NCBI GenBank assembly: GCA_036403155.1
Contig: DASWRM010000069.1
Location: 1 to 64,000, forward strand
DNA: 64,000 nt
Reading direction: 5' to 3'
Source of the DNA: Gaiellales bacterium
GTDB taxonomy: Bacteria > Actinomycetota > Thermoleophilia > Gaiellales > JAICJC01
Shown here: piece by piece, positions 1-64,000 of the stretch
How the letters are laid out: each line of letters opens with the position of its first letter
Position numbering within the stretch: position 1 is the stretch's first letter
Translations under genes and position numbers: made by a program
The notes under the pieces: model-generated
Told to the model about the DNA's origin: nothing
Database searches by the model: none
Seen by the model: the letters and a program-made list of their open reading frames with translations, nothing else

Positions 1-284
1 TGCTCGATGCAGTTCCGCGACGACGCCTTCGCCCAGTCGGTCACGAGTGTGCCGGTCGGGTGGTAGCCGCGCTGCGCGTGGCCGGCGAGGATGTTCGGCA
101 GCGTCACCACCCCGGGAACGGCGGCGCAGCCGTCCGTGGCCGTCCACGCGGTGTGCGCGATCAGCGGAGTCACGTATGCCGGCGCGGTCGCCGCGGACGC
201 GCTACCGGGCCACGCGACGGCCGCGATCAGGGCGAGCAGGCACGTGTGCAGCAGCCTGCGCGCACGGTGGGATGGACGGGGCAT
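1..284 (-). CDS. Secreted protein of unknown function, N-terminal part only
   Basis: The gene runs off the left edge; only about 94 codons are visible. The ATG at 284 is preceded by GGAGG at good spacing. The N-terminus (MPRPSHRARRLLHTCLLALI, then a small-residue stretch ending ASAA) is a clear Sec signal peptide, so the product is exported. The mature part begins around residue 32 and carries two cysteines (DGC and RNC) that could form a disulfide. I do not recognise the family. It is divergent from the MFS exporter, with a 172-base shared upstream region in which I see no convincing promoter boxes. Confidence 0.7.
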   Translation of the reverse strand, partial: MPRPSHRARRLLHTCLLALIAAVAWPGSASAATAPAYVTPLIAHTAWTATDGCAAVPGVVTLPNILAGHAQRGYHPTGTLVTDWAKASSRNCIE

Positions 285-456
285 GGCAGCCTCCAGTCGG
301 ATCCCGGGCGGCGCGGCCGCCCACTGCGCCGCACCGGAGACCGGTCGTGCGGTGACGGTAGGCCCCGGCGAGAAGCGGGTCAAGTCCGTCACGCTACGAT
401 GAGTTCTCGGTGCGTCACCGGTCTACCGGGAAACGACGATTCCGGGAGCACCCCAC

Positions 457-1944
457 ATGACCGACATCGCACACTCAAACCCCGAGCGCGCAGGCGACAA
501 CCGGCACCGCTGGCTGGCGCTGATGGTGCTCTGCGGCGGCAGCCTGATGATCGTGCTCGACTCGACGATCGTGAACGTCGCGCTGCCCTCGATCCGCTCG
601 AGCCTCGACTTCTCGGCCACCTCGCTGGCCTGGGTGGTCAACGCGTACCTGCTCACCTTCGGCGGCTTCCTGCTGCTGGGCGGGCGGCTCGGCGACCTGT
701 TCGGGCAGCGCAAGCTGTTCCTGTTCGGGATCATGCTGTTCACGATCGCCTCGTTGGCCTGCGGCGTCTCCAACAGCCAGCACGTGCTGATCGGAGCCCG
801 CGCGGTGCAGGGCCTCGGCGGGGCCGTTGCGTCGGCCGTCTCGCTGGGCCTGATGATGAACCTGTTCACCGAGCCGGGCGACCGCGCCAAGGCGATGGGC
901 GTGTTCGGCTTCGTCGCCTCCGGCGGCGGCACCCTCGGCGTGCTGCTCGGCGGCGTTCTCACCAACTGGCTGGACTGGCACTGGATCTTCCTCGTCAACC
1001 TGCCGATCGGCGTCGCCGTCATCGTGCTCTCGTTCCGGCTGCTGCCGGGCGGCGGCGCGATCCCGCAGAACGGCCGGCTGGACGTGGCCGGCGCAGTGAC
1101 CGTGACCGGCGCGCTGATGCTGGCCGTCTACGCGATCGTGAACGGCAATGGCGAGGGGTGGACCTCCGTCCAGACGCTGGGCATGCTCGGCGGCGCGGTG
1201 GCCGTCCTCGCCGTGTTCGTCGCGATCGAGTCGCGCGTGGCCGCTCCGCTCGTGCCGCTGTCGATGTTCCGCATCCGCAACACGAGCGTCGCGAACGTCG
1301 TCGGCGTCCTCTGGGCGGGCGCGATGTTCGCGTGGTTCTTCCTCTCGGCGCTCTACCTGCAGTCGGTGCTCGGATACTCGCCTGTCCAGGTGGGCCTGGC
1401 CTTCCTGCCCGCGAACCTGATCATGGGCGCGTTCTCGCTCGGCCTGTCGGCCAAGATCGTGATGCGGTTCGGCCTGCGGCGGCCGCTCGGGCTCGGGCTC
1501 GGCATCGCGGCGCTCGGCCTGCTGCTGTTCGTCCGCGCCCCGGTCGACGGCACCTTCGCGATCGACGTGCTGCCCAGCATGATGCTGCTCGGCATCGGCG
1601 CCGGCATGGCGTTCAACCCCGTTTTGCTGGCGGCGATGAGCGACGTTCCGCAGCACGAGTCGGGCCTCGCCTCAGGGATCGTCAACACCGCCTTCATGAT
1701 GGGCGGCGCGCTCGGGCTCGCGGTGCTGGCGAGCGTGGCGGCGTCGCGCACGAGCACGCTGCAGGCGTCCGGAGACGGGACGTTGCAGGCGCTCACGGGC
1801 GGCTACCACGCGGCGTTCCTGGTCGGCACCGTGTTTGCCCTGGTGGCCGCGGCCGTCGGCGCCACGCTGATCCGCGAGGGGCAGCCCGCCCCCGCGCATG
1901 CGCACGGCGAGTACGCCGGCGAGCCTGCCGTCGAGTCGTTCTAG
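457..1944 (+). CDS. MFS transporter, DHA2 (EmrB/QacA) family drug exporter
   Basis: A 495-residue integral membrane protein expected to use the proton gradient to export drugs or other small hydrophobic compounds. The length and about 14 hydrophobic segments fit the 14-TM DHA2 family. Visible hallmarks are LDSTIVNVALPSI in TM1 and the motif-A loop GGRLGDLFGQRK after TM2. The start is an ATG with GGGAG about 8 bases upstream. It stands alone on this strand; a small charged protein follows 38 bases later. The substrate cannot be read from sequence and no regulator is adjacent. Confidence 0.93.
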   Translation: MTDIAHSNPERAGDNRHRWLALMVLCGGSLMIVLDSTIVNVALPSIRSSLDFSATSLAWVVNAYLLTFGGFLLLGGRLGDLFGQRKLFLFGIMLFTIASLACGVSNSQHVLIGARAVQGLGGAVASAVSLGLMMNLFTEPGDRAKAMGVFGFVASGGGTLGVLLGGVLTNWLDWHWIFLVNLPIGVAVIVLSFRLLPGGGAIPQNGRLDVAGAVTVTGALMLAVYAIVNGNGEGWTSVQTLGMLGGAVAVLAVFVAIESRVAAPLVPLSMFRIRNTSVANVVGVLWAGAMFAWFFLSALYLQSVLGYSPVQVGLAFLPANLIMGAFSLGLSAKIVMRFGLRRPLGLGLGIAALGLLLFVRAPVDGTFAIDVLPSMMLLGIGAGMAFNPVLLAAMSDVPQHESGLASGIVNTAFMMGGALGLAVLASVAASRTSTLQASGDGTLQALTGGYHAAFLVGTVFALVAAAVGATLIREGQPAPAHAHGEYAGEPAVESF

Positions 1945-1982
1945 CAGTCAAGCGGTTCGTCCCGGCGTCCGATATCAGAGCC

Positions 1983-2351
1983 ATGAAGCGCCGGGACGAA
2001 TCGCTGGCCCTCGCCTACGCGGCGGCCGACGCGTACGCCAACGAGGCCGAGACGATCGCCGTGGTCGAGGTGGTGCTCGAGGACCTGCGCGAGCGCGTCG
2101 AGATCACCGAGCTGGAGTGGGCCCGGCTGGCGCAGCGGTTCCGGTCGGTGCTGCACACCAACCGCACCGCGCCTGCGGTGATGAAGATCATGGCCCTGGC
2201 CGACGAGAGCCGGGTCGCGCGGATCGAGGCGGCGGCCACGCGCCGCACGCGCGAGCGTCGTGCATGGGAGCGGCACGCGCAGGAGGTCGGCGGCGAGCTG
2301 CGCCGGCTCGTGGCCGCGACGCTCGACGCCATGCGCGCCGAGCCGTACTGA
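1983..2351 (+). CDS. Hypothetical charged helical protein
   Basis: A 122-residue protein, rich in Ala, Glu and Arg, with no membrane segment or signal peptide. The sequence suggests long amphipathic helices throughout (for example VLEDLRERVEITELEWARLA). The ATG at 1983 opens the part of the reading frame that looks like protein; upstream in this frame the sequence is only the shadow of the exporter gene. There is no strong ribosome site. I do not recognise a family. Its position behind the exporter suggests, but does not show, co-transcription. Confidence 0.6.
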   Translation: MKRRDESLALAYAAADAYANEAETIAVVEVVLEDLRERVEITELEWARLAQRFRSVLHTNRTAPAVMKIMALADESRVARIEAAATRRTRERRAWERHAQEVGGELRRLVAATLDAMRAEPY

Positions 2352-2431
2352 CGCGCAACCGCCGGGCCGCCTGCCAATCTGCCGCTTATCCGGCGTTCCT
2401 ACGCTGACACCATCTCGACCGCCGTGCCCGC

Positions 2432-3217
2432 ATGAGCCAGTCCGCCCGCAAGCGCCCCACGCGCGCCACGCCGCCGCCGCCCGCGAAGCCGGCCGCGAAC
2501 CGCGTGCTCTGGATCGTCAACGGCGTGCTGCTGGTCGTGGTGATCGTGATCGCAGGCGTGCTCGTCGCCCGTTCGCAGTCCGGCGCGCCCGCGCCCAAGG
2601 CCGCCAAGCACCAGGCGTCCGTCGACGCCAACGCGCCGGCCGCGCTCGTCCAGGCCGCTGACGCGATCGGCTTTCACACCAGCAGCGAGCCGGGCGTCGG
2701 CCTGCGTGAGAACGGCGCCGCGAGCGACGGCACCGTGCAGAGCGATCCCACGCTCCTGCAGCCGGGCACGCGGGCACCCGCCTTCACGCTGAAGGCGCCG
2801 CAGGGTCAGACCGTCAGCCTCTCGGACTACCGCGGCAAGGCCGTCCTGCTCGAGCTGTTCGCGACCTGGTGCCCGCACTGCCAGGCCGAGGCGCCGCACC
2901 TCGCGAGGCTGGCACGGGCGCTCGCGCCGAAGGGTGTCCAGTTCATCTCGGTGAACGGCGACTCCGAGGACGCCGCCAGCGTGTTCGCATTCCACCGCTA
3001 CTTCGCGTCGCCCTACCCGGCGCTGCTCGACTATCAGGGTGCGCCCGGCGGGTCGTTCTCGCGGCTCGGCCCGGCGGGGCCGGTCTCGAAGGCGTACCGG
3101 CTGCAGAGCTTCCCGACCTTCTACGTGATCAAGCCGGACGGCACGATCGCATGGGGTGCCCAGGGTGAGCAGCCCGACGCGCTGCTCAAGCAGAAGCTGC
3201 TCACCGTCGCCCCGTAG
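2432..3217 (+). CDS. Membrane-anchored thioredoxin-like (TlpA/ResA type) protein
   Basis: A 261-residue protein with a short basic, Pro-rich cytoplasmic tail, one transmembrane helix at about residues 26-46, a linker, and a C-terminal redoxin domain from about residue 108. The active site ATWCPHCQAEAP (CxxC) and the cis-proline SFPT loop near the end are present, so it should be redox active outside the membrane. Family members reduce disulfides, for instance in cytochrome c or secreted-protein maturation. The partner here is unknown, as no cytochrome biogenesis genes are adjacent. A long A/T-flanked palindrome follows the stop codon. Confidence 0.88.
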   Translation: MSQSARKRPTRATPPPPAKPAANRVLWIVNGVLLVVVIVIAGVLVARSQSGAPAPKAAKHQASVDANAPAALVQAADAIGFHTSSEPGVGLRENGAASDGTVQSDPTLLQPGTRAPAFTLKAPQGQTVSLSDYRGKAVLLELFATWCPHCQAEAPHLARLARALAPKGVQFISVNGDSEDAASVFAFHRYFASPYPALLDYQGAPGGSFSRLGPAGPVSKAYRLQSFPTFYVIKPDGTIAWGAQGEQPDALLKQKLLTVAP

Positions 3218-3225
3218 CGGCGGCC

Positions 3226-3260
3226 GGTGAAAAAAAAGTGCCAGGCACCTTTTTTTCACC
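3226..3260. repeat. Palindromic element with A and T tracts
   Basis: Left arm GGTG, eight A, GTGCC; a single central A; right arm GGCAC, C, seven T, CACC. Apart from one A/C mismatch it is a near-perfect 35-base palindrome, strikingly AT-rich for this genome. It lies between two genes on the same strand. It could act as a terminator (G+C core followed by a T run) or be a copy of a dispersed REP-like element. A central loop of one base argues against a simple terminator hairpin. Confidence 0.7.
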
Positions 3261-3287
3261 CAGCGCCCGGCCTACCGTCAGGCGCTG

Positions 3288-4754
3288 ATGCGTGCGCTTC
3301 GCCTCCTGCTGCTCGTCGACGCCGTCGCCCTGGCGGCCGCCTCGAGGGTGTCCGACCCGATCCTCGGCAGCGTCGCGCTGGCGCCGACGCTGCTCGTCTG
3401 CATCCTCGCCGGCATCGCCGCTCTCAGCGCCGACCTCGTCCGGCCGCGCCGCCGGCTCGACGTCACCTGCTCGGCGCTCTCGATCGTCGCGCCGTTTCCG
3501 TTCCTCGTGCTCGGACATACCTGGGGTGCACTCGCCGGCGCGGTTGCGCTGGCCATCCTGCAGGTGCTGCCGCTCGCCCGGGGCGGCTGGCGCGGGCGCG
3601 GGGCGGCGCTCGGCGGGCCGCGCCGCGTGCTGGCCATGCTGACGTTGTCCACGCTCGTGCTCCTGCTCGCCGTCGTGGCACTCGTCTGGTACGGCGCCCG
3701 CTACCTGGTGCCGCAGCCGAAGGGCGTCTGGGCGCGCGCGCCGTACCTCGTCAGGCTGACCACCGACGCGGCCGCCTTCCGGTGGGAGCTGAAGGACGGC
3801 GAGCCGTCCGCGACGATCCGGGTGATCGGCGCCGACGGCCGCTCGGCCACCGCGTCGGGCGGGCGGCTGAGCGGCCTGCGGCCGGGCACGCGGTACCAGT
3901 GGACGGCCGACGTCGGCGGGGAGGCCGCCGCGGCCGGTGCCTTCCGAACGGCGCCCGAGACGACCGCCGGGGACATCACCATGGTCTCGTTCGGTGATTA
4001 CGGCTCAGGCAACCTGCATGAGTACGCCATCGGGCGGCTCGCGGCGGCGGCTCAGCCGTCGCTCTTCCTCTCCAGCGGCGACAACTCCTACCTGCTCGCC
4101 GCACCGCCGTTCCTGGACAGGGCCATCTTCACCCCGCTGCGGCCGCTGCTGGGCGAGGCCGCGAGCGTGGTCGCGCTGGGCGAGCACGACCTCGCCTGGA
4201 ACCGCGGGTCGGCCGTGAAATCCGCGTTCGGCATGCCCGGCGAGCGCTGCGCCGTGCAGTACGGGCCGGTGCGGGTGACCGTCCTCGGCCTCGAGGCCGA
4301 TGGCTCGGCGCTCGACTTCGCCCGCCGCACGGTCGGCCGGGGCTGCTCGCCGGCCTGCCCGGTGCGGCTCGTGCTCGTCCACCGGCCGGTCGACGCGGAC
4401 AACCCGATCATGCCGCTGCTGCGCCGCCGCCACGTGGCGGCGATCCTCGCGGCGCACCTGCACCGCTACGAGCGCCATGTCCGCGCCGGCATCCTCCAGC
4501 TCACGGTCGGCACCGGCGGCGAGGGGCCGGGCGGAAAGCAGTTCACGAAGGCGACGCCCGACGCGATCGTCTCGCTGCTCGACTACGGCTTCGTGCAGAT
4601 CGACATCCACGGCGCCACGATCGACTACCGCTTCATCGACGAGACCGGACGGGTACGCGACAGCGTGCGGCGACCGGTAGCGGTGAACGGTTCTGTGGCC
4701 CCGTCCGCGCACTGGCGGACGAGGCCACAGGGGTTCGCCGGAGCTTGGAGCTAG
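3288..4754 (+). CDS. Membrane-anchored purple-acid-phosphatase-like metallophosphoesterase
   Basis: A 488-residue protein. Residues 1 to about 140 hold several transmembrane helices, about 150-230 look like the fibronectin-III-like N-terminal domain of purple acid phosphatases, and the rest is a calcineurin-like phosphoesterase domain. Metal-site motifs in order are FGDYG, SSGDNSY, GEHD (replacing the usual GNHD/E) and AHLHRYER (replacing GHxHxYER). The Asn-to-Glu change in GEHD and Gly-to-Ala before HLH are unusual for the family. The catalytic domain probably faces outward and may hydrolyse phosphomonoesters. It converges with the DUF6458 gene; the two stop codons share the bases CTAG. Confidence 0.85.
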   Translation: MRALRLLLLVDAVALAAASRVSDPILGSVALAPTLLVCILAGIAALSADLVRPRRRLDVTCSALSIVAPFPFLVLGHTWGALAGAVALAILQVLPLARGGWRGRGAALGGPRRVLAMLTLSTLVLLLAVVALVWYGARYLVPQPKGVWARAPYLVRLTTDAAAFRWELKDGEPSATIRVIGADGRSATASGGRLSGLRPGTRYQWTADVGGEAAAAGAFRTAPETTAGDITMVSFGDYGSGNLHEYAIGRLAAAAQPSLFLSSGDNSYLLAAPPFLDRAIFTPLRPLLGEAASVVALGEHDLAWNRGSAVKSAFGMPGERCAVQYGPVRVTVLGLEADGSALDFARRTVGRGCSPACPVRLVLVHRPVDADNPIMPLLRRRHVAAILAAHLHRYERHVRAGILQLTVGTGGEGPGGKQFTKATPDAIVSLLDYGFVQIDIHGATIDYRFIDETGRVRDSVRRPVAVNGSVAPSAHWRTRPQGFAGAWS

Positions 4755-4990
4755 TAGTTGCTGTACGGCCGTTGCGGGTCGTCGTACGCACGCGTGCGCG
4801 TGCGCCCGGCGACCGGCTGGCGCCGGTTCGCCATGGCGATCCAGAGGAGCGTCATGACGAAGCCGATGGCTCCGGCGATCATCAGGACATCACCGACGAT
4901 GTCCCAGTTGACGTTGCTCGTGTGCAGCGTGACGGCGAAGCGCAGGATTGCGCCCACCGCGAACAGCACCAGCGAGGTTCCGATTCGCAT
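4751..4990 (-). CDS. DUF6458-family small membrane protein
   Basis: A 79-residue protein with two transmembrane helices (starting MRIGTSLVLFAVGAILRFAV, and about residues 32-52), then a basic tail with RTRTR and a tyrosine-rich end. The N-terminus and length match the actinobacterial DUF6458 family, whose function is unknown. It lies 12 bases downstream of a 28-residue ORF. It has no Shine-Dalgarno sequence of its own, and its start codon sits inside a 9-bp hairpin, so translation probably depends on ribosomes arriving from the upstream ORF. Confidence 0.8.
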   Translation of the reverse strand: MRIGTSLVLFAVGAILRFAVTLHTSNVNWDIVGDVLMIAGAIGFVMTLLWIAMANRRQPVAGRTRTRAYDDPQRPYSNY

Positions 4991-5000
4991 CGCGAATCGG
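4980..5000 (-). promoter_or_regulatory. Hairpin covering the start codon of the DUF6458 gene
   Basis: CCGATTCGC and GCGAATCGG are a perfect 9-bp inverted repeat separated by three bases. On the minus-strand transcript the ATG start (4990-4988) lies in the loop and stem edge. Such a structure would hide the start until a translating ribosome melts it. This is an inference from base pairing only. Confidence 0.55.
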
Positions 5001-5002
5001 GC

Positions 5003-5089
5003 CTAGACGCGAGTCCGTCCGGCGACGTTCCGCCAGATGAACAGCGCCAAGACGATGATGACGAGCAATACCAGAATTGTGACCAGCAT
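5003..5089 (-). CDS. 28-residue single-span membrane peptide
   Basis: A very short ORF with a strong ribosome site (AGGAGGG about 6 bases before the ATG at 5089). The product begins MLVTILVLLVIIVLALFIWR and ends with a short basic tail: one transmembrane helix and little else, comparable in style to KdpF-like mini-proteins. It directly precedes the DUF6458 gene and probably couples its translation. Function is unknown. The ribosome site, hydrophobic pattern and coupling make it more than a chance ORF. Confidence 0.65.
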   Translation of the reverse strand: MLVTILVLLVIIVLALFIWRNVAGRTRV

Positions 5090-5128
5090 CGGGTCCCTCC
5101 TAGGACGGCAGCTGTGTACTTCCGTGCT

Positions 5129-5165
5129 GTACCCGTGGCGGTGATACCGAAAACGCCGCGGGTAC
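5129..5165 (-). promoter_or_regulatory. Inverted repeat upstream of the mini-protein operon
   Basis: GTACCCGTGGCG (5129-5140) and CGCCGCGGGTAC (5154-5165) pair at 11 of 12 positions (the odd pair is a possible G-U in RNA) around a 13-base spacer. It sits 40 bases upstream of the 28-residue ORF, inside the 152-base region between divergent genes. It could be an operator or a 5' leader hairpin. No known riboswitch is recognised. Confidence 0.4.
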
Positions 5166-5241
5166 CTGTTCACAATCCGAACTCGCGGCGAACAGATCCC
5201 ATACATCCGTGGCCCACGATGGGACTCGTGGGGAGGGCGAC

Positions 5242-5439
5242 ATGACACAGCGAGAGGTACGCGAGGGGTCGGTCGTCGATCTGGTTGCGCGCATCGCACG
5301 GGAGCGGTCGCAGACTGCGGCCGATGCGCACGACGGGAGCGACGACGTGGTGAGCGTGGATCGGGAGCAGGCGCCGCGGCTGCGGCCGCCGACGCGGCTG
5401 TTCCCCGGCGCGCCGAAGCGCCGGCCACGAACTCCGTAG
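5242..5439 (+). CDS. Small hypothetical protein
   Basis: A 65-residue ORF with a good ribosome site (GGGGAGGG just before the ATG at 5242). The product is polar: an N-terminal helix-like part (MTQREVREGSVVDLVARIAR), an acidic middle and a basic Pro/Arg-rich end. There is no membrane segment. The family is not recognised. A strong hairpin terminator follows 20 bases after the stop, which supports a real transcription unit. Confidence 0.5.
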   Translation: MTQREVREGSVVDLVARIARERSQTAADAHDGSDDVVSVDREQAPRLRPPTRLFPGAPKRRPRTP

Positions 5440-5459
5440 GGGAGCGGGGGACGGGCACG

Positions 5460-5496
5460 ACGGGCCCGGCGTCCCAGATCGGGATGCCGGGCCCGT
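5460..5496 (+). terminator. Hairpin terminator after the 65-residue ORF
   Basis: ACGGGCCCGGC (5460-5470) pairs perfectly with GCCGGGCCCGT (5486-5496). The interior continues with TCCC/GGGA around the loop AGATC, giving a 16-bp stem counting one G-U. There is no T run, as is usual for high-GC actinobacterial terminators. Confidence 0.65.
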
Positions 5497-5557
5497 AGTC
5501 TGCAGATGGCCAGAACGGGTCATGTTGCCGGCTCTGCCTCCCGCCGATGAACACTCA

Positions 5558-6583
5558 ATGAGGCTCCCGCTTCGCCGTCTGGTCGTCCTTGGCTCCGCCG
5601 CTGCTGCGGTCGCCTGCGCGGGCGGCCAGGCGCGTGCCACGGGAACCCCGCCGCCCGGCATGCCGCCGTCCGGCCACATCCGCCTCGGCGTCGCCGCGGG
5701 CAAGCCGAGCACCTTCGACTCGCTCACGCGCCACCACCACGACGTCTGGCTGCAGTTCGACATGCTGGGCGGCTCGTGGGTCAGGTGGAAGGGGGTGAAG
5801 ACGCAGATCGACAAGGCGACGGCGTCGCACCGCATCGCGATGCTCACGCTCGGCGCCACGCGCGTCTCCGACCGGCACAAGTTCTCGCCCGGTGAGCTGG
5901 CCGCCGGCAAGGCCGACTCGATCTACATCTCCTACTCGCAGCAGGCAAACGGGACCGGCCGTCCCGTCTGGATCCGCCCGATGCAGGAGATGAACGGCTA
6001 CTGGATGTCGTACTGCGCGTTCAACGCGAACGGCACGCGCAAGGGCGCCGCCTACGCGACCGGCAAGTACAAGGCGGCGTTCCGCCGGATCGCGATCATC
6101 ATGCGAGGCGGCACCAAGGCGGCGATCAACGCGGAGCTTCGGGCCGCCGGGCTGAAGGTACTGCAGGCGCGGCTCTCCTCCGAGGGCATCGACGCGAGCG
6201 GCCAGATCGCCATGGTCTGGAATCCGCAGGGCGCGGGCTCGCCGAACGTCGCCGGGAACCAACCGCGCGACTACTACCCCGGCAACGCGTACGTGGACTA
6301 CGTCGCCGACGACCTCTACGCACAGGGCGGCAACGCCTACTGGAAGGGCATGCAGCCGCTCTACGACTACGGCAAGCCCTTCATCCTGGGCGAGTGGGCG
6401 CCGTGGGGCTACGACGATCCGACCTTCGTCAACAAGGTCTTCACCTGGGCCCGCAACCACCCGCGGACCGCCGCGATCGTCTACTACGACCGCGTGTCGA
6501 CATTCGACCTGAAGAGCAAGCCGCGATCGCTCAGCGCCTACAGGGCGCAGGCCGGCCGTGCCGTGTTCGACACCACCGCGTAA
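5558..6583 (+). CDS. Secreted glycoside hydrolase, GH26-like (mannanase type)
   Basis: A 341-residue secreted protein. The N-terminus (MRLPLRRLVVLGSAAAAVAC) is a signal peptide; the cysteine at residue 20 might be a lipobox, though the context is not classical. The catalytic part begins near residue 40. WIRPMQEMNG (Glu144) and FILGEWAPWG (Glu279) match the acid/base and nucleophile regions of GH26 endo-mannanases and related enzymes. The length fits a single catalytic domain. I chose the ATG at 5558 over one 12 codons upstream because it starts the signal peptide. The polymer substrate is inferred only from the family. Confidence 0.8.
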   Translation: MRLPLRRLVVLGSAAAAVACAGGQARATGTPPPGMPPSGHIRLGVAAGKPSTFDSLTRHHHDVWLQFDMLGGSWVRWKGVKTQIDKATASHRIAMLTLGATRVSDRHKFSPGELAAGKADSIYISYSQQANGTGRPVWIRPMQEMNGYWMSYCAFNANGTRKGAAYATGKYKAAFRRIAIIMRGGTKAAINAELRAAGLKVLQARLSSEGIDASGQIAMVWNPQGAGSPNVAGNQPRDYYPGNAYVDYVADDLYAQGGNAYWKGMQPLYDYGKPFILGEWAPWGYDDPTFVNKVFTWARNHPRTAAIVYYDRVSTFDLKSKPRSLSAYRAQAGRAVFDTTA

Positions 6584-6666
6584 CGCGCTCGCCTTGACTC
6601 GCCCGCTCGTGGCGGGCACCATCCCCCGGTCGCGCCGCCCGGCGCGTGATCCGAGAAGGGGTGGCT

Positions 6667-7608
6667 ATGACACGCGCGATGACCTGGGCGGCCGCCGTTG
6701 CGGTGGCGGTGCTCATGACGGCCGGCAGCGCGAGCGCCTCTGCCCCGGAGACGCTGCACCACGGCCACATCGGCGGCATCGTGCCGGCGCGCGGGCTTAC
6801 GGCGGGGGCGAAGCCCGCCGGCAACCTGCTGTACCACGGCGGGCCCGTGCAGCACACGAACACCACCTACGCGATCTACTGGGTGCCGAGCGGCTTCTCG
6901 GTGGACGCGACATACGTCTCCACGATCAACGGGTTCCTGGCAAACGTCGCCAGGGCCAGCGGCACCACCTCGAACGTCTACTACAGCGACACGCAGTACA
7001 CCGACGGCTCCGGAAGGGCCGGCTACTCGTCGACCTTCGGCGGGTCGTTCGTCGACACCCATGCGTTCCCGGCGAGCGGCTGCAAGGACCGCTACACGTC
7101 CGTCTGCCTGAGCGACGCGCAGATCCAGACCGAGATCCGCCGGGTGGTCACGGTCAAGGGCTGGAAGCCCGGCGCCGGCCGGATGTTCTTCATGTTCACG
7201 CCGCGGAACGTCGGCAGCTGCTTTGGCAACTCGTGCTCGTTCAGCTTCTTCTGCGCCTACCACGGCGACTTCGGGCCGTCGTCCTCGCCGACGATCTACG
7301 CCAACCAGCCGTACGCGGCGTCCGTGCCGTCGCGGTGCGACTCGGGGCAGCACCCGAACGGCGGCGATGCCGACGCGACGATCAACGTCGCAAGCCACGA
7401 GCACAACGAGGCGAACACCGACCCGCTCGGGAACGCGTGGTACGACAGCGCGGGTGAGGAGAACGGCGACAAGTGTGCGTGGGGCTTCGGCACGCCGCTC
7501 GGGTCGACCGCGCACGGGCAGTACAACCAGGCGATCGGGACCGGGAAGTACTACCTGCAGCGCGAGTGGAGCAACCGCAGCGGGGGCTGCGTCCTGCGCG
7601 GGCTCTGA
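6667..7608 (+). CDS. Secreted EXORDIUM/PHI-1-like protein with HExxE motif
   Basis: A 313-residue exported protein; the start ATG at 6667 has AAGGGG 6 bases upstream. The signal peptide ends near ASASA (residues 20-25). The mature sequence contains the YHGGPVQ and YAIYWVPSG signatures and ends with SHEHNEANTDP, AWYD and GDKCAW, the pattern of the phosphate-induced/EXORDIUM family best known from plants. HEHNE is a HExxE arrangement that could bind metal, so a protease-like role is possible but unproven. Several cysteines suggest disulfides. It follows the GH26 gene by 83 bases. Confidence 0.72.
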   Translation: MTRAMTWAAAVAVAVLMTAGSASASAPETLHHGHIGGIVPARGLTAGAKPAGNLLYHGGPVQHTNTTYAIYWVPSGFSVDATYVSTINGFLANVARASGTTSNVYYSDTQYTDGSGRAGYSSTFGGSFVDTHAFPASGCKDRYTSVCLSDAQIQTEIRRVVTVKGWKPGAGRMFFMFTPRNVGSCFGNSCSFSFFCAYHGDFGPSSSPTIYANQPYAASVPSRCDSGQHPNGGDADATINVASHEHNEANTDPLGNAWYDSAGEENGDKCAWGFGTPLGSTAHGQYNQAIGTGKYYLQREWSNRSGGCVLRGL

Positions 7609-7620
7609 CGCACGGCGTCA
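7606..7620. terminator. Palindrome spanning both stop codons of convergent genes
   Basis: TGACGC, spacer ACG, GCGTCA. The first three bases are the TGA of the EXORDIUM-like gene, and the last three are the complement of the TGA of the MFS gene on the other strand. It is a short stem, so a bidirectional terminator is possible but weak. Confidence 0.35.
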
Positions 7621-8811
7621 GCGGCCGGATGTCCGGTAGGCGGAATCCGCCGCGTACCGCGCGGCCCGCTCGCCCGCACTCGCCTGCGCCATCCAGGCGG
7701 CCGCGGCGAGCGATGCCGCGATCACGCAGGCGTAGGTCGCCCGGCTCGAGGTGGCCTGCGCGAGCGCGCCGGCCGCGACCGGGCCCACCAGCGCGGCGGC
7801 CGACCAGACGATGTTGAGCAGTGCGGCGACCGCGGTCAGCGAGATGCCCGCGCGCCGCGCTCCCACCACTCCCAGCGGAAACGTGATGGTGAACATCAGC
7901 GCCGAGATGGGCCCGCGCGCGAGCAGGAAGCCGATCACGGCCTCCGAGCTGGTGCTGGCGGCGACGACCAGCAATGCGACCGCGATGGCGACGGAGCTGA
8001 GGCAAGCGACGCGCACGCTCGCGGCACGCTCGCCGAACCGCGCGACGATGGCGCTCGAGGCGATGAACGCCAGGGCCGCGACCGAGAAGACCAGGCCGAT
8101 GCTGGACTCCGTCAGGCCGTTTCGGTGGAGCTGCAGCGGCGTCAGCAGGTTGACGGCGCCGCCGACGAACCCGCCCAGCGCCATCGTCACCAGGCTGACC
8201 AGCACCAAGCGGTCGCCGGCGACGCGGCGCATGGTGGTCGCCAACGGCACCGTGGTCTCGGGGCGCTGACCGGTGTGCGCGGGGATCGCCGTCATGCCCG
8301 CGAACACGACCCCGGTGACCACCGCGCAGGCGACGAACGGGGCCGCCAGCCCGAAGCGCTCGACCGCGATGCCGGCGAAGCCAGGGCCGGCGATGCCCCC
8401 CAGGCCGGCCGTCGTGACGGTCAGCGACAGGGCGCGCGCCTGGCTCGTGCCGGCCACCTCGCCGAGCCACGCGACGCCGGTCGTCCAAACGATGCCGAAG
8501 CCGACGCCGAAGAGCATCCGTGACAGGAGCAGCGTCCAGAACGATCCGGACACGCCCGTCGTTATGTCGGACAGCGCCATCAGCAGCATCGCCGCGAGCG
8601 TGAGCCGGCGCGCGCCGAAGCGGTCGGCGAGGACGCTGGCCGGGATCGAGACCGCGAGGATCGTCACGCTCGCCGAGGCGAGCAGCGCGCCGCCCTCGAC
8701 CTTCGACAGGTCGAAGCGCTGCGAGTACGCCGGCACCAGCGGGACGAGCGCCGTCCAGACCACTTCCCCGACGAAGATGCCGAGGTAGAGGAGCAGCGCC
8801 GAGCGGCGCAC
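7618..8811 (-). CDS. MFS transporter (second gene of a two-transporter operon)
   Basis: A 397-residue integral membrane protein with about 12 hydrophobic segments. The loop after TM2 has the MFS motif-A pattern (LADRFGARRL), and RMLFGVGFGIVWT lies in TM4. The start is a GTG at 8811 that shares one base with the TAG stop of the upstream MFS gene, so the two are translationally coupled. The substrate is unknown. Two complete, different MFS proteins in one operon could work on one pathway or form a pair. Confidence 0.9.
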   Translation of the reverse strand: MRRSALLLYLGIFVGEVVWTALVPLVPAYSQRFDLSKVEGGALLASASVTILAVSIPASVLADRFGARRLTLAAMLLMALSDITTGVSGSFWTLLLSRMLFGVGFGIVWTTGVAWLGEVAGTSQARALSLTVTTAGLGGIAGPGFAGIAVERFGLAAPFVACAVVTGVVFAGMTAIPAHTGQRPETTVPLATTMRRVAGDRLVLVSLVTMALGGFVGGAVNLLTPLQLHRNGLTESSIGLVFSVAALAFIASSAIVARFGERAASVRVACLSSVAIAVALLVVAASTSSEAVIGFLLARGPISALMFTITFPLGVVGARRAGISLTAVAALLNIVWSAAALVGPVAAGALAQATSSRATYACVIAASLAAAAWMAQASAGERAARYAADSAYRTSGR

Positions 8812-10088
8812 TACGCGGCGCCCGCCGGGGCCGGCCGCAGCGCGCCGTGGCGCCCGACGCTCACGCTCAGCATCGCGGCGAGCACGCCGAGCGCGCCGGC
8901 GAGCAGGAACGCGGGCTCGTAGGAGCCGAACCACGTGCGGGTCGCGCCGGCGCCCCAGGCGGCGAAGGCGGCGCCGAACTGGTGGCACGCGAACACCCAT
9001 GCGAAGACGACGCCCACTCGCTCCCGGCCGAACACCTCCCGGCAGAGCGCGACGGTGGGCGGCACGGTCGCGACCCAGTCGAGCCCGTAGAAGACGATGA
9101 ACGCGACCAGGCCGAGCCCGGCGTCGCCGAGCGCGGCGTTGAGGCCGAGCAGTGAGAGGCCGCGCAGGCCGTAGTACCAGAACAGCAGCCAGCGCGGGTC
9201 GAAGCGATCGGTCAGGTAGCCGGAGCAGACGGTGCCGACGATGTCGAAGACCCCGATCGCGGCGAGCAGTCCGGCGCCGCGCACCTCGCTCAGCCCGTGG
9301 TCTGAGCACGCGGCGATCAGGTGCGTGCCGATCAGCCCGTTGGTCGTCGCGCCGCAGATGAAGAACGCGCCGGCCAGCAGCCAGAAGTCGCGCACGTGCA
9401 CTGCGTCGCGCAGCGTGTCGACCGCGCTTCGGAAGGGGTTCATGTGGCGCCGGAGCGGCTCGGCCTCGGTGCCACCGTACGGGAGCAGGCCGACGTCGGC
9501 CGGCTCGTTGCGCAGGAAGACGAGCGCGATCGGCGCGACCAGCAGCACCGCGGCGGCCGCAACGGTGAGTGCCGCCGCGCGCCACGAGTACTCGGTGACG
9601 ATCCATGCGAGCAGCGGCAGGAAGACCAGCTGCCCGCTCGCGTTGCTGGCGGTCAGCATGCCGGTGACGAGACCGCGGCGATGGACAAACCACCGGTTCG
9701 CGACTATGGCGGCGAGCGGGACGGCGACCGCTCCGGTGCTCGCGCCCACGACCACGCCCCACAGCAGGTAGAGCTGCCAGGCGGATGTCATGATCGTGGT
9801 CAGCGCGGCTCCTGTCGCCACAAGGGACAACGCGATCACGGTGATCCGGCGGATCCCGAAGCGCTCGACGATCGCCGCCGCGAACGGTGCGCCCAGGCCG
9901 TAGATCAGCAGGTTGACCGCAACGGCGCCGCCGATGATCGCCCGCGACCAGCCGAACTCGTGCTGGAGCGGGATGATCAGGACGCCGGGTGTGGCCCTGA
10001 AGCCGGCCGCTGTGACGAGCACTGCGAACGTCGCCGCCGCGACGATCCAGGCATAGTGGACCCGGTTCGTGGCGGTGCGCACGGCCAT
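8811..10088 (-). CDS. MFS transporter, monocarboxylate/oxalate-formate antiporter-like
   Basis: A 425-residue, 12-TM protein. The N-terminus (VHYAWIVAAATFAVLVTAAG followed by PGVLIIPLQHEFGWSRAII) is typical of the branch of MFS that includes monocarboxylate and oxalate/formate transporters. It is the first gene of a two-gene operon. Its ATG at 10088 lies next to a 309-base region packed with GTGAC/GTCAC repeats that may carry its control sites. An organic acid substrate is likely from the family resemblance but not certain. Confidence 0.88.
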   Translation of the reverse strand: MAVRTATNRVHYAWIVAAATFAVLVTAAGFRATPGVLIIPLQHEFGWSRAIIGGAVAVNLLIYGLGAPFAAAIVERFGIRRITVIALSLVATGAALTTIMTSAWQLYLLWGVVVGASTGAVAVPLAAIVANRWFVHRRGLVTGMLTASNASGQLVFLPLLAWIVTEYSWRAAALTVAAAAVLLVAPIALVFLRNEPADVGLLPYGGTEAEPLRRHMNPFRSAVDTLRDAVHVRDFWLLAGAFFICGATTNGLIGTHLIAACSDHGLSEVRGAGLLAAIGVFDIVGTVCSGYLTDRFDPRWLLFWYYGLRGLSLLGLNAALGDAGLGLVAFIVFYGLDWVATVPPTVALCREVFGRERVGVVFAWVFACHQFGAAFAAWGAGATRTWFGSYEPAFLLAGALGVLAAMLSVSVGRHGALRPAPAGAA

Positions 10089-10216
10089 CTGCCCATCCTA
10101 GACGTCCTTGCAGGGTCAACCACCCACCGCCGATTTCGCCCCGGCTCCGTGACACTCTCGTCACGTATCCGTGTGTCACAGAACCGTCACGGGACCGCAC
10201 CACCGCCCGTTTCGGG

Positions 10217-10267
10217 GTCAAAGCCCCGACGGGTGGGTGTCACGCGGCCGTGACGGGTTCGTGACGG
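10217..10267 (+). repeat. 51-base intergenic repeat, copy 1
   Basis: Begins GTCAAAGCCCCG, followed by CGGGTGGGTGT and ending GGTTCGTGACGG. It matches copy 2 at 41 of 51 positions, with differences clustered in the middle. Its interior forms a perfect inverted repeat GTCACG-CGGC-CGTGAC. Confidence 0.75.
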
Positions 10268-10314
10268 ATCGCCGGCCTGGTTGGGCGAAAGGCGGCGGCA
10301 CCCCAATTATTGGA

Positions 10315-10365
10315 GTCAAAGCCCCGGCGGGTGGGTGTGACCGCCGCGTTGCAGGTTCGTGACGG
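10315..10365 (+). repeat. 51-base intergenic repeat, copy 2
   Basis: Same ends as copy 1 (GTCAAAGCCCCG and GGTTCGTGACGG), 98 bases further on. The central inverted repeat has decayed. Confidence 0.75.
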
Positions 10366-10378
10366 GCTGCCCCGTCAC
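10359..10378 (-). terminator. Hairpin after the S53 protease gene
   Basis: GTGACGGG and CCCGTCAC form a perfect 8-bp stem with loop CTGC, 20 bases downstream of the protease stop codon on the minus strand. It is built from the end of repeat copy 2, so terminator and repeat functions may overlap. Confidence 0.5.
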
Positions 10379-10397
10379 AGCGGTGTCACGAACGGCG

Positions 10398-12755
10398 CTA
10401 GCGGATCGTGACGCGGCGCGAGTGCGACCTCGCGCTCATCCAGGGGTGGGACTTCCCGCCCCTGTACGACCAGCGCAGATACGCGTTGCCCGCCGTCGCG
10501 AAGCTGACCGTCCGCGAGAACCGGCCGGAGCGGTTGACCTTGACCCGCCCGATCGTCCGCCACGATCCGTGCTTCGACCGCCGTGCCTGCAGCCGCACGG
10601 TCGCCGTGTGCATGTTCGGCGAGGACGAGCCGCTGAACGTGAAGCCGGCGCCGCGCGCTGCGGACGAGACCGAGCTCCGCGAGCCCAGCCGCGGCACCAC
10701 GAACACCCTGTGGCCCGGCACCTTCAGCCCCTGCTCGGTGTCCGACCCGGTGAAGATCACGCGCCAGGACAGGTTGCGCCGCAGCGCCTTGCTGAGCCGG
10801 ATGCTCCAGACGCCGTTCGCGTCGGTCTGCCCGGAGTGGAGGTAGATCCACCGCCCCTCGCGCAGCTCGAGGTACAGCCTGCGGTGGGCGATCGGCGCGC
10901 TCCCCTGCGTCAGCAGCGTGCCCGAGAACGTCAGCCGGTCGCCGTAGCGCACCTTCCGGTCGCCGGTCGGCGCCGTGATCGTCAGCTGCGTCTCGTCCTG
11001 CGAGATCGGCGGCGCGACGAAGGTCTGCAGGTCGGTCGCGAAGGTGCCCGCCTTCGGCGAGCCCAGGCCGGTCGCGGGGTCGTAGCCCAACGCCGCGGCG
11101 TAGATGCCGGTGCGGTCGATGCTGTTCGTGCCCTTCGTGATGTCCTGGAAGATGCCGGCATCGCTGTAGAGCAGCGGGTTGGCGAAGCCGACCCGGTGCG
11201 TCCCGCTCGACTGCGAGTTCGCGTCGGCCGTGATCGCGGCCATCAACGGCGCCGCGGCGCTCGTGCCGCCGGCCGGGAACCACGGGACCGGCGGGCACCG
11301 GGGAGCGGTGCAGCGCATGATGTAGCCGTACGTGAGCGACGCGTTCAGCGAGATGTCGGGCACCTGCCGGCAGAAGCCGTCGGGGTTGCCGCACTTGACC
11401 CCGGTGTCGTAGGTGCGCACGGGGTTCGACGCCTGGTAGGAGGGCTGCGGCCAGTACTGCGAGATGCCGCCGCCGCCGCCCTTCCAGGCGGAGCTGCTCG
11501 CGATGTTCGTGGTCTTCAGCACCGTGCCGCCGACGCCGGTGACGAACGGCTGCGAGGCCGGGTCGTCGACGACGTGCTTGAAGTACCCGCTCACCGACGC
11601 CTCGCAGCCGCTCGAGCCCGAGTCCCCGGATGCGACGTACGTCGACATCCCGGCCGCCGCGGCCAGCTGGAACTCGGTCGACTCGGCCTGGACGAAGGAC
11701 GGCGGCAGCAGCGCCTCGCACAGGCCCCAGCTGTCGCTGATGATGTGCGCGCCCGTGGTCGGGATGTCGCTCACCATCCGGTCGATCATGGGCAGGATGT
11801 TGGCCAGGTTGTTCGGCGCGATGTACACGTGGATGCCGTCCAGCCCGGGCGCCGCGGCGCTCGCCACCTCGATGTCGAGCTCGTCCTCGATCGCGTCGCC
11901 CGTGTAGCCGGTGCCACCGCTGATCTTGTGATTCGTGACCGGCGTCGAGAGGCCGAAGCAGCTCTGGAACGACGCGATGTCGGATGCCTTGTAGTTCGAC
12001 AGCTCGACCAGCGAGATCGACTCGCCGTGCCCGTCGGCGCCGCCGTTGATCAGCGCCTGATGGCCGTACGCCTGCGCGAGCTCACTCGGCAGCCAGCCGC
12101 CGTAGATGTCCTGCGCGTGCGTCGCGCCCGTGCACGGGCTGCCCGGCGTCCCGTTGGGCACGAGCCCGGATCGCGACGTCGCGGCCCGCAGCTTCGGCAC
12201 CCGCACCGCCGGATGCAGCCGCAGCTGCGTATCGAGGCCGGTGACGGCCGCGACAGCCGGTGCGATGTCCGCCGGGAGCGATACCGCCGCGTCGGGTGCG
12301 CGGAACACCCGGCCGCCCGCTCCACGGTAGGTCGACAGGCCGACATGGAAGGCCCTGGTCGCCGAGGCGGCCGTCCCGTGGAACGTCAGGGCGAGCAGCC
12401 CCGCGGACCGCAGCGCGAATCCCTGCGAGCGCATGTAGCGCACCACCGCGGCACGCGTCGCCGCCGACGGCCCGAACCGCGCGCGCAGCTGCGCCGGCGT
12501 CAGCGGGCGACCGTGGCGGGCGGCGGTCTCGGCGAGCAGCTGCGCGTTGCGCGGCCGCAGCGACACGGTGACGTCCACGGGCTCCCCGGACGGGATGGCG
12601 GCCACGCGCGCGGACGAGCGCAGCGACGGCAGCGTGCTGCCATGGATCCGGATCAGGCCGCCACGCGCTCCCGCGGCGGCACCCGCCGGGACGGCGGCGA
12701 GCAGTGCGGTGACGAGCAAGGCCACCGTGAGCGGCCGCGACGGCAGGCGGGGCAT
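10398..12755 (-). CDS. Secreted S53 (sedolisin/kumamolisin) acid protease with C-terminal beta domain
   Basis: A 785-residue exported protease. The order is signal peptide (1 to about 30), pro-kumamolisin activation domain (about 45-195), S53 catalytic domain (about 205-580), then an Ig-like/beta tail. Catalytic residues are visible: Glu290 and Asp294 in AIEDELDIEV, oxyanion Asp341 in ISDSWG, and Ser499 in AGGTSAAAP. The calcium-site motifs FQDIT and GYDPATGLG are also present. The family cleaves proteins at acid pH. The ATG at 12755 starts the signal peptide; it has no strong ribosome site. It is divergent from a TAP-type peptidase across 70 bases. Confidence 0.93.
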   Translation of the reverse strand: MPRLPSRPLTVALLVTALLAAVPAGAAAGARGGLIRIHGSTLPSLRSSARVAAIPSGEPVDVTVSLRPRNAQLLAETAARHGRPLTPAQLRARFGPSAATRAAVVRYMRSQGFALRSAGLLALTFHGTAASATRAFHVGLSTYRGAGGRVFRAPDAAVSLPADIAPAVAAVTGLDTQLRLHPAVRVPKLRAATSRSGLVPNGTPGSPCTGATHAQDIYGGWLPSELAQAYGHQALINGGADGHGESISLVELSNYKASDIASFQSCFGLSTPVTNHKISGGTGYTGDAIEDELDIEVASAAAPGLDGIHVYIAPNNLANILPMIDRMVSDIPTTGAHIISDSWGLCEALLPPSFVQAESTEFQLAAAAGMSTYVASGDSGSSGCEASVSGYFKHVVDDPASQPFVTGVGGTVLKTTNIASSSAWKGGGGGISQYWPQPSYQASNPVRTYDTGVKCGNPDGFCRQVPDISLNASLTYGYIMRCTAPRCPPVPWFPAGGTSAAAPLMAAITADANSQSSGTHRVGFANPLLYSDAGIFQDITKGTNSIDRTGIYAAALGYDPATGLGSPKAGTFATDLQTFVAPPISQDETQLTITAPTGDRKVRYGDRLTFSGTLLTQGSAPIAHRRLYLELREGRWIYLHSGQTDANGVWSIRLSKALRRNLSWRVIFTGSDTEQGLKVPGHRVFVVPRLGSRSSVSSAARGAGFTFSGSSSPNMHTATVRLQARRSKHGSWRTIGRVKVNRSGRFSRTVSFATAGNAYLRWSYRGGKSHPWMSARSHSRRVTIR

Positions 12756-12793
12756 ACGGTCGCATTGTGGCGGCAGGCGGCCGGAATTGCGAG

Positions 12794-12809
12794 GTCGCGC
12801 CTGCGCGAC
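12794..12809. promoter_or_regulatory. Perfect inverted repeat in the divergent protease promoter region
   Basis: GTCGCGC, CT, GCGCGAC, within the 70 bases between the S53 and TAP-type peptidase starts. It is a candidate shared operator; the match is short and GC-only, so chance is possible. Confidence 0.3.
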
Positions 12810-12825
12810 GTGTGATGGTCGTCGC

Positions 12826-14439
12826 ATGCGGCACGGGTACACTCGCCTGCGGCTCTTGTCGTCAGGGAGGCGAACCGTCCGGCACCGCACACTGCTCCTC
12901 GCGTCGCTCGCCGCATCCACGGCCGCGATCTTCGCGGGCGCGCTCGCACCGGCGGCGATGGCCCGCACGCGCCCGCCCGTGCCGCGGCTGCGCTGGCACG
13001 GATGCGGCGGGGGCTTCCAGTGCGCGCGGGTGAAGGTGCCGCTCGACTACCGCCACCCGACGGGCCGCACGATCTCGCTCGCGCTGATCCGGCTGCCCGC
13101 CGCGAAGCGACACCACCGGATCGGCACCCTCTTCGTCAACCCGGGCGGGCCGGGCGACTCCGGCGTGGACTTCCTGCGGCTGAACAGCGCCGCGATCCCC
13201 GCCAGGGTGCGAGACCGCTTCAACGTGGTTGGCTTCGACCCGCGCGGCGTGGCGCGCAGCACGCCGCTGCAGTGCTTCCGCGATTTCGGGGCGGAGCTCG
13301 AGACCTACGCCGGCCTGCCGCTGTTCCCCGTCGACCACGACCAGGCGGTGGCCATCGAGCGGGCCAACGCACGGCTCGTCGCGGGGTGCGCCCGGCGGAT
13401 GCCGCGCCTCGCGTCGCACATGACGACCGGCGACGTGGCTCGCGACATGAACCTGCTGCGGCGCGCGGTGGGCGACCGGCGCCTGACCTTCGTGGGATAC
13501 AGCTACGGCAGCTACCTGGCGACGGTGTACGCCAACATGTTCCCGAACCGCGTCCGCGCGATTGTCGCCGACGGCGCCATCAACCCGCATGCCTGGCGCG
13601 GCGACGGGCGCGCCGGAGGCCGCGTCCCCGTGGACGTGCGGCTCCAGAGCGACACGGGCACCTACGCCGCGCTGAACGCGTTCTTCGCGGCATGCGACGC
13701 CCACCCCGAGCAGTGCCTCTTCGCCCGCGGCCCCAGCTCCGCCCGGTGGAAGTTCCACCGGCTGATGCTGCGGCTGCGCGCACATCCCGTCACGACCGAC
13801 CGCGACGGCACCGTCGATTACCCGACGGCGGTGAACGACGTGCGCATCGACCTGTACAACCAGTGCTGCTGGGACGATCTGTCCGACTACCTGCAGCGTC
13901 TCTGGACGCAGAGCGCGCAGTCGGCGGCCGCCGCCCCGGCCCGCCCTGCTTCGTCCCGGCCGCAGCAGTCGCTGCCGCGCCGTGATCTCGCCGACTACCC
14001 GAACGCGCTGGACGCGGCAACCGCCGTGACGTGCAGCGACGGCGACAACCCGACCGACCCCTCCGTCTGGGAGCGGTTCGCCGCGGCGCGCGACCGCGTC
14101 GCACCCTACTTCGGCGCCTTCTGGACGTGGCTCGACGAGGCGTGTGCGACCTGGCGGCGCCCGGCGCCCGGGCGGTACGACGGCCGGTTCGACCGCGTCA
14201 CGTCGCATCCGCTGCTCGTCATCGGCAACCGGCGCGACCCGGCCACGCGCTACGCCGACGCGGTCACGCTCGCGCGCACGCTGGCCCGCGCCCGCCTGCT
14301 CACCATCGACGGCACGGGCCACACGTCGCTCGGCGCGTGGAGCAGCTGCGCGCGCAGGGCGGTCCGCGGGTACCTGCTCGAGCTGCGCCTCCCGGCACCC
14401 GGCACGGTCTGCGAGCCGGACCGGGCGCCGTTCAGCTGA
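12826..14439 (+). CDS. Secreted alpha/beta-hydrolase peptidase, TAP-like C-terminus
   Basis: A 537-residue exported hydrolase. The N-terminus has a basic stretch then a hydrophobic signal (RTLLLASLAASTAAIFAGAL). Residues 101-113 give the oxyanion region VNPGGPGDSG, GYSYGSY places the nucleophile at Ser226, and the C-terminal TAP-like domain contains the NRRDPATRY (Asp) and GTGHTS (His) regions. Relatives are tripeptidyl or prolyl aminopeptidases. With the neighbouring S53 protease it would complete extracellular protein breakdown. The start ATG at 12826 is the only good one in frame. Its last 8 bases overlap the convergent PEP-mutase-like gene. Confidence 0.88.
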   Translation: MRHGYTRLRLLSSGRRTVRHRTLLLASLAASTAAIFAGALAPAAMARTRPPVPRLRWHGCGGGFQCARVKVPLDYRHPTGRTISLALIRLPAAKRHHRIGTLFVNPGGPGDSGVDFLRLNSAAIPARVRDRFNVVGFDPRGVARSTPLQCFRDFGAELETYAGLPLFPVDHDQAVAIERANARLVAGCARRMPRLASHMTTGDVARDMNLLRRAVGDRRLTFVGYSYGSYLATVYANMFPNRVRAIVADGAINPHAWRGDGRAGGRVPVDVRLQSDTGTYAALNAFFAACDAHPEQCLFARGPSSARWKFHRLMLRLRAHPVTTDRDGTVDYPTAVNDVRIDLYNQCCWDDLSDYLQRLWTQSAQSAAAAPARPASSRPQQSLPRRDLADYPNALDAATAVTCSDGDNPTDPSVWERFAAARDRVAPYFGAFWTWLDEACATWRRPAPGRYDGRFDRVTSHPLLVIGNRRDPATRYADAVTLARTLARARLLTIDGTGHTSLGAWSSCARRAVRGYLLELRLPAPGTVCEPDRAPFS

Positions 14440-15226
14440 ACGCGGCGCGGTCCGCCGGCGAGAGCGCGTCGCCGGGCGGGTAGGAGCCGTCCGCGAGCAG
14501 CGACCGGGCGGCCGCCAGGCCCGCGGCGTATGCCCTCGACGCGAGCGTGCCGCCGGTCGAGACGCGCCGGACTCCGAGCGCGGTGAGCTCCGACACCGGC
14601 GGGACGCCCGGCAGGACCAGCACGCTGACCGGGCACCGCACCGCCTCGACCACCGCCGCGATCTGTGCGGCGTCTCGCAGCCCTGGCGCGAACACGACGT
14701 CCGCGCCCGCGTCCCGGTATGCGCACAGCCGCCCGATCGTGTCGTCCAGGTCGTCGATGCCGTGCAGCAGGTTCTCGGCGCGGGCGGTCAGCACCATGCC
14801 GCTTCGGCGTGCCGCCTCCGCTGCGGCTGCGACGAGCTCGACGGCCGCGCCGGCGTCGACGATCGCGCCGGCGTCGGGGTCGAAATCCTCCACCGAGCAC
14901 CCTGCCGCACCGGCCTCGGCCAGCAGTCCGACCGTCTCGGCGGCTGCTGCCGGCGTGCCGGCGAACAGCCGCTCGCTGTCGACCGACAGCGGCAGCTCCG
15001 TCGCCTCTGCCAGGGCGGCGACGTGCTCGACCAGCTGGTTCCGCGTCGCCCGGTGATCCTCGGCCCCGAGCGTCCAGGCGAAGCCGGCGCTGGTGGTTGC
15101 CAGTGCAGGAAACCCCGATGCGGCCAGGAGCCGGGCCGACCCGCGGTCCCAGGCGTTCGCCATGACGAACGTCCCGTCCTCGTGGAGCCGGCGAAACCGC
15201 TCGCGCCGGTCGTCGGCCGCAGCCAT
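14432..15226 (-). CDS. Isocitrate lyase/PEP phosphonomutase family protein
   Basis: A 264-residue cytoplasmic TIM-barrel enzyme. FVMANAWDRGSARLLAASGF and CSVEDFDPDAG are typical of the carboxyvinyl-carboxyphosphonate phosphorylmutase/oxaloacetate decarboxylase-like branch; metal-binding acids lie in VEDFD. Family members cleave or form C-C or P-C bonds in 2-oxo acids, and the exact substrate is unclear. Its ATG overlaps the TGA of the upstream PPOX gene by one base (TGATG), so the two are coupled. Confidence 0.85.
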   Translation of the reverse strand: MAAADDRRERFRRLHEDGTFVMANAWDRGSARLLAASGFPALATTSAGFAWTLGAEDHRATRNQLVEHVAALAEATELPLSVDSERLFAGTPAAAAETVGLLAEAGAAGCSVEDFDPDAGAIVDAGAAVELVAAAAEAARRSGMVLTARAENLLHGIDDLDDTIGRLCAYRDAGADVVFAPGLRDAAQIAAVVEAVRCPVSVLVLPGVPPVSELTALGVRRVSTGGTLASRAYAAGLAAARSLLADGSYPPGDALSPADRAAFS

Positions 15227-15651
15227 CAGTGCCCGCTCAGGCGGGTCAGCTCGAGCCGCACGGGCACCGCGTAGTCGGCGGCGAACGACGCCGCCGTCCA
15301 GCCGTTGCCCTCGATGCGCTGCCGGTACTTCTCGATGTAGGCGTCGACGCGGTCCGCCGGAGGGTCGTCGCTGACCGCCGCGCGGGCCGCGAGCACGACG
15401 ATGTCGCCGCCCATCCCGTTGCCCTCGAGGTGCAGCGCGACGCGCGGGTTCGCGGCGATGTTGCGGAGCTTCGGCTTGTCCGGGCGGCTGTACACGAGCA
15501 CGCCGGCGGCGCCGTCCCACAGGAACCAGACCGGCATGGGCTGCGGCGCGCCCGCGGGGCTGACGGTCACGAGCCAGGCGATCAGGTCCTCCCGAAGCCG
15601 CCGTGCGGCGCGCTCGCCGAACGGGGTGGAGGTGTCGATCTCGAACGCCAC
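15226..15651 (-). CDS. PPOX-class flavin/F420-dependent oxidoreductase (TIGR03667-like)
   Basis: A 141-residue split-barrel protein. The sequence (ARRLREDLIAWLVTVSPAG, PVWFLWDG, YSRPDKPKLRNIAANPRVAL) follows the small PPOX family whose studied mycobacterial members bind cofactor F420 or flavin. The start is a GTG at 15651, only 4 bases after the stop of the upstream PfkB kinase. It probably belongs to a three-gene operon, kinase-PPOX-PEP-mutase-like. The substrate is unknown. Confidence 0.85.
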   Translation of the reverse strand: MAFEIDTSTPFGERAARRLREDLIAWLVTVSPAGAPQPMPVWFLWDGAAGVLVYSRPDKPKLRNIAANPRVALHLEGNGMGGDIVVLAARAAVSDDPPADRVDAYIEKYRQRIEGNGWTAASFAADYAVPVRLELTRLSGH

Positions 15652-15655
15652 CGGC

Positions 15656-16558
15656 TCAGCTCGCCGGCGTCGAGACGCCCTTCGGCGCCGTCAGCCCCAG
15701 GCCGGCTCCGACCTCGAGCAGCCGCTCGAGCCGCACGGCGCCGCCGACGGCCGTCGGCGTGGTGATCGAGAGCGCGGCGTAGATCACGGCCCAGCGCAGG
15801 CGCTCCTCGGGCGGCGCGCCGTTCTGGTCGGCCCAGATGTAGGCCGCGACCAGCAGGTCGCCCGCACCGGTCGCGTCGACGGGGGGCCCGGCGTCGAAGG
15901 CGGGGGCGTCGACCCGCCGGCCCTCGATCAGCGCCATCGCGCCGCGCGGGCCGAGCGTCACCACGACCGTCGATGCCAGCTCGCCGAGCTGCGCCGCCGC
16001 CGTCTCGACGTCCGAAGCGCCGGACAGCGTGAGCGCCTCGCCTTCGCTCACGAACAGCGCCCGGGCGTGCGCCAGCTGCGCCGGGGGACGGCCGGCATAC
16101 GCGCGTGCGTCGTCATCGCCGCAGGTGACGTACGCGTCCACGCCGGGCGGGACGACATACATCAGGTCCATGTTCACCGAGACCGCGCGCGGCTCGAGCG
16201 CCGTGACGTCGGACGGGCTGGCGCGGACGCCGGGGTCGACGGTGACCATCGCGCGGTCTCCCGCGGTCGGCAGCACCACCGTCACCGGCGTGCGCGGCGC
16301 GCGGCGCTCGACCGTCGTGACACCGTCCTCCTGCAGGAACTCCATGATCAGGTCGCCGGCCACGTCCTGGCCGAGCGGCGCGGCGAGCACGGCGTTCAGC
16401 CCCAGGCGGGCCGCGCCCACGGCGGTGATCGCTCCGCCGCCCGGGGAGCGGACGAGATCGCTCGCGAAGCGCTCCTCGCCGAGCTGCGGGAGCGCCTCGA
16501 GCCCCACGAAGGTGAGGTCGAGGAACGACGGTGTCGCGACTGCCAGGTCGATGCCCAT
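15656..16558 (-). CDS. PfkB-family carbohydrate kinase (paralog A)
   Basis: A 300-residue ribokinase-fold enzyme that should phosphorylate a sugar or nucleoside with ATP. The PfkB signature near the C-terminus, DATGAGDLLVAAYIWAD, includes the catalytic Asp of GAGD. It is clearly paralogous to the kinase on the other strand: both begin with (S/Y)LD(L/I)TF and share GLEALP.LGEER close to the N-terminus. The two start codons are 48 bases apart, back to back. It heads the operon with the PPOX and PEP-mutase-like genes. Confidence 0.88.
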   Translation of the reverse strand: MGIDLAVATPSFLDLTFVGLEALPQLGEERFASDLVRSPGGGAITAVGAARLGLNAVLAAPLGQDVAGDLIMEFLQEDGVTTVERRAPRTPVTVVLPTAGDRAMVTVDPGVRASPSDVTALEPRAVSVNMDLMYVVPPGVDAYVTCGDDDARAYAGRPPAQLAHARALFVSEGEALTLSGASDVETAAAQLGELASTVVVTLGPRGAMALIEGRRVDAPAFDAGPPVDATGAGDLLVAAYIWADQNGAPPEERLRWAVIYAALSITTPTAVGGAVRLERLLEVGAGLGLTAPKGVSTPAS

Positions 16559-16606
16559 GGCCGGCGAGGATAGCGGCCCGGCGGCGTGTTTGGTACTACT
16601 GACCCG

Positions 16607-17512
16607 GTGCGCGAAGCCACTCCGCCCGATGTCGTCTGTGCCGGCGCCCCGTACCTGGACATCACGTTCACCGGCCTGGAGGCGCTGCCCGCCCTGGGCG
16701 AGGAGCGGCTGGCCGACAGCGTTTCGCTGACGCCCGGCGGGCTCGGGAACGTCGCGCTCGGCCTGACGCGGCTGGGCCTCCGCGCCGCGCTGTTCTCGCC
16801 GGTCGGTGACGATCTGCCGGGCCGGGTGCTGGCCGAGCTGCTCGCGGCCGAGGGCATCGACTGGATCGGGCCGCCCGCGCCCGCGACGGCGGTCTCGGCT
16901 GTCATGCCGCTCGCCGGCGACCGCGCCTTCGTGACCGTCGCGCCCGGCCGGCCGATCGACGCCGGGGGCCTCGCGGCGCTCGGCGCGCGCGCCGTCGTGA
17001 TCGACCTGCCCGCCGTCGAAAGCGCGCCCTCCGGGGCGGCCGTGTACGCCGTCGTCGGAGACGTGGATGCCCGCGCGCTCGCCGGCCGCCCGCCGTCGGC
17101 GCTGGCCCGTGCGCGCACCCTGATCGTGAACGACGCCGAGGCGGCCCTGCTGAGCGGCGAGCAGGAGCCGGCCGCCGCGGCGGCGGCGCTCGCGCACGTC
17201 TGCCCGACCGTGGTGGTCACGCTCGGCTCGCGCGGCGCCGTGTGCGCCGACGAGCACGGCGTGATCACCGCCTCCGCGCCGGACGTCCCCGTCGTCGACA
17301 CGAACGGCGCCGGCGATCTCTTCACCGCCGCATGGGTGTGGGCCGACCTGGACGGCCGCCCGGTGGAGGAGCGGCTCCGCCTCGCGATCGCCTACGCCTC
17401 GATGTCGGTCGGCGCCGCCACCACCCGGGCGGGGGCCGTGACGGCCGACCGGCTGCTGCGCGAGGCCGCGGCCGGACCTGCGACCATGTCGGAGGAGCCG
17501 TCCGACCGATGA
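16607..17512 (+). CDS. PfkB-family carbohydrate kinase (paralog B), head of ABC importer operon
   Basis: A 301-residue sugar-kinase-type protein with the PfkB signature DTNGAGDLFTAAWVWAD. I chose the GTG at 16607 because it makes the protein the same length as its divergent paralog and aligns the YLDITF start; another GTG lies 7 codons upstream. It overlaps the solute-binding lipoprotein gene by 4 bases (ATGA), so kinase and importer are made together. Phosphorylation of the imported sugar is the obvious role. Confidence 0.87.
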   Translation: MREATPPDVVCAGAPYLDITFTGLEALPALGEERLADSVSLTPGGLGNVALGLTRLGLRAALFSPVGDDLPGRVLAELLAAEGIDWIGPPAPATAVSAVMPLAGDRAFVTVAPGRPIDAGGLAALGARAVVIDLPAVESAPSGAAVYAVVGDVDARALAGRPPSALARARTLIVNDAEAALLSGEQEPAAAAAALAHVCPTVVVTLGSRGAVCADEHGVITASAPDVPVVDTNGAGDLFTAAWVWADLDGRPVEERLRLAIAYASMSVGAATTRAGAVTADRLLREAAAGPATMSEEPSDR

Positions 17513-18861
17513 CCCACGCCCGTCCCAGCATCACGTTGCTCGCGCTGTTCGTGATCGCGGCGCTCACGGGCTGCGGCACGCCCGGCTCCAGCGCTCCGGC
17601 CGCCTCGCTCCCCGCAGCGTCGGGAGGCACGGGCTTCGACACCACGCAGAAGGTGACGCTGACCATGTGGGATGCCGAGACCTCGCCCGGGCCGTCCAAG
17701 GCGGAGGACGAGCTGATCTCCGAGTTCGAGCGGCGCTACCCGAACGTCACGGTGCATCGGGTGGTGAAGTCGTTCGACGACTACATGGCAACCATCAAGC
17801 TGGCCGCCTCCTCCGGCGATGCGCCCGATGTCTTCCAAGGCAACGAGGGCTACGCCGTCGACCAGGCGCTGATCCGGGCGCACCTGATCCGCCCGCTCGA
17901 CACGCAGGCGAAGGCCTACGGGTGGGACAGCCGGTTCGGCAGCGCGGCCACGATGGCCCCGCTGCGGTGGTCGCAGGACGGGTCGGCCTGGGGCACGGGG
18001 ACGCTCTGGGGCGTCGCCCAGAAGGCGGAGGTGCTCGGCGTCTACTACGACAAGGACGTGCTCGACCGCCTCGGGCTGCAGCCGCCGTCGACGTTCGCCG
18101 AGTTCGAGCACACGCTCGCGGTGGCGAAGTCGGCCGGCGTCCCGCCGATCATGGTCGGCGGCCTCGACCGCTGGCCGCTCGGTCACGTCTTCATGGTGCT
18201 GCAGGCGCTGTACGAGCAGCCCTCCGCGATCGCGAGCTGGGTGTACGGCCGGCCCGGCGCCTCGTTCGACACAGCCGGCACCCGCCGGGCGGCCGAGGTG
18301 TTCGCGCGGTGGGGCGCGCGCGGCTACTTCGAGGACGGCTTCGACGGCGTCAGCCAGCAGTCCGCGGCGGCGCGGTTCGCGAAGGGCGACGGCCTCTACT
18401 TCATCACCGGCCCGTGGGAGAACCAGACGTTCGCCGGCCAGCTCGGCGACCGCGTCGGGTTCTTTCCGATGCCGGGCGCGGGCGGGCGCGATGCCCCCAC
18501 GACGGGCGCGCTGTCGCTCCCCTTCCACGTCAGCGCCAGATCGAAGCACCCGGACGTGGCCGCTGCCTTCATCGACTTCCTGACCAGCCCGCACGCGGCG
18601 CAGCTGATGATCGGGCATGGCGACCTCCCGAGCGCGGATCCGGGCGGCGCGGCCGGCGGCACCGGTTCGTCGCTGCGCGAGATCTCGCAGGCGTGGACGT
18701 CGAAAGCGAAGGCGGGCGCGCTCGTGCCGTACCTCGACTGGGCGACGGCGACGATGGGAGACACCATGTTCGGCGGGCTGCAGCAGCTGAGCCAGGGCCA
18801 CATCACGCCGGCGGCGTTCGCCGCGGCGGTGCAGCGCGACTGGGAGACCGCCCATTCGTGA
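17509..18861 (+). CDS. ABC importer solute-binding lipoprotein (family 1)
   Basis: A 450-residue extracellular binding protein. The N-terminus MTHARPSITLLALFVIAALT is followed by GC, giving the lipobox LTGC, so it is a membrane-anchored lipoprotein. The body matches carbohydrate-binding SBP family 1 (LTMWDAETSPG, PDVFQGNEGY, YFITGPWE). It is followed by two permeases and an ATPase, a full CUT1-type importer. The ligand is unknown; oligosaccharides are usual for the family. Confidence 0.92.
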   Translation: MTHARPSITLLALFVIAALTGCGTPGSSAPAASLPAASGGTGFDTTQKVTLTMWDAETSPGPSKAEDELISEFERRYPNVTVHRVVKSFDDYMATIKLAASSGDAPDVFQGNEGYAVDQALIRAHLIRPLDTQAKAYGWDSRFGSAATMAPLRWSQDGSAWGTGTLWGVAQKAEVLGVYYDKDVLDRLGLQPPSTFAEFEHTLAVAKSAGVPPIMVGGLDRWPLGHVFMVLQALYEQPSAIASWVYGRPGASFDTAGTRRAAEVFARWGARGYFEDGFDGVSQQSAAARFAKGDGLYFITGPWENQTFAGQLGDRVGFFPMPGAGGRDAPTTGALSLPFHVSARSKHPDVAAAFIDFLTSPHAAQLMIGHGDLPSADPGGAAGGTGSSLREISQAWTSKAKAGALVPYLDWATATMGDTMFGGLQQLSQGHITPAAFAAAVQRDWETAHS

Positions 18862-18910
18862 GCGCGGTCCCTCGGCGCCTGGGCAGCCGCGGCTGGTCGG
18901 GTACCTCTAC

Positions 18911-19741
18911 GTGCTGCCCGCGCTGGCGGTGTTCGCCGTGTTCGTCCTCGCTCCGATGGCGGACGGCGCATGGATCTCGCTGTTTCGCTGGGACGGCGTC
19001 ACGGAGGGCCGGTGGGTCGGCCTCGGGAACTACCGGTCGGCCCTGTCCGACCCGGCGGTGCGGACGGCGTTCGAGCACTCGCTCGTCCTGATCGGGTTCT
19101 ACGCCGTCCTGCCGGTTGTGATCGGCCTCGCCCTGACGGCGCTGCTCGCGCACTCGCGCGTGCGTGGGGCTGCCGCGGTGCGGACGCTGATCTTCCTGCC
19201 CCAGGTGCTGGCCGCGGTCGTCATCGGCGTCTCGTGGCGGTGGCTCTACGACCCGCAGGGCCCGATCAACCAGGTGCTCGGCTCGATCGGGCTGGGGTCG
19301 CTTCGCCACTCCTGGCTGGGCGACTTCTCCACCGCGCTGCCGGCCGTCGGTGCGATCGGCACCTGGATCACCACCGGGCTCTGCCTCGTGCTGTTCATGG
19401 CCGGCGTCCAGCGGATCCCGCCGACGCGCTACGAGGCGGCGCGCGTCGACGGGGCGGGGCCGGTGCGCGAGTTCTTCGCCGTCACGCTCCCCGGGCTGCG
19501 CAACGAGCTGGCCGTCGCGCTCGCGCTGACGGTGATCGCCGCGCTGCGCGCGTTCGACATCATCTACGTCACCACGAAGGGCGGGCCGGGAGACGAGACG
19601 ACCGTGCCCTCGTTGCTGATCTACGACCGCGCGTTCGTCACGGGCCAGGTCGGCTCGGCCGCCGCCATCGGCGCGATCATGGGCGGCCTGATCCTGACGC
19701 TGACGGTCGTCATCACGCGCCTGGTGGAGGAGCGCCCGTGA
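18911..19741 (+). CDS. Carbohydrate ABC transporter permease 1 (start uncertain)
   Basis: An inner-membrane permease of the MalF/UgpA type with about six helices and the EAA loop around YEAARVDGAGPVREFFAVTLP. The GTG at 18911 is the first standard start, but it cuts off the conserved N-terminal LVGYLY that is readable in frame just upstream. In frame, only an ATT at 18854 and a CTG at 18893 could include it. A GTG at 18858 overlapping the binding-protein stop (GTGA) lies in another frame and would need a -1 shift. The gene ends in a GTGA overlap with permease 2. Confidence 0.88.
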   Translation: MLPALAVFAVFVLAPMADGAWISLFRWDGVTEGRWVGLGNYRSALSDPAVRTAFEHSLVLIGFYAVLPVVIGLALTALLAHSRVRGAAAVRTLIFLPQVLAAVVIGVSWRWLYDPQGPINQVLGSIGLGSLRHSWLGDFSTALPAVGAIGTWITTGLCLVLFMAGVQRIPPTRYEAARVDGAGPVREFFAVTLPGLRNELAVALALTVIAALRAFDIIYVTTKGGPGDETTVPSLLIYDRAFVTGQVGSAAAIGAIMGGLILTLTVVITRLVEERP

Positions 19742-20562
19742 CCACGGGCGCCGGCGAGCGGGCGCTCACCTACGCCGTGCTCGCGGTGTTCACGCTGCTG
19801 GCGGTGGCGCCGCTGGCGGCGATCCTGCTCGCCGCCATGCACCCGTCCGGCGCGCTCATGTCCGGCGTGGAGCTGCCGCAGTCGCTCAGCCTGTCGACGT
19901 TCCGCACGGCGTGGGACGAGGGCGGCTTCGGGCGGCTGATGGCATCGAGCACGCTGGTGGCCGTGTCCGTGGTTGGCCTGACGACGCTGCTCTGCATCCC
20001 CGCCGGCTACGCGTTCGGGACGATGCGGTTCCCGGGCGCCACGCCGCTCTTCTACCTGATGCTCGCGGGGATGGTCGTGCCGTTCGAGTCGCTGATCGTC
20101 CCGCTCTACTACACCTTTCGCGACGCCGGCATGACCAACTCCTACCTGGGTCTGATCCTCCCGCAGACGGGCCTCTCCATCTCGTTCGGGACGTTCTGGA
20201 TGCGCGCGTTCTTCCGGTCGCTGCCGGTCGAGCTGGCCGACGCGGCGCGGGTCGACGGGGCGTCGTCGTGGCGCATCCTGTGGCGGGTGCTCGTGCCGAT
20301 AGGCCGCCCGGCGATCCTGACGATGGTCGTGCTGGTGTTCATGTGGACCTGGAACGAGTTCCTGCTCACGCTCGTGATGATCTCCGACCAGACGCATCGC
20401 ACCGCGCCGCTCGGGCTGTCCGCGTTCCAGAGCCGCTACGGGGTCGACGTGCCGGGAGTGTCGGCCGCGGCCGTCCTCGTCGCGCTCCCCGTCGTCGTCC
20501 TCTACGTGCTGCTGCAGCGCCAGTTCCTGCGCGGCATGCTGGCCGGCTCGATCAGGGGCTGA
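19738..20562 (+). CDS. Carbohydrate ABC transporter permease 2
   Basis: A 274-residue MalG/UgpE-type inner-membrane permease with about six helices; the EAA motif is ELADAARVDGASSWRILWRV. The start GTG at 19738 overlaps the stop of permease 1 (GTGA). It ends at 20562 in a CTGA that also appears to start the ATPase gene. It pairs with permease 1 to form the channel of the importer. Confidence 0.92.
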   Translation: MTTGAGERALTYAVLAVFTLLAVAPLAAILLAAMHPSGALMSGVELPQSLSLSTFRTAWDEGGFGRLMASSTLVAVSVVGLTTLLCIPAGYAFGTMRFPGATPLFYLMLAGMVVPFESLIVPLYYTFRDAGMTNSYLGLILPQTGLSISFGTFWMRAFFRSLPVELADAARVDGASSWRILWRVLVPIGRPAILTMVVLVFMWTWNEFLLTLVMISDQTHRTAPLGLSAFQSRYGVDVPGVSAAAVLVALPVVVLYVLLQRQFLRGMLAGSIRG

Positions 20563-21650
20563 CGCTGCCGGGGATCGCGTTCCACGACGTCGTCAAGCGC
20601 TTCGGCTCGGTCACCGCGGTCGACGGGCTGACGCTCGAGATCGCCGACGGCGAGCTCGTGGTGCTGGTCGGGCCGTCGGGCTGCGGCAAGACCACCGTGC
20701 TGCGCGTGCTCGCCGGCCTGGAGGCGGTTACGGCCGGTCGGATCGAGATCGGCGGGCGCGAGGTGCAGGGGCTGCCGCCCCGCCAGCGCGACGTCGCAAT
20801 GGTGTTCCAGGACTACGCCCTCTACCCTCAGATGACGGTCTACCGCAACCTCGCCTTCGGCCTCGAGTCGCGGCGGGTGCCGCGGGCGCAGGTGCGCGAG
20901 CAGGTCGAGGAGGCGGCCCGCAGGCTGGGGCTCGACGGGCTGCTCGACCGCAAGCCGCGCGAGCTGTCGGGCGGGCAGCGCCAGCGGGTCGCGCTCGGCC
21001 GGGCGCTCGTCCGCAAGCCGCAGGCCTTTCTGATGGACGAGCCGCTGTCGAACCTGGATGCGCGGCTGCGCGTCGACATGCGGGCCGAGATCTCGGCGCT
21101 GCAGCGCGAGACCGGGGTGACCACGGTGTTCGTCACCCACGACCAGGTCGAGGCCATGACGATGGGTGACCGCGTGGCCGTCATGCGCGACGGGGTGCTC
21201 GAGCAGGTGGGCGCGCCGGGGCACGTGTATGGCGAGCCCGCCAACGTGTTCGTCGCCGGGTTCATCGGCAGCCCGGCGATGTCGTTTGGGGAGTTCGCCG
21301 CCGAATCGCAGGGCGACCGCTTCCGGCTGCGCCACGGACCGGTCGAGCTGGACGTCGCGGCGTCGCGCCTTCCGGACGCCGTCACGGTCGGCGTGCGGCC
21401 CGAGCACGTCCGGCCGTGGCGGCCCGACGCCGGCATGGCGGGCCCGTTCGATGGGGTCGTCGAATCGGTTGAGGCGCTGGGCCGCGAGACGTTCGTGGGC
21501 GTCCGCGCCGCGGACGACCTGCACGTGACCGTCCGCCTGGAGGGCACCACGCGGCACGAGCTCGGCGAGCGGCTCCGCTTCGGTATCGAGCGCGGAGCGG
21601 CTCACGCGTTCGACGCGCGTACGGGCGCGGCGATCGCGCACGCGATCTGA
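20559..21650 (+). CDS. Sugar ABC transporter ATP-binding protein (MalK/UgpC type), probable CTG start
   Basis: A 363-residue ATPase that energises the importer. It has Walker A GPSGCGKTT, Q-loop FQDYALYP, signature LSGGQRQRVALGRAL, Walker B FLMDEP and H-loop FVTHD, then a TOBE-like regulatory C-terminus (about 240-363). The conserved N-terminus TLPGIAFHDVVKRFG is preceded in frame only by CTG at 20559, which overlaps the permease stop as CTGA, exactly like the ATGA/GTGA overlaps elsewhere in the operon. I therefore take CTG as the start. No ATG/GTG/TTG is available near the conserved N-terminus. Confidence 0.9.
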   Translation: MTLPGIAFHDVVKRFGSVTAVDGLTLEIADGELVVLVGPSGCGKTTVLRVLAGLEAVTAGRIEIGGREVQGLPPRQRDVAMVFQDYALYPQMTVYRNLAFGLESRRVPRAQVREQVEEAARRLGLDGLLDRKPRELSGGQRQRVALGRALVRKPQAFLMDEPLSNLDARLRVDMRAEISALQRETGVTTVFVTHDQVEAMTMGDRVAVMRDGVLEQVGAPGHVYGEPANVFVAGFIGSPAMSFGEFAAESQGDRFRLRHGPVELDVAASRLPDAVTVGVRPEHVRPWRPDAGMAGPFDGVVESVEALGRETFVGVRAADDLHVTVRLEGTTRHELGERLRFGIERGAAHAFDARTGAAIAHAI

Positions 21651-21677
21651 CACGTTCTCCGACCGTACTGCGACAAC

Positions 21678-21703
21678 CGCAAGGGCAGGTCGGTACCCTT
21701 GCG
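21678..21703 (+). promoter_or_regulatory. Inverted repeat just before the NlpC/P60 gene
   Basis: CGCAAGGG and CCCTTGCG (perfect 8 bp) around a 10-base spacer, ending 4 bases before the GTG start. In RNA it would be a hairpin abutting the start; in DNA it could be an operator or the terminator of the ABC operon, which ends 28 bases upstream. Confidence 0.4.
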
Positions 21704-21707
21704 CGCT

Positions 21708-22256
21708 GTGAAACGGTCTGCCGCCATCATTCTTGGTGCCGCCTGCCTGCTTCCGGCACCGCCCGCCCTTGCCGCCGGCGCCGGGGTGGCGCACGGCGCG
21801 GGGCCCGCGACGCCGCTCAGGATCACCGTCGGCGAGGCGGCCGTGCGGTTCGCGAAGCGCTTCCGCGGCACGCCGTACGTGTGGGCGGGCACGACGCCGC
21901 GGGGGTTCGACTGCTCCGGCTTCACCCGGTTCGTGTACGCGCACTTCGGCTTCCGGCTGCCGCACTCGAGCTATGCGCAGTGGTCGCTGGGGCGGCACGT
22001 CGCGCGGCGAGCCGATCTGCGGCCGGGTGACCTCGTCTTCTTCGGGCTCGGCCACGTCGGCATCTGGGTCGGGGCCGGCAGGTTCATCCACGCGCCGCAC
22101 ACCGGCGACGTCGTGTCGGTGCAGCGGCTTGCGAGCGGCTGGTACGCCTCCTCCTACAGCGGTGCGGTCAGGCTGTCGGGCACGCAGCGGCCGCTCCGGC
22201 CCGCGCATCGGGGCCGCCGCCGCGGCCCCACCGACGTGCTGTCGTTCGCCCGCTGA
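21708..22256 (+). CDS. Secreted NlpC/P60 peptidoglycan endopeptidase
   Basis: A 182-residue exported cell-wall hydrolase. The start GTG at 21708 opens a signal peptide (KRSAAIILGAACLLPAPPALA). The NlpC/P60 domain covers about residues 45-165. The catalytic Cys is in FDCSGFTRFVY, His in GLGHVGIWVG, and a third polar residue near IHAPHTGDVV. It should cleave stem peptides of peptidoglycan. The Arg-rich C-terminal tail may bind the wall. It is a stand-alone gene followed by a zinc-ribbon protein 28 bases later. Confidence 0.9.
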   Translation: MKRSAAIILGAACLLPAPPALAAGAGVAHGAGPATPLRITVGEAAVRFAKRFRGTPYVWAGTTPRGFDCSGFTRFVYAHFGFRLPHSSYAQWSLGRHVARRADLRPGDLVFFGLGHVGIWVGAGRFIHAPHTGDVVSVQRLASGWYASSYSGAVRLSGTQRPLRPAHRGRRRGPTDVLSFAR

Positions 22257-22284
22257 CGCGCGCCGGAGCATCGATACTCCCCGC

Positions 22285-22560
22285 ATGGCGCGACTCGAGC
22301 AGGCGCGGTGGTGGGCGGTGCGGCCGGTGCGCAGCCGCAAGCCGGCCACGTACCGCTGCCCGCTCTGCGGGTACCAGCTGCATGCCATGAGCGACCATGT
22401 CCTGATCTCGCCCGAGGGCGACGGCGAACGCCGCAGGCACGCACATCGCGAGTGCGTGGTCGCCGCACGTGAGGCCGGGCGGCTGCCGCTCTACGAGGAT
22501 TGGCGTTCGACCCAGCCTCGGTCTCCCTCGCGCTGGCGCCGCCTGCTCAGACGCTCGTGA
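22285..22560 (+). CDS. Small zinc-ribbon-like protein
   Basis: A 91-residue basic protein of unknown function. CPLCGYQLHAMSDH followed by HAHREC forms a likely Cys/His zinc site. There is no membrane segment. The start ATG at 22285 lacks a strong ribosome site. Its end overlaps the convergent SpoIIM-like gene by 14 bases. Similar short CPxCG proteins occur widely in actinobacteria, but no role is established that I know of. Confidence 0.7.
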   Translation: MARLEQARWWAVRPVRSRKPATYRCPLCGYQLHAMSDHVLISPEGDGERRRHAHRECVVAAREAGRLPLYEDWRSTQPRSPSRWRRLLRRS

Positions 22561-23533
22561 CCGGCCTGCCGCGGCGCAGGTAGGCCGCGAGCACCAGCCC
22601 GGTCGCCGGCGCGACGGCCAGCTTGACCGCGACCGGCAGCCCGGAGGGCGTCACGAACCCCTCGATCGTGCCCGCGACGATCAGCAGCGGCATCGTGCCG
22701 GCCGCGATCAGCGCCGCCCGCGTCCCCGCCCGGCGGATCATCACGGCGCGCGGCAGCGGCCCGGCACGCACCACGGCCGCCGCCAGCGCGAGCCCAGCCC
22801 CGGCGCAGATCGTGAACGATGTCAGCTCGATCACGCCGTGTGGCACGATCAGCGACCAGTACTCCGCGCTGGCGCTCGGGCGGTTGGCGAGGCCGGACAG
22901 GACGCCCAGCAGCAGCGAGTTCAGGTAGAGGCTGTACAGCGTCAGCACGCCCAGCGTCAGTCCGCCGCCGACGTCGAGCAGCGAGACGAAGATGTTGTTC
23001 GTGAAGATGCCGGCCGCGCTCGGGGCCATCAGCGCCCCCGGCACCGGGTGGTGGTGGAACCCGGCCACCCCGCGCATCGACGCCGGCAGGAAGCTGGCCG
23101 CATCGACCGGGTCGTGCTGCGCCCACGCGTAGCCGGCGACCGTCAGCACCAGCTGGATGACCGCAGCGGCGTAGGCGTACCGCCGGATCTCCCAGACCAG
23201 GCGCGGGTACTCGGACGAGAGGAACCGGCCGGCGGCGCGCGCCGAGAGCCGGCGGCGCGGACGGTAGACGGCCGCGTGCCCCCGGGCGACGAGGTCGTTC
23301 AGCCGCGGGATCAGCGGCGAGGCGGGCTCGTGCGTCCGCAGATACGCCAGATCCGACGCGGCCTGTTGGTAGCGTAGGACGAGCAGGTCGAGGCGATCCG
23401 CATTCATGTGCCCCCGGCGTCCAGCCGATTCCTTGAGCAGACCGGCCAGCTCGTCCCAGAGCGGGGCACGGCGGCTCGACCACGAGCGGCTGGGCTGTCC
23501 GGTGAGGGCCATCGTGAAACCGTATCGGAGCAT
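22547..23533 (-). CDS. Stage II sporulation protein M-like (SpoIIM/DUF95) membrane protein
   Basis: A 328-residue membrane protein. The N-terminal cytoplasmic part (to about 110, with NADRLDLLVLRYQQAASDLAYLRT) is followed by about five helices, including the GIFTNNIFVSLLDVGGG and VPHGVIELTSF stretches typical of SpoIIM/DUF95. It is divergent from the RDD gene by 26 bases. The same grouping with RDD, MoxR and DUF58 is common in actinobacteria outside sporulation. The ATG at 23533 has GGAGG unusually close; an ATG 7 codons downstream is an alternative. Confidence 0.85.
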   Translation of the reverse strand: MLRYGFTMALTGQPSRSWSSRRAPLWDELAGLLKESAGRRGHMNADRLDLLVLRYQQAASDLAYLRTHEPASPLIPRLNDLVARGHAAVYRPRRRLSARAAGRFLSSEYPRLVWEIRRYAYAAAVIQLVLTVAGYAWAQHDPVDAASFLPASMRGVAGFHHHPVPGALMAPSAAGIFTNNIFVSLLDVGGGLTLGVLTLYSLYLNSLLLGVLSGLANRPSASAEYWSLIVPHGVIELTSFTICAGAGLALAAAVVRAGPLPRAVMIRRAGTRAALIAAGTMPLLIVAGTIEGFVTPSGLPVAVKLAVAPATGLVLAAYLRRGRPVTSV

Positions 23534-23559
23534 TCCTCCTGTTCGTTGACCGCATATCG

Positions 23560-24261
23560 GTGACCACGCCCGAGCGGGTGGCGGTCGAGCACGACGTCGC
23601 GGGCGTGGGCTCCCGGGCGGTTGCGCAGCTCCTCGACATGATGCTGCTGATCGTGATCCTGATCGCCGAGCTGCTGGTGGCGGCCGGGCTCAGCCTGGCG
23701 TTTCCGCAGTGGCTGCTGATCACCCTGCTGATCGTCGAGTTCGGAGCGATACCGCTCGGGTACTTCGTCGTGGCCGAGTGGCTGTTCGGCGCGACGCTCG
23801 GGAAGCGGGTCATGCGGGTGCGGGTGCTGACCGTGGCCGGCGCGCCGATCGGCCTGCGCGAGTCGCTCGTCCGCAACCTCGTCCGCATCATCGATTTCCT
23901 GCCGAGCAGCTATCTGCTGGGCGGACTTGTCGCGCTCGTCTCGCGCCGCAGCCAGCGGCTCGGCGACATGGCCGCGGGCACGGTGGCCGTCCGCATCCCG
24001 AAGCGCATCGGCGGCGCCCCCCGCGCGGTGAGCACCTCGTTCGTCGATCTGGTTGCCGCGGACGAGGAGCCGGCGTCCGGCCTCTCGGCGCGCATGGCCG
24101 AGATCATCGCCGAGTTCGAGAGCCGCCGCGGCACGCTGACCAAGGAGGCGCAGGCGTCCCTGGCGTCGAAGATCGCACAGCGCGTCGAGCGCGACGTCCC
24201 CAGACCGGCCGGGATGTCGGACTCCGAGTTCCTGTCCTACGCACGCGGGAGGTACGGCTGA
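23560..24261 (+). CDS. RDD-family membrane protein
   Basis: A 233-residue protein beginning at GTG 23560. The RDD domain occupies about residues 10-145 with three helices: SRAVAQLLDMM carries the conserved Arg/Asp, and GATLGKRVMRVRV follows the second helix. The C-terminal third is soluble and charged. Function is unknown in general. It opens a six-gene operon with the MoxR system and ends in a TGATG overlap with the next gene. Confidence 0.87.
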   Translation: MTTPERVAVEHDVAGVGSRAVAQLLDMMLLIVILIAELLVAAGLSLAFPQWLLITLLIVEFGAIPLGYFVVAEWLFGATLGKRVMRVRVLTVAGAPIGLRESLVRNLVRIIDFLPSSYLLGGLVALVSRRSQRLGDMAAGTVAVRIPKRIGGAPRAVSTSFVDLVAADEEPASGLSARMAEIIAEFESRRGTLTKEAQASLASKIAQRVERDVPRPAGMSDSEFLSYARGRYG

Positions 24262-25040
24262 TGGCGACGATGAGCGAGCCCCCGGAGTCCCGGCTGTCGC
24301 GGCCGATGGACCTGGGCGCCATCCTGGACGGCTCCTTCAGCCTCTACCGGCGGTACTTCGTCGTGCTGGTCGGATCGATCGGCATCCTCCTGGTGCCGCT
24401 CGCCCTGCTCGCGATCGCGCTCGGCCCGGTCGCGCTGGGCCTGACCTACATCGCCGGCCTCATCACTCCGGGAATCGGCGCGCTCGTCGCCTCGGACGTC
24501 GCCGTCGGGCGTCAGCCGACGATCGGGGGCATCTGGTCGCGCATGGCGCCGCTCGTCATCCCGCTGGTGCTGACGGGGCTGCTCGTCCTGCTGACGGTGA
24601 TCGTCGGCTTCGTGCTGCTGATCGTTCCCGGTGTCCTCTTCCTCGTCTGGTTCTCGCTGTCCTCCCAGGCGCTCGTCATGGAGAACCGGAGGTACACCGC
24701 GGCGATGGGGCGCAGCCGCCGGCTGGTCAAGGGATCGTGGTGGCGGGTGCTCGGCATCCTGCTCGTCGTCGCCATCGTCACGGGCATCGCCCAGCAGCTC
24801 GTCGAGACGCTCGTCGTGTCGCTGCTCGGGGTGGTCGGAGTCGGCGATGGGACGTCGATCTTCAACACGACATCGAACGGCGCCAGCCAGATCACCAGCG
24901 TGTCGCGCGTGCTCGGAACGACGATCGGCACGGTGCTGGTGGGCCCGATCAGCGCCCTGGCCTCGGCGCTCCTGTACTTCGACCTGCGGCTGCGCAAGGA
25001 AGGCACCGACATCGCAGCCGCGGTCGACGCGCTCGACTGA
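24261..25040 (+). CDS. Multi-span membrane protein (DUF7847/GPDPase-membrane-domain-like)
   Basis: A 259-residue protein with about six helices, opening SRPMDLGAILDGSFSLYRRYF, a pattern shared with the membrane domain of some glycerophosphodiester phosphodiesterases, but no catalytic domain is attached. Its ATG shares one base with the RDD stop. It is likely a structural partner in the MoxR-associated membrane complex. The family label is from memory of sequence style and is moderately sure. Confidence 0.75.
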   Translation: MATMSEPPESRLSRPMDLGAILDGSFSLYRRYFVVLVGSIGILLVPLALLAIALGPVALGLTYIAGLITPGIGALVASDVAVGRQPTIGGIWSRMAPLVIPLVLTGLLVLLTVIVGFVLLIVPGVLFLVWFSLSSQALVMENRRYTAAMGRSRRLVKGSWWRVLGILLVVAIVTGIAQQLVETLVVSLLGVVGVGDGTSIFNTTSNGASQITSVSRVLGTTIGTVLVGPISALASALLYFDLRLRKEGTDIAAAVDALD

Positions 25041-25041
25041 G

Positions 25042-25665
25042 GTGACGGCCGACGGCCATGTCCGGCTGGTCGCACGCGCCGCGGCTGCGGTCGACGACCG
25101 GCTTCCCGCGGCGCGCCGCGCTGCGCAGCACGCGATCGGCGTGCGGCCGTCCGGCCATAGCCTGCTGCGGCGCCTGGCCGACCGGGCGATCGACTGGCTT
25201 TCGCAGCTGATTCCGTCTCTGACCGTGTCGGGGAGCGCGGCGGGCCTGCTGGGATACGTCCTGCTCGCGGGAATCGTCGCGGCGGCCCTGCTCGTGGCGA
25301 TCCGCAGCCTCAGCGGCCGCCGTGGCCGCGCGCGCCGCGCCGGGGAATCGCGGCCCGCAGCGCCCGCCGCGGCCTTCGCCGACGCCCGCGCCGCGGCGCT
25401 TCGGCTCGCGCCGGCCGATCCGCTCGAGGCGCTCCGGGAGATCTATGCGGCGCTGCTGCGCGAGCTCGGCAGCCGGCGCGGGTGGCGCCCGCTCCCCGGC
25501 CGCAGCAACTGGGCGTTCGTGCGGCGGCTGGGGCCGGGCACGGGGCAGGGACGCGCACTGGCCGAGTGCACGCGCGTGTTCGAGGGCCGGGTGTACGGCT
25601 CGCAACCGGCGGACGAGGCGGACGTTCGGCGCGTGGACGAGCTGGCCGACGCGGTGCTCGCGTGA
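25042..25665 (+). CDS. DUF4129-domain membrane protein
   Basis: A 207-residue protein starting with GTG at 25042, one base after the previous stop. It has one central helix (about residues 60-85), a basic linker, then a C-terminal DUF4129-type domain (ADPLEALREIYAALLRELGSRRGW, then YG and DVRRVDELADAVLA). It ends in a GTGA overlap with the DUF4350 gene. DUF4129 proteins are regular partners of MoxR/DUF58 clusters. Confidence 0.8.
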   Translation: MTADGHVRLVARAAAAVDDRLPAARRAAQHAIGVRPSGHSLLRRLADRAIDWLSQLIPSLTVSGSAAGLLGYVLLAGIVAAALLVAIRSLSGRRGRARRAGESRPAAPAAAFADARAAALRLAPADPLEALREIYAALLRELGSRRGWRPLPGRSNWAFVRRLGPGTGQGRALAECTRVFEGRVYGSQPADEADVRRVDELADAVLA

Positions 25666-26651
25666 GCCGCAGCAGCGGGGCCGTCCTCGGCGTGCTGCTG
25701 CTGGTGCTCGTTGCCGGCGCCGTGCTGCTCGCCCCGCCCTCGGCCGATCCCGGCCCCAGCTTCAGGATCGAGGGCCGCGGCCCCTTCGGGCTGTCAGGCG
25801 TCGCTGAGGGGCTGCGAGCGGTCGGGATGGACGTCCAGCCGCGCGACCGCCCGACGCTGGCCGGAGGGCTATCGGTGATCGTCGACCCGCACGGCGTCAC
25901 GTCCGATGAGGCGGCGTCCTGGATGCGGTCGCTCCGCGCGGGCGCCACGCTCGTCTACGCGCCCGAGTCGCCCGACCCCTTCACGCGGGCGCTCGGCGTG
26001 TCGTTCACCCGCGGTGGAGAAGCGACGGCCGCGGCAGGCGCGGCCGCCTTCCCGGACATGTCGGTGCGGCTCGCATCGCGGTCCGGCATGCGGCTGCCGC
26101 CCGGCGCGACGAACGTCTACGCGACGCCCGCGGGCGACAGCGTCGCGGCGGCGATGGCGGTCGGCCGCGGAAGCGTGTGGCTGTTCGCCGACCCGGTCTG
26201 GTTCACGAACGTCGCCGCCGTCCAGGTCGGCCTGCCGATCCTGCTGCCGCTGGCGCAGTCGGCGGGCGGGCGGGTGAGCGTCGACAGCTACCACCAGTCC
26301 GCCTCCGGCCGCCTCGACGTGCTGCCGTACCTGCCGCCGTGGGTCCCACTGCTGCTCCTGGATGCGCTCGCCGCGGCGGCGCTCCTCCTGCTCGCCCTCG
26401 CGCGGCGCCCCGGCCCCGTGCGCCCGGTGCGTGAGGAGGAGCCGGGATATCTGGGCGACCTCGCGCCCAGCCTGGCCGGGTTGTACGCGCGAAGCGGCGA
26501 GCTCCGCGCGGTCACCGTCCCGCTCGCCAACGCCATCCGCCGCGAGCGCGGCTCCCGGGCGCAGCGGGTGGCCGAGCCGCTCGCCCGGCTGCGCGCGGCA
26601 TCCGACGTCCGCACCGCCGTGCAAGCTTGGCACGATGCGACCGAGGACTAG
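25662..26651 (+). CDS. DUF4350-domain membrane protein
   Basis: A 329-residue protein, GTG start at 25662. An N-terminal helix (AVLGVLLLVLVAGAVLLAPP) is followed by an extracytoplasmic Rossmann-like domain (about 45-215) that fits DUF4350, a second helix (about 228-248) and a cytoplasmic tail. It probably senses or scaffolds within the MoxR-DUF58 system; no enzyme motif is seen. The next gene, the MoxR ATPase, starts 3 bases after the stop. Confidence 0.8.
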   Translation: MSRSSGAVLGVLLLVLVAGAVLLAPPSADPGPSFRIEGRGPFGLSGVAEGLRAVGMDVQPRDRPTLAGGLSVIVDPHGVTSDEAASWMRSLRAGATLVYAPESPDPFTRALGVSFTRGGEATAAAGAAAFPDMSVRLASRSGMRLPPGATNVYATPAGDSVAAAMAVGRGSVWLFADPVWFTNVAAVQVGLPILLPLAQSAGGRVSVDSYHQSASGRLDVLPYLPPWVPLLLLDALAAAALLLLALARRPGPVRPVREEEPGYLGDLAPSLAGLYARSGELRAVTVPLANAIRRERGSRAQRVAEPLARLRAASDVRTAVQAWHDATED

Positions 26652-26654
26652 CGG

Positions 26655-27602
26655 GTGACGATCGAGGAGCTGTTCGCGCGGGGGCGCGAGGCGCTCGGGC
26701 GGGTGGTGGTCGGCAACGACGAGGCGGTCGACGCGATGCTCGCCGCGCTCGTGCTCGAGTCGCACGTGCTGATCGAGGGCCCGCCGGGCACCGCGAAGAC
26801 GCTGATGGTGCGCACGCTCGCGCGCGCGGCGGGCCTCGAGTTCGCGCGGATCCAGTTCACGCCCGACCTCATGCCAGCCGACCTGACCGGCACGATGGTG
26901 TTCCGGCCGAGCGACGCGACGTTCGAGCTGCGCCGCGGGCCGGTGTTCGCCTCGATGGTGCTCGCCGACGAGATCAACCGCACGCCGCCGAAGACCCAGG
27001 CGGCGCTGCTCGAGGCGATGGAGGAGGGGCAGGTGACGATCGAGGGGGAGACGCTCCCGCTGCCCCGCCCGTTCGTCGTCTGCGCGACCGAGAACCCGAT
27101 CGAGTTCGAGGGCACCTACCCGCTGCCCGAGGCACAGCTCGACCGCTTCCTCTTCAAGCTGCTCGTCGCCTACCCGGACGCCGAGTCCGAGCGCGAGATC
27201 CTGCGCCGCCACCAGGGCGGCTTCCGGTCGCGCGAGCTGGGGGCGATCGACGTGCCGGTGATGCTCGACTCGGCCGAGCTGCCCGCCCTCAGGGAGCAGG
27301 CGGCCGCGGTCGGCGTGGCGCCCGACGTGCTCGGCTACATCGTCGCGATCGCCCAGTGGCTGCGCTCCTCGGAGGACGTCAGCTTCGGCCCGAGCCCGCG
27401 CGGCTCGATCGGGCTCGTGCTGTCGGCGCGGGTCATGGCGGCCAGCCGCGGCGCGGCCTTCGTCACGCCCGACGACGTGCAGGCTCTGGCACGGGCGGTG
27501 ATGCGCCACCGCATCGTGCTCTCCGCCGACGCCGAGCTGAGCGGCCGCCGCCCCGACGACGTGGTCGATGCGGCGATCGAGGCGGTTCCGGTGCCGCGGT
27601 GA
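26655..27602 (+). CDS. MoxR-family AAA+ ATPase
   Basis: A 315-residue cytoplasmic ATPase of the MoxR/RavA type. Walker A is GPPGTAKT (about 42-49), Walker B VLADEINRTPPKTQAALLEAMEE, and sensor 1 lies in VCATENPIEFEGTYPLPEAQLDRF. Such proteins act as chaperones that activate VWA or DUF58 partner proteins, here the overlapping downstream gene. The start is GTG at 26655. Confidence 0.95.
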   Translation: MTIEELFARGREALGRVVVGNDEAVDAMLAALVLESHVLIEGPPGTAKTLMVRTLARAAGLEFARIQFTPDLMPADLTGTMVFRPSDATFELRRGPVFASMVLADEINRTPPKTQAALLEAMEEGQVTIEGETLPLPRPFVVCATENPIEFEGTYPLPEAQLDRFLFKLLVAYPDAESEREILRRHQGGFRSRELGAIDVPVMLDSAELPALREQAAAVGVAPDVLGYIVAIAQWLRSSEDVSFGPSPRGSIGLVLSARVMAASRGAAFVTPDDVQALARAVMRHRIVLSADAELSGRRPDDVVDAAIEAVPVPR

Positions 27603-28903
27603 TCACGCCGCGCGGTGTGGCGCCGTTTGGCATCGCCGCGCTCCTGACCCTGCTCGCGGCTCCGGCGGGCGCGTCCGGGCCGGTGTTCCTCGTTGCGACG
27701 CTGGTCGCCCTCGCCGTGGTCGGGTGGGACTGGCGCCAGGCGCGCGCGACGCCGCTGGAGGTCGAACGCGTCGCGTCCGGCCCCTTCTCGGTCGGCCGTG
27801 CGAACCTGGTGCAGCTGGTGGTGCGGACGCCGGCGAGACGGCTGGTCGTGGTGCGAATCGCCGACGGGCCACCTGAGAACTCGGACCTGTGGCCGCTCGA
27901 CCACCAGCTGACCGTGACCGACGCCGACGAGCTGGTGCTCGAGCTGGAGCTGGTGCCCCGCCGCCGCGGCCCGACGGTCTTTCCGGCGGCCGGGGCGCGC
28001 GTGCTGGGGCCGCATGGGCTCGCCTTCAGCCAGCGGCGGTTCCCGGCGACGGCTGTCGCGGCGGTGACATGGCCGGACGTGCTGCAGCTGCGCGACGAGC
28101 GGCTGCTGCCGTCGGGCCGCCGTGCGGGCGGCATGCGACAGGCACGCGTGGGTGATCGCGGCCGCGAGTTCGAAAGCCTGCGCGCGTACGTCCAGGGCGA
28201 CGAGTACCGCCGCATCTCGTGGAAGGCGACGGCGCGGCGGGGCAGCCCGGTGGTGGTGAACACGCAGCCCGAGCGCCGCCAGTCGCTGATCCTGGCGCTC
28301 GAGACCGGACGCCTGATGGCTGGTGGGGGCGGCGACGGCCTGGGCAAGCTCGACCGCGCGATCAACGCGGGCGTCATGCTGTCGGCGGCGGCGCGCGAGT
28401 TCGACGATGCGGTCGGGGCGCTGTCCTTCGACCAGCGCGCGCGGCGGGCGCTGCTACCGCAGGCGCGGGTCGGGCAGGTGCGCCGGGTGGTCGAGACGCT
28501 GGCGCCGCTCGAGGCCGGCCTCGTGGAGCCCGACTGGCCCCGCGGCCTGGCGGCGATCGCACGGCTCGGCACGCGCCGGTCGCTGGTGGTGCTGTTCTCC
28601 GACCTGCACTACGTCGAGACGGATCCCGGCCTGGCCGTCCGTCTCGGGACGCTCGCCCGCCGGCACGTCGTGCTGTTCGCATCGACGGTCGACCACGCGC
28701 TGAGCGAGCAGGCGGCCGTGCCGGTCGCCGACGAGGAGACGCTCTACCGGCGTGGCACGGCCACCGCCCTGCTCGAGCGGCGCCAACGTGCGGCGGCCGA
28801 GCTCGAGCGCCGCGGGGTGCACACGCTGGATGCTGCTCCGGCCGACCTGACGGCCGCCGTGGTCACACGCTTCCGGCTGATCCGCAGGCAGGGACTCGTG
28901 TGA
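27599..28903 (+). CDS. DUF58 (VWA-like) membrane protein
   Basis: A 434-residue protein with two N-terminal helices (about 8-45), a beta-rich region, and the DUF58 core around GDRGREFESLRAYVQGDEYRRISWKATARRG. A VWA-like fold follows (LILALETGRLM, VVLFSDLHYVE), with an incomplete metal-binding pattern. The GTG start overlaps the MoxR stop (GTGA), which ties it to the ATPase as the presumed client. It is the last gene of the operon that begins with RDD. Confidence 0.9.
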   Translation: MITPRGVAPFGIAALLTLLAAPAGASGPVFLVATLVALAVVGWDWRQARATPLEVERVASGPFSVGRANLVQLVVRTPARRLVVVRIADGPPENSDLWPLDHQLTVTDADELVLELELVPRRRGPTVFPAAGARVLGPHGLAFSQRRFPATAVAAVTWPDVLQLRDERLLPSGRRAGGMRQARVGDRGREFESLRAYVQGDEYRRISWKATARRGSPVVVNTQPERRQSLILALETGRLMAGGGGDGLGKLDRAINAGVMLSAAAREFDDAVGALSFDQRARRALLPQARVGQVRRVVETLAPLEAGLVEPDWPRGLAAIARLGTRRSLVVLFSDLHYVETDPGLAVRLGTLARRHVVLFASTVDHALSEQAAVPVADEETLYRRGTATALLERRQRAAAELERRGVHTLDAAPADLTAAVVTRFRLIRRQGLV

Positions 28904-28950
28904 GCCCGGTCGTGTAGATGCGACCAGGCCCCGCGAGCCGGTCCCGCCCG

Positions 28951-30804
28951 CTACCGCCGGACGGCGGGCGCGGTCTTCGGTGAGGCGGCAGGCGCTCGGG
29001 ACGTCTCGCTCGCGCGCTCGACCACCTCGAGCATGACGCCGTCCGGGTCACGCACGTAGAACACCAGCGCGCCCGACCAGTCGGATCCGTCGTCGGGAAG
29101 CAGCACCGGCTCGGAGAGCGGCTCCATCCCGGCCGCGACCAGCCGCGCGTGCACCGCGCGCGCGTCGTCCACCCGCAGGCCGACGTGCACGCCGCCGAGC
29201 CGCTGGCCTGAGCCCGAGGACGGGCGTGGCCTCGGGGACCGGTACTCGAGCAGTTCGAGCACGCGGCTGCCCGCCTCCACGTCGGCGTAGTCGACCACCG
29301 CGCCGGGGATGCCGGTCATGCGCTCGATCAGCTCGGGCTCCAGCCGGCCGCGGTCGCGCACCGTCAGCCCCAGCACGTCCTGGTAGAACTCGAGCGAGCG
29401 GTCGAGATCGCCGACCGTGAACGACACGTGGTCGAGGCCGCAGGTACGCGCCTCGGCCCGCAGTCGCGCCGGGATGCGGTCCCTGCGCAGCACGTCGTCC
29501 AGCGTCTCGCGCCGGCGGATCGTCTCGACGGTGGGCCCGCTGACGAGCACCGTCGCGGGGCGCGGCATGCTGTTGAAGTTGCCGGCGAGCGTCTCCTCGT
29601 AGGCGCCGGTGGCCAGGAACCCGAGCACGTCGCCGGCGGCGATCCCGGCCGGCACGCGCGCGTCCGGCGTGATCGTGTCGAACCCGCAGCTGATACCGAC
29701 CACGTCCGCCGTGATTGAGTCGCCGTCGGCCGGCGCGGCCGGCACCGGATCCCACCTGCTGTGCTCCCACGTCGTGTCGCTCAGCAGCACCTCGGAGGTG
29801 TCGCATCCGACCCACACCCGCTCGACCGGCGCGGCCTGCCGCTTCACGTGCAGCACGCGCGACAGGTGCAGGCCGGCGCTGCCGTAGACCGCGCGCCCCG
29901 GCTCGATCTCGACAGCGATGCCGTCCGGGTCGATGCCCGCCGCGCGCAGGCCGTCCGCGAGCCCGCCGGCGAGAGCCTCGGCATAGCGCTCGGGTGAGGG
30001 TGCGCCGGCCGGCTCTCGCAGCGCCCGCCCGGTGGGGTCTCCGGGGAAGGAATAGCCGCCGCCCAGGTCGATCTCGAGCGGCCGCCAGCCGCCCATCGCC
30101 TCAGCCACCGCGCCCGCCAGCCGCCCGACGCGCTCGGCATGCAGCCGGAACGGCGCCGGGTCGGCGGTGTGCCGGCCGAGGTGCGCGTGCACGCCGGTGA
30201 CGCGCAGGGCGGACAGGTCGGCGTCGCCCAGGCGCGCCAGGTCGGACGTCGGGATGCCGGGCTTGTACGCGTCGGCGACGTGTCCCAAGGGCTCATGCTC
30301 CGTGAACTCGCTGACCGCTTCGACGTCCGTCATGTCCGGGCGCAACCGCAGGCGCACCTGCGCGACGACGTTGCGCTCGCGCGCCGTGCGGGCGGCCAGC
30401 TCCAGCTCCTCGATGCTGTCGACGGTCAGCCGGGCGCCGGCGTCGATGGCACGATCGATCAGCTCCGGCGACTTGGTCGAGCCGTTCACCGAGATCAGCG
30501 ACGGATCGACGTGCGCCCGCAATGCGATCTCGAGCTCGCTCGCGCCGTACACGTCGCAGCCGGCGCCCTCGTCGTTCAGGATGCGGCGCAGAGCGATGCT
30601 CGGATTCGCCTTCAGGGATACGAGCACTCGGGCCGGCCCGTGGCGCCACCCGGCCGCCATCGCGCGCTGCCAGGCGCGCACGTTCGCGCGGAGCTGCGTC
30701 TCGGAGATCACGTACAGTGGCGTGCCGAAGCGCTCCGCCAGGTCGGACGCGGCGACGCCCTCGACCAGCAGCCGGCCTGCCTCGACCCGGATCGGCTCGT
30801 CCAT
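28951..30804 (-). CDS. Fusion: PLP-dependent (DAP/Orn type) decarboxylase plus VOC/glyoxalase domain
   Basis: A 617-residue two-domain protein in one uninterrupted frame. Residues about 20-440 form a LysA-like fold-III decarboxylase: PLP lysine Lys65 in VSLKANPS, glycine loop EIDLGGGYSFPG, EIEPGRAVYG, catalytic-type Cys in VVGISCGFDT, and GAYEETLAGNFN. The usual HIGSQ is HLGRHT, and CESGD is CGFDT, so the substrate may not be diaminopimelate. From residue 455 there is a VOC domain like methylmalonyl-CoA epimerase, with metal-ligand positions LDHVSF, LELLEY, GGVHVGL and VMLEVVE all present. No other lysine gene is adjacent. Confidence 0.88.
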   Translation of the reverse strand: MDEPIRVEAGRLLVEGVAASDLAERFGTPLYVISETQLRANVRAWQRAMAAGWRHGPARVLVSLKANPSIALRRILNDEGAGCDVYGASELEIALRAHVDPSLISVNGSTKSPELIDRAIDAGARLTVDSIEELELAARTARERNVVAQVRLRLRPDMTDVEAVSEFTEHEPLGHVADAYKPGIPTSDLARLGDADLSALRVTGVHAHLGRHTADPAPFRLHAERVGRLAGAVAEAMGGWRPLEIDLGGGYSFPGDPTGRALREPAGAPSPERYAEALAGGLADGLRAAGIDPDGIAVEIEPGRAVYGSAGLHLSRVLHVKRQAAPVERVWVGCDTSEVLLSDTTWEHSRWDPVPAAPADGDSITADVVGISCGFDTITPDARVPAGIAAGDVLGFLATGAYEETLAGNFNSMPRPATVLVSGPTVETIRRRETLDDVLRRDRIPARLRAEARTCGLDHVSFTVGDLDRSLEFYQDVLGLTVRDRGRLEPELIERMTGIPGAVVDYADVEAGSRVLELLEYRSPRPRPSSGSGQRLGGVHVGLRVDDARAVHARLVAAGMEPLSEPVLLPDDGSDWSGALVFYVRDPDGVMLEVVERASETSRAPAASPKTAPAVRR

Positions 30805-30836
30805 GGGTCGAGCGTACCTGTGCTGCCGGCGTGGTG

Positions 30837-31565
30837 CTAGGCGCTTCGGCGGAACAGCCGGCGCCAGCGCGACGTCTGCTCCTCTGCCTCGCGGGCCTCG
30901 CGCTCGGCGGCGAGCTGGTGCAGGATCGAGAAGTCGGCCGTGCCGCCGCCGGGCCGTGCGGTCGTGACCTTCCGGAGCTTGGCGCGGTCGGCGCCGCTGA
31001 TGGCGATGAACATGCAGCCGACGTGCCGCTGACCGGCCGACTCGGTGACGCGGGCGACACGCACCTCCGCCTCGACCACAGTGGCGAAGAAGCGGCCGGT
31101 GAACTGCAGCCGGTCGCCCTGGCGGAGCAGCCGGCGCGTGAGGAGCGCGACGCCACTGTCCGAGACGTCGAGGATCGAGCCCTCGACCACGTCGCCGTCG
31201 ACGACGTCCTGGCAGTTCACGGCGACCAGCCGGGCATGGCCGCCAAGCGGCGTGCGGTCGGCCTGCCGGTGGCGCTCGTCCAGGCGGATGCCGCGGGCGC
31301 GCAGCACGACGAGGGCGTGCTCGGGCGTGTGGTATGCGGCGGATTCGATGCCGAACCGGACGATCCAGGGGCGCAGGTCGTCGCCGTGGACGCGCGCCAC
31401 GATCTCGCCGCCCTCTCCGATGCGCAACCGCTCGGCGGTCACCGTCAGCCGTGTGCCGTCATGCGAGGTGGGGGTCAGCTCGAGCTCCCGGTCGTGCTCG
31501 TCGAACCCGGTGAACGGTTCGCCCGCGAGCCGCGAGACCGCCTGCGTCATGGTCAGCCGTGCCAT
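30837..31565 (-). CDS. PilZ-domain protein (probable c-di-GMP effector)
   Basis: A 242-residue cytoplasmic protein. A soluble N-terminal domain (to about 110) precedes a PilZ domain (about 112-215) with the R-x-x-x-R arm (RHQADRTP) and the DxSxxG motif (ILDVSDSGVALL) that bind cyclic di-GMP. Its C-terminus is a charged helix. The ATG at 31565 is preferred; another Met lies 5 codons in. It is similar in layout to the PilZ protein at 49305. Confidence 0.85.
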   Translation of the reverse strand: MARLTMTQAVSRLAGEPFTGFDEHDRELELTPTSHDGTRLTVTAERLRIGEGGEIVARVHGDDLRPWIVRFGIESAAYHTPEHALVVLRARGIRLDERHRQADRTPLGGHARLVAVNCQDVVDGDVVEGSILDVSDSGVALLTRRLLRQGDRLQFTGRFFATVVEAEVRVARVTESAGQRHVGCMFIAISGADRAKLRKVTTARPGGGTADFSILHQLAAEREAREAEEQTSRWRRLFRRSA

Positions 31566-31580
31566 ACCGAGCAGGTATCG

Positions 31581-31627
31581 GCAGCGGCCGCCGAGTCCTG
31601 AACCGCGGGCCCGGCGGCCGTCGCTGC
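31581..31627 (-). terminator. Hairpin between cupin and PilZ genes
   Basis: GCAGCG-GCCGCCG (31581-31593) pairs with CGGCGGC (31612-31618) and CGCTGC (31622-31627), with a 3-base bulge. It lies just downstream of the cupin stop on the minus strand, so it is a plausible terminator. Confidence 0.4.
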
Positions 31628-31636
31628 GGCTGCGCG

Positions 31637-32011
31637 CTACGCGGGCTTGGCGTAGCGGGCGACGCCCGTGAAGTCGACCGCGACACAGGGCTCGTCGCCG
31701 ACCGTCCAGGCGTCGTGCCCGGCGGGGATCACCGCGGCGTCTCCGGGGCCGAGCTCGCCCTCCGTGCCATCCTCCATGAGGATGTGCATCCTTCCCGAGA
31801 GGATGTAGAGGCTGTGGTGAGCCTGGCAGGAATCGGTGCCGGCGATCGGCTTGACGTCCTGCGACCATCGCCAGCCCGGCTCGAAGATGCCCTTGCCTGC
31901 GGTCGTCTCGCCGAGCTGCAGCACGGCCATCGACCCGTGCGCGGCGAACGGCCGTGTCTCGTCGGGCTGGTCGAAGCTCTTGACGGACAGGCCCGTCTCG
32001 GTGGCGGACAT
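31637..32011 (-). CDS. Cupin-domain protein
   Basis: A 124-residue single-domain cupin. The first motif is SCQAHHSLYILSGRMHILMEDG and the second GDAAVIPAGHDAWTVGDEP; metal-ligand histidines are present in both. The ATG at 32011 has GGGAGG at good spacing. Small cupins of this kind bind metabolites or act as isomerases or dioxygenases, and nothing here selects among these. It is a monocistronic unit judging by flanking gaps and the hairpin behind it. Confidence 0.85.
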   Translation of the reverse strand: MSATETGLSVKSFDQPDETRPFAAHGSMAVLQLGETTAGKGIFEPGWRWSQDVKPIAGTDSCQAHHSLYILSGRMHILMEDGTEGELGPGDAAVIPAGHDAWTVGDEPCVAVDFTGVARYAKPA

Positions 32012-32097
32012 GTGCGACCTCCCTCGGTCGGTGTCGTGGACGCGACGATCCTACGCCTTAGTGACGGTTGGCACACAGGCGTCCGTGGGAGGCGCGA

Positions 32098-32721
32098 CTA
32101 CCAGCGGTCGCGGTGCACGACGTCGGCTACGGGCCGCCGCTTCGCCGGACGGAATTCCGTGCCCACGGCATGCGCCACGGGGATCAAGCCGACCTGCGTG
32201 ATCCGGTCGAACGGGATGCCGAGCAGCTCGGCGACCTCCCGCTCGTAGTCGAGGTGATACGTCGTGAAGACGCTCCCCAGGCCGTGCAGCCGGGCCGCCA
32301 GCTGGAAGCTCCACGACGCCTGGATCACCGAGCCGTAGAGCGCGGCCAGCTCGCTCGGTGGCTGTCCCTCAGGGCGCCCCTCGACGCACGGGATCAGGTG
32401 CACGGGCACGCGGTGCAGCACCCGGGCGAGGTGGCGTGACGATGCTGCCCCCGGCGGCTCCGGTTCGGGCGGGTCCTCGTCGAGCGGAGCCGGCGCGTAG
32501 TCGTCCCACGCCCGCCGGTACCAGGACGCGACGGCCTCGCGCAGCTGAGGGTCGGTGACCACGACGAAGTGCCAGTGCTGCTGGTTCACGGAGGTGGGCG
32601 CCTGCACGGCGATCTCCAGGCACCGTGTGACGGTCGCGTCGTCCACGGGCCGCTCGAGGTCGAGGCGTCGGCGCACCGACCGCGTGGTGGTGAGCAGCTG
32701 TTCGGGGGTCAGGTCGAGCAC
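32098..32721 (-). CDS. Nitroreductase-family FMN-dependent oxidoreductase
   Basis: A 207-residue flavoprotein. TTTRSVRRRLDLERPV and APTSVNQQHWHFVVVTD match the FMN-binding N-terminal pattern, and FTTYHLDYEREVAELLGIP the C-terminal part of the nitroreductase fold. The start GTG at 32721 is one base after the PAC2 stop, so the two genes form an operon. It may reduce nitro, quinone or other electrophilic compounds; the physiological substrate is unknown. Confidence 0.88.
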   Translation of the reverse strand: MLDLTPEQLLTTTRSVRRRLDLERPVDDATVTRCLEIAVQAPTSVNQQHWHFVVVTDPQLREAVASWYRRAWDDYAPAPLDEDPPEPEPPGAASSRHLARVLHRVPVHLIPCVEGRPEGQPPSELAALYGSVIQASWSFQLAARLHGLGSVFTTYHLDYEREVAELLGIPFDRITQVGLIPVAHAVGTEFRPAKRRPVADVVHRDRW

Positions 32722-32722
32722 G

Positions 32723-33586
32723 TCACCCGTCGGTCTCGCCGCTCTCCGTCCGGCCGCGGAGGAACCGCTGGATCTCGCGTGCGAGCTCGTCGCCGGAGGG
32801 CAGGCGCTCCTCGTCGATGCTCCCGCCCACCGACTCGAGCTGGTCGACCGTCTGCTTGAGCATCGAGTCCGAGCGCACGGCGGCGTCGTAGCGCGCGCGC
32901 TGGTCGCGCTCCTCGTCGTGGAGCCCGCCCATCGAGACGTCGATCGCGAGGTGGGCGGACAGCCGCTCGAGCAGCGCGATGCTCGCGGCCGCGTAGCCGA
33001 TGCTCGCGTACGGGGGCACCTGCGCGAAGAACCCGACAGACGGAATGCCGGTCGACGAGACCGCCATCTCCAGTGCGGACAACACCGCCGAGGGCACCCG
33101 CAGCAGCCCCTCGGGTCCGCGTGCCGTTCCGGGGGCGAGCAGGTCGTCCTCGGAGGCGGTGGTCATGACGGGCACCGGCATCGTGTGCGCGACGGCGCCG
33201 GGCACGGATCCGAGGCTGACCCACTGCGAGACGCCCAGCGAGGTGCAGAGGCCGGCGACGTCCTCGGCCAGCTCACGCCATCGAAGGTCGGGCTCCGCGC
33301 CGGTGAAGATCAGCAGGTCACGGTCATCGACGGTGGTGTGGCGGATGGCGAGCTCGGGCCAGTGCAGCGCGGAGAGCCGGCCGTCGATCACGTCGAGGAC
33401 GGGCCGGCGAGAGCGGTAGTCGAAGATGGCGTCGGGGTCGAAGGTGGCGATCGGCGTCGCCTCCGCGGCGAGCACTGCGACGGCGCTCGAGGCCGCCTCG
33501 GCGGCGTCCACCCAGCCGTCGAACGAGGCGATCAGCACCGGGTCGTGCAGCGGCGGGGGATCGTCGACCAGGCGGTGCAGCGGCAT
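32723..33586 (-). CDS. PAC2-family protein (proteasome assembly chaperone-like)
   Basis: A 287-residue soluble protein of the PAC2 family common in actinobacteria. LIASFDGWVDAAEAASSAV at the N-terminus, WVSLGSVPGAVAHTMPVPVM in the middle and PSVGFFAQVPPYA are characteristic. The C-terminal 70 residues are helical. Bacterial members lack a settled function. It is first in an operon with the nitroreductase. The start ATG has no ribosome site. Confidence 0.85.
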   Translation of the reverse strand: MPLHRLVDDPPPLHDPVLIASFDGWVDAAEAASSAVAVLAAEATPIATFDPDAIFDYRSRRPVLDVIDGRLSALHWPELAIRHTTVDDRDLLIFTGAEPDLRWRELAEDVAGLCTSLGVSQWVSLGSVPGAVAHTMPVPVMTTASEDDLLAPGTARGPEGLLRVPSAVLSALEMAVSSTGIPSVGFFAQVPPYASIGYAAASIALLERLSAHLAIDVSMGGLHDEERDQRARYDAAVRSDSMLKQTVDQLESVGGSIDEERLPSGDELAREIQRFLRGRTESGETDG

Positions 33587-33636
33587 CGGGGGAGCATAGG
33601 GGATCGACGGGTTCTGCCCAGTCTCTGCCGACCGTC

Positions 33637-33733
33637 ACGGAACGCGCTCGAATGGCTCACGCCACCCGTCACGGGCTCAGAGCCCGACTCGGCGACCGTG
33701 GCGAACCGGCACCGTGGTGTGACATCTCGTCAC
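33637..33733. repeat. Intergenic region with a diverged copy of the GTGAC/GTCAC repeat
   Basis: Within the 202 bases between the divergent PAC2 and PhzF genes. CGGGCTCAGAGCCC followed by GAC (33672 on) matches the start of the 10.2 kb repeat (CGGGGTCAAAGCCCC, GAC) with a few changes. GTGAC-ATCTC-GTCAC (33719-33733) closely matches GTGACACTCTCGTCAC at 10150. Several further GTCAC half-sites occur. Promoters for both genes must also lie here. Confidence 0.5.
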
Positions 33734-33788
33734 GGCCCCGTTGCGCCGGCCGTGGGGCGGTCGCAGGCCGTCGGCTACAGTCGCGCCC

Positions 33789-34637
33789 GTGCGCTTCGTC
33801 ATCTGCGACGTGTTCACCGACCGGCCGCTGGCGGGAAACCAGCTGGCTGTCTTCCCCGAGGCGTCGGACATCCCCGAGACGCTCCTGCAGCCGCTCGCGC
33901 GGGAGATCAACTTCTCCGAGACGGTGTTCGTGTACCCGCCCGAGGACCCCGGCCACACCGCGCGCATCCGCATCTTCGTGCCCAAACAGGAGATCGCGTT
34001 CGCCGGCCATCCCGTCCTCGGCACCGCGAGCGTCCTGGGATCCGAGCGCGGGGTCGACCACGTGGTGCTCGAGACGGTACGCGCGCCGGTGCCCGTGCGG
34101 CTCCACGCCGGCGGCGGCACGATGTGGCAGCCGCTTCCCGACGTCCGGCCCTACACGCACGCCGACGCGCTGCTCGACGCGCTCGGCGTCGACGGGTCGC
34201 TGCACTCCGTTGACCGATGGGACAACGGAATGCCGCACGTCTACGTCCGTCTCGACTCCGTCGATCGCGTCAGGGCGCTGCGTCCCGATCTGAACGCGCT
34301 GCAGGAGCTGCCCGACGCGTTCGGGACCGGGTACAACGTGTTCGCCGGTTCGGGGACGCACTACACCAACCGCATGTTCGCTCCCGCCGACGGCGTCCCG
34401 GAGGATCCCGCCACCGGGTCGGCCGCCGGGCCGCTGGCCTGCCACCTGCTCCGCCATGGGGCGCTCGAGCCGCGCACCGAGATCACGATCTCGCAGGGCG
34501 AGCAGGTGGGCCGGCCGAGCACGCTCTACGCCACGGTCGATGGGTCGCGCGATCACGTCACGAGCGTCGAGGTGCGCGGCGACGCGGTCATCGTCGGCGA
34601 GGGCCGCTTCCTGTTGCCACCCGGGGCGCCGGGTTGA
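33789..34637 (+). CDS. PhzF-family isomerase/epimerase
   Basis: A 282-residue two-lobed protein of the phenazine-biosynthesis PhzF family (diaminopimelate-epimerase fold). FVICDVFTDRPLAGNQLAVF and EINFSETVFV carry the conserved N-terminal pattern, with the catalytic Glu in NFSET; GHPVLGTA and DPATGSAAG are the other family loops. No phenazine genes are near, so it probably acts on another small acid. The start GTG at 33789 is the first that fits the family start. Confidence 0.9.
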   Translation: MRFVICDVFTDRPLAGNQLAVFPEASDIPETLLQPLAREINFSETVFVYPPEDPGHTARIRIFVPKQEIAFAGHPVLGTASVLGSERGVDHVVLETVRAPVPVRLHAGGGTMWQPLPDVRPYTHADALLDALGVDGSLHSVDRWDNGMPHVYVRLDSVDRVRALRPDLNALQELPDAFGTGYNVFAGSGTHYTNRMFAPADGVPEDPATGSAAGPLACHLLRHGALEPRTEITISQGEQVGRPSTLYATVDGSRDHVTSVEVRGDAVIVGEGRFLLPPGAPG

Positions 34638-34659
34638 GCGACCGGGTACGCTTGACCGC

Positions 34660-35685
34660 GTGAAGCTCGGCTACGGCCTGATCACCTGCCAGCGCGTCCC
34701 CGGCGACGAGCGCAGCGACGCCGACCTCTACGAGCAGGCGGTCGAACTGGCCGTCGAGGCGGAGCGGCTGGGCCTCGACTCCGTCTGGGTGAGCGAGCAC
34801 CATTTCGTCGACGACGGCTACATGCCGTCGCTGCTCCCCGTGGCCGCCGCCATCGCGGCGCGGACGGAGCGGATCGAGATCGGCACGGCCCTGCTGCTGG
34901 CGCCCCTGCACGACCCCGTGCGGCTGGCGGAGGATGCCGCCACCGTCGACGTGCTCTCGCGCGGCCGCCTCGTGCTCGGCCTCGGCCTCGGCTGGCGCCG
35001 CGAGGAGTTCGAGGGCCTGCACATCCCGCTGGACGAGCGGCGCACGCGCCTGCTGGACTGCATCGCGATCCTCCGGCAAGCCTGGGGCGACGGCCTCGTC
35101 ACGGGCACGAGCCGCACGCCGTATCCCGGCGTCAGCGTGCGGCCGAAGCCCCACCGGCCGGGCGGCCCGCCGATCTGGATCGGCGCGTTCGCCGAGCGCG
35201 CCGTTCGCCGCGCCGGCAGGATCGCCGACGGCTTCATGGCCGGGATCGGCCTCCCCGAGGAGTTCGGCGAGCAGCTGGGATGGGCGCTCGACGAACACGC
35301 GAAGAGCAGCCGCGCCGACCTGCCGTTCGCGCCGAGCATCTACCAGTCGACGTTCGCCTGGGAGGGCGGCGACGCATGGACGGTGATGCGCGACGGCCTG
35401 CACTACCTCGACTGGAAGTACGTCGACATGGATGACGCCTTCGGTCGCGCCGGTGCGGCACCGGAGCCGCCTCCGCTCACGCCCGACAAGGAGGAGGAGC
35501 TGCGCCGCATGACGGTCGTCGGGACGCCGGAGGAGGTCGCTGCCGCGATCCGCGCCTACCGGGACGTCGCCGGTGACGACCTGCACTACATCGCCCAGCT
35601 CTACTGGCCGGGCATGCGGTACGAGCAGCAGCTCCAGGCGCTGCGGGTGTTCGCCGAGCGGGTCGCGCCCGCGCTCCGCTCCTGA
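34660..35685 (+). CDS. Luciferase-like (LLM-class) flavin/F420-dependent oxidoreductase
   Basis: A 341-residue TIM-barrel monooxygenase of the bacterial luciferase superfamily. AERLGLDSVWVSEHHFVDDGY, LLLAPLHDPVRLAEDAATVDVLSRGRL and GGPPIWIGAFAERAVRRAGR are standard. The GTG at 34660 follows the PhzF stop by 22 bases, so the two may be co-transcribed. The cofactor could be FMN or F420; sequence reading alone cannot decide. It converges with the amine oxidase gene. Confidence 0.9.
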   Translation: MKLGYGLITCQRVPGDERSDADLYEQAVELAVEAERLGLDSVWVSEHHFVDDGYMPSLLPVAAAIAARTERIEIGTALLLAPLHDPVRLAEDAATVDVLSRGRLVLGLGLGWRREEFEGLHIPLDERRTRLLDCIAILRQAWGDGLVTGTSRTPYPGVSVRPKPHRPGGPPIWIGAFAERAVRRAGRIADGFMAGIGLPEEFGEQLGWALDEHAKSSRADLPFAPSIYQSTFAWEGGDAWTVMRDGLHYLDWKYVDMDDAFGRAGAAPEPPPLTPDKEEELRRMTVVGTPEEVAAAIRAYRDVAGDDLHYIAQLYWPGMRYEQQLQALRVFAERVAPALRS

Positions 35686-35698
35686 CGCGTCGCGGCCG

Positions 35699-36964
35699 TC
35701 AGGCCGTCGTGGCGAGCGCCGAGCGCACATGCTCGGCGGCCGCGGCGCCGCTGCGGACGGCGCCCTCGAACCAGCCGGCGTGCTCGCTCGCGACGTCCGA
35801 GCCGGCGAAGCAGATGGGCCCCGCCGGCAGGAACCGCCGCGCGTCGACCAGGTCGAGCCGCCCCGCCGGCGCTGTCAGCCAGGTGCCGAGGGAGGCCGGA
35901 TCGCCGATCCAGTCGTGGTACCGCCAGTCGAGCAGCCCGGCGCCAGGGTGGAAGGCGCGCAGCGCGCGCTCGACATGCGCGCGCTCATTGCCGTCGAAGC
36001 GGTCGTCCTGCCATCCGAATCCCGTGACCAGCACGGAGCCGTCGCGCTCGGCTTCCGCGTAGAGCCAGTTCAGCCCGGGGCCGGTCCCGACCGCGATCCC
36101 GTGCGGCTCGACGCCGCGCGCAAGCATCACCACCTTGACGGCCGCGCCGGCGTTTGCTCCCGCCGCCTCGGCCACCCGCACGGGAAGGCCGGGGGAGAAG
36201 CGGACGCCGGGCAGGCAGTTCAGCGGCAGGGCGAGGACAAGCGCGTCGGCCTCCAGCCCATCGCCGGACGAGGTTTCGCAGGTGACGCGGCCGTGTTCGT
36301 GCTCGACCGCCGCCAGCCGCTGCGACAGCCGCACCTCGACGCCCGGCGCGGCCGCCATCGCCTCGGCCAGGGCGCTCCACCCGCCCGCGGGGCCGTGCGC
36401 CAGGCAGGTGACGAGGCCGGCCAGGCCGCCATGGTCGTGCACGGAGTGCAGCGCGTCGGCGACCGCTCCGCGCTCGGGCGGGGCGCCTCCCATCAGCTGC
36501 CACCAGCCCAGCAGGAAGTCCCGCAGCGCGGGGCTCGGTGCCAACCGCTCGACGTACGCTGCGGCCGACAGCGCGCCGATGTCGCGGTCGCCCGCACCGA
36601 CGCGAGCCGCGTCGTCGGCCACCTGCCGGAGTGCGCGCTCCAGCGCCGCCAGCTCGTCCCAGGGCACCGGCAGCCCCGTGCGCAGCGCGCCGTCGGTCAG
36701 CCAGCGCGCCGACCGCACCGGGTCGTAGTCGCGCACGCCGACCGCGTAGCGCTCGAGCTCGGCCCGGACGCGATCCTGCTCCGGCGTGAACCAGGAGCCG
36801 CCCAGCTCGATCAGGCGGCCGCCCAGCTCGCCCGAGTATCCCCGGCCGCCGACACGGTCTCGCGCCTCCAGCACGGTCACCGCCACGCCCGCCTCGGCCA
36901 GGTCGCGGGCGGCCGTCAGGCCCGCCAGCCCGGCGCCGGCCACGATCACGGCCGGCCCGCTCAT
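35699..36964 (-). CDS. Flavin-containing amine oxidase family protein
   Basis: A 421-residue FAD enzyme. The Rossmann start VIVAGAGLAGLTAARDLAEAG with the following VLEARDRVGGRGYS is the flavin monoamine oxidase signature. The C-terminus ICFAGSDVASEHAGWFEGAVRSG is the second FAD-binding stretch. It should oxidise an amine or a related substrate with production of hydrogen peroxide. Its ATG overlaps the stop of the GH15 gene (ATGA). Confidence 0.92.
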   Translation of the reverse strand: MSGPAVIVAGAGLAGLTAARDLAEAGVAVTVLEARDRVGGRGYSGELGGRLIELGGSWFTPEQDRVRAELERYAVGVRDYDPVRSARWLTDGALRTGLPVPWDELAALERALRQVADDAARVGAGDRDIGALSAAAYVERLAPSPALRDFLLGWWQLMGGAPPERGAVADALHSVHDHGGLAGLVTCLAHGPAGGWSALAEAMAAAPGVEVRLSQRLAAVEHEHGRVTCETSSGDGLEADALVLALPLNCLPGVRFSPGLPVRVAEAAGANAGAAVKVVMLARGVEPHGIAVGTGPGLNWLYAEAERDGSVLVTGFGWQDDRFDGNERAHVERALRAFHPGAGLLDWRYHDWIGDPASLGTWLTAPAGRLDLVDARRFLPAGPICFAGSDVASEHAGWFEGAVRSGAAAAEHVRSALATTA

Positions 36965-38775
36965 TCGCCGGTGCCCGCCGCCGCCTTCGCCGGCCCGTCG
37001 CGGAGGTGGCGCCCGCGGTCGAGCACGATCGCCGTGTTCACGAGCGCCAGGTGCGTGAACGCCTGTGGCATGTTGCCGAGCTGCCGGCCGGCCACCGGGT
37101 CGTACTCCTCCGACAGCAGCCCGACGTCGTTGCGCAGGTCGAGCAGCCGCTCGAACAGCTCGCGCGCCTCCGAGTGCTTGCCCTGACCGGCGAGCACGTC
37201 GGCCAGCCAGAACGAGCACGGTAGGAACACGCCCTCGTCGGAGTGCAGCCCGTCCACCTCGCCGCCCTCCGCGGCGCGGTAGCGGAGCACCAGCCCGTCA
37301 CGGGTCAGCTCGCGCCGGATGGCGTCCACCGTCGACACCATCCGCGGGTGATCCGCCTCGATGAACCCGACCGCCGGCATCAGCAGCACGCTGGCATCCA
37401 GGTCGTCGGAGTCGTAGGACTGGGCGAAGGCCTGCTTGCGCTCGCTCCACGCCCTGTCCAGCACCTGGGCGTGGATCTCGTCGCGGATCTCGCGCCAGCG
37501 GTCGACGGGGCCGGTGCGCTCGTACTCCTCGCAGAACCGCACGCCTCGGTCGAAGGCCACCCAGCACATCACCTTCGAGTGGGTGAAGTGCCGGCTCGGC
37601 CCGCGCACCTCCCACAGGCCGGCGTCCGGCTGCCTCCATCCGTTCTCCAGCCAGGCCAGCAGCGAACGCAGCAGCGCCCACGCCGCATCGTCCCGGGGCG
37701 CGCCGTGCACGAGCGTCTGGTACGCCGCGTCCAGCAGCTCGCCGTAGACGTCGAGCTGCAGCTGTGCGGACGCCGCGTTTCCGACCCGCACCGGGTGCGA
37801 GTCCGCATAGCCCGGAAGCCATTCGATCTCCTGCTCGTCGAGCCTGCGCTCTCCGGCCACCCCGTACATGATCTGCAGGTCGCCGGGATCGCCTGCGATC
37901 GCTCGCAGCAGCCACGACCGCCAGGCCATCGCCTCCTCGCGGTATCCGGCCTCGAGCATCGCCCGCAGAGTCAGCGTGGCGTCGCGCAGCCAGCAGAAGC
38001 GGTAGTCCCAGTTGCGCTCGCCGCCGATCGACTCGGGCAGCGAGGTGGTGGGCGCGGCCACGATGCCGCCCGTGGGCCCGTACGTCAGGGCCTTCAGCAC
38101 GAGCAGCGACTGGTGCACCTCGTCGTGGTAGTCGCCGGTGTGGCGGCACTCCGCAGCCCAGCCCAGCCAGTAGCTCTCGCTGTCGTCCAGGGCCTTCTCG
38201 GGATCCATCTCGTCCGGCACGGGCCGGTGGGACGGAAACCAGGTGAGCACGAACGGCACCCGCTCGCCCTCGCGCAGCGTGAACTCGCTCACCGTCCGCA
38301 TGTCCTTGCCGCGGACAGGTGCTGGGGTGCGGAAGCAGAGAGCGTCCGGACCGGCGACGGCGACGCGGGCGTGGTCGACGCGGCGCACCCACGGAACGAT
38401 GTGGCCGTAGTCGAACCGGATGACGAGGTCGGAGCGCATGGGCACCTCGCCGTCGAGGCCCTCGACGATGCGGACGATGTCCGGGTCGTCTCCGCGCGGC
38501 GGCATGAAGTCGATCGCCCGGACGCGACCCTCGGCGCACTCGTAGACCGACTCCAGGATCAGCGTGTCGTGGCGGTACCGGCGCGTCGAGCTGGTGATCC
38601 CGCTGGCCGGTGCCAGCAGCCAGCGGCCGTGGCGCTCGTCTCCCAGCAGCCGCGCGAAGCAGGCGCCCGAGTCGAACCGCGGGAAGCAGCACCAGTCGAT
38701 CGAGGCATCTCGCCCCACCAGCGCCGCGGTCTGGAGGTCGCCGATCAGCGCGTAGTCCTCGATCCGCTGGCTCAG
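36961..38775 (-). CDS. GH15 glucoamylase/trehalase-like enzyme, probable CTG start
   Basis: A 604-residue cytoplasmic (alpha/alpha)6 enzyme. The family N-terminus SQRIEDYALIGDLQTAALVG is fully readable but begins right after a CTG at 38775, which overlaps the TGA of the leader ORF as CTGA. A GTG at 38718 would delete this conserved segment. Other signatures are RDASIDWCCFPRFDSGACF, ERNWDYRFCWLRDATLTL, and the presumed catalytic acids in GLWEVRG and SDEGVFLPCSFW. It is followed by the amine oxidase in an ATGA overlap. Substrate (starch fragments or trehalose) is from the family. Confidence 0.92.
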   Translation of the reverse strand: MSQRIEDYALIGDLQTAALVGRDASIDWCCFPRFDSGACFARLLGDERHGRWLLAPASGITSSTRRYRHDTLILESVYECAEGRVRAIDFMPPRGDDPDIVRIVEGLDGEVPMRSDLVIRFDYGHIVPWVRRVDHARVAVAGPDALCFRTPAPVRGKDMRTVSEFTLREGERVPFVLTWFPSHRPVPDEMDPEKALDDSESYWLGWAAECRHTGDYHDEVHQSLLVLKALTYGPTGGIVAAPTTSLPESIGGERNWDYRFCWLRDATLTLRAMLEAGYREEAMAWRSWLLRAIAGDPGDLQIMYGVAGERRLDEQEIEWLPGYADSHPVRVGNAASAQLQLDVYGELLDAAYQTLVHGAPRDDAAWALLRSLLAWLENGWRQPDAGLWEVRGPSRHFTHSKVMCWVAFDRGVRFCEEYERTGPVDRWREIRDEIHAQVLDRAWSERKQAFAQSYDSDDLDASVLLMPAVGFIEADHPRMVSTVDAIRRELTRDGLVLRYRAAEGGEVDGLHSDEGVFLPCSFWLADVLAGQGKHSEARELFERLLDLRNDVGLLSEEYDPVAGRQLGNMPQAFTHLALVNTAIVLDRGRHLRDGPAKAAAGTGE

Positions 38776-38864
38776 GGGACGCGCACCTCCACGGCGCCGC
38801 CCGCCGACGGCGATCCGACGGCGAGCCCCGACGCGCGCGCGCCGAGCCGAACCGTCAGCGTCAT
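38772..38864 (-). CDS. 30-residue leader ORF of the GH15 gene
   Basis: A short ORF with a textbook ribosome site (AGGAGG 8 bases before the ATG at 38864). The product starts MTLTVRLGARASGLAVGSPS and has no obvious domain. Its TGA stop overlaps the CTG start of the GH15 gene. It most likely exists to deliver ribosomes to a weak start; whether the peptide itself has a role is open. Confidence 0.55.
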   Translation of the reverse strand: MTLTVRLGARASGLAVGSPSAGGAVEVRVP

Positions 38865-38938
38865 CCCTGAATCCTCCTGCGTCGGGTGCTCTCGTGCCGT
38901 ACCGTCGCAGTGAGCGCGACCGGTGTCAAACGGCCGCG

Positions 38939-39517
38939 TCAGGCCGCCTGCGTCGCATGGCGCACCGACCGCAGCGCCTGCGCGACGGCGGCCAGCTCGT
39001 CGAGCATCGGGCCCGCCGAGCGCTCCACCGTCTCGCTCGGGTGGAAGACGCCGTCGTCGCCCATCATCGCCTTCACGAACGGGATCGAGACGGCGTCGTT
39101 CACGGGCACCATCCGCAGCGACACGACGATCTGCTTCGTCATCTGCACCGCCCGCGTTCCGGCCGCGACGCCACCGTAGGACACGAACCCGACCGGCTTT
39201 CGGCTCCACTCCTCGTGGAGGTAGTCGATGGCGTTCTTGAGCGGCGCGTTGATGCCGTGGTTGTACTCCGGCATCACGAAGACGAACGCGTCGGCGGCGT
39301 CGACCGTCTCGCTCCACCGGCGGGTGTGGTCGTGCACGTACTCGTGGAGCCGTGGGTGGTTGGGCTCGTCGAGGAAGGGCAGGTTCCACTCGGCCAGATC
39401 CGCGACCGACACGTCGAACGCTCCGTGCTCGCGGGCCGCGTCGACGAACCACTCGCCGACCGGCAGGCCGATCCGCCCGGGGCGGGTGCTGGCGATGACG
39501 ACGAGGAGGTTCGGCAT
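38939..39517 (-). CDS. NADPH-dependent FMN reductase
   Basis: A 192-residue flavodoxin-fold protein. NLLVVIASTRPGRIGLPVGEW is the FMN phosphate loop; VFVMPEYNHGINAPLKNAIDYL and KPVGFVSYGGVAAGTRAV complete the family pattern. It can supply reduced FMN or reduce quinones or azo compounds. The ATG at 39517 was chosen because the flavin loop follows immediately. It lies 10 bases downstream of the transketolase pair and may be the last gene of that operon. Confidence 0.92.
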   Translation of the reverse strand: MPNLLVVIASTRPGRIGLPVGEWFVDAAREHGAFDVSVADLAEWNLPFLDEPNHPRLHEYVHDHTRRWSETVDAADAFVFVMPEYNHGINAPLKNAIDYLHEEWSRKPVGFVSYGGVAAGTRAVQMTKQIVVSLRMVPVNDAVSIPFVKAMMGDDGVFHPSETVERSAGPMLDELAAVAQALRSVRHATQAA

Positions 39518-39527
39518 GGCGTCCGGG

Positions 39528-40409
39528 CTATTCCCCGAACAGCCGGGCGCGAATCGCGGCGGTGTCGAGGCCCACGGCGGCATCGAGCTCGGCGGCAGTG
39601 CCGTACTCCCGGATCACCCGGCGGGGCACGCCGATCGACCGGACGCCGGCGGTTCTGCCGGTGAGCGCACCCGTGACCAGCGCGGCCAGCGTGCCCTCGA
39701 ACATCGGCTCGACCACGACCACCTCGTCGCCGGTCATGGCGGCGAGCAGGCCCTCTGCGTCGAACGGCGAGACCGTGGTGACGTACAGCACCGTGGCGTC
39801 ACTCCCCTCGACCGCCTCGAGCGTCCGGTCGAGCATCGGCCCCACGGCCAGCACCGTCGGCCCCGAGCCGCGGCGCTCCACCGAGAGGCGGCCCAGCTCC
39901 ACGTGGCGGGTCCGCCGGTTGCCCTCCACCTGCGTGCGCAGATAGGACAGACGGCCGTCGTGGTAGGTGGCGCGGATGAGCTGGTCGACCTCGCCGGCCG
40001 CGCCGGGAACGAGCACCTCCGCGCCCGGGATCGTCAGCAGCGCCTGGACGTCGCCGGGGGAGTGATGGGTCGTTCCCTCCGTGCCGTAGTCGTACGAGCC
40101 GCCCACGGCGATCACGAGCCCGCCCAGCTCCTGGTTGCCGAAGTCCAGCTTCAGCTGCTCGAGCGCGCGCTCGGCCACGAACGGCGCGATCGTGTGCACG
40201 ACGGGATGGAATCCCTCCATCGCGAGGCCGGCCGCGACCCCGACCATCGCCTGCTCCATGATGCCGACGTTGACGGCGCGGGACGGGTCGTGGCGAAACG
40301 CGGGCGCGAACCGGTCGACGCTGATCTCGGCCAGCACGACGGCGACGCGTGGGTCCTCCGCGAACAGCTCGCACACCGTGCCGGCTGCCTGTGCGCGCAT
40401 CGCGGTCAC
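39528..40409 (-). CDS. Transketolase, C-terminal subunit
   Basis: A 293-residue protein equal to the pyrimidine-binding plus C-terminal domains of transketolase. It shows NVGIMEQAMVGVAAGLAMEGF, YDYGTEGTTHHSPGDVQALLTIPGA and a C-terminal domain with a Rossmann-like start (GSGPTVLAVGP). Its GTG start overlaps the stop of the N-terminal subunit (GTGA). The two chains together would transfer two-carbon units using thiamine diphosphate. Confidence 0.92.
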   Translation of the reverse strand: MTAMRAQAAGTVCELFAEDPRVAVVLAEISVDRFAPAFRHDPSRAVNVGIMEQAMVGVAAGLAMEGFHPVVHTIAPFVAERALEQLKLDFGNQELGGLVIAVGGSYDYGTEGTTHHSPGDVQALLTIPGAEVLVPGAAGEVDQLIRATYHDGRLSYLRTQVEGNRRTRHVELGRLSVERRGSGPTVLAVGPMLDRTLEAVEGSDATVLYVTTVSPFDAEGLLAAMTGDEVVVVEPMFEGTLAALVTGALTGRTAGVRSIGVPRRVIREYGTAAELDAAVGLDTAAIRARLFGE

Positions 40410-41089
40410 GATTCCGTCTCCCCGATCAGGGCCACCGTGGCGGTGGGCGCGTCCACGCGCCGCGACAACGACCGCTCGAGCGCCTCGTGGTCGCGCCCGT
40501 CGACCGTCTCGGCGTCCCAGCCGAAGGCGTTGAGCAGGCGCTCGACCGGACGCAGGCGCATGGAGCTCGACCCGTTGTCGATCACAAGCAGCGTCAGGTT
40601 CCCGAGGCCGAGGTGGGGCGCCAGCATGATCGCCTCCCAGTTCGATCCCTCGTTCAGCTCCGCGTCGCCGGTGAGGACGACGACCCGGCTCCGTGACCGC
40701 TTCGCCCGCAGGCCCAGCGCGACCCCACCGGCGAGCGGCAGGCCGTGGCCGAGCGACCCCGTCGAGGCCTCGACTCCCGGAACGAGCAGCCGGTCGGGGT
40801 GACCGCCCAGCCGGCCGCCCTGCCGCATGAAGCCGGCCAGCCAGGACTCGGGGAAAAAGCCGTGGTGGCAGAGCACCGCGTAGTACGCGGCCGGGCCATG
40901 GCCCTTGCTGAGGATGAAGCGGTCGCGGCCCTCCCAGCGTGGGTCTGTCGGATCGACGCTGAGGACGCGCCCGTAGAGCACCAGCAGGGCGTCGAGGGTG
41001 GAGTAGCTGGACGCGTCGTGCTTCTCGTCCCCCGTTGCGCGCGCGGCGAGGCGGACGACCTCGTCGCGGTCGAGCGTGTCGGTGGCCAT
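40406..41089 (-). CDS. Transketolase, N-terminal (thiamine diphosphate) subunit
   Basis: A 227-residue protein. FILSKGHGPAAYYAVL, GSLGHGLPLAGGVALGLRA and the diphosphate/metal motif TGDAELNEGSNWEAIMLA (GDA in place of the commoner GDG) identify the thiamine-diphosphate domain. The ATG at 41089 has GGAGG at ideal spacing. Its upstream region is AT-rich and shared with the divergent ArsR gene. Confidence 0.92.
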   Translation of the reverse strand: MATDTLDRDEVVRLAARATGDEKHDASSYSTLDALLVLYGRVLSVDPTDPRWEGRDRFILSKGHGPAAYYAVLCHHGFFPESWLAGFMRQGGRLGGHPDRLLVPGVEASTGSLGHGLPLAGGVALGLRAKRSRSRVVVLTGDAELNEGSNWEAIMLAPHLGLGNLTLLVIDNGSSSMRLRPVERLLNAFGWDAETVDGRDHEALERSLSRRVDAPTATVALIGETES

Positions 41090-41107
41090 GCCTTCCTCCA
41101 TCGAGGT

Positions 41108-41135
41108 TTGCCTATATAGACAGTCCACTATACAT
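41108..41135. promoter_or_regulatory. Divergent promoter with ArsR-type operator
   Basis: An AT-rich island in GC-rich DNA between the transketolase and ArsR genes. TATAG (41115-41119) and CTATA (41128-41132) form an inverted repeat with 8-base spacing, like ArsR-family sites. TATACA (41129-41134) fits a -10 box for the ArsR gene, and TATAGT on the minus strand (41132-41127) fits one for transketolase, so the operator would cover both promoters. Confidence 0.6.
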
Positions 41136-41151
41136 GCGCTAGGCTGTTCGC

Positions 41152-41451
41152 ATGACGACCGATGTGAAGAATGCAGCGCGGCGCATGAAGGCGCTCGGCC
41201 ATCCGGTGCGGCTCGGCATCGCGATGCGGCTCGCCGAGGAGCCGGAGACATGCGCGTGCGACTTCGCGGAGGTGTTCGCGGTGAGCCAGCCGACGATCAG
41301 CCAGCACCTCCGGGTGCTGCGAGAGGCCGGCGTGGTCACCACCCGGCGGAGGGGAACGCAGATCTGCTACTCGCTCGAGCCGGGCGCCGTCCGGTCGATC
41401 GGCGAGACGGTGGCGGCGCTCACCCTGCCCGCGTTGCGCAGCGCAAGCTGA
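41152..41451 (+). CDS. ArsR/SmtB-family transcriptional regulator
   Basis: A 99-residue winged-helix repressor. The recognition-helix region VFAVSQPTISQHLRVLREAGVV and wing RRGTQICYSLE are classic. ETCACDFAEVF carries a Cys-x-Cys at the place of the ArsR/CadC metal or thiol sensor (ELCVCDL), so metal, metalloid or redox sensing is possible. The gene is divergent from the split transketolase operon and probably controls both. Confidence 0.92.
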   Translation: MTTDVKNAARRMKALGHPVRLGIAMRLAEEPETCACDFAEVFAVSQPTISQHLRVLREAGVVTTRRRGTQICYSLEPGAVRSIGETVAALTLPALRSAS

Positions 41452-41453
41452 GG

Positions 41454-42335
41454 TCAGACCGCCGCCGGCACGCGGACGTGCACGGATGCCGGCTGGACGT
41501 CGATCCGGAACTTCCTCGCCTTGGCCCGGTCGCCGCCGTCCAGCTGGTAGCGCACCTTCCGGTCCAGCTTCACCTTGACCGTGCGGCCCTTCGTCACCTG
41601 CGCGAACGGCGACTCCGCGATGCTGCCGACGGCCGTCCGGGCGGCCGTGCGCGCCCACTGCACGAGCCCGTCCGCCGTGATCACCCCCAGGTCGACCATG
41701 CCGTCGTCCGGCTCCGCGTCCGCGAACACCGTGACGCCGCCGAACAGGGCGCCGACGTTGCCGACGAGGACGCAGCTGGCCCTGCCGGTGAACCACGGTG
41801 ACCCGTCGACGTTCACGGTCGCCCGGAACGGCTTCGACCGCACGGCCCTGGCCCCGGTGACGACGTAGGCGACCCGCCCGAGGCGGTCCTTCAGCCCGCC
41901 GTTCGCCGAGCGGATCATCTCGGCGTCGAACCCGGCTCCCGCCATCACGACGAACCGCTCGCCGTTCATCCGCCCGACGTCCACTGCTCGCGTCTGTTCA
42001 GACAACGCCACCCGGACCGCGCCCTCGATGTCCTTCGGGATGCCCAGATTGCTCGCGAACAGGTTCGCGGTGCCTGCGGGGACGATGGCCAGCGTCACGT
42101 CCGAGCCGGCCATGGCGTCGATGCACCGCTGCACCATGCCGTCGCCGCCCCAGACGATCAGCAGGTCGGCGCCCTGCTTCAGCGCACGCCTCACCTGCTT
42201 GGGCGCCTTGCGGCTCTTGGGCACCTCGTACCAGATCGGCACGTCCACGCCGGCGGTGGCGAGGGTGCGGCGAAGCTGGGGGAGCCCGCCCTCGATAGAC
42301 TTGCCGGCGTGGGCGATCACGGCGATCGTGCTCAT
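41454..42335 (-). CDS. Diacylglycerol kinase-like lipid kinase (DAGK catalytic domain)
   Basis: A 293-residue protein. LLIVWGGDGMVQRCIDAM is the DAGK nucleotide loop (GGDGT-like, here GGDGM), followed by LAIVPAGTANLFASNLGIP and GAGFDAEMI. It should phosphorylate diacylglycerol or a related lipid at the membrane. The Thr-to-Met change in GGDGT is notable. The ATG overlaps the stop of the PAP2 gene (ATGA). Kinase and phosphatase in one operon suggest lipid phosphate cycling. Confidence 0.9.
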   Translation of the reverse strand: MSTIAVIAHAGKSIEGGLPQLRRTLATAGVDVPIWYEVPKSRKAPKQVRRALKQGADLLIVWGGDGMVQRCIDAMAGSDVTLAIVPAGTANLFASNLGIPKDIEGAVRVALSEQTRAVDVGRMNGERFVVMAGAGFDAEMIRSANGGLKDRLGRVAYVVTGARAVRSKPFRATVNVDGSPWFTGRASCVLVGNVGALFGGVTVFADAEPDDGMVDLGVITADGLVQWARTAARTAVGSIAESPFAQVTKGRTVKVKLDRKVRYQLDGGDRAKARKFRIDVQPASVHVRVPAAV

Positions 42336-43150
42336 GCCGGCGCCCTCTCCCGGCGCTCGGCAACCGCACCGGCTGCTCGGGCGGCGAGCAGCGCGATCAG
42401 GAGCGCGCCGGTTCCGAGCAGCATGCCGGCGGCCGTGTCGGTCGGATGGTGCATGCCGCGGTACATGCGCGCGGCCGCGACCAGCGGCGGAATTGCGAGC
42501 GCCGCCGCCCAGACCGGGATGCGGACGGCGCGCGATCGCCATCTCGACGCGATCAGCACGGCGACGCCCACGTAGACCGCGATCGACGCGGCGACGTGGC
42601 CGGACGGATAGCTCGCCATGACCGGCAGGTCGTCGAGCCGGTGCACGGCCGGGCGGTGCCGCTCGATCGCCCAGCTGGTCACCCGGTAGGTGGCCGACTC
42701 CAGACAGATCGCCGAGACGGCGAATGCGGCGATGCGCCAGTGGCGCCTGATCGCCGCGCCGACGGCGGTGAGCGCCACGATCGCGGGGATGGCGTACACG
42801 TCCGCCATGCCGGACACGACCGCGGACGCCGTGCTCAGGAATCGCGACCGGTGGGCGGCCAGCACGACGTTCACGTGCTCGTCGTCGTGGCCGATGCCGT
42901 GGAACGGGAGCAGGACGTCGGTCAGCAGCAGGCCGAGGACGATCATCACCCCGGCGAGCACCGCGAAGCCGGCGAGCACCACCGCGACGAACACCGTCAC
43001 GGGATGGCGCCCCCGAGCGGCCTCCGCGATGCGCTCGGCGAGCCCGCCATGTGGCTCGAGCACAGGCGATCCGGCCCGCGAGCGGCCGCCGTCGCCCGGG
43101 CGCGGCTCGGAGAGGGCGATGCCGCCGCCTGCTTCAGCGCGTGCCGCCAT
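42332..43150 (-). CDS. PAP2-family membrane phosphatase (paralog 1)
   Basis: A 272-residue membrane protein with a hydrophilic N-terminus and about six helices. The acid phosphatase motifs are visible: motif 1 around AIERHRPAVHRL, motif 2 SYPSGH, motif 3 ARMYRGMHHPTDTAAG. It probably dephosphorylates lipid phosphates outside the membrane. Its ATG (43150-43148) overlaps the ATG of the divergent PAP2 gene in the sequence CATG. A later start is possible, as no ribosome site is seen. Confidence 0.87.
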   Translation of the reverse strand: MAARAEAGGGIALSEPRPGDGGRSRAGSPVLEPHGGLAERIAEAARGRHPVTVFVAVVLAGFAVLAGVMIVLGLLLTDVLLPFHGIGHDDEHVNVVLAAHRSRFLSTASAVVSGMADVYAIPAIVALTAVGAAIRRHWRIAAFAVSAICLESATYRVTSWAIERHRPAVHRLDDLPVMASYPSGHVAASIAVYVGVAVLIASRWRSRAVRIPVWAAALAIPPLVAAARMYRGMHHPTDTAAGMLLGTGALLIALLAARAAGAVAERRERAPA

Positions 43151-44051
43151 GCGGGAGAATCGTTTCCCTACGAACCGCCTCGGGCAAACACTGCGCGTGC
43201 CGCTCCTCGCTCTCCTCATCATCGCCACAGCTGCCGGACTCGCCGCCTGGCGGCTTGCCCGGCGCGTGCTGCCGGATGCGGCCGCCTCGATCGGCGAGGA
43301 GGCGCGCGAGCAGCTGACGCCCTGGCGCCGGCGCCTGCGAGGTCGGCTCGACCCCGGCGTTGCGACCGGCCTCGCGCTCACGGCCGGCGCCCTCGTGCTG
43401 GTGGTGGGCGGCATCGTGGTCGCGCTGCTGGCACTGCTGCTGCGCCAGAGCGGCACCCTCGTCGAGGTCGACCGCTGGGCGGCGCGCTGGGGCAACGACC
43501 ATGCCGGCCATCTCTCGACCCTCGGGCTCAAGGCCGTGACGTCGCTCGGCTCCGGCGCCGGCGTGACGGTGCTCGCGATCCTGGTGGCTGCGGTCGAGCT
43601 GAGACGCCGGTGGAGCCGGTGGATCGTCCCGTTCCTCGTCGTCGTCACGCTTGGCGACAGCATCGTCACCAACCTGATCAAGCAGGCGATGGATCGCGCC
43701 CGCCCGGCATTCAACCCCGACGCCGCGGCGCTCGGCCCCTCCTTCCCGAGCGGCCACTCCTCCCAGGCGGCGGCCTTCTTCGCCGGGGCGGCGTTGCTGC
43801 TGTCCCGCCGGCGCGGCAGGGCGACCCGCGCCGTGCTCGTAGGCCTGGCGGTCGGACTTGCCGTCGCCGTCGCGTGCAGCAGGGTGCTGCTCGACCTCCA
43901 CTGGGTGTCCGACGTGGTCGCCGGGCTATCGCTCGGGTGGGGCTGGTTCGCACTCTGCGCGATCGCCTTCGGCTGGCGAATGCTCGAGTTCGGTGCGCCG
44001 GCCGAGGCAGCCGTCCCGAACGACGCCCGGCCGCACCAGCCGGTCGGCTAG
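43149..44051 (+). CDS. PAP2-family membrane phosphatase (paralog 2)
   Basis: A 300-residue membrane protein with about six helices. Motif 1 is KQAMDRARPAFN, motif 2 SFPSGHSSQAAAF, motif 3 SRVLLDLHWVSDVVAG, a complete PAP2 site. The ATG at 43149 overlaps the divergent gene start by two bases; a GTG at 43197, immediately before the first helix, is the alternative. It may hydrolyse undecaprenyl or phosphatidyl phosphates. It is convergent with the DUF1206 gene. Confidence 0.87.
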   Translation: MRENRFPTNRLGQTLRVPLLALLIIATAAGLAAWRLARRVLPDAAASIGEEAREQLTPWRRRLRGRLDPGVATGLALTAGALVLVVGGIVVALLALLLRQSGTLVEVDRWAARWGNDHAGHLSTLGLKAVTSLGSGAGVTVLAILVAAVELRRRWSRWIVPFLVVVTLGDSIVTNLIKQAMDRARPAFNPDAAALGPSFPSGHSSQAAAFFAGAALLLSRRRGRATRAVLVGLAVGLAVAVACSRVLLDLHWVSDVVAGLSLGWGWFALCAIAFGWRMLEFGAPAEAAVPNDARPHQPVG

Positions 44052-44061
44052 AGAGCCGCGC

Positions 44062-44946
44062 TCAAACCCGGTGGTACCGCGCGTCGGCGACGGACAGCGC
44101 GCCGAAGGCGATCAGGGCAGCCGCGATGGCGCACAGCGCAGCGGCGCCGTACGGCTTGTCGGCGAGGGTCTGCAGCGAGGCGTCGAGGCCCTTCGCCTGC
44201 TTCGCGGTGTCGTGCACCGCGGCGAACATGACCAGCGTGCCGACGAGCAGGAACACGGCGGCACGGCCGCAGTAGCCGACCACGCCGATCCGGGTGTACC
44301 AGCGGCGCACGGCCGGGGTCATCTCCGAGGTCTTCGCCTCCTCGGTGAACGTCCGCGAGATGCCCTTGTACGCCTGGAACAGGCCTACTCCGACGAGCAC
44401 CGCGCCCGCGAGCGCGAGCATCCACCGACCGCCCGGCAGCGACAGCACGTCGCTCGCCGCCGAGTGCGCCTTCGGATGCTGGCCGGCCTGGTGGTTCGGG
44501 CTGGTCAGGATGCGGATGGCGAGCATGGTGAACGAGCCGTAGATGACCGCGCTGACCAGCGCCTGCAACCGGTAGCCGGCGGAGTCGTCGCCGGCGTCCT
44601 CCGTGCCGTGCCCGACCAGCGCCTGCATCAGCTTCCACAGCGCGTAGGCAGCGAGGCCGATCGCGATGGCGGTCAGCAGCCACTGGCCGAACGGCTCGTG
44701 CGCCACCGCCTGCAGCGCGCCGGCCTGGCTCGCGTTGGCCTTGCTGCGGCCGAATGCGACGTCCAGCGCGAACACGCCGATCAGGACGTAGATGACGCCG
44801 CGCGCCACGAAACCGAGCCGCGCGAGGACGGTGAACCACCGTCCGTGCGCAGCGCTCTGCGAGCGCGATGCGGCATGTCTGAGTGCGTCGCCCGTATCGA
44901 TGAGACAGGCGCTACCCCGAGAACCGCTTCTCCCAAACCGGCGCAC
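44062..44946 (-). CDS. DUF1206-family membrane protein
   Basis: A 294-residue membrane protein containing three repeats of a two-helix unit, each opening with a LGFVARGVIYVLIG-like or GYCGRAAVFLLVG-like segment, which is the DUF1206 pattern. Function is unknown. The GTG at 44946 is the farthest start. The first 30 residues look unstructured, so the true start may be downstream. A strong terminator of the preceding gene lies just upstream. Confidence 0.85.
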   Translation of the reverse strand: MRRFGRSGSRGSACLIDTGDALRHAASRSQSAAHGRWFTVLARLGFVARGVIYVLIGVFALDVAFGRSKANASQAGALQAVAHEPFGQWLLTAIAIGLAAYALWKLMQALVGHGTEDAGDDSAGYRLQALVSAVIYGSFTMLAIRILTSPNHQAGQHPKAHSAASDVLSLPGGRWMLALAGAVLVGVGLFQAYKGISRTFTEEAKTSEMTPAVRRWYTRIGVVGYCGRAAVFLLVGTLVMFAAVHDTAKQAKGLDASLQTLADKPYGAAALCAIAAALIAFGALSVADARYHRV

Positions 44947-44954
44947 GGACGAAT

Positions 44955-44982
44955 GCGGCCGGCACTGAGGCGTGCCGGCCGC
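44955..44982 (-). terminator. Strong hairpin terminator of the 74-residue ORF
   Basis: GCGGCCGGCAC and GTGCCGGCCGC form a perfect 11-bp stem with a 6-base loop, 33 bases after the stop codon at 45016 on the minus strand. No T run follows. Confidence 0.7.
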
Positions 44983-45015
44983 GGGGACCTCGCCGAAGAG
45001 CAGCGGCTCAGCCGG

Positions 45016-45240
45016 TCATGCGGCCAGCTCGAGCTCGCAGTACGCGTAGGGGTGGTTGAAGACCTGCATCGGATTGGCATCGCCGACCTCGACGTCGAAG
45101 ACGATGCCGGTGCGGCTGTCGACGACGGCGACGAACGCCCGGTCGTCGACGGGATCCCAGAGCAGCGTGACGTCGATGCCGTCGGTGGTGCGGTGGGCGA
45201 GCTCGCGAAGAGGCGTGAAGATGTCTGTGGTATCGATCAC
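45016..45240 (-). CDS. Small hypothetical protein
   Basis: A 74-residue soluble protein with alternating beta-like strands (VTLLWDPVDDRAFVAVVD, TGIVFDVEVGD) ending in Tyr/Glu-rich sequence. The GTG at 45240 is preferred over an ATG 9 codons upstream because AAGGAG lies 6 bases before it. The family is not recognised, although short proteins of this look are frequent in actinobacteria. It has its own terminator. Confidence 0.65.
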   Translation of the reverse strand: MIDTTDIFTPLRELAHRTTDGIDVTLLWDPVDDRAFVAVVDSRTGIVFDVEVGDANPMQVFNHPYAYCELELAA

Positions 45241-45386
45241 GGGAAACTCCTTGCCGGAGGGGAACATGCCCAGCAGTCTCCCGTCTGGGCCGGGGGACGG
45301 CATCAGGGCAAACCCCCGGCGTGCGTTCAGATTTCGCCCGGCCGTGGGTGCGGTTTCCCCCCGACCATCGAGTAGGCTTCGCCGCC

Positions 45387-46418
45387 GTGCCACGGGACGA
45401 GCTGTTCGAGACCATCCGCACGCTGACCGCGCTGCACTCGCCGAGCGGCGTCGAGCGCGAGATCGACGAGCACCTGCTGGGAGCGCTCGCAGGGCACGGG
45501 GAGCCGCGGATGGACGACGCCGGCAACATCGTGCTGCGCCTGGGCGAGGGAACGTCCGGACGGGTGGCGCTGCTTGCACACAAGGACGAGATCGGCGGGA
45601 TCGTGAAGCGCGTGGAGGAGGGCGGGCGCCTGGTGGCGCAGACGCTCGGCGACGCCCACCCGTGGATCTGGGGCGAGGGGCCGGTCGAGGTGCTCGGGCG
45701 CAACGCGACGGTGCTCGGCGTCCTGTCGTTCGGAGCGCGGCACGTGTCCGATGAGTCCCCGCAGCGCAAGCAGCTCGACGACGCGCCCGTGAAGTGGAAG
45801 GACGCGTGGATCGAGACGAAGCTGAGCGCCGAGGCGCTGGCGGAGGCGGGGGTGACGGCAGGCTCGCGGGTGGTCGCGGCACGGTCGCGGAAGCAGGCGG
45901 TGCGGCTGGGGGCCGAGGGCGAGTACGTGGCGAGCTATGCGCTGGACGACAAGGTGGCGGTGGCGATGCTGCTGGAGCTGGCGGTGCGGGTGCCGTCGCC
46001 GAGCCGGCCGGTCGACCTGGTCTTCACCGCGCGTGAGGAGGTGGGCTGCCAGGGGTCGCAGTACTACGCGCGGCGAAGCGACGCCGAGGTGCTGGTCGCG
46101 CTCGAGGTCGTTCCGGTGGCCAAGGAGTACGCGATCGACCCGGGGCCCGATCCGGTGCTGATCCGGGCGGACGCCTACGGGCCGCTCGACGACGGCGTGT
46201 CCGAGGCGCTGGCGGACGCGGCGGCGGCGGAGGGGATCGCGGTGCGCCACGCGGTCGTCTCACGGTACGGGTCGGACGCGTCGACGAGCCTGGATACGGG
46301 CCGGATCGCGCGCAGCGCATGCCTCGCGGCGGCGACCGAGAACACCCACGGGTTCGAGATCGCGCACCTGGACGCCGTCGAGGGCTGCGTCCGGATCCTG
46401 CAGCGGTGGCTGGGCTAG
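45387..46418 (+). CDS. M42-family metallo-aminopeptidase/glutamyl aminopeptidase
   Basis: A 343-residue cytoplasmic peptidase of the M42 (FrvX/PepA-like) family. Co-catalytic metal ligands are in LLAHKDEIGG, YALDDKVAVAM, FTAREEVGCQGS and VALEVVPVA, with the final His in NTHGFE. It should remove N-terminal residues from peptides, often as a dodecamer. The GTG at 45387 is the first start that gives the family N-terminus. The tRNA gene follows after 13 bases. Confidence 0.9.
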   Translation: MPRDELFETIRTLTALHSPSGVEREIDEHLLGALAGHGEPRMDDAGNIVLRLGEGTSGRVALLAHKDEIGGIVKRVEEGGRLVAQTLGDAHPWIWGEGPVEVLGRNATVLGVLSFGARHVSDESPQRKQLDDAPVKWKDAWIETKLSAEALAEAGVTAGSRVVAARSRKQAVRLGAEGEYVASYALDDKVAVAMLLELAVRVPSPSRPVDLVFTAREEVGCQGSQYYARRSDAEVLVALEVVPVAKEYAIDPGPDPVLIRADAYGPLDDGVSEALADAAAAEGIAVRHAVVSRYGSDASTSLDTGRIARSACLAAATENTHGFEIAHLDAVEGCVRILQRWLG

Positions 46419-46431
46419 AATCTCGCCGCTC

Positions 46432-46505
46432 GGCGGAGTAGCTCAGTCGGTTAGAGCAGCGGAATCATAATCCGCGTGTCGGGGGTTCGAGTCCCTCCTC
46501 CGCTA
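46432..46505 (+). tRNA. tRNA with anticodon CAT (probably elongator Met)
   Basis: A full cloverleaf can be drawn: acceptor GGCGGAG/CTCCGCT (first pair G-U), D arm GCTC/GAGC, anticodon stem GCGGA/TCCGC with loop ATCATAA (anticodon CAT at 46466-46468), T stem GGGGG/CCCTC with TTCGAGT, discriminator A. CCA is not encoded. The anticodon stem lacks the three G-C pairs of initiator tRNA, so it is elongator Met or the lysidine-modified Ile tRNA; overall likeness to actinobacterial elongator Met favours the former. Confidence 0.92.
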
Positions 46506-46754
46506 TAGCTGCTGTTCTCTCAACAGTTCCTTCGGACGGAATCGAGATCGACCGCAGGCCCCGGCTACCTGTTACTCGGCCGCCCGCAGGATGCGCAGGT
46601 CGCTTCCAATCGGATCGACCGCCGCGCGGCTCCGTCGCGAATGCGCGTCGGGAATCCCTTCGATGCCCGGAGATGCGGCGAGCCCGGTTTAGGAGTAGGG
46701 TCGCCGTACCATCGGTGTCGAGAAGCGGCCCCGAGAGCGCGACAGGAGCGGACG

Positions 46755-47150
46755 ATGGCGTCCACCGAACCACGCACCAGAAGCGCGCTCGCCCAGCGTG
46801 TGTACGAGTCATTCCAGGCTGGAGACATGGACACTGTGCGGTCATTGTTCACCAGCGACATCGCCTGGCACTCGCCCGGCCAGGGCGCCGAACACTTCCA
46901 CGGCATCGATGCGGTGATGGCCGAGTTTGGCCGCCTCTACGGCGACACCGACGGGACATTCCGCGTGATGGTCGATGAGATCACGGAAGGCGATGAGAGC
47001 GTCGTCGTCTTGGCCCGTGCAACCGGCACCCGTGGCGACAAGACGTTTGACCAGGCGTACCCACACGTCTTCCGCTTCCGCGGCGACCAGGTATCCGAGT
47101 CGTGGATTCTCTATCACGACCAAGCCGCGACGGCGGCTTTCTGGGCATAA
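46755..47150 (+). CDS. SnoaL-like/NTF2-fold protein
   Basis: A 131-residue alpha-plus-beta-barrel protein. LAQRVYESFQAGDMDTVRSLFTSDIAWH is the usual SnoaL-like start; FRFRGDQVSESWILYHDQAA the end. Such proteins are small isomerases, hydrolases or binding proteins. The ATG at 46755 has AGGAG at good spacing. It stands alone in a slightly less GC-rich stretch; 249 bases without other genes separate it from the tRNA. Confidence 0.8.
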   Translation: MASTEPRTRSALAQRVYESFQAGDMDTVRSLFTSDIAWHSPGQGAEHFHGIDAVMAEFGRLYGDTDGTFRVMVDEITEGDESVVVLARATGTRGDKTFDQAYPHVFRFRGDQVSESWILYHDQAATAAFWA

Positions 47151-47402
47151 CGCGCAACGAGAGCAAGGCGGGAAGTACCCACTGCCGCTTCTCCTCTAGA
47201 CCGCGTTGAGTTGGTCGTCGTACGGCGCCGGTCGCGCAGAGGGACGGGCCAGGGCCTCAACCCGCTGTGAACCGACCGTTCGCCCATCATCGAGCGCGGT
47301 TGCGGGCGACCGGGTCGTATCTCACACTGCGGATCGCCCGCTCGACCGCGACGGGGCGGCCGCACGCCACCGACGGGCCGGGTGTACGCACCCGCCGACG
47401 TC

Positions 47403-48095
47403 TCACGAGCGCGCGGCTTGCTCGCGCGCCATCTGCTCGTACTCCTCCGCGGCGGTATCGGCCGTCTCGACCTCGAACCACTCCGGGTGCGGATAGCCGG
47501 CCGAGCGCAGGGTCGACGCGAAAGCGTCGGCGTCGAAGGGGCTGTTGCGCGGCTCGACGCCGGGCCCGAGGATCGTCCAGAAGGCACGGCCGGCGATGCC
47601 CTGATAGGGCATGCCAATGCTGCCGGCGTTGATCAGTCGGTGGCCGGCGACCGAGCGGTCGAACTGGACGTGGGTGTGCCCGGAGACGACGATCGCCTCG
47701 TCGACACCGGTCAGCATCGGAGCCACTCGGTCGGGGTCAGAGACGGCCGTGACGATGTCCTCGTCGCTGCGTGGGGAGCCATGGCAGAACAGCACCGGCC
47801 CCAGGCCTCGGACGTCGACCCGTTCGGTCGGCGGCAGCGTGGTCAGCCATGCCACGTGCCGCTCATCCAGGCGCTCGGTCACCCATTCGCTCGGTTCTCG
47901 GTCGCAGTTGCCCCTGATCCAGCGAAGCGGGATGTCAACCGACTCCAGCATGTCGAGCGTCTCCACGGGCTGCGGACCTTCGACCACGTCGCCGCCGATC
48001 AGGATCGCATCGACGCCCACCGAGGCAACGTCGGCCAGCGCTGCCTCGAGGGCCGGCACATTGCCGTGGATGTCATACAGCGCGGCGACCCGCAT
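47403..48095 (-). CDS. Metallophosphoesterase (MJ0936/YfcE-like)
   Basis: A 230-residue cytoplasmic phosphoesterase. Motifs in order: LYDIHGNVPAL (D-x-H), IGGDVVEGP (GD), IRGNCDRE (GNCD, the variant normal for this branch), CHGSPR, and SGHTHVQF (GHxH). It is expected to hydrolyse phosphodiesters with two metal ions. The ATG at 48095 places the first motif at residue 8. The 252-base gap downstream, to 47151, shows no gene or repeat. Confidence 0.9.
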   Translation of the reverse strand: MRVAALYDIHGNVPALEAALADVASVGVDAILIGGDVVEGPQPVETLDMLESVDIPLRWIRGNCDREPSEWVTERLDERHVAWLTTLPPTERVDVRGLGPVLFCHGSPRSDEDIVTAVSDPDRVAPMLTGVDEAIVVSGHTHVQFDRSVAGHRLINAGSIGMPYQGIAGRAFWTILGPGVEPRNSPFDADAFASTLRSAGYPHPEWFEVETADTAAEEYEQMAREQAARS

Positions 48096-48258
48096 GGCGT
48101 GACCATAGCTGCGCCTGGCACGCAAGCTCCATGGACCGCGTGGATGGCGCCGCCGGTGACGTTCTGGCCGGCGAACTGGCCGGCGCCCCGAGCTCTGACG
48201 CCGGCTGCAAGTTCGCGGCGCCCATACCATCATCGAGCCACAGCAACGAGCAGTTCTG

Positions 48259-49242
48259 ATGCCGTCCACCTATCTGAACCCCGTCCTCGACCGCGACTTC
48301 CCCGATCCGAACGTGATTCGGGCCGCCGACGGGTGGTCGTACGCCTACGCGACGCAGGGCCTCGGCGAGGATCCGGTCGTCAACATCCAGGTGGCCCGCT
48401 CGCGCGACATGGTCGCCTGGGAGTACCTCGGCGAGGCGCTGCCACAGCGCCCCTTGTGGGCGCAGAGCACCCAGATGCTGTGGGCGCCGCACGTGACCGA
48501 GCACGCGGGCGCCTACCTGATGGCCTACTCGGCGGCTCCTGACGACCCGCCGTACGCGGCGGCGCCCGACGACCCGGCACTGTGCCTGGCGCTCGCGGTC
48601 GCCGACTCGCCCGCCGGGCCGTTCACCGACGTCGGCCAGCCGTTGCACTGCGGCCCGACCACCTCGGACATCGACCCGGCACTGTTCTGCGACCCGAGCA
48701 CCGGCGGCTGGTACTGCTACTGGGGCAGCGGCGGGGATGTGGTCATGCAGCCGCTCGCCGCCGGTCTCCGCTCGCTCGCGCCTGGGAGCGGGCCGCGCCG
48801 GCTGCTGCGCGGGTGGTCGGCCGACCCGAAGCTGCCGTTCGAGCATGGCATCGAGGGCCCGTTCGTGACCGAGCGCGACGGCTGGTACCACCTCTGGTAC
48901 TCCGGCGACCGCACGTGGACGTATCCACCCAACTACGCCACGATGGTCGCCCGCGGGCGTGGCCCCGCGGGCCCGTTCGAGCGGCAGACCGACGGCACCA
49001 GCCGTGTCGTCCTTCGAGACAACGAGCGATGGCGCGGTCCCGGCCACAACTCGGTCGTGCGGGACGACGCGGGAGACGACTGGATCGTCTACCACGCCAT
49101 CGACAGCCGCCGGCCGTGGCTGTTCGAGGGGCAGGTGCGGCGGGTCATGCTGATCGACCGGATCCGGTACGTCGACGGCTGGCCGGTCGTCGGCGACGGC
49201 TCGCCGAGCACCGGCGAGCAAACGGCGCCGCTGCTCGGGTGA
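48259..49242 (+). CDS. Glycoside hydrolase, GH43-like five-bladed propeller
   Basis: A 327-residue enzyme without a signal peptide, so intracellular. NPVLDRDFPDPNVIRA contains the catalytic-base Asp, SDIDPALF the second Asp, and HGIEGPFV the acid Glu, in the order and spacing of GH43/GH32-type propellers; GPGHNSVVRDDAG is another GH43 landmark. It likely acts on arabinose- or xylose-containing oligosaccharides. It is divergent from the phosphoesterase over 163 bases in which no clear boxes are seen. Confidence 0.87.
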   Translation: MPSTYLNPVLDRDFPDPNVIRAADGWSYAYATQGLGEDPVVNIQVARSRDMVAWEYLGEALPQRPLWAQSTQMLWAPHVTEHAGAYLMAYSAAPDDPPYAAAPDDPALCLALAVADSPAGPFTDVGQPLHCGPTTSDIDPALFCDPSTGGWYCYWGSGGDVVMQPLAAGLRSLAPGSGPRRLLRGWSADPKLPFEHGIEGPFVTERDGWYHLWYSGDRTWTYPPNYATMVARGRGPAGPFERQTDGTSRVVLRDNERWRGPGHNSVVRDDAGDDWIVYHAIDSRRPWLFEGQVRRVMLIDRIRYVDGWPVVGDGSPSTGEQTAPLLG

Positions 49243-49304
49243 CGCGGCGCCCAATCGCCCTCAACTCGAGGCACGCCGGGACGATTGGAAGCGGCAGACC
49301 GACG

Positions 49305-50060
49305 ATGGCCGCCACGCACGACGACTCCGACCAGCCAGCCGGCGACGCCTCGGCGACCGTCGACGTGCGGCTCGACGCGCTGGTCGATGCGATCTTCGCG
49401 GCGGGCAATGCCGACCTTCGCACCGAGGACGAGGCGCTCGTGCGGTGCGAGCGTGTCGCGACCTACCGCAACGTCGCCCGCGTGCTGGCACCCCGTCTGG
49501 CGCTGGAGCCCGGCCTCCTCGTGACGGGGTGGTGCACGCTGCCCGATCCCTGGTCGGTGACGATGCGCGTCGCGGAGGTGGAGCCGTTCTCCGCGTCGGC
49601 CGAATCCGTGGTGCTGGAAGCGGTGGAGTCCAGCCTCTACCCCGACCGTCGGCGCGTCCAGCGGTTCGACATCGGCGGCGAGGCGGTCGTCACGATCCAC
49701 CACGGCGTCGAGATGGTCGAGCAGGAGCGCTTTCGCGCCGTGCTGGTCAACGCGTCGGCCGGCGGCATCGCCTTCGCCTCGAGCGCCGGCATCGCGGTCG
49801 GCCGGCACCTCACGCTGGACGCACGGCTGCTGCTCGGCCGCCTGCAGGCCGACCTGGTCGTCCGCTGGTGCGGTCCCAGCCAGATCGACGAGATGCGCCA
49901 GTACGGCTGTGAGCTCACGGATCCGGCCGCCGTCGCCGGGCTGCTCGAGCGCATGGCCCACCAGCGGCCGCCGCAGCACGGGGATACAGCGGCCGTGGCG
50001 GCGCTTCGCGAGTCGCTCGACACGCCGCGCGGCTTCGCCCGCCTCTGGCGGTCTAGCTAG
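49305..50060 (+). CDS. PilZ-domain protein (second in window)
   Basis: A 251-residue soluble protein. An N-terminal domain to about 120 precedes a PilZ domain with the arginine arm (DRRRVQRFD) and the NASAGGIAF motif equivalent to D/NxSxxG. It probably binds cyclic di-GMP. The ATG at 49305 lacks a strong ribosome site. It ends sharing the palindrome CTAG with the stop of the convergent aminotransferase. Confidence 0.8.
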   Translation: MAATHDDSDQPAGDASATVDVRLDALVDAIFAAGNADLRTEDEALVRCERVATYRNVARVLAPRLALEPGLLVTGWCTLPDPWSVTMRVAEVEPFSASAESVVLEAVESSLYPDRRRVQRFDIGGEAVVTIHHGVEMVEQERFRAVLVNASAGGIAFASSAGIAVGRHLTLDARLLLGRLQADLVVRWCGPSQIDEMRQYGCELTDPAAVAGLLERMAHQRPPQHGDTAAVAALRESLDTPRGFARLWRSS

Positions 50061-51340
50061 GCCTGCTGCGCGGCCGGCAACCGCGCGACGCGGGCGGCGG
50101 CACGCCCGAACCGCGCCACCGCCTCCGCGACCAGCGCCTCGTCGAGCGCGGTCGAGGTGTTCATGAGCCCGCGCGGCGCGATGAAGAGGCCCTCCTCCAT
50201 GCACGCCAGGTGAACCCGACCGAGCGTCGGGCTGTCGAGGCGCAGGTCGGCGAAGCGCCGCGGCTCGGAGTCGACGTCGAAGTGCAGGTGCAGCAGTGAG
50301 CCGCACTGGGTCACCACGCCCCGCAGCCCGCTCTCCGCGACCGCCTCGCGCAGCCCGGCAGCCAGCGTCGCCCCCAGCGCGTTGATGCGCTCGATCTCCG
50401 CTTCGGTCAACAGCTCGAGCGAGACCAATCCGGCCGCCGTCGTCAGTGCGTTGCCGTTGAACGTGCCCGAGTGGTGCACCGCGCCCGGCCGGCTGGGGTC
50501 GAACACCGCCATGACCTGCTCGCTGCCGCCGACCGCTCCCACCGGCAGCCCGCCGCCGATGATCTTGCCGAAGGTCGTCAGGTCAGGCGACACACCGACG
50601 GCCGACTGTCGGCCGCCCGGCGCCAGGCGGAACGTGATCACCTCGTCGAGCACCATGAGAGCTCCGTGCCGGGTGGCGATGTCGCGGACGCCGTGGAGGT
50701 ACGCGTCCTCCCCGACGATCGCGCCGTCTCCCATCACCGGCTCGAGCAGGATCGCCGCGACGCGCTCGCCCTCCCGGGCCATCAGCTGCTCCAGCGCTCC
50801 GATGTCGTTGTAGGGCACGAGTCGCACGAGCGACGCGATCTCGGCCGGCGTGCCCTGCTCGTCCGCCTCGCCGGCCGTGAGTGGCACCTGATCCCACGAG
50901 CCGTGGTACCCGCCGTCCGCCTTGACGAGCAGCGGCCGCCGGGTGAATGCCCGCGCCGCGCGGATTGCCTGCATCACCGCCTCCGACCCCGAGTTGGTGA
51001 AGCGCACGCGGTCGACCGACGGCACGCGTCGCACGAGCTCCTCCGCGAGCGCGGCCTGCCCCGGGTGCGGAGCGGGATATACGGTGCCCTTCGCCGCCTG
51101 CGCTGCGATCGCCTCGACGATGCGCGGGTGGGCGTGCCCGTGCACCAGCGCCGTGTAGTTGTTGAGCAGGTCGATGTAGCGGATCCCGTCCGCGTCGACC
51201 AGCTCGTGGCCGGAGGCGTGGTCGATGACGACCGGATACGGGGCGAACCAGGTGATCGACCGGGTGTCACCGCCCGGCATCGACCGCCGGAACTGCTCGT
51301 GCAGGCGCTTGGAGGCCGGTGTGCGGTCGGCGTACGGCAC
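50057..51340 (-). CDS. Class III aminotransferase, glutamate-1-semialdehyde aminomutase-like
   Basis: A 427-residue PLP enzyme. FTNSGSEAVMQAIRAAR binds the PLP phosphate, LDEVITFRLAPGG contains Asp232, and TTFGKIIGGGLPVGAVGG the Schiff-base Lys259. Overall it resembles HemL but lies away from any haem genes and has a different N-terminus (ITWFAPYPVVID), so it is more likely an aminotransferase or aminomutase for another substrate. GTG start. It is divergent by 27 bases from an amidase, which may act on the same pathway. Confidence 0.9.
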   Translation of the reverse strand: MPYADRTPASKRLHEQFRRSMPGGDTRSITWFAPYPVVIDHASGHELVDADGIRYIDLLNNYTALVHGHAHPRIVEAIAAQAAKGTVYPAPHPGQAALAEELVRRVPSVDRVRFTNSGSEAVMQAIRAARAFTRRPLLVKADGGYHGSWDQVPLTAGEADEQGTPAEIASLVRLVPYNDIGALEQLMAREGERVAAILLEPVMGDGAIVGEDAYLHGVRDIATRHGALMVLDEVITFRLAPGGRQSAVGVSPDLTTFGKIIGGGLPVGAVGGSEQVMAVFDPSRPGAVHHSGTFNGNALTTAAGLVSLELLTEAEIERINALGATLAAGLREAVAESGLRGVVTQCGSLLHLHFDVDSEPRRFADLRLDSPTLGRVHLACMEEGLFIAPRGLMNTSTALDEALVAEAVARFGRAAARVARLPAAQQA

Positions 51341-51367
51341 GGTCGATGCCTATGGTAGAACCCGCCG

Positions 51368-52756
51368 GTGCCCGACGAGGCCGGCTATCTGAGCGCGGCG
51401 GCGCTCGCCGACAGCTACCGCCGCCGCGAGCGCTCGGCGGTGGAGGTCACGCGGGAGGTGCTCGACCGGATCGACCGTCTCGACGGCGAAGCGAACGCCC
51501 TCGTCACCGTCACCCCAGAGCGGGCGCTGGCGGACGCGGAGCGGGCCGACCGCGCGCTGCGCGACGGCACCGCCGGGCCGCTCTGCGGGGTGCCCTACAC
51601 CCTCAAGGATCTCGTCCCGACCCGCGGGATACCGACGGGCTACGGCTCTCGCATCTGGCGCGATCCCTCGCCGGCGGTGGACGCGCCGGTGGTCGAGCGG
51701 ATGGCCGCGACGGGCGGCGTGCTGCTCGGGAAGACGACCGTGCCCGAGCACGGCTTCAAGGGCGACTCGGGGAATCCATTGAACGGCCCGTGCGCGAACC
51801 CGTGGGCAGCCGATCGCACTCCCGGGGGCTCATCCAGCGGCGCCGCGGTCGCGGCGGCGCTCGGCTATGGGCCGCTGCACCAGGGATCGGACGGGGCGGG
51901 ATCGATCCGCATCCCGGCCGCGTTCTGCGGCGTGGTCGGCCACAAGCCCACGTTCGGGCTGGTGGCCCACCCGCCCTCGAGCGGATTCGCGCTCTCGCAC
52001 CTCGGCCCGATCGCGCGCACGGTTGGTGACGTCGCGCTGATGCTCGACGCGATGTCCGGCTTCGACGCGCGTGACCGGCTCTCGGTGCCTTCGCCGGTCG
52101 GCTCCTTCGCCGCGGCGCTGTCCGAGCCGTTGCCGGCCCTGCGGATCGCGTTCAGCCCGGATTTCGGCTACGCCGCGGTCGAGCCCGGCGTGGCGGATCT
52201 GGTCGCCACGGCGGCGGCGTCGTTCGAGCAGCTCGGCCACCACGTCGAACAGGTGGATCTGGCGCTGGCGGATCCGTGGTGGGTCGAGCGGGAGCTGTGG
52301 CTCTCGATGTTCGCCGCGTCCTGCCCGGACGCGCTCGACCACCGCGATTCGGTGTCGCCGGGGCTCGTCCGCCTCGTCGAGCGGGCGGCCGAGCGCACGT
52401 CGGAGCAGGTGGGTGCGGCGCTGGACGCACGGGCGGGCGTGCTGCTCGAGATCGAGCGAGCCCTTGCCGGGTACGACCTGCTCCTGTGCCCGACGCTCCC
52501 CTGCACGGCGTTTGCGCTCGGCGACGACCAGCCTGCCGAGGTGGCCGGCAAGAGCTACGACGATCTCGGCTGGACGCAGTTCTGCTACCCGTTCAATCTG
52601 AGCGGGCAGCCGGCGGCGTCCGTGCCGTGCGGCTTCGCCGGGGGCCTGCCGGTGGGGCTGCAGATCGTCGGGCGCCGCCTCGATGACGCCACGGTGCTGC
52701 GTGCCGCGGCCGCGTACGAGACCGCGCATCCGTTCGGCCTTCCGCCCGCGCGGTAG
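51368..52756 (+). CDS. Amidase-signature family hydrolase
   Basis: A 462-residue enzyme with the Ser-Ser-Lys triad: Lys in PYTLKDLVPTRG, cis-Ser in GGSSSGAAVAAALG and nucleophile Ser in GSDGAGSIRIPAAFCG. The family hydrolyses amides, including amino-acid amides and carbamoyl groups. The start GTG at 51368 gives the typical N-terminal helix. It is divergent from the aminotransferase with only 27 bases between starts, so promoters must overlap. Confidence 0.93.
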   Translation: MPDEAGYLSAAALADSYRRRERSAVEVTREVLDRIDRLDGEANALVTVTPERALADAERADRALRDGTAGPLCGVPYTLKDLVPTRGIPTGYGSRIWRDPSPAVDAPVVERMAATGGVLLGKTTVPEHGFKGDSGNPLNGPCANPWAADRTPGGSSSGAAVAAALGYGPLHQGSDGAGSIRIPAAFCGVVGHKPTFGLVAHPPSSGFALSHLGPIARTVGDVALMLDAMSGFDARDRLSVPSPVGSFAAALSEPLPALRIAFSPDFGYAAVEPGVADLVATAAASFEQLGHHVEQVDLALADPWWVERELWLSMFAASCPDALDHRDSVSPGLVRLVERAAERTSEQVGAALDARAGVLLEIERALAGYDLLLCPTLPCTAFALGDDQPAEVAGKSYDDLGWTQFCYPFNLSGQPAASVPCGFAGGLPVGLQIVGRRLDDATVLRAAAAYETAHPFGLPPAR

Positions 52757-52790
52757 CCGTAGCCGTCTCGCTCCGGTAAGGTCTGCGCGC

Positions 52791-53213
52791 ATGAGTTACG
52801 ACGCTCTGCTCTTCCTCCACGTGCTGGCGGCGTTCACGATGGTGACCGCCGTGGGGATGTTCCTCGCGATTGCGCTCGCACTGCGAAGCGGGCGGCACGC
52901 TCCCACGGCGCTGGTGCTCGCCCCGCTGGCGGGCTGGTTGTGGGCCGTGGGCGGGCTCGCCGCGATCGTCTTCGGCGTCTGGCTGGCGGTGCACGTGAGC
53001 CAGTACTCGCTGACGGACGGCTGGATCATCGCCGCGTTCGTGCTGTGGCTGGTCGGGTCGGCGATCGGCGGCCGGATCGGCGCGGATTACCGCCGCGGTG
53101 GCGGCGACGCGGGACCGCGCGTCGATTCCACCGCGCTCGTCCTCAACCTGCTGCTCGTGGTCGCCGTGATCGCGATCCTGATCGACATGATCTACAAGCC
53201 GGGTGCGTCGTGA
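52791..53213 (+). CDS. Small integral membrane protein (4 TM)
   Basis: A 140-residue protein with four helices; the first contains LLFLHVLAAFTMVTAVG, the His-containing start seen in DUF2269-like and other haem- or copper-associated small membrane proteins. Function is unknown. It ends in a GTGA overlap with a second, similar membrane protein, so they may form a heterodimer. Confidence 0.7.
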   Translation: MSYDALLFLHVLAAFTMVTAVGMFLAIALALRSGRHAPTALVLAPLAGWLWAVGGLAAIVFGVWLAVHVSQYSLTDGWIIAAFVLWLVGSAIGGRIGADYRRGGGDAGPRVDSTALVLNLLLVVAVIAILIDMIYKPGAS

Positions 53214-53671
53214 TCCTGATGATCCGCCCGGATGACTGGAACCTTCCGGTGCTCCTGCACGTCGCGGGCGCCATGGCCCTGGTCGCGTCCGTCACCGTGG
53301 CCGCGGTCGCACTGATCCAGGGCTGGCGGACGCCCGACCCTGCGGTGGCCTCCACGCTGCAGCGCTTCGGCGCGCGCACGCTGCTCTGGGCGGCGCTGCC
53401 GTCGTTCGTGGTCATGCGTGCCGCCGGGCAGTGGGCAGTCTCCCGCGAGGGACTCGAGAACTCAAACGACGCCTGGATCGGGATCGGCTTCACGGTCGGC
53501 GACTTCGGCGGAATCCTGCTCCTGATCTCGATCATCGTCGCGAACATCGGCGTCCGCCGCTCGCGCGACGGCGGCCTGGGCAGGCTGTCGAAGGTCGCGG
53601 CGGGCATCTCGGTGCTGCTGATCGTCGCCTACGTCGTGACCATCTGGGCGATGACGACCAAGCCCTCCTAG
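53210..53671 (+). CDS. Small integral membrane protein, partner of the preceding gene
   Basis: A 153-residue protein with about four helices. LPVLLHVAGAMALVASVTVA mirrors the His-bearing first helix of the upstream protein, which suggests the two are distant paralogs acting together. GTG start in a GTGA overlap. No catalytic motif is seen and the family is not assigned. Confidence 0.7.
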   Translation: MILMIRPDDWNLPVLLHVAGAMALVASVTVAAVALIQGWRTPDPAVASTLQRFGARTLLWAALPSFVVMRAAGQWAVSREGLENSNDAWIGIGFTVGDFGGILLLISIIVANIGVRRSRDGGLGRLSKVAAGISVLLIVAYVVTIWAMTTKPS

Positions 53672-53714
53672 CTCCGCAGGCGTGCGCGAGGGCCGGCCGG
53701 GGTACGGTCGCGGC

Positions 53715-53906
53715 ATGACGGACCACGACACGACGCCAGACGACGCACCGGGCACGGAGCTGCCGGAGCCGCTCGAGGAAGGCGACCCCGAGGAGCGCGA
53801 CCGCCGCCCCGGCGAGCGGGAGAAGCCGGGCCTCGGCGACCTGAACGAGGCGATCGCACCCGACGGGCTGTCCGGCCCCGCGCGTCCTGACGACGATCGC
53901 TCCTAG
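53715..53906 (+). CDS. Small acidic disordered protein
   Basis: A 63-residue ORF, very rich in Asp, Glu, Pro and Gly, with no hydrophobic core; it is predicted to be disordered by composition. The ATG at 53715 lacks a strong ribosome site. It could be a real small protein or chance; its regular codon use and position after the membrane pair give it modest support. Confidence 0.45.
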   Translation: MTDHDTTPDDAPGTELPEPLEEGDPEERDRRPGEREKPGLGDLNEAIAPDGLSGPARPDDDRS

Positions 53907-53951
53907 GCGGCGCACGGCGTCCAGCCGTCGAGCCGGGCGTACTGACTCCCG

Positions 53952-54146
53952 CTAGGAGCCGGAGCTGAGCGAGTCGCCGTCCTCGGTGGTCTCCGCGTAG
54001 CGCGTGATCGCGGCGACCAGGCCGGCGAGGAGCGCCGCCAGCGCGAGCGGCGCAAGGAGGTAGCCGATCACCCCTCCCCAGCCGTTCAGCACGCTGAGCG
54101 CCTCGAAGAAGACCCAGAACAGCACGAAGAGGAGACGATGGATCAT
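53952..54146 (-). CDS. Small membrane protein (2 TM)
   Basis: A 64-residue protein: two hydrophobic helices (MIHRLLFVLFWVFFEALSVL, then about residues 28-48) and an acidic, Ser-rich C-terminus. No family is recognised. The ATG at 54146 is used. The 153 bases upstream, to the VOC gene, contain nothing I can name. Confidence 0.55.
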   Translation of the reverse strand: MIHRLLFVLFWVFFEALSVLNGWGGVIGYLLAPLALAALLAGLVAAITRYAETTEDGDSLSSGS

Positions 54147-54299
54147 CGTGCCGCTCCATGCCCGCCGGGCGGATGCCGAAACAGGGTGAGCCCGGGCGAG
54201 CGGCTGTTCATGCGGCGGGGAGCGGCCTGCACGGCCTGCGCCTGGAGCGCGTGGTGACCGCGCCGGTCGCCACCCACCGCGAGTTCGCGCGCTAGCCGG

Positions 54300-54665
54300 T
54301 CACCCCGGCATCTGCGCCGAGGGGTCCGTCTGCCAGATGCCGAACTCGTTGCCGTGCGGGTCGGTGCACGTGGCGAACCAGCCCATGTTCGGCACCGGCA
54401 TCGCGTCGCTGGCCTCGCCACCCAGCTCTCGCACCCTGGCGGCGCCGGCGTTGATGTCGTCGACGTCGAAGTACGGGCGGGTGCCGCGCTTGCTCGGCTC
54501 CATGTTGGTGATTGCGCCGCCCTGGCTCTCGGAGATCCTCGTCATGTGGTACTCGGACGGGCCGGGGAAGCTCTCGAACTGCCATCCGAACAGCGAGCCC
54601 CAGAACTCGCGGCTGCGCGACGTGTCGTCCGCCGGGATCTCCAGGTGCACGATCTGACCTGCCAT
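54300..54665 (-). CDS. VOC/glyoxalase-family protein
   Basis: A 121-residue single VOC domain: IVHLEIPADDTSRSREFWGSLFGW at the start, and TRPYFDVDDINAGAARVRELGG and TDPHGNEFGIWQ in the second half. Metal ligands of catalytic glyoxalases are partly present (HLEI, FGIW). The ATG at 54665 has GGAGG 5 bases upstream. Such proteins act as lyases, dioxygenases or resistance binders; here the role is open. Confidence 0.87.
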   Translation of the reverse strand: MAGQIVHLEIPADDTSRSREFWGSLFGWQFESFPGPSEYHMTRISESQGGAITNMEPSKRGTRPYFDVDDINAGAARVRELGGEASDAMPVPNMGWFATCTDPHGNEFGIWQTDPSAQMPG

Positions 54666-54738
54666 GCGTCCTCCTCGACTGGTGTTGGCGGAACCCTCCG
54701 CCGTGGTCAGTCTATGAGACGTCCGGCGCGGCCCGAAC

Positions 54739-56727
54739 TCATCGGTGGCCTTCGCCGGCGCCCGTGCATGGGGGGTGCCCGTGCCTCGATCGCTCCCACC
54801 CACGATGCCGGTGGCGCCCGCGATCGTGATGATCGTGATGATGGTGGCCGGCGTCACCGTCATCCCCTCCGCCTGTCCATCCGCCCCCACCAGTGCCTCC
54901 GGCGTCGACAGGCGTGTTGACCACGTAGGTCACCGCGGCCGTGGCGCTGTTCCCGGCGGCGTCCGCAGCGCTGACGGTGAAGGTGAACGCGCCGGGCGTG
55001 CCGGTGTCCACGGCGGCCCCGTTCGAGACCGGCCCGGTGCACGTCGCCACGCCGGATCCTCCGTCGGCGCACCCGTATGCCGCGTTCAGCGGGCTCCCGG
55101 CATCCACGGCTGCACCGTCGGCGGGCAGCGAAATCGTGATCGCCGGCGCCTTGCGGTCGACGCGAATGCCGGTGAAGGGCCCGACGTCGGTGCAGTTGCC
55201 GGCCACGTCGCAGACGTGGGCCGATCCGGTCGAGGCGTCGGCCGTCTCCGACCCATCGGCGATGTCGGTGGACAGCGCGAACGCGGCCTGTCCCGCGTCG
55301 GCAAGGCCACTGTCGGGATCGCTCGCGCTGCACTGGAGCGTCACGTTGCCGGCGTGCCAGCTGCCGTCGTCCTGTGTGCACTGCACCTGCGGCGGGCTGA
55401 CGTCGACAGGGACATCGAACGGCGACCCGAATCTGATCACGTCCCAGCCCTGGCCGAACCCTCGCGCGGCGTCCCCCGGGACGATGTCGCCCGCGGTGGT
55501 GGTCAGGCCGACGTAGCGCCCGTCGCCCGAGATGGATGCGGACTGGCTTGCCTGAGTGGCCTGTGACGACGTCGAGGCCAGGCGCGTGATCCCGGCCGCC
55601 CGGTCGCGGACGAAGATGTCCTGATCGCCGCCCGTGTCGCCCGGATCGAGATTCGTCGCGGACGACTGGAACGCCACGTAACGGCCGTTGTCGGACACCG
55701 ACGCCACGGACGAGTTGCCGTTGGCTCCCGTGCCGCCGCTGGACAGGCTCACGCGCTCGGTGGTCTCGCTCGCCAGGTCGCGGACGTACACGTCGGTCCC
55801 GCCCGTGTCCCCCGGAACCAGCGCTGCTCCGGTGTCGAAGGCGACGACCCGGCCGTTGCCCGAGAGCCCGCCCGGCTGCAGGCTCGAGGCCGACGGCGAC
55901 TCGGCACCGGCCGGCGTGACGCTCGCGCGCACGGTGGAACCGGTGCTGCGGTCATGGACGAAGACGTCGGCGGCGAGGTTGCCGTCGCCCGCGACCAGGT
56001 TTGGCGCCGTCGACGTGAACGCGACGCGGCGGCCGTCCGCCGAGAGGGCGGATGCGTCCGAGGACCCGGCGGCCGCCTGGGCTCCGTCGGACGCGACGCT
56101 GACTCGTTCCACGCCGCCGGCCCGCGACCACACGAACACGTCGCGCACCCGGTTGGTGTCGCCGTCCACGAGGTTCGATGCGCTGGACGAGAAGCTCACG
56201 GCTCCGCCGTCCGCGCTGATGCCACTGGGCGCCTCGCCACTGGCGGCGTTGCCCTGCACGCCGGCGGCCGACACGCTGAGCCGGGTCGTGGTGCCCGCGG
56301 CGAGGTCGCGCAGGAAGACGTCGCTGACGCCGTTGGTGTCACCGTCGACCAGGTTCGCCGCCTGGGAGGTGAACACCACGAAGCGGCCGTCGGCGCTGAT
56401 GCGGGCGTTCGACGACGCTCCGTTCGCCTCGCCGTTCGCGCCGAGCGAGACCCGCGTCGTGACGCCGCTCTCCGTGTCCCGCACGAACACGTCGCGCGTG
56501 CCGTTCGAGTCGCCGGGGACGAGCGCGCTCGAGCCCGACACGAATGCGACCAGCCTGCCGTCGCCTGACACCGATATCGCGTCCTGCGCCGCAGTCTCGT
56601 TCGCGGGGGCGGCGGCCATCGTCACCGTGACGAGGGCCGGCGACACCGCCGCTGCCGCACTGGTCGCCGTGGCGGCGATCCCCGCGATGACGCACCCACA
56701 CACCAGTCGACCCCACGCTCTGCCCAC
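54739..56727 (-). CDS. Secreted TolB/WD40-like beta-propeller protein with His-rich tail
   Basis: A 662-residue exported protein, GTG start with AAGGGGG upstream. The signal peptide ends near residue 26 (SAAAA). Residues about 45-430 hold repeated propeller blades, each with the pattern ISADGRFVVFTS...LVDGDTNGVSDVFLRD, reminiscent of calcium-binding TolB-like blades. Then come Ig-like segments (APAITISLPADGAAVD) and a Gly-rich linker. The C-terminus holds about nine His within 25 residues (GHHHHDHHDRGRHRHRG), a possible metal-binding tail. No enzyme motif is seen; a surface or adhesive role is possible. Confidence 0.8.
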   Translation of the reverse strand: MGRAWGRLVCGCVIAGIAATATSAAAAVSPALVTVTMAAAPANETAAQDAISVSGDGRLVAFVSGSSALVPGDSNGTRDVFVRDTESGVTTRVSLGANGEANGASSNARISADGRFVVFTSQAANLVDGDTNGVSDVFLRDLAAGTTTRLSVSAAGVQGNAASGEAPSGISADGGAVSFSSSASNLVDGDTNRVRDVFVWSRAGGVERVSVASDGAQAAAGSSDASALSADGRRVAFTSTAPNLVAGDGNLAADVFVHDRSTGSTVRASVTPAGAESPSASSLQPGGLSGNGRVVAFDTGAALVPGDTGGTDVYVRDLASETTERVSLSSGGTGANGNSSVASVSDNGRYVAFQSSATNLDPGDTGGDQDIFVRDRAAGITRLASTSSQATQASQSASISGDGRYVGLTTTAGDIVPGDAARGFGQGWDVIRFGSPFDVPVDVSPPQVQCTQDDGSWHAGNVTLQCSASDPDSGLADAGQAAFALSTDIADGSETADASTGSAHVCDVAGNCTDVGPFTGIRVDRKAPAITISLPADGAAVDAGSPLNAAYGCADGGSGVATCTGPVSNGAAVDTGTPGAFTFTVSAADAAGNSATAAVTYVVNTPVDAGGTGGGGWTGGGDDGDAGHHHHDHHDRGRHRHRGWERSRHGHPPCTGAGEGHR

Positions 56728-56902
56728 GAGAGACCCCCTTGACGGTATCCGGCGCCTTGCGCCGGTGGGTGCCGTGCGGAAGCCTGCACCCGTCTCCCAG
56801 CGTGGCGCCCGCCGGGCGTCCCCGCCACTCCCCGGCCGGGGGTGCTGCGATCACCCGAAGGCGGCTGCTCCTCGTCCGCCCAACCCGAAATGAACTATCT
56901 CC

Positions 56903-56938
56903 TTGACAACTAATCTTGTCGGTGAAATGATGACCCGC
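56903..56938 (+). promoter_or_regulatory. Promoter and operator of the ArsR-SRPBCC operon
   Basis: TTGACA (56903-56908) is a perfect -35 box. An AATGAT-like -10 box at 56926-56931 follows with a 17-base spacer. GACAA-N6-TTGTC (56905-56920) is an inverted repeat over the -35 and spacer, well placed for autorepression by the downstream regulator. Confidence 0.65.
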
Positions 56939-57544
56939 ATGATCGACGTCGCGGTCATCGACGATCCCGCCGCCGCAGAGGTGAGCCTCGACCCCGTGCG
57001 TGGCCGCCTGCTCGCCGAGCTGGCGGAACCCGGGTCGGCGAGCTCGCTGTCCGGCCGCGTCGGCCTGACACGGCAGAAGGTGAACTACCACCTGCGCGCC
57101 CTTGAACGGCACGGTCTGGTCGAGCTCGTCGAGGAGCGGCGGAAGGGCAACTGCACCGAGCGGGTGCTCCAGGCGACCGCCCGCTCGTACGTGATCACGC
57201 CGGCCGCGCTTCCGGCCGTGGCGCCCGACCCCTCGCGCTCGCCGGATCAGCTGTCCGCTCGCTGGCTGCTCGCCGTGGCCGCGCGACTCGTGCGCGACAT
57301 CGGTGAACTGATCGCCGGGGCGGCCTCCGCACGGCAGCAGCTGGCGACGTTTGCGATCGACGGCGAGATCCGGTTCGCCACCGCGGCCGACCGGGCCGCG
57401 TTCGCAGAGGAGCTCGGGGCGGCGGTGGCCGAGCTGGCCGGCAGGTATCACGACGAAACGGTTCGGGGAGGCCGGCGCCACAGGTTCGTGGTCGCGCTGC
57501 ACCCGACCCTCAAGGGCACACACCACAAGGAGGTCGAGTCATGA
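56939..57544 (+). CDS. ArsR-like winged-helix regulator of an SRPBCC operon
   Basis: A 201-residue regulator. The winged helix lies at about 15-75 (VRGRLLAELAEPGSASSLSG, then VGLTRQKVNYHLRALERHGL) with a long C-terminal ligand or dimer domain. I chose the ATG at 56939 because the promoter -10 box overlaps the earlier ATG pair at 56927/56930; the mRNA would then be nearly leaderless. It overlaps the SRPBCC gene (ATGA), a regular partner of this type of regulator. Confidence 0.85.
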   Translation: MIDVAVIDDPAAAEVSLDPVRGRLLAELAEPGSASSLSGRVGLTRQKVNYHLRALERHGLVELVEERRKGNCTERVLQATARSYVITPAALPAVAPDPSRSPDQLSARWLLAVAARLVRDIGELIAGAASARQQLATFAIDGEIRFATAADRAAFAEELGAAVAELAGRYHDETVRGGRRHRFVVALHPTLKGTHHKEVES

Positions 57545-58263
57545 GCCGCGAGTTCGAGATCCGCCGAGAGGTCGAGCTGCCGGGCACCCCCGAGCAGGTG
57601 TTCGCCGCTGTCGCGACAGGCAACGGAACGGCCGGGTGGATGTTTCCCACGGGCGAGGGAGCGCCGTCGCAGGTCGGCGAGGAGTTCGCGGGACACCGCG
57701 TGACCGTGCTCGATCCCCCGAACCACTTTGCCGTGCGCGCGGAGGGCGAGGACGGATCGGTCAACTCGCTCGACTACCGCATCGAGCGGCGCGGCAGCGG
57801 CGCCCTCCTCCGCTACGTCCACAGCGGCGTCATCACCGACGACTGGGACACGCAGTACGACGGCGCCGACCGCCATACCGATTTCTACCTGCACTCGCTG
57901 GGCGAGTACCTGGCGCACTTCGCCGGCCGGGACGTCACCTATGTCGGCGCCGACGGCCCCAAGGAGGCGCTGGGCCCCGAGGCGTTCGCCGCGGTGCGCG
58001 CGGCGCTCGGAGTGCGCGAGGACGGGGCCGTGGGCGATCGCGTGGATGTCGAGCTGCCGGGGATCGGCCGGCTGCGCGGCGAGGTCGACTACCTTGACGA
58101 CATGTTCATCGGGGTGCGCGCCGACGATGCGCTGTACCGGTTCTATGGGCGCGGCTCGATGGGCATGCCGGTGTTCGCCGGCCACCACCTCTTCGCCCCC
58201 GGCGTCGACGGCCCCGCGGCGCAGGCGGCGTGGGAAGCCTGGCTGGCCGGCGTCATCGCGTGA
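57541..58263 (+). CDS. SRPBCC (AHSA1-like) ligand-binding protein
   Basis: A 240-residue protein with a START/SRPBCC helix-grip domain (about 5-135: FEIRREVELPGTPEQVFAAVATGNGTAGWMFP) and a C-terminal extension with a second, smaller domain. It likely binds a hydrophobic ligand; with the upstream ArsR-like regulator it forms a common actinobacterial pair of unsettled role. Its ATG overlaps the regulator stop; it ends in a GTGA overlap. Confidence 0.88.
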   Translation: MSREFEIRREVELPGTPEQVFAAVATGNGTAGWMFPTGEGAPSQVGEEFAGHRVTVLDPPNHFAVRAEGEDGSVNSLDYRIERRGSGALLRYVHSGVITDDWDTQYDGADRHTDFYLHSLGEYLAHFAGRDVTYVGADGPKEALGPEAFAAVRAALGVREDGAVGDRVDVELPGIGRLRGEVDYLDDMFIGVRADDALYRFYGRGSMGMPVFAGHHLFAPGVDGPAAQAAWEAWLAGVIA

Positions 58264-58892
58264 CGCTGCAGAACCGGGTGACGCCGCTCGGCGAGCTGAT
58301 CGCAGATCCGGCGCGCGGCCTGGTGTACGGCAATCGCGGCTGCCTGCACGACGCCGGCGGCCGCGTGCGCCGCCACCATGCAACCCGCCGCTGGATCGCG
58401 TGCCGCCTCGAGTTCCGAGGCTGGCGGCGCGGCCCGATGATGCAGCCCGGGCGGTTCACCGAGCTGTTCTTCCTGGACGATGCGACGGCGCTCGCCGCCG
58501 GCCACCGGCCGTGCGCGCTCTGCAGGCGTGAGGACTACCGCTCGCTGGCCGCGCGGCTCTCGCAGCTGCACGGGGGATCCACCGGCGCCGACGCGATCGA
58601 CGAGCGCCTGCACGGCGAACGCCTCGACGGCGACCGCAGGCGGGTGCACATCAGGCGGGGAGCCGGGCTGCCGGACGGATGCTGCGTGCTCGTGCGCGGC
58701 CGGCCATGGATGGTCGCCGGCGGGGCGCTGCACCGGTGGACGCCCGCTGGGTACGCCGAGCGGGCGCCGCTCGGCCGCGCGCGCCGCGACGTGCTGACGC
58801 CTCCGTCGCTGCTGGCGCTGCTCGGCACGGGCTGGCGGCCGCTCGTGCCGCTGCTGCACCCGAGCGCCGGTGTGGCACCCTTCGGTGCATGA
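58260..58892 (+). CDS. Conserved protein of unknown function with CALC motif
   Basis: A 210-residue basic, Arg-rich soluble protein starting with GTG in a GTGA overlap. Notable segments are GLVYGNRGCLHD, RRWIACRLEFRGW, MQPGRFTELFFLDDATALAAGHRPCALCRREDY and RPWMVAGGALHRWTPAGY. The CxxC in PCALC plus other Cys/His could bind zinc. I have the impression of a conserved bacterial family without known function. It overlaps the next gene by ATGA. Confidence 0.75.
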   Translation: MTLQNRVTPLGELIADPARGLVYGNRGCLHDAGGRVRRHHATRRWIACRLEFRGWRRGPMMQPGRFTELFFLDDATALAAGHRPCALCRREDYRSLAARLSQLHGGSTGADAIDERLHGERLDGDRRRVHIRRGAGLPDGCCVLVRGRPWMVAGGALHRWTPAGYAERAPLGRARRDVLTPPSLLALLGTGWRPLVPLLHPSAGVAPFGA

Positions 58893-59425
58893 GCCGTCTG
58901 GTGGCGCTGCTTCGCGGGGTCAACCTCGGCGCCGCGCGGCGCCTGCCGATGGCCGACCTGCGCGCGTCGATGGAGCGGCTGGGATACGACGACGTGCACA
59001 CGGTGCTCCAGAGCGGAAACGTGGTCTACACCGGTGGCGACAGCGCCGACCGCTCCGAGCAGCGGATCCGCGCGCAGCTGCGCGACGACACGGGCATGGA
59101 CGTCCCGGTCATGGTCCGCACAGCGCGGCAGATGGAGGCCGTCGTGCGGCGCAACCCGCTGAGCGACCACGCAAGCGATCCCAAGCGCCACCACGTCGTC
59201 TTCCTGGCGGGCCGGCCGGCAGCGGCCCGCGGCGCATCGCTCGACCCGGCGGCGTTCGAGCCTGAGCGCTTCGCGCTGCACGGACGGGAGCTCTACGTGT
59301 GGTGGCCGGACGGCGCGCACAGGGCACGGCTGACGCTGCCCGCGATCGAGCGCCGTCTCGGCGTCAGCGGCACCGCTCGCAACTGGAACACCGTCGAGAA
59401 GCTCGCCGAGCTGGCCGCCGGTTGA
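58889..59425 (+). CDS. DUF1697-family protein
   Basis: A 178-residue soluble protein. The start RLVALLRGVNLGAARRLPMADLR and LGYDDVHTVLQSGNVVYTG are the DUF1697 signature; the C-terminus has TARNWNTVEKLAELA, also conserved. Function is unknown. It is the last gene of the regulator-SRPBCC-CALC-DUF1697 operon. Confidence 0.9.
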   Translation: MSRLVALLRGVNLGAARRLPMADLRASMERLGYDDVHTVLQSGNVVYTGGDSADRSEQRIRAQLRDDTGMDVPVMVRTARQMEAVVRRNPLSDHASDPKRHHVVFLAGRPAAARGASLDPAAFEPERFALHGRELYVWWPDGAHRARLTLPAIERRLGVSGTARNWNTVEKLAELAAG

Positions 59426-59481
59426 CGGGCTGCAGCCGGTTCGAATAGGATCGCAACATCTGCTACGAGGGGGTGGTTGCG

Positions 59482-60357
59482 ATGAGCCGGTGGGAACTGC
59501 TGAACGAGGCCGCCGTCCGCGTCGCGCGGGCTCCGGAATCCCGGATGTCGCGTGGACAGGCCCTGCGGCGAGGAGCCGCGGCGACGGGTGCGATCGCCGG
59601 GCTGGGACTGCTGGACGCGGCGCCGGCGCTGGCATGGTGGGGGAGCCAGCCGCGCCCGATCCCCGGCGGGGTCGACGAGACCTTCACGCCGGTCGCCAAG
59701 GATCCGTTCCTGCACTTCTCCTACCCGGCGTTCGGGTACGAGGCGATCACGATCACCGACTTCCACGGCGTCATGGCTGCGGGTGAGACGCAGGGCGCCG
59801 TGCATGGCAGCGACGGCAAGGCCTACAGCTTCGACGCCGACCTGCGGTTCATGCGCGGCACGTACGTCGGCATGGACGGCCGGTCGCGGCAGGGCGCATT
59901 CGCGTTCATATGAATCGACATCTTCACGGGCGCCGTCGGCGACCTTTCGGATCAGATCCACGACTTCGAGCCGGGCATCAGGCGGTCCGGGCTGTTCTGG
60001 ACCGTGCCGGTCCCGGACAGGTCGATCGACGCCGATCTGCTGCAGCACCGCGCTCGGTTCCACATCCGGCGGCGCGCGATGCCGGACTTCCACGACTTCT
60101 TCAACGCGATCTCCCCGACCGCGTCCCCGGTTCCCGGCCACGTCACCTTCGACGCCCACTGGACGGCGAGCGGGCCGCGGCAGCGGATACGCGATCCGGC
60201 GTTCCGATTCACGGGCCGCTTCATGCCTGCCGACATGCGCCTCGCGTTCAGTGTCAGCGATGACAACGGCGGGGTCGTCTATCATTCGGTTCGGGACGAG
60301 CAGGTCACAGTGGGCGGCGTGATCGGTCACGAGCGGAACGGGCGATTCTTCCGCTGA
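59482..60357 (+). pseudogene. Secreted protein gene interrupted by an in-frame TGA
   Basis: The frame opens at ATG 59482 (GAGGGGG upstream) and encodes an N-terminal tail, a Tat-like or Sec-type signal (ALRRGAAATGAIAGLGLLD, then APALA), and protein-like sequence up to TGA at 59911-59913. The same frame then continues without a break for another 147 codons to TGA at 60357 (IDIFTGAVGDLSDQIHDFEP at once after the stop). TGG (Trp) to TGA is a one-base change. It is either a recent nonsense mutation, a read-through site or a sequence error. The family is not recognised. Confidence 0.7.
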
Positions 60358-60365
60358 GCGCCGGT

Positions 60366-60381
60366 CCCGGCCTGGGCCGGG
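60366..60381 (+). terminator. Hairpin before the rpmG operon
   Basis: CCCGGC, loop CTGG, GCCGGG; a 6-bp GC stem 8 bases after the stop of the interrupted gene. It probably ends that transcript. Confidence 0.45.
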
Positions 60382-60434
60382 CGCGTGAGGCCCTGTGATA
60401 CCGTCCATTCGCTCAACCGACGAGAGGGTTTCGC

Positions 60435-60596
60435 GTGGCCACAGGCGTCCGAGTGCTGGTGACGCTCGCTTGCCAGGAGTGCAAGCGCCGCAACTATCAG
60501 ACGAACAAATCGAAGCGCAACTCGCCAGACCGGATCGAGTTTTCCAAGTACTGCCGGTGGTGCAGCAAGCACACGCCGCACAAGGAGACGCGCTAG
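60435..60596 (+). CDS. rpmG: Ribosomal protein bL33
   Basis: A 53-residue protein from GTG 60435. The sequence reads [20 protein letters not shown] at the start and has [14 protein letters not shown] at the end, so both CxxC pairs of the zinc-binding form are present. It is a component of the large ribosomal subunit. It is the first gene of the block leading to secE and nusG, with a 4-base gap to secE. Confidence 0.95.
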
Positions 60597-60600
60597 CACG

Positions 60601-60909
60601 ATGGCACGGCGTAGCCGTCAGCCGCAGCCTGCCAACAGGCGCAGCGTCACGGCCCCGCTGGCCGGCAAGCCAAAGAGCCAGTCGGGCGGCGAGCCGGTCC
60701 AGCGCAAGCGCGGGATGCTCTCGGGCGTCCGCAACTTCACGGGCGAGGTGCGCGGCGAACTGGCGAAGGTGGACTTCCCGAACCGCCAGCAGACCTGGCA
60801 GTCGACATCGGTCGTGATCGGTGCCTGCATCATCGTCGGCCTCTACCTGTACGGCCTCGACCAGGCGTTCGCGCGCCTCGTCGACCATCTCGTCGAACTG
60901 CAGAGATAA
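60601..60909 (+). CDS. secE: Protein translocase subunit SecE
   Basis: A 102-residue protein: a long basic, disordered N-terminus (about 1-45) typical of actinobacteria, then the conserved amphipathic helix FTGEVRGELAKVDFPNRQQTWQ and one transmembrane helix (about 72-90). It clamps SecY in the secretion channel. The order rpmG-secE-nusG is the usual one. Confidence 0.97.
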   Translation: MARRSRQPQPANRRSVTAPLAGKPKSQSGGEPVQRKRGMLSGVRNFTGEVRGELAKVDFPNRQQTWQSTSVVIGACIIVGLYLYGLDQAFARLVDHLVELQR

Positions 60910-60919
60910 CGGAGCGCGC

Positions 60920-61444
60920 ATGTTTCGCTGGTACGTCATCAACACCTATTCCGGCCATGAGAACAAGGTCAAGGCCAACCTGGAGCACCGGGTCAAGTCG
61001 ATGAACCAGGAGATGACGGTGCGGCGTGTCGTCGTTCCCACCGAGTCCGTGGTCGAGACCAAGGACGGGCAGAAGGTGCAGACCGAGCGCAGGCTCTGGC
61101 CCGGCTACGTGCTGGTCAACATGGACCTGACCGACGAGGCGTGGACGCTGGTGAAGAACACCCCTGGCGTCACCGGCTTCGTGGGCGCCCAGAACAAGCC
61201 CGTGCCGCTCTCACAGCCCGAGGTCGACCGGATGCTGCACACGGCACAGGCGGCCCCGGCGCCGAAGCAGAAGGCCGAGTTCTCGCTCGGCGAGAGCGTC
61301 AAGGTGATCTCCGGCCCGCTGTCGGACTTCGACGGCGAGATCGCCGAGATCAACGAGGACCAGGGCAAGCTGAAGGTGCTCGTGTCGATCTTCGAGCGTC
61401 AGGTGCCGGTCGAGCTGGAGTTCGACAAGGTAAAAAAGATCTAG
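60920..61444 (+). CDS. nusG: Transcription termination/antitermination factor NusG
   Basis: A 174-residue protein. The NGN domain starts FRWYVINTYSGHENKVKANL and includes RRLWPGYVLVNMDLTDEAW; the C-terminal KOW domain is FSLGESVKVISGPLSDFDGE. GGAG precedes the ATG by 6 bases. It binds RNA polymerase, and links it to Rho or ribosomes. A hairpin and a 104-base gap separate it from rplK. Confidence 0.98.
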   Translation: MFRWYVINTYSGHENKVKANLEHRVKSMNQEMTVRRVVVPTESVVETKDGQKVQTERRLWPGYVLVNMDLTDEAWTLVKNTPGVTGFVGAQNKPVPLSQPEVDRMLHTAQAAPAPKQKAEFSLGESVKVISGPLSDFDGEIAEINEDQGKLKVLVSIFERQVPVELEFDKVKKI

Positions 61445-61451
61445 AACGTGA

Positions 61452-61474
61452 GCTCCGCCCGACAGCGGCGGAGC
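61452..61474 (+). terminator. Hairpin between nusG and rplK
   Basis: GCTCCGCC and GGCGGAGC form a perfect 8-bp stem with a 7-base loop, 7 bases after the nusG stop. It is probably an attenuator or processing site, because the genes beyond it are normally transcribed together. A second weaker GC hairpin (GAGC...GCTC) follows around 61501-61529. Confidence 0.5.
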
Positions 61475-61548
61475 GAACCTGACCAGCAGGTGCAATCGTG
61501 GGAGCCGGGGCCACCCCCCCCGGCGCTCGAACCACTAGGAGGTAGCCG

Positions 61549-61977
61549 GTGGCCAAGAAGGTCATCAAAGTCATCAAGCTCCAGATCCCGGCCGGGCAGG
61601 CGAACCCGGCCCCGCCGGTCGGCCCGGCGCTCGGCCAGCACGGCGTCAACATCATGGACTTCTGCAAGGCGTTCAACGCCGAGACGCAGGGGCCGAACGC
61701 CGGTCAGATCACGCCGGTCGAGATCAGCGTGTTCGAGGACCGCTCGTTCACGTTCATCACCAAGACGCCGCCCGCAGCCGTGCTGATCAAGGAGGCCCTG
61801 AACCTCCAGTCCGGCTCCGGCGAGCCGAACCGCACGAAGGTCGGCACCATCTCTCGCGACCAGCTCCGCGCCATCGCCGAGCGCAAGATGCCCGACCTGA
61901 ACGCGAACGACGTCGAGGCGGCGATGAACATCGTGGCCGGCACGGCACGGTCGATGGGCGTGGAGGTGGGTCGCTGA
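61549..61977 (+). CDS. rplK: Ribosomal protein uL11
   Basis: A 142-residue protein from GTG 61549 with a perfect AGGAGGT ribosome site. [34 protein letters not shown] is unmistakable. It binds 23S rRNA at the GTPase centre. It shares one base with the start of rplA (TGATG). Confidence 0.98.
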
Positions 61978-62699
61978 TGGCCGGCAAGCGGTATTCCAGC
62001 GCGCGGCAGGCGATCGACCGGGAGCGGCTCTACTCGCCGCTCGACGCCGTCCGCACCCTGAAGTCGCTCGACACGGCGAAGTTCGACGAGACGGTCGAGG
62101 TGCACATGCGCCTCGGGGTGAACGTCCGGCACGCCGACCAGCAGCTCCGCGGGACGCTGTTTCTTCCCCACGGGCTTGGCAAGTCGGTGACCGTCGCGGT
62201 GTTCGCACAGGGTGAGAAGGCGAAGGAGGCGGAGGACGCCGGTGCCGACGTCGTCGGCGGCGACGACCTGGCCGCTCGCATCAGCGAGGGCTGGACGGAG
62301 TTCGATGTCGCGATCGCGACGCCCGACATGATGGGCACGGTCGGCCGCCTGGGTCGCATCCTCGGCCCTCAGGGAAAGATGCCGAGCCCCAAGGCCGGCA
62401 CGATCACGTTCGACATCGGCCGTGCCGTGGGCGACGTCAAGTCGGGCAAGATCGAGTACCGGACGGATCGCACCGGGATCGTGCACGTCGCGGTCGGCAA
62501 GAAGTCGTTCGACGAGCGGGCGCTGGTCGAGAACTACCAGGCCGTCCTCGAGGAGATCCTTCGCGCCAAGCCGTCGGCGGCGAAGGGCCGCTACCTGCGA
62601 TCCGTGACGATCGCCTCGACGATGAGCCCGGGCCTGAAGCTCGACACGACGAAGGTCCGCGACCTGATGGAGGAGCCGGCCGCCGCCGCGGCGGTCTAA
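61977..62699 (+). CDS. rplA: Ribosomal protein uL1
   Basis: A 240-residue protein. KRYSSARQAIDRERLYSPLDA, ATPDMMGTVGRLGRILGPQGKMPSPKAGT and the C-terminal TIASTMSPGLKLDT are the L1 signatures. It forms the mobile stalk near the E site and usually represses its own mRNA. It is translationally coupled to rplK. Confidence 0.98.
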   Translation: MAGKRYSSARQAIDRERLYSPLDAVRTLKSLDTAKFDETVEVHMRLGVNVRHADQQLRGTLFLPHGLGKSVTVAVFAQGEKAKEAEDAGADVVGGDDLAARISEGWTEFDVAIATPDMMGTVGRLGRILGPQGKMPSPKAGTITFDIGRAVGDVKSGKIEYRTDRTGIVHVAVGKKSFDERALVENYQAVLEEILRAKPSAAKGRYLRSVTIASTMSPGLKLDTTKVRDLMEEPAAAAAV

Positions 62700-62853
62700 C
62701 ATCCGCATACCAACCGCGCGTACCGCGCCACAGACCGTCGGGGCCTTCGGGCTCAAACCACCACCCGACCGAGGCCGGCCAGTCTTGGAGCTCTCGCTCC
62801 GCCTGCGCCCGCCATCCGAGCGGACGCCGAGCGAAGCGAGAGGAGGTGAGAAG
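62700..62853 (+). ncRNA. Ribosomal L10 leader (autoregulatory mRNA structure)
   Basis: The 154 bases between rplA and rplJ. GTCGGG (62737-62742) pairs with CCCGAC (62764-62769). Inside is GCC-TTCG-GGC (62743-62752), a UUCG-capped stem, followed by unpaired CAAACCACCA, fitting the L10(L12)4 binding fold. Further on CTCTCGCT (62791-62798) pairs with AGCGAGAG (62835-62842), ending at the rplJ ribosome site GGAGGT, so structure could control access to it. The assignment rests on position and these pairings. Confidence 0.7.
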
Positions 62854-63387
62854 GTGAACCGAGACGAGAAGCGCGAAGTGATCGAGCGCCTGGTGACCCA
62901 GATCCGTGAGTCGAAGGCGCTGATCGTGACCGACTACCGCGGCCTGACCGTGACCCAGACGGCCGAGATCCGCAACGCCCTGCGCGAGGCGGGGGCGTCG
63001 TTCCACGTGGCCAAGAACACGCTGGCCAAGCTCGCGGCCGAGCAGGCCGAACGGCCGACGCTGCTCGAGTTCCTGGAGGGACCGACGGCGATCGCGTTCA
63101 TCGAGGACGACCCCGCGTCGGCGGCGAAGAAGCTGTCCGAGGTGGCCCGTTCCACCCGCATCCTGGCGGTGAAGGGCGGCGTGATGAACGGCCACACGCT
63201 GACCGCCGACCAGATCCGCGACCTGGGCGACCTGCCCCCGCGGCAGGTGCTGCTCTCGCAGGTGGTCGGAGCGCTGGCCGCGTCCATGCAGGCCACGGTC
63301 GGAACCCTGAACGCGCCGCTGCGAGACATCGCGGCGGTGCTCGATGCGTACATAACGAAACGTCAAGAGGCAGAGGCTGCTGCCTAG
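62854..63387 (+). CDS. rplJ: Ribosomal protein uL10
   Basis: A 177-residue protein; the GTG at 62854 lies 6 bases after GGAGGT, and the protein starts NRDEKREVIERLVTQIRESK. TDYRGLTVTQTAEIRNALREAG and FHVAKNTLAKLA are typical. The C-terminal helix binds L7/L12 dimers. An in-frame upstream GTG/TTG region is the leader, not protein. Confidence 0.97.
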   Translation: MNRDEKREVIERLVTQIRESKALIVTDYRGLTVTQTAEIRNALREAGASFHVAKNTLAKLAAEQAERPTLLEFLEGPTAIAFIEDDPASAAKKLSEVARSTRILAVKGGVMNGHTLTADQIRDLGDLPPRQVLLSQVVGALAASMQATVGTLNAPLRDIAAVLDAYITKRQEAEAAA

Positions 63388-63405
63388 AAGGAAGGTGTCG
63401 ACACG

Positions 63406-63792
63406 ATGGCTGTCGAGGACATTGTCAAGGAACTGAACAAGCTCTCCGTGCTCGAGTTGGTCGAGCTGAAGAAGGCGCTCGAGGAGGAGTGGGACGTGAC
63501 CGCCGCGGCGGCCGCCCCCATGATGGTCGCGGCGGGTGCTCCCGCTGCCGGTGGCGGCGAGGGCGGCGGCGAGGAGGAGAAGGACTCCTTCGACGTCGTG
63601 CTGACCGGTGCGGGCGACAAGAAGATCCAGGTGATCAAGGTCATCCGCGAGCTCACCGGCCTCGGTCTCAAGGAGGCCAAGGCGGTGGCGGACGAGGCGC
63701 CCAAGCCCGTCAAGGAGGGCGCCGCGAAGGACGAGGCCGAGCAGATGAAGGCAAAGCTCGAGGAGGCCGGCGCCACTGTCGAGCTCAAGTAG
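63406..63792 (+). CDS. rplL: Ribosomal protein bL12 (L7/L12)
   Basis: A 128-residue protein: N-terminal dimer domain [20 protein letters not shown], a Gly/Ala/Glu hinge (about 38-58), and the C-terminal factor-binding domain ending [19 protein letters not shown]. It recruits translation factors. It follows rplJ by 18 bases. Confidence 0.98.
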
Positions 63793-63814
63793 AACGCTGA
63801 GGGCTCCCGCGGTT

Positions 63815-63852
63815 GAGCGCCCCGGGCCGGTTCGCGCCGGCGCCGGGCGCTC
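63815..63852 (+). terminator. Hairpin after rplL
   Basis: GAGCGCCC (63815-63822) and GGGCGCTC (63845-63852) form a perfect 8-bp base, and the interior GCCGG/CCGGC adds a second stem. No T run. By position it may be the attenuator that lowers transcription beyond rplL. Confidence 0.55.
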
Positions 63853-63904
63853 TGCCGCGCCTTCTCCCGGCGTCGACACGGCTGCCGCCGGTAACATCTC
63901 CCCT

Positions 63905-64000
63905 GTGGAAAAGGCATCCTGCATCCGCCCGTTCGCGTCTCTGCGCGACAAGCCGAAGCCGACGGCCGAGCAGCACACCCAGGCCCTGTTCGCCGACCCG
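63905..64000 (+). CDS. Possible start of a gene cut by the window edge
   Basis: From GTG 63905 the frame is open to the end: 32 codons starting VEKASCIRPFASLRDKPKPT. There is no clear ribosome site. By gene order rpoB would be expected next, but these residues do not resemble the usual RpoB start, so the product is unassigned; it may also be non-coding. Confidence 0.3.
   Translation, partial: MEKASCIRPFASLRDKPKPTAEQHTQALFADP

Follow-up and report, generated by a model that had tools for sequence, protein, structure and literature searches.

A conserved in-frame TGA in a Gaiellales bacterium marks a probable exported selenoprotein of an apparently undescribed family

The DNA analysed here (the window) is a stretch of 64,000 nucleotides of contig DASWRM010000069.1 from a Gaiellales bacterium (GenBank assembly GCA_036403155.1). 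Ahead of genes whose translations read as rpmG-secE-nusG, an order already given in an earlier reading made from the sequence alone, its forward strand carries a candidate selenoprotein gene (59482..60357) that runs in frame through a TGA codon at 59911..59913. From the ATG at 59482, 143 codons lead to this internal TGA and 147 more to the final TGA stop at 60355..60357; homologs read through the same internal TGA. The product would thus have 291 residues, with position 144 at the internal TGA. The sequence-only reading had the downstream count and the total right but counted 144 codons before the TGA. An in-frame GTG at 59473 is also possible as start. The first part of the protein is an N-terminal export signal region (59482..59631), the end of which is an estimate; residues 1–48 have low model confidence. 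G+C content at codon positions 1/2/3 is 0.69/0.56/0.89 upstream of the internal TGA and 0.66/0.48/0.88 downstream. As these values are similar on both sides, coding character is kept past the TGA, and the homologs described below likewise bear out that the downstream half is protein-like. On the minus strand, an open frame of 550 codons (window 59293-60945) runs antisense to the gene, and antisense frames cluster in 19 of 30 family loci; they are probably a by-product of high third-position G+C. An Rfam scan of window positions 52000-64000 returned a single weak miRNA match (E 0.55) and nothing else.

When the read-through protein, with X at the TGA, was used as query, matches were found in four of 61 near genomes, its own included. 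The three non-self homologs come from other genera, are 35–43% identical and each contain exactly one internal stop, a TGA in the same column, where FAFI*IDIF of the window corresponds to FAFI*IDLY, FAFV*LDIY and FAFV*LDVF. With the frame open past this shared TGA in three other genomes, the read-through is more than chance. Profile searches, run on partly overlapping genome sets, detected the family in seven of 399 genomes of the class and in four of 396 of the phylum, where a further match was confined to the signal region. For the phylum to which a Chloroflexi-titled member belongs, 22 of 400 genomes matched over the site and 16 more gave nothing but end pieces; for that of an Acidobacteria-titled member, the counts were seven of 396 and five more. 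Scanning contigs for two patterns located downstream of the site yielded 29 loci, all with TGA, five of them on contigs already found. Pooling gave 87 HMM matches, 80 rows covering the site and 58 distinct sequences, with 26–49% identity between homologs and the window protein. At the site, every one of the 58 distinct members reads TGA, with no case of Trp, Cys or another sense codon. The searches were not biased towards TGA, since stops were read through when genomes were searched and the patterns of the contig scan lie outside the site.

These counts bear directly on the idea that a single base change, by recent inactivation or by a sequencing or assembly error, interrupted a gene with Trp or another residue at this position. 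Seen on its own, the frame in the window is indeed open but for a single TGA, and broken copies of the family do exist (frame-shifted L026, L038/L091, L082 and L105; remnants L083 and L107). However, a TGA shared by all 58 distinct members contradicts both recent inactivation and the proposal that TGG, found in none of them, would be the intact codon. In addition, all ten chosen pairs have dN below dS before as well as after the TGA, with one upstream dS saturated. For example, the dN and dS values were 0.07/0.94 before and 0.08/1.01 after the TGA for L030/L034, and 0.45/0.97 and 0.44/0.94 for the window and L023, indicating that the downstream half is translated and selected. On the conserved TGA and the dN and dS values we rejected a pseudogene, a sequencing error or restoration to Trp as the general explanation, and we leave these explanations only a negligible probability.

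The 29 titled records among the family members are all metagenome-assembled genomes, with titles naming Actinobacteria, Chloroflexi (some Ktedonobacteria), Acidobacteria, Dormiibacterota, Thermomicrobiales, Fimbriimonadaceae and Proteobacteria, and many of their names indicate soil or groundwater. In the family tree, the larger phylum groups do not form single branches. Five genomes (G401, G413, G944, G973 and G225) hold more than one copy or piece. The second copy in G225 (L026/L027, G225:C117) has a frameshift just before the TGA, which is either an assembly error or a real pseudogene, and the isolated C-terminal remnants L083 (G1034:C114) and L107 (G1363:C465) look like decayed copies. A plasmid search gave no match, and among viral contigs 18 stretches fit a pattern, none of which encodes a relative. 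Across 30 loci, the large clusters of neighbouring genes consist of the family gene itself or of frames overlapping it. None of the other clusters among the 14 listed is a general conserved neighbour; one is common to three loci (L031, L040 and L048) and one to two (L030 and L047).

Bacterial SECIS elements are modelled as hairpins with a loop of 3–9 nt, a G in the first two loop positions and a distance of 16–37 nt after the UGA (PMC13188914, a 2026 review, cited throughout from part of its text). We scored hairpins with GG or GU at the start of the loop and the loop 16–25 nt after the UGA, allowing a bulge, in the 58 genes. Hairpins of −5 kcal/mol or below were present in 52 of 58 genes, compared with a mean of 10.9 and a maximum of 18 in 500 synonymous recodings; at −7.5 kcal/mol or below, the count was 41, compared with a mean of 4.3 and a maximum of 10. 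Mean hairpin energy was −9.1, versus −2.2 (s.d. 0.36) in synonymous recodings that keep the protein. A stricter, bulge-free test identified hairpins in 24 of 31 genes (mean 2.4, maximum 8 in 300 synonymous sets), and elsewhere in these 31 genes 4.6% of 6663 positions had such a hairpin. Six of the 58 genes have weak or absent hairpins, L046 and L056 without any score and L035, L040, L048 and L063 with weak ones. Hairpins at the modelled distance and with the modelled G recur across the family, the window's own (59928..59945; 7 bp, loop GUC, starting 15 nt after the UGA) needing one bulge. With the bulge it reaches −8.2 kcal/mol; without it, −3.7, a value equalled by 18.7% of synonymous variants and hence not special. 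RNAalifold found no consensus structure in the unadjusted hairpin alignment because loop registers differ between members, and the hairpin evidence is accordingly the synonymous-codon control, not a covariation count.

All four of selA, selB, selC and selD, which the sequence-only reading had proposed looking for, are present in the window's genome. The tRNA-Sec gene (C74:10133-10224) scores 63.8 bits and has the anticodon TCA according to ARAGORN, selB (C74:94415-95476) adjoins selA (C74:95503-96564), and selD lies at C66:54306-55229. A second selA (G000:C61, C61:608-1882) has a selB piece beside it at the contig end (G000:C61:1-1882, L099); it is either a paralogue or bin contamination, for which the figure is 3.1%. 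Other genes interrupted by TGA, which the same reading had suggested seeking, were found as well. In two formate-dehydrogenase-like genes, which both fall short of the curated TIGR01591 cut-off, the Sec motif contains an in-frame TGA (NRT-U-HAPSV and ARI-U-HSSTV). With the Sec machinery and these two genes, UGA recoding is probably in use in this genome.

Among 30 family-holding genomes, SelB exceeded its cut-off in 27 (missing in three), SelA in 25 (missing in five) and SelD in 26. tRNA-Sec reached at least 63 bits in 22 and passed the looser Rfam cut-off in 27; matches near that cut-off (47–54 bits) are distrusted, five of 14 control genomes also passing it. Each of the 30 has either SelB over the cut-off or a tRNA-Sec of at least 63 bits; the best tRNA-Sec of one family holder, G053, does not exceed 51.1 bits. 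SelB occurs in 36 of 61 genomes of the order, so its co-occurrence with the family would by itself argue only weakly for selenocysteine. In genome G003, tRNA-Sec (L004:1350-1443, plus strand) faces the homolog (minus strand, stop at L004:1495-1497) at a distance of 51 bp. SelD itself carries an in-frame TGA in 16 of the 26 family-holding genomes with SelD over the cut-off, so Sec-containing SelD appears to be common among family holders.

Given a conserved TGA followed by sequence with dN below dS, the recurrence of SECIS-like hairpins throughout the family and a genome that carries the Sec machinery, the gene very probably encodes a full-length exported selenoprotein, with Sec inserted at residue 144 by SelB and the hairpin. 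Of the three options raised for the interrupted frame, namely recent inactivation, programmed read-through and recoding, recoding is supported. Given the SECIS-like hairpins after the UGA and the Sec machinery of the genome, unspecific read-through at 59911–59913 is less likely than selenocysteine insertion. That the case for Sec is built from sequence, and that tRNA-Cys species reading UGA are known in other bacteria, counts for read-through with a non-Sec residue (Cys or Trp via a UGA-reading tRNA) or for a conserved, regulated leak giving short and long forms. The hairpins, the tRNA-Sec with anticodon TCA, selA, selB and selD, and the other selenoprotein-type genes with TGA in the same genome make this improbable. 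Genome-wide reassignment of UGA to a sense codon would likewise put a TGA inside a conserved gene. However, TGA ends 21 of 35 likely window genes, as selected by a crude composition filter, and this gene too; we rejected reassignment on these grounds and give it next to no credence. In selenocysteine insertion, SelB with Sec-tRNA(Sec) would bind the hairpin starting 15 nt after the UGA and selenocysteine would enter at residue 144, where translation would end if charged tRNA-Sec were lacking. The product would then be exported, probably after folding, as most relatives have a twin-arginine signal.

Among 31 members searched against Pfam and NCBIfam at E ≤0.1, the twin-arginine signal model PF10518 matched 12 and TIGR01409 matched 13. 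A signal peptide had been proposed for the window protein; an export signal is plausible from these relatives, but the window protein itself was matched by neither model. The first signal arginine is present in 46 of 46 rows and the second in 41 of 46. The window protein has RG instead of RR, which makes its route of export less certain. Across the 52 aligned rows, D120, F140, Sec144 and W173 are invariant, and D146, H160, D161, G170 and D202 are conserved in 48–51. Counting rows that have a letter at the position concerned, N286 occurs in 47 of 48 and G287 in all 47, and Q158 is also conserved. The family has no conserved Cys, and 34 of the 52 aligned proteins have none outside the Sec position.

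AlphaFold2 gave confident models (mean pLDDT 82.6 for the window protein and 88.3 for L031) with a mature domain that is nearly all-beta by DSSP in both, and no thioredoxin-like alpha/beta fold. The mature part is predicted to fold as a beta-barrel with Sec on the third long strand and with D120, D146, H160, D161 and W173 as conserved residues. In VIA-align, OmpX ranked best (Z 10.0, 117 residues, rmsd 3.5), ahead of CghA (Z 8.7, 133 residues, rmsd 5.7), 25-phosphosteroid lyase (25-PSL; Z 7.2, 138 residues, rmsd 3.3) and AttH (Z 7.0, 138 residues, rmsd 3.7); values of this size are usual among barrels and speak for arrangement, not kinship or function. Whole-domain comparison with lipocalin/AttH-type proteins (Z 7.0–8.7, rmsd 3.3–5.7) was likewise tied with that to unrelated outer-membrane barrels. 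In the models, the general arrangement is like that of lipocalin-like and outer-membrane up-and-down barrels, and Foldseek returned no PDB match for the family at E ≤0.001. By sequence, 14 PDB entries matched, all with E 0.12 or worse and several of them to twin-arginine-type leaders. In BFVD, the only matches of the window model below E 0.001 were two Tupanvirus orphans (A0A6N1NGJ3 and A0A6N1P1C3; E 5.0e-4 and 8.9e-4), with low TM-scores of 0.24–0.33.

In the Pfam and NCBIfam search of the 31 members, the mature part matched no model, the only hits being the twin-arginine signal models and single-member matches at chance level. The 2026 review tabulates 119 prokaryotic selenoprotein families and subfamilies (PMC13188914), none of which fitted when compared at the level of table entries, not sequence by sequence. 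Open-licence literature, at the level of titles and abstract openings, contained no description of the family, which is therefore apparently undescribed. With selenoproteins that use bacterial SECIS elements it shares the in-frame UGA, a G-rich, small-loop hairpin after it, and SelA, SelB, SelD and tRNA-Sec in the genome. It differs from them in its predicted beta-barrel, which is not thioredoxin-like, and in having no Cys homolog among the 58 members. A thioredoxin-like fold characterizes the majority of selenoproteins studied so far, according to the portion of PMC13188914 used here. An exported beta-barrel with a single Sec, unaccompanied by a resolving Cys, would be unlike that majority.

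Homologs with Cys in place of Sec usually help to support a selenoprotein, as a criterion of prediction methods although not of the definition. None was seen among the 58 distinct members in the genomes searched; this search covered the sampled genomes above the search thresholds, and a distant Cys form could fall outside it. The available text of the deep-Sep paper (PMC12013277) states that Cys homologs now seem to exist for all known selenoproteins and that the method may miss families lacking them. A case for comparison is glycine reductase selenoprotein A (GrdA), long thought to lack Cys homologs (PMC1794560, in part), for which such homologs have since been reported (PMC12013277, in part). 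GrdA has a CxxU motif (PMC13188914, in part), whereas the present family has no conserved Cys. We lean, with some reserve, towards an obligate selenocysteine family, that is, a widespread exported beta-barrel that never has Cys at the key position, is often Cys-free and uses chemistry that needs selenium itself. If so, it would contradict the published statement on Cys-containing homologs, reveal a blind spot of discovery methods built on Cys/Sec pairs, and make it testable whether some chemistry strictly requires selenium. Gene callers split such genes at the TGA, which would have kept a whole family of environmental bacteria out of Pfam and NCBIfam.

The function is open to two readings that we consider equally likely, each of them tentative. 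As a guess, the protein may be an extracytoplasmic enzyme that uses a lone selenolate to reduce or rearrange peroxides or other electrophiles. Glutathione peroxidase uses a Sec-Gln-Trp-Asn set, and Q158, W173 and N286 beside the Sec of the family recall it, by analogy and from conservation in sequence alone; the two show no sequence match, and the family model is all-beta. Alternatively, within the selenoprotein reading, Sec could be a ligand for a metal, heme or another cofactor instead of a redox or nucleophilic residue. Such a role finds no solved-metalloprotein relative by sequence and no general conserved neighbour gene, yet it would suit the missing conserved Cys partner, with D120, D146, H160 and D161 as possible co-ligands. 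Proteins that take up cofactors before export often have twin-arginine signals, as most family members do. In the portion of PMC13188914 used here, ∼70% of predicted Sec-ligand interactions involve metals.
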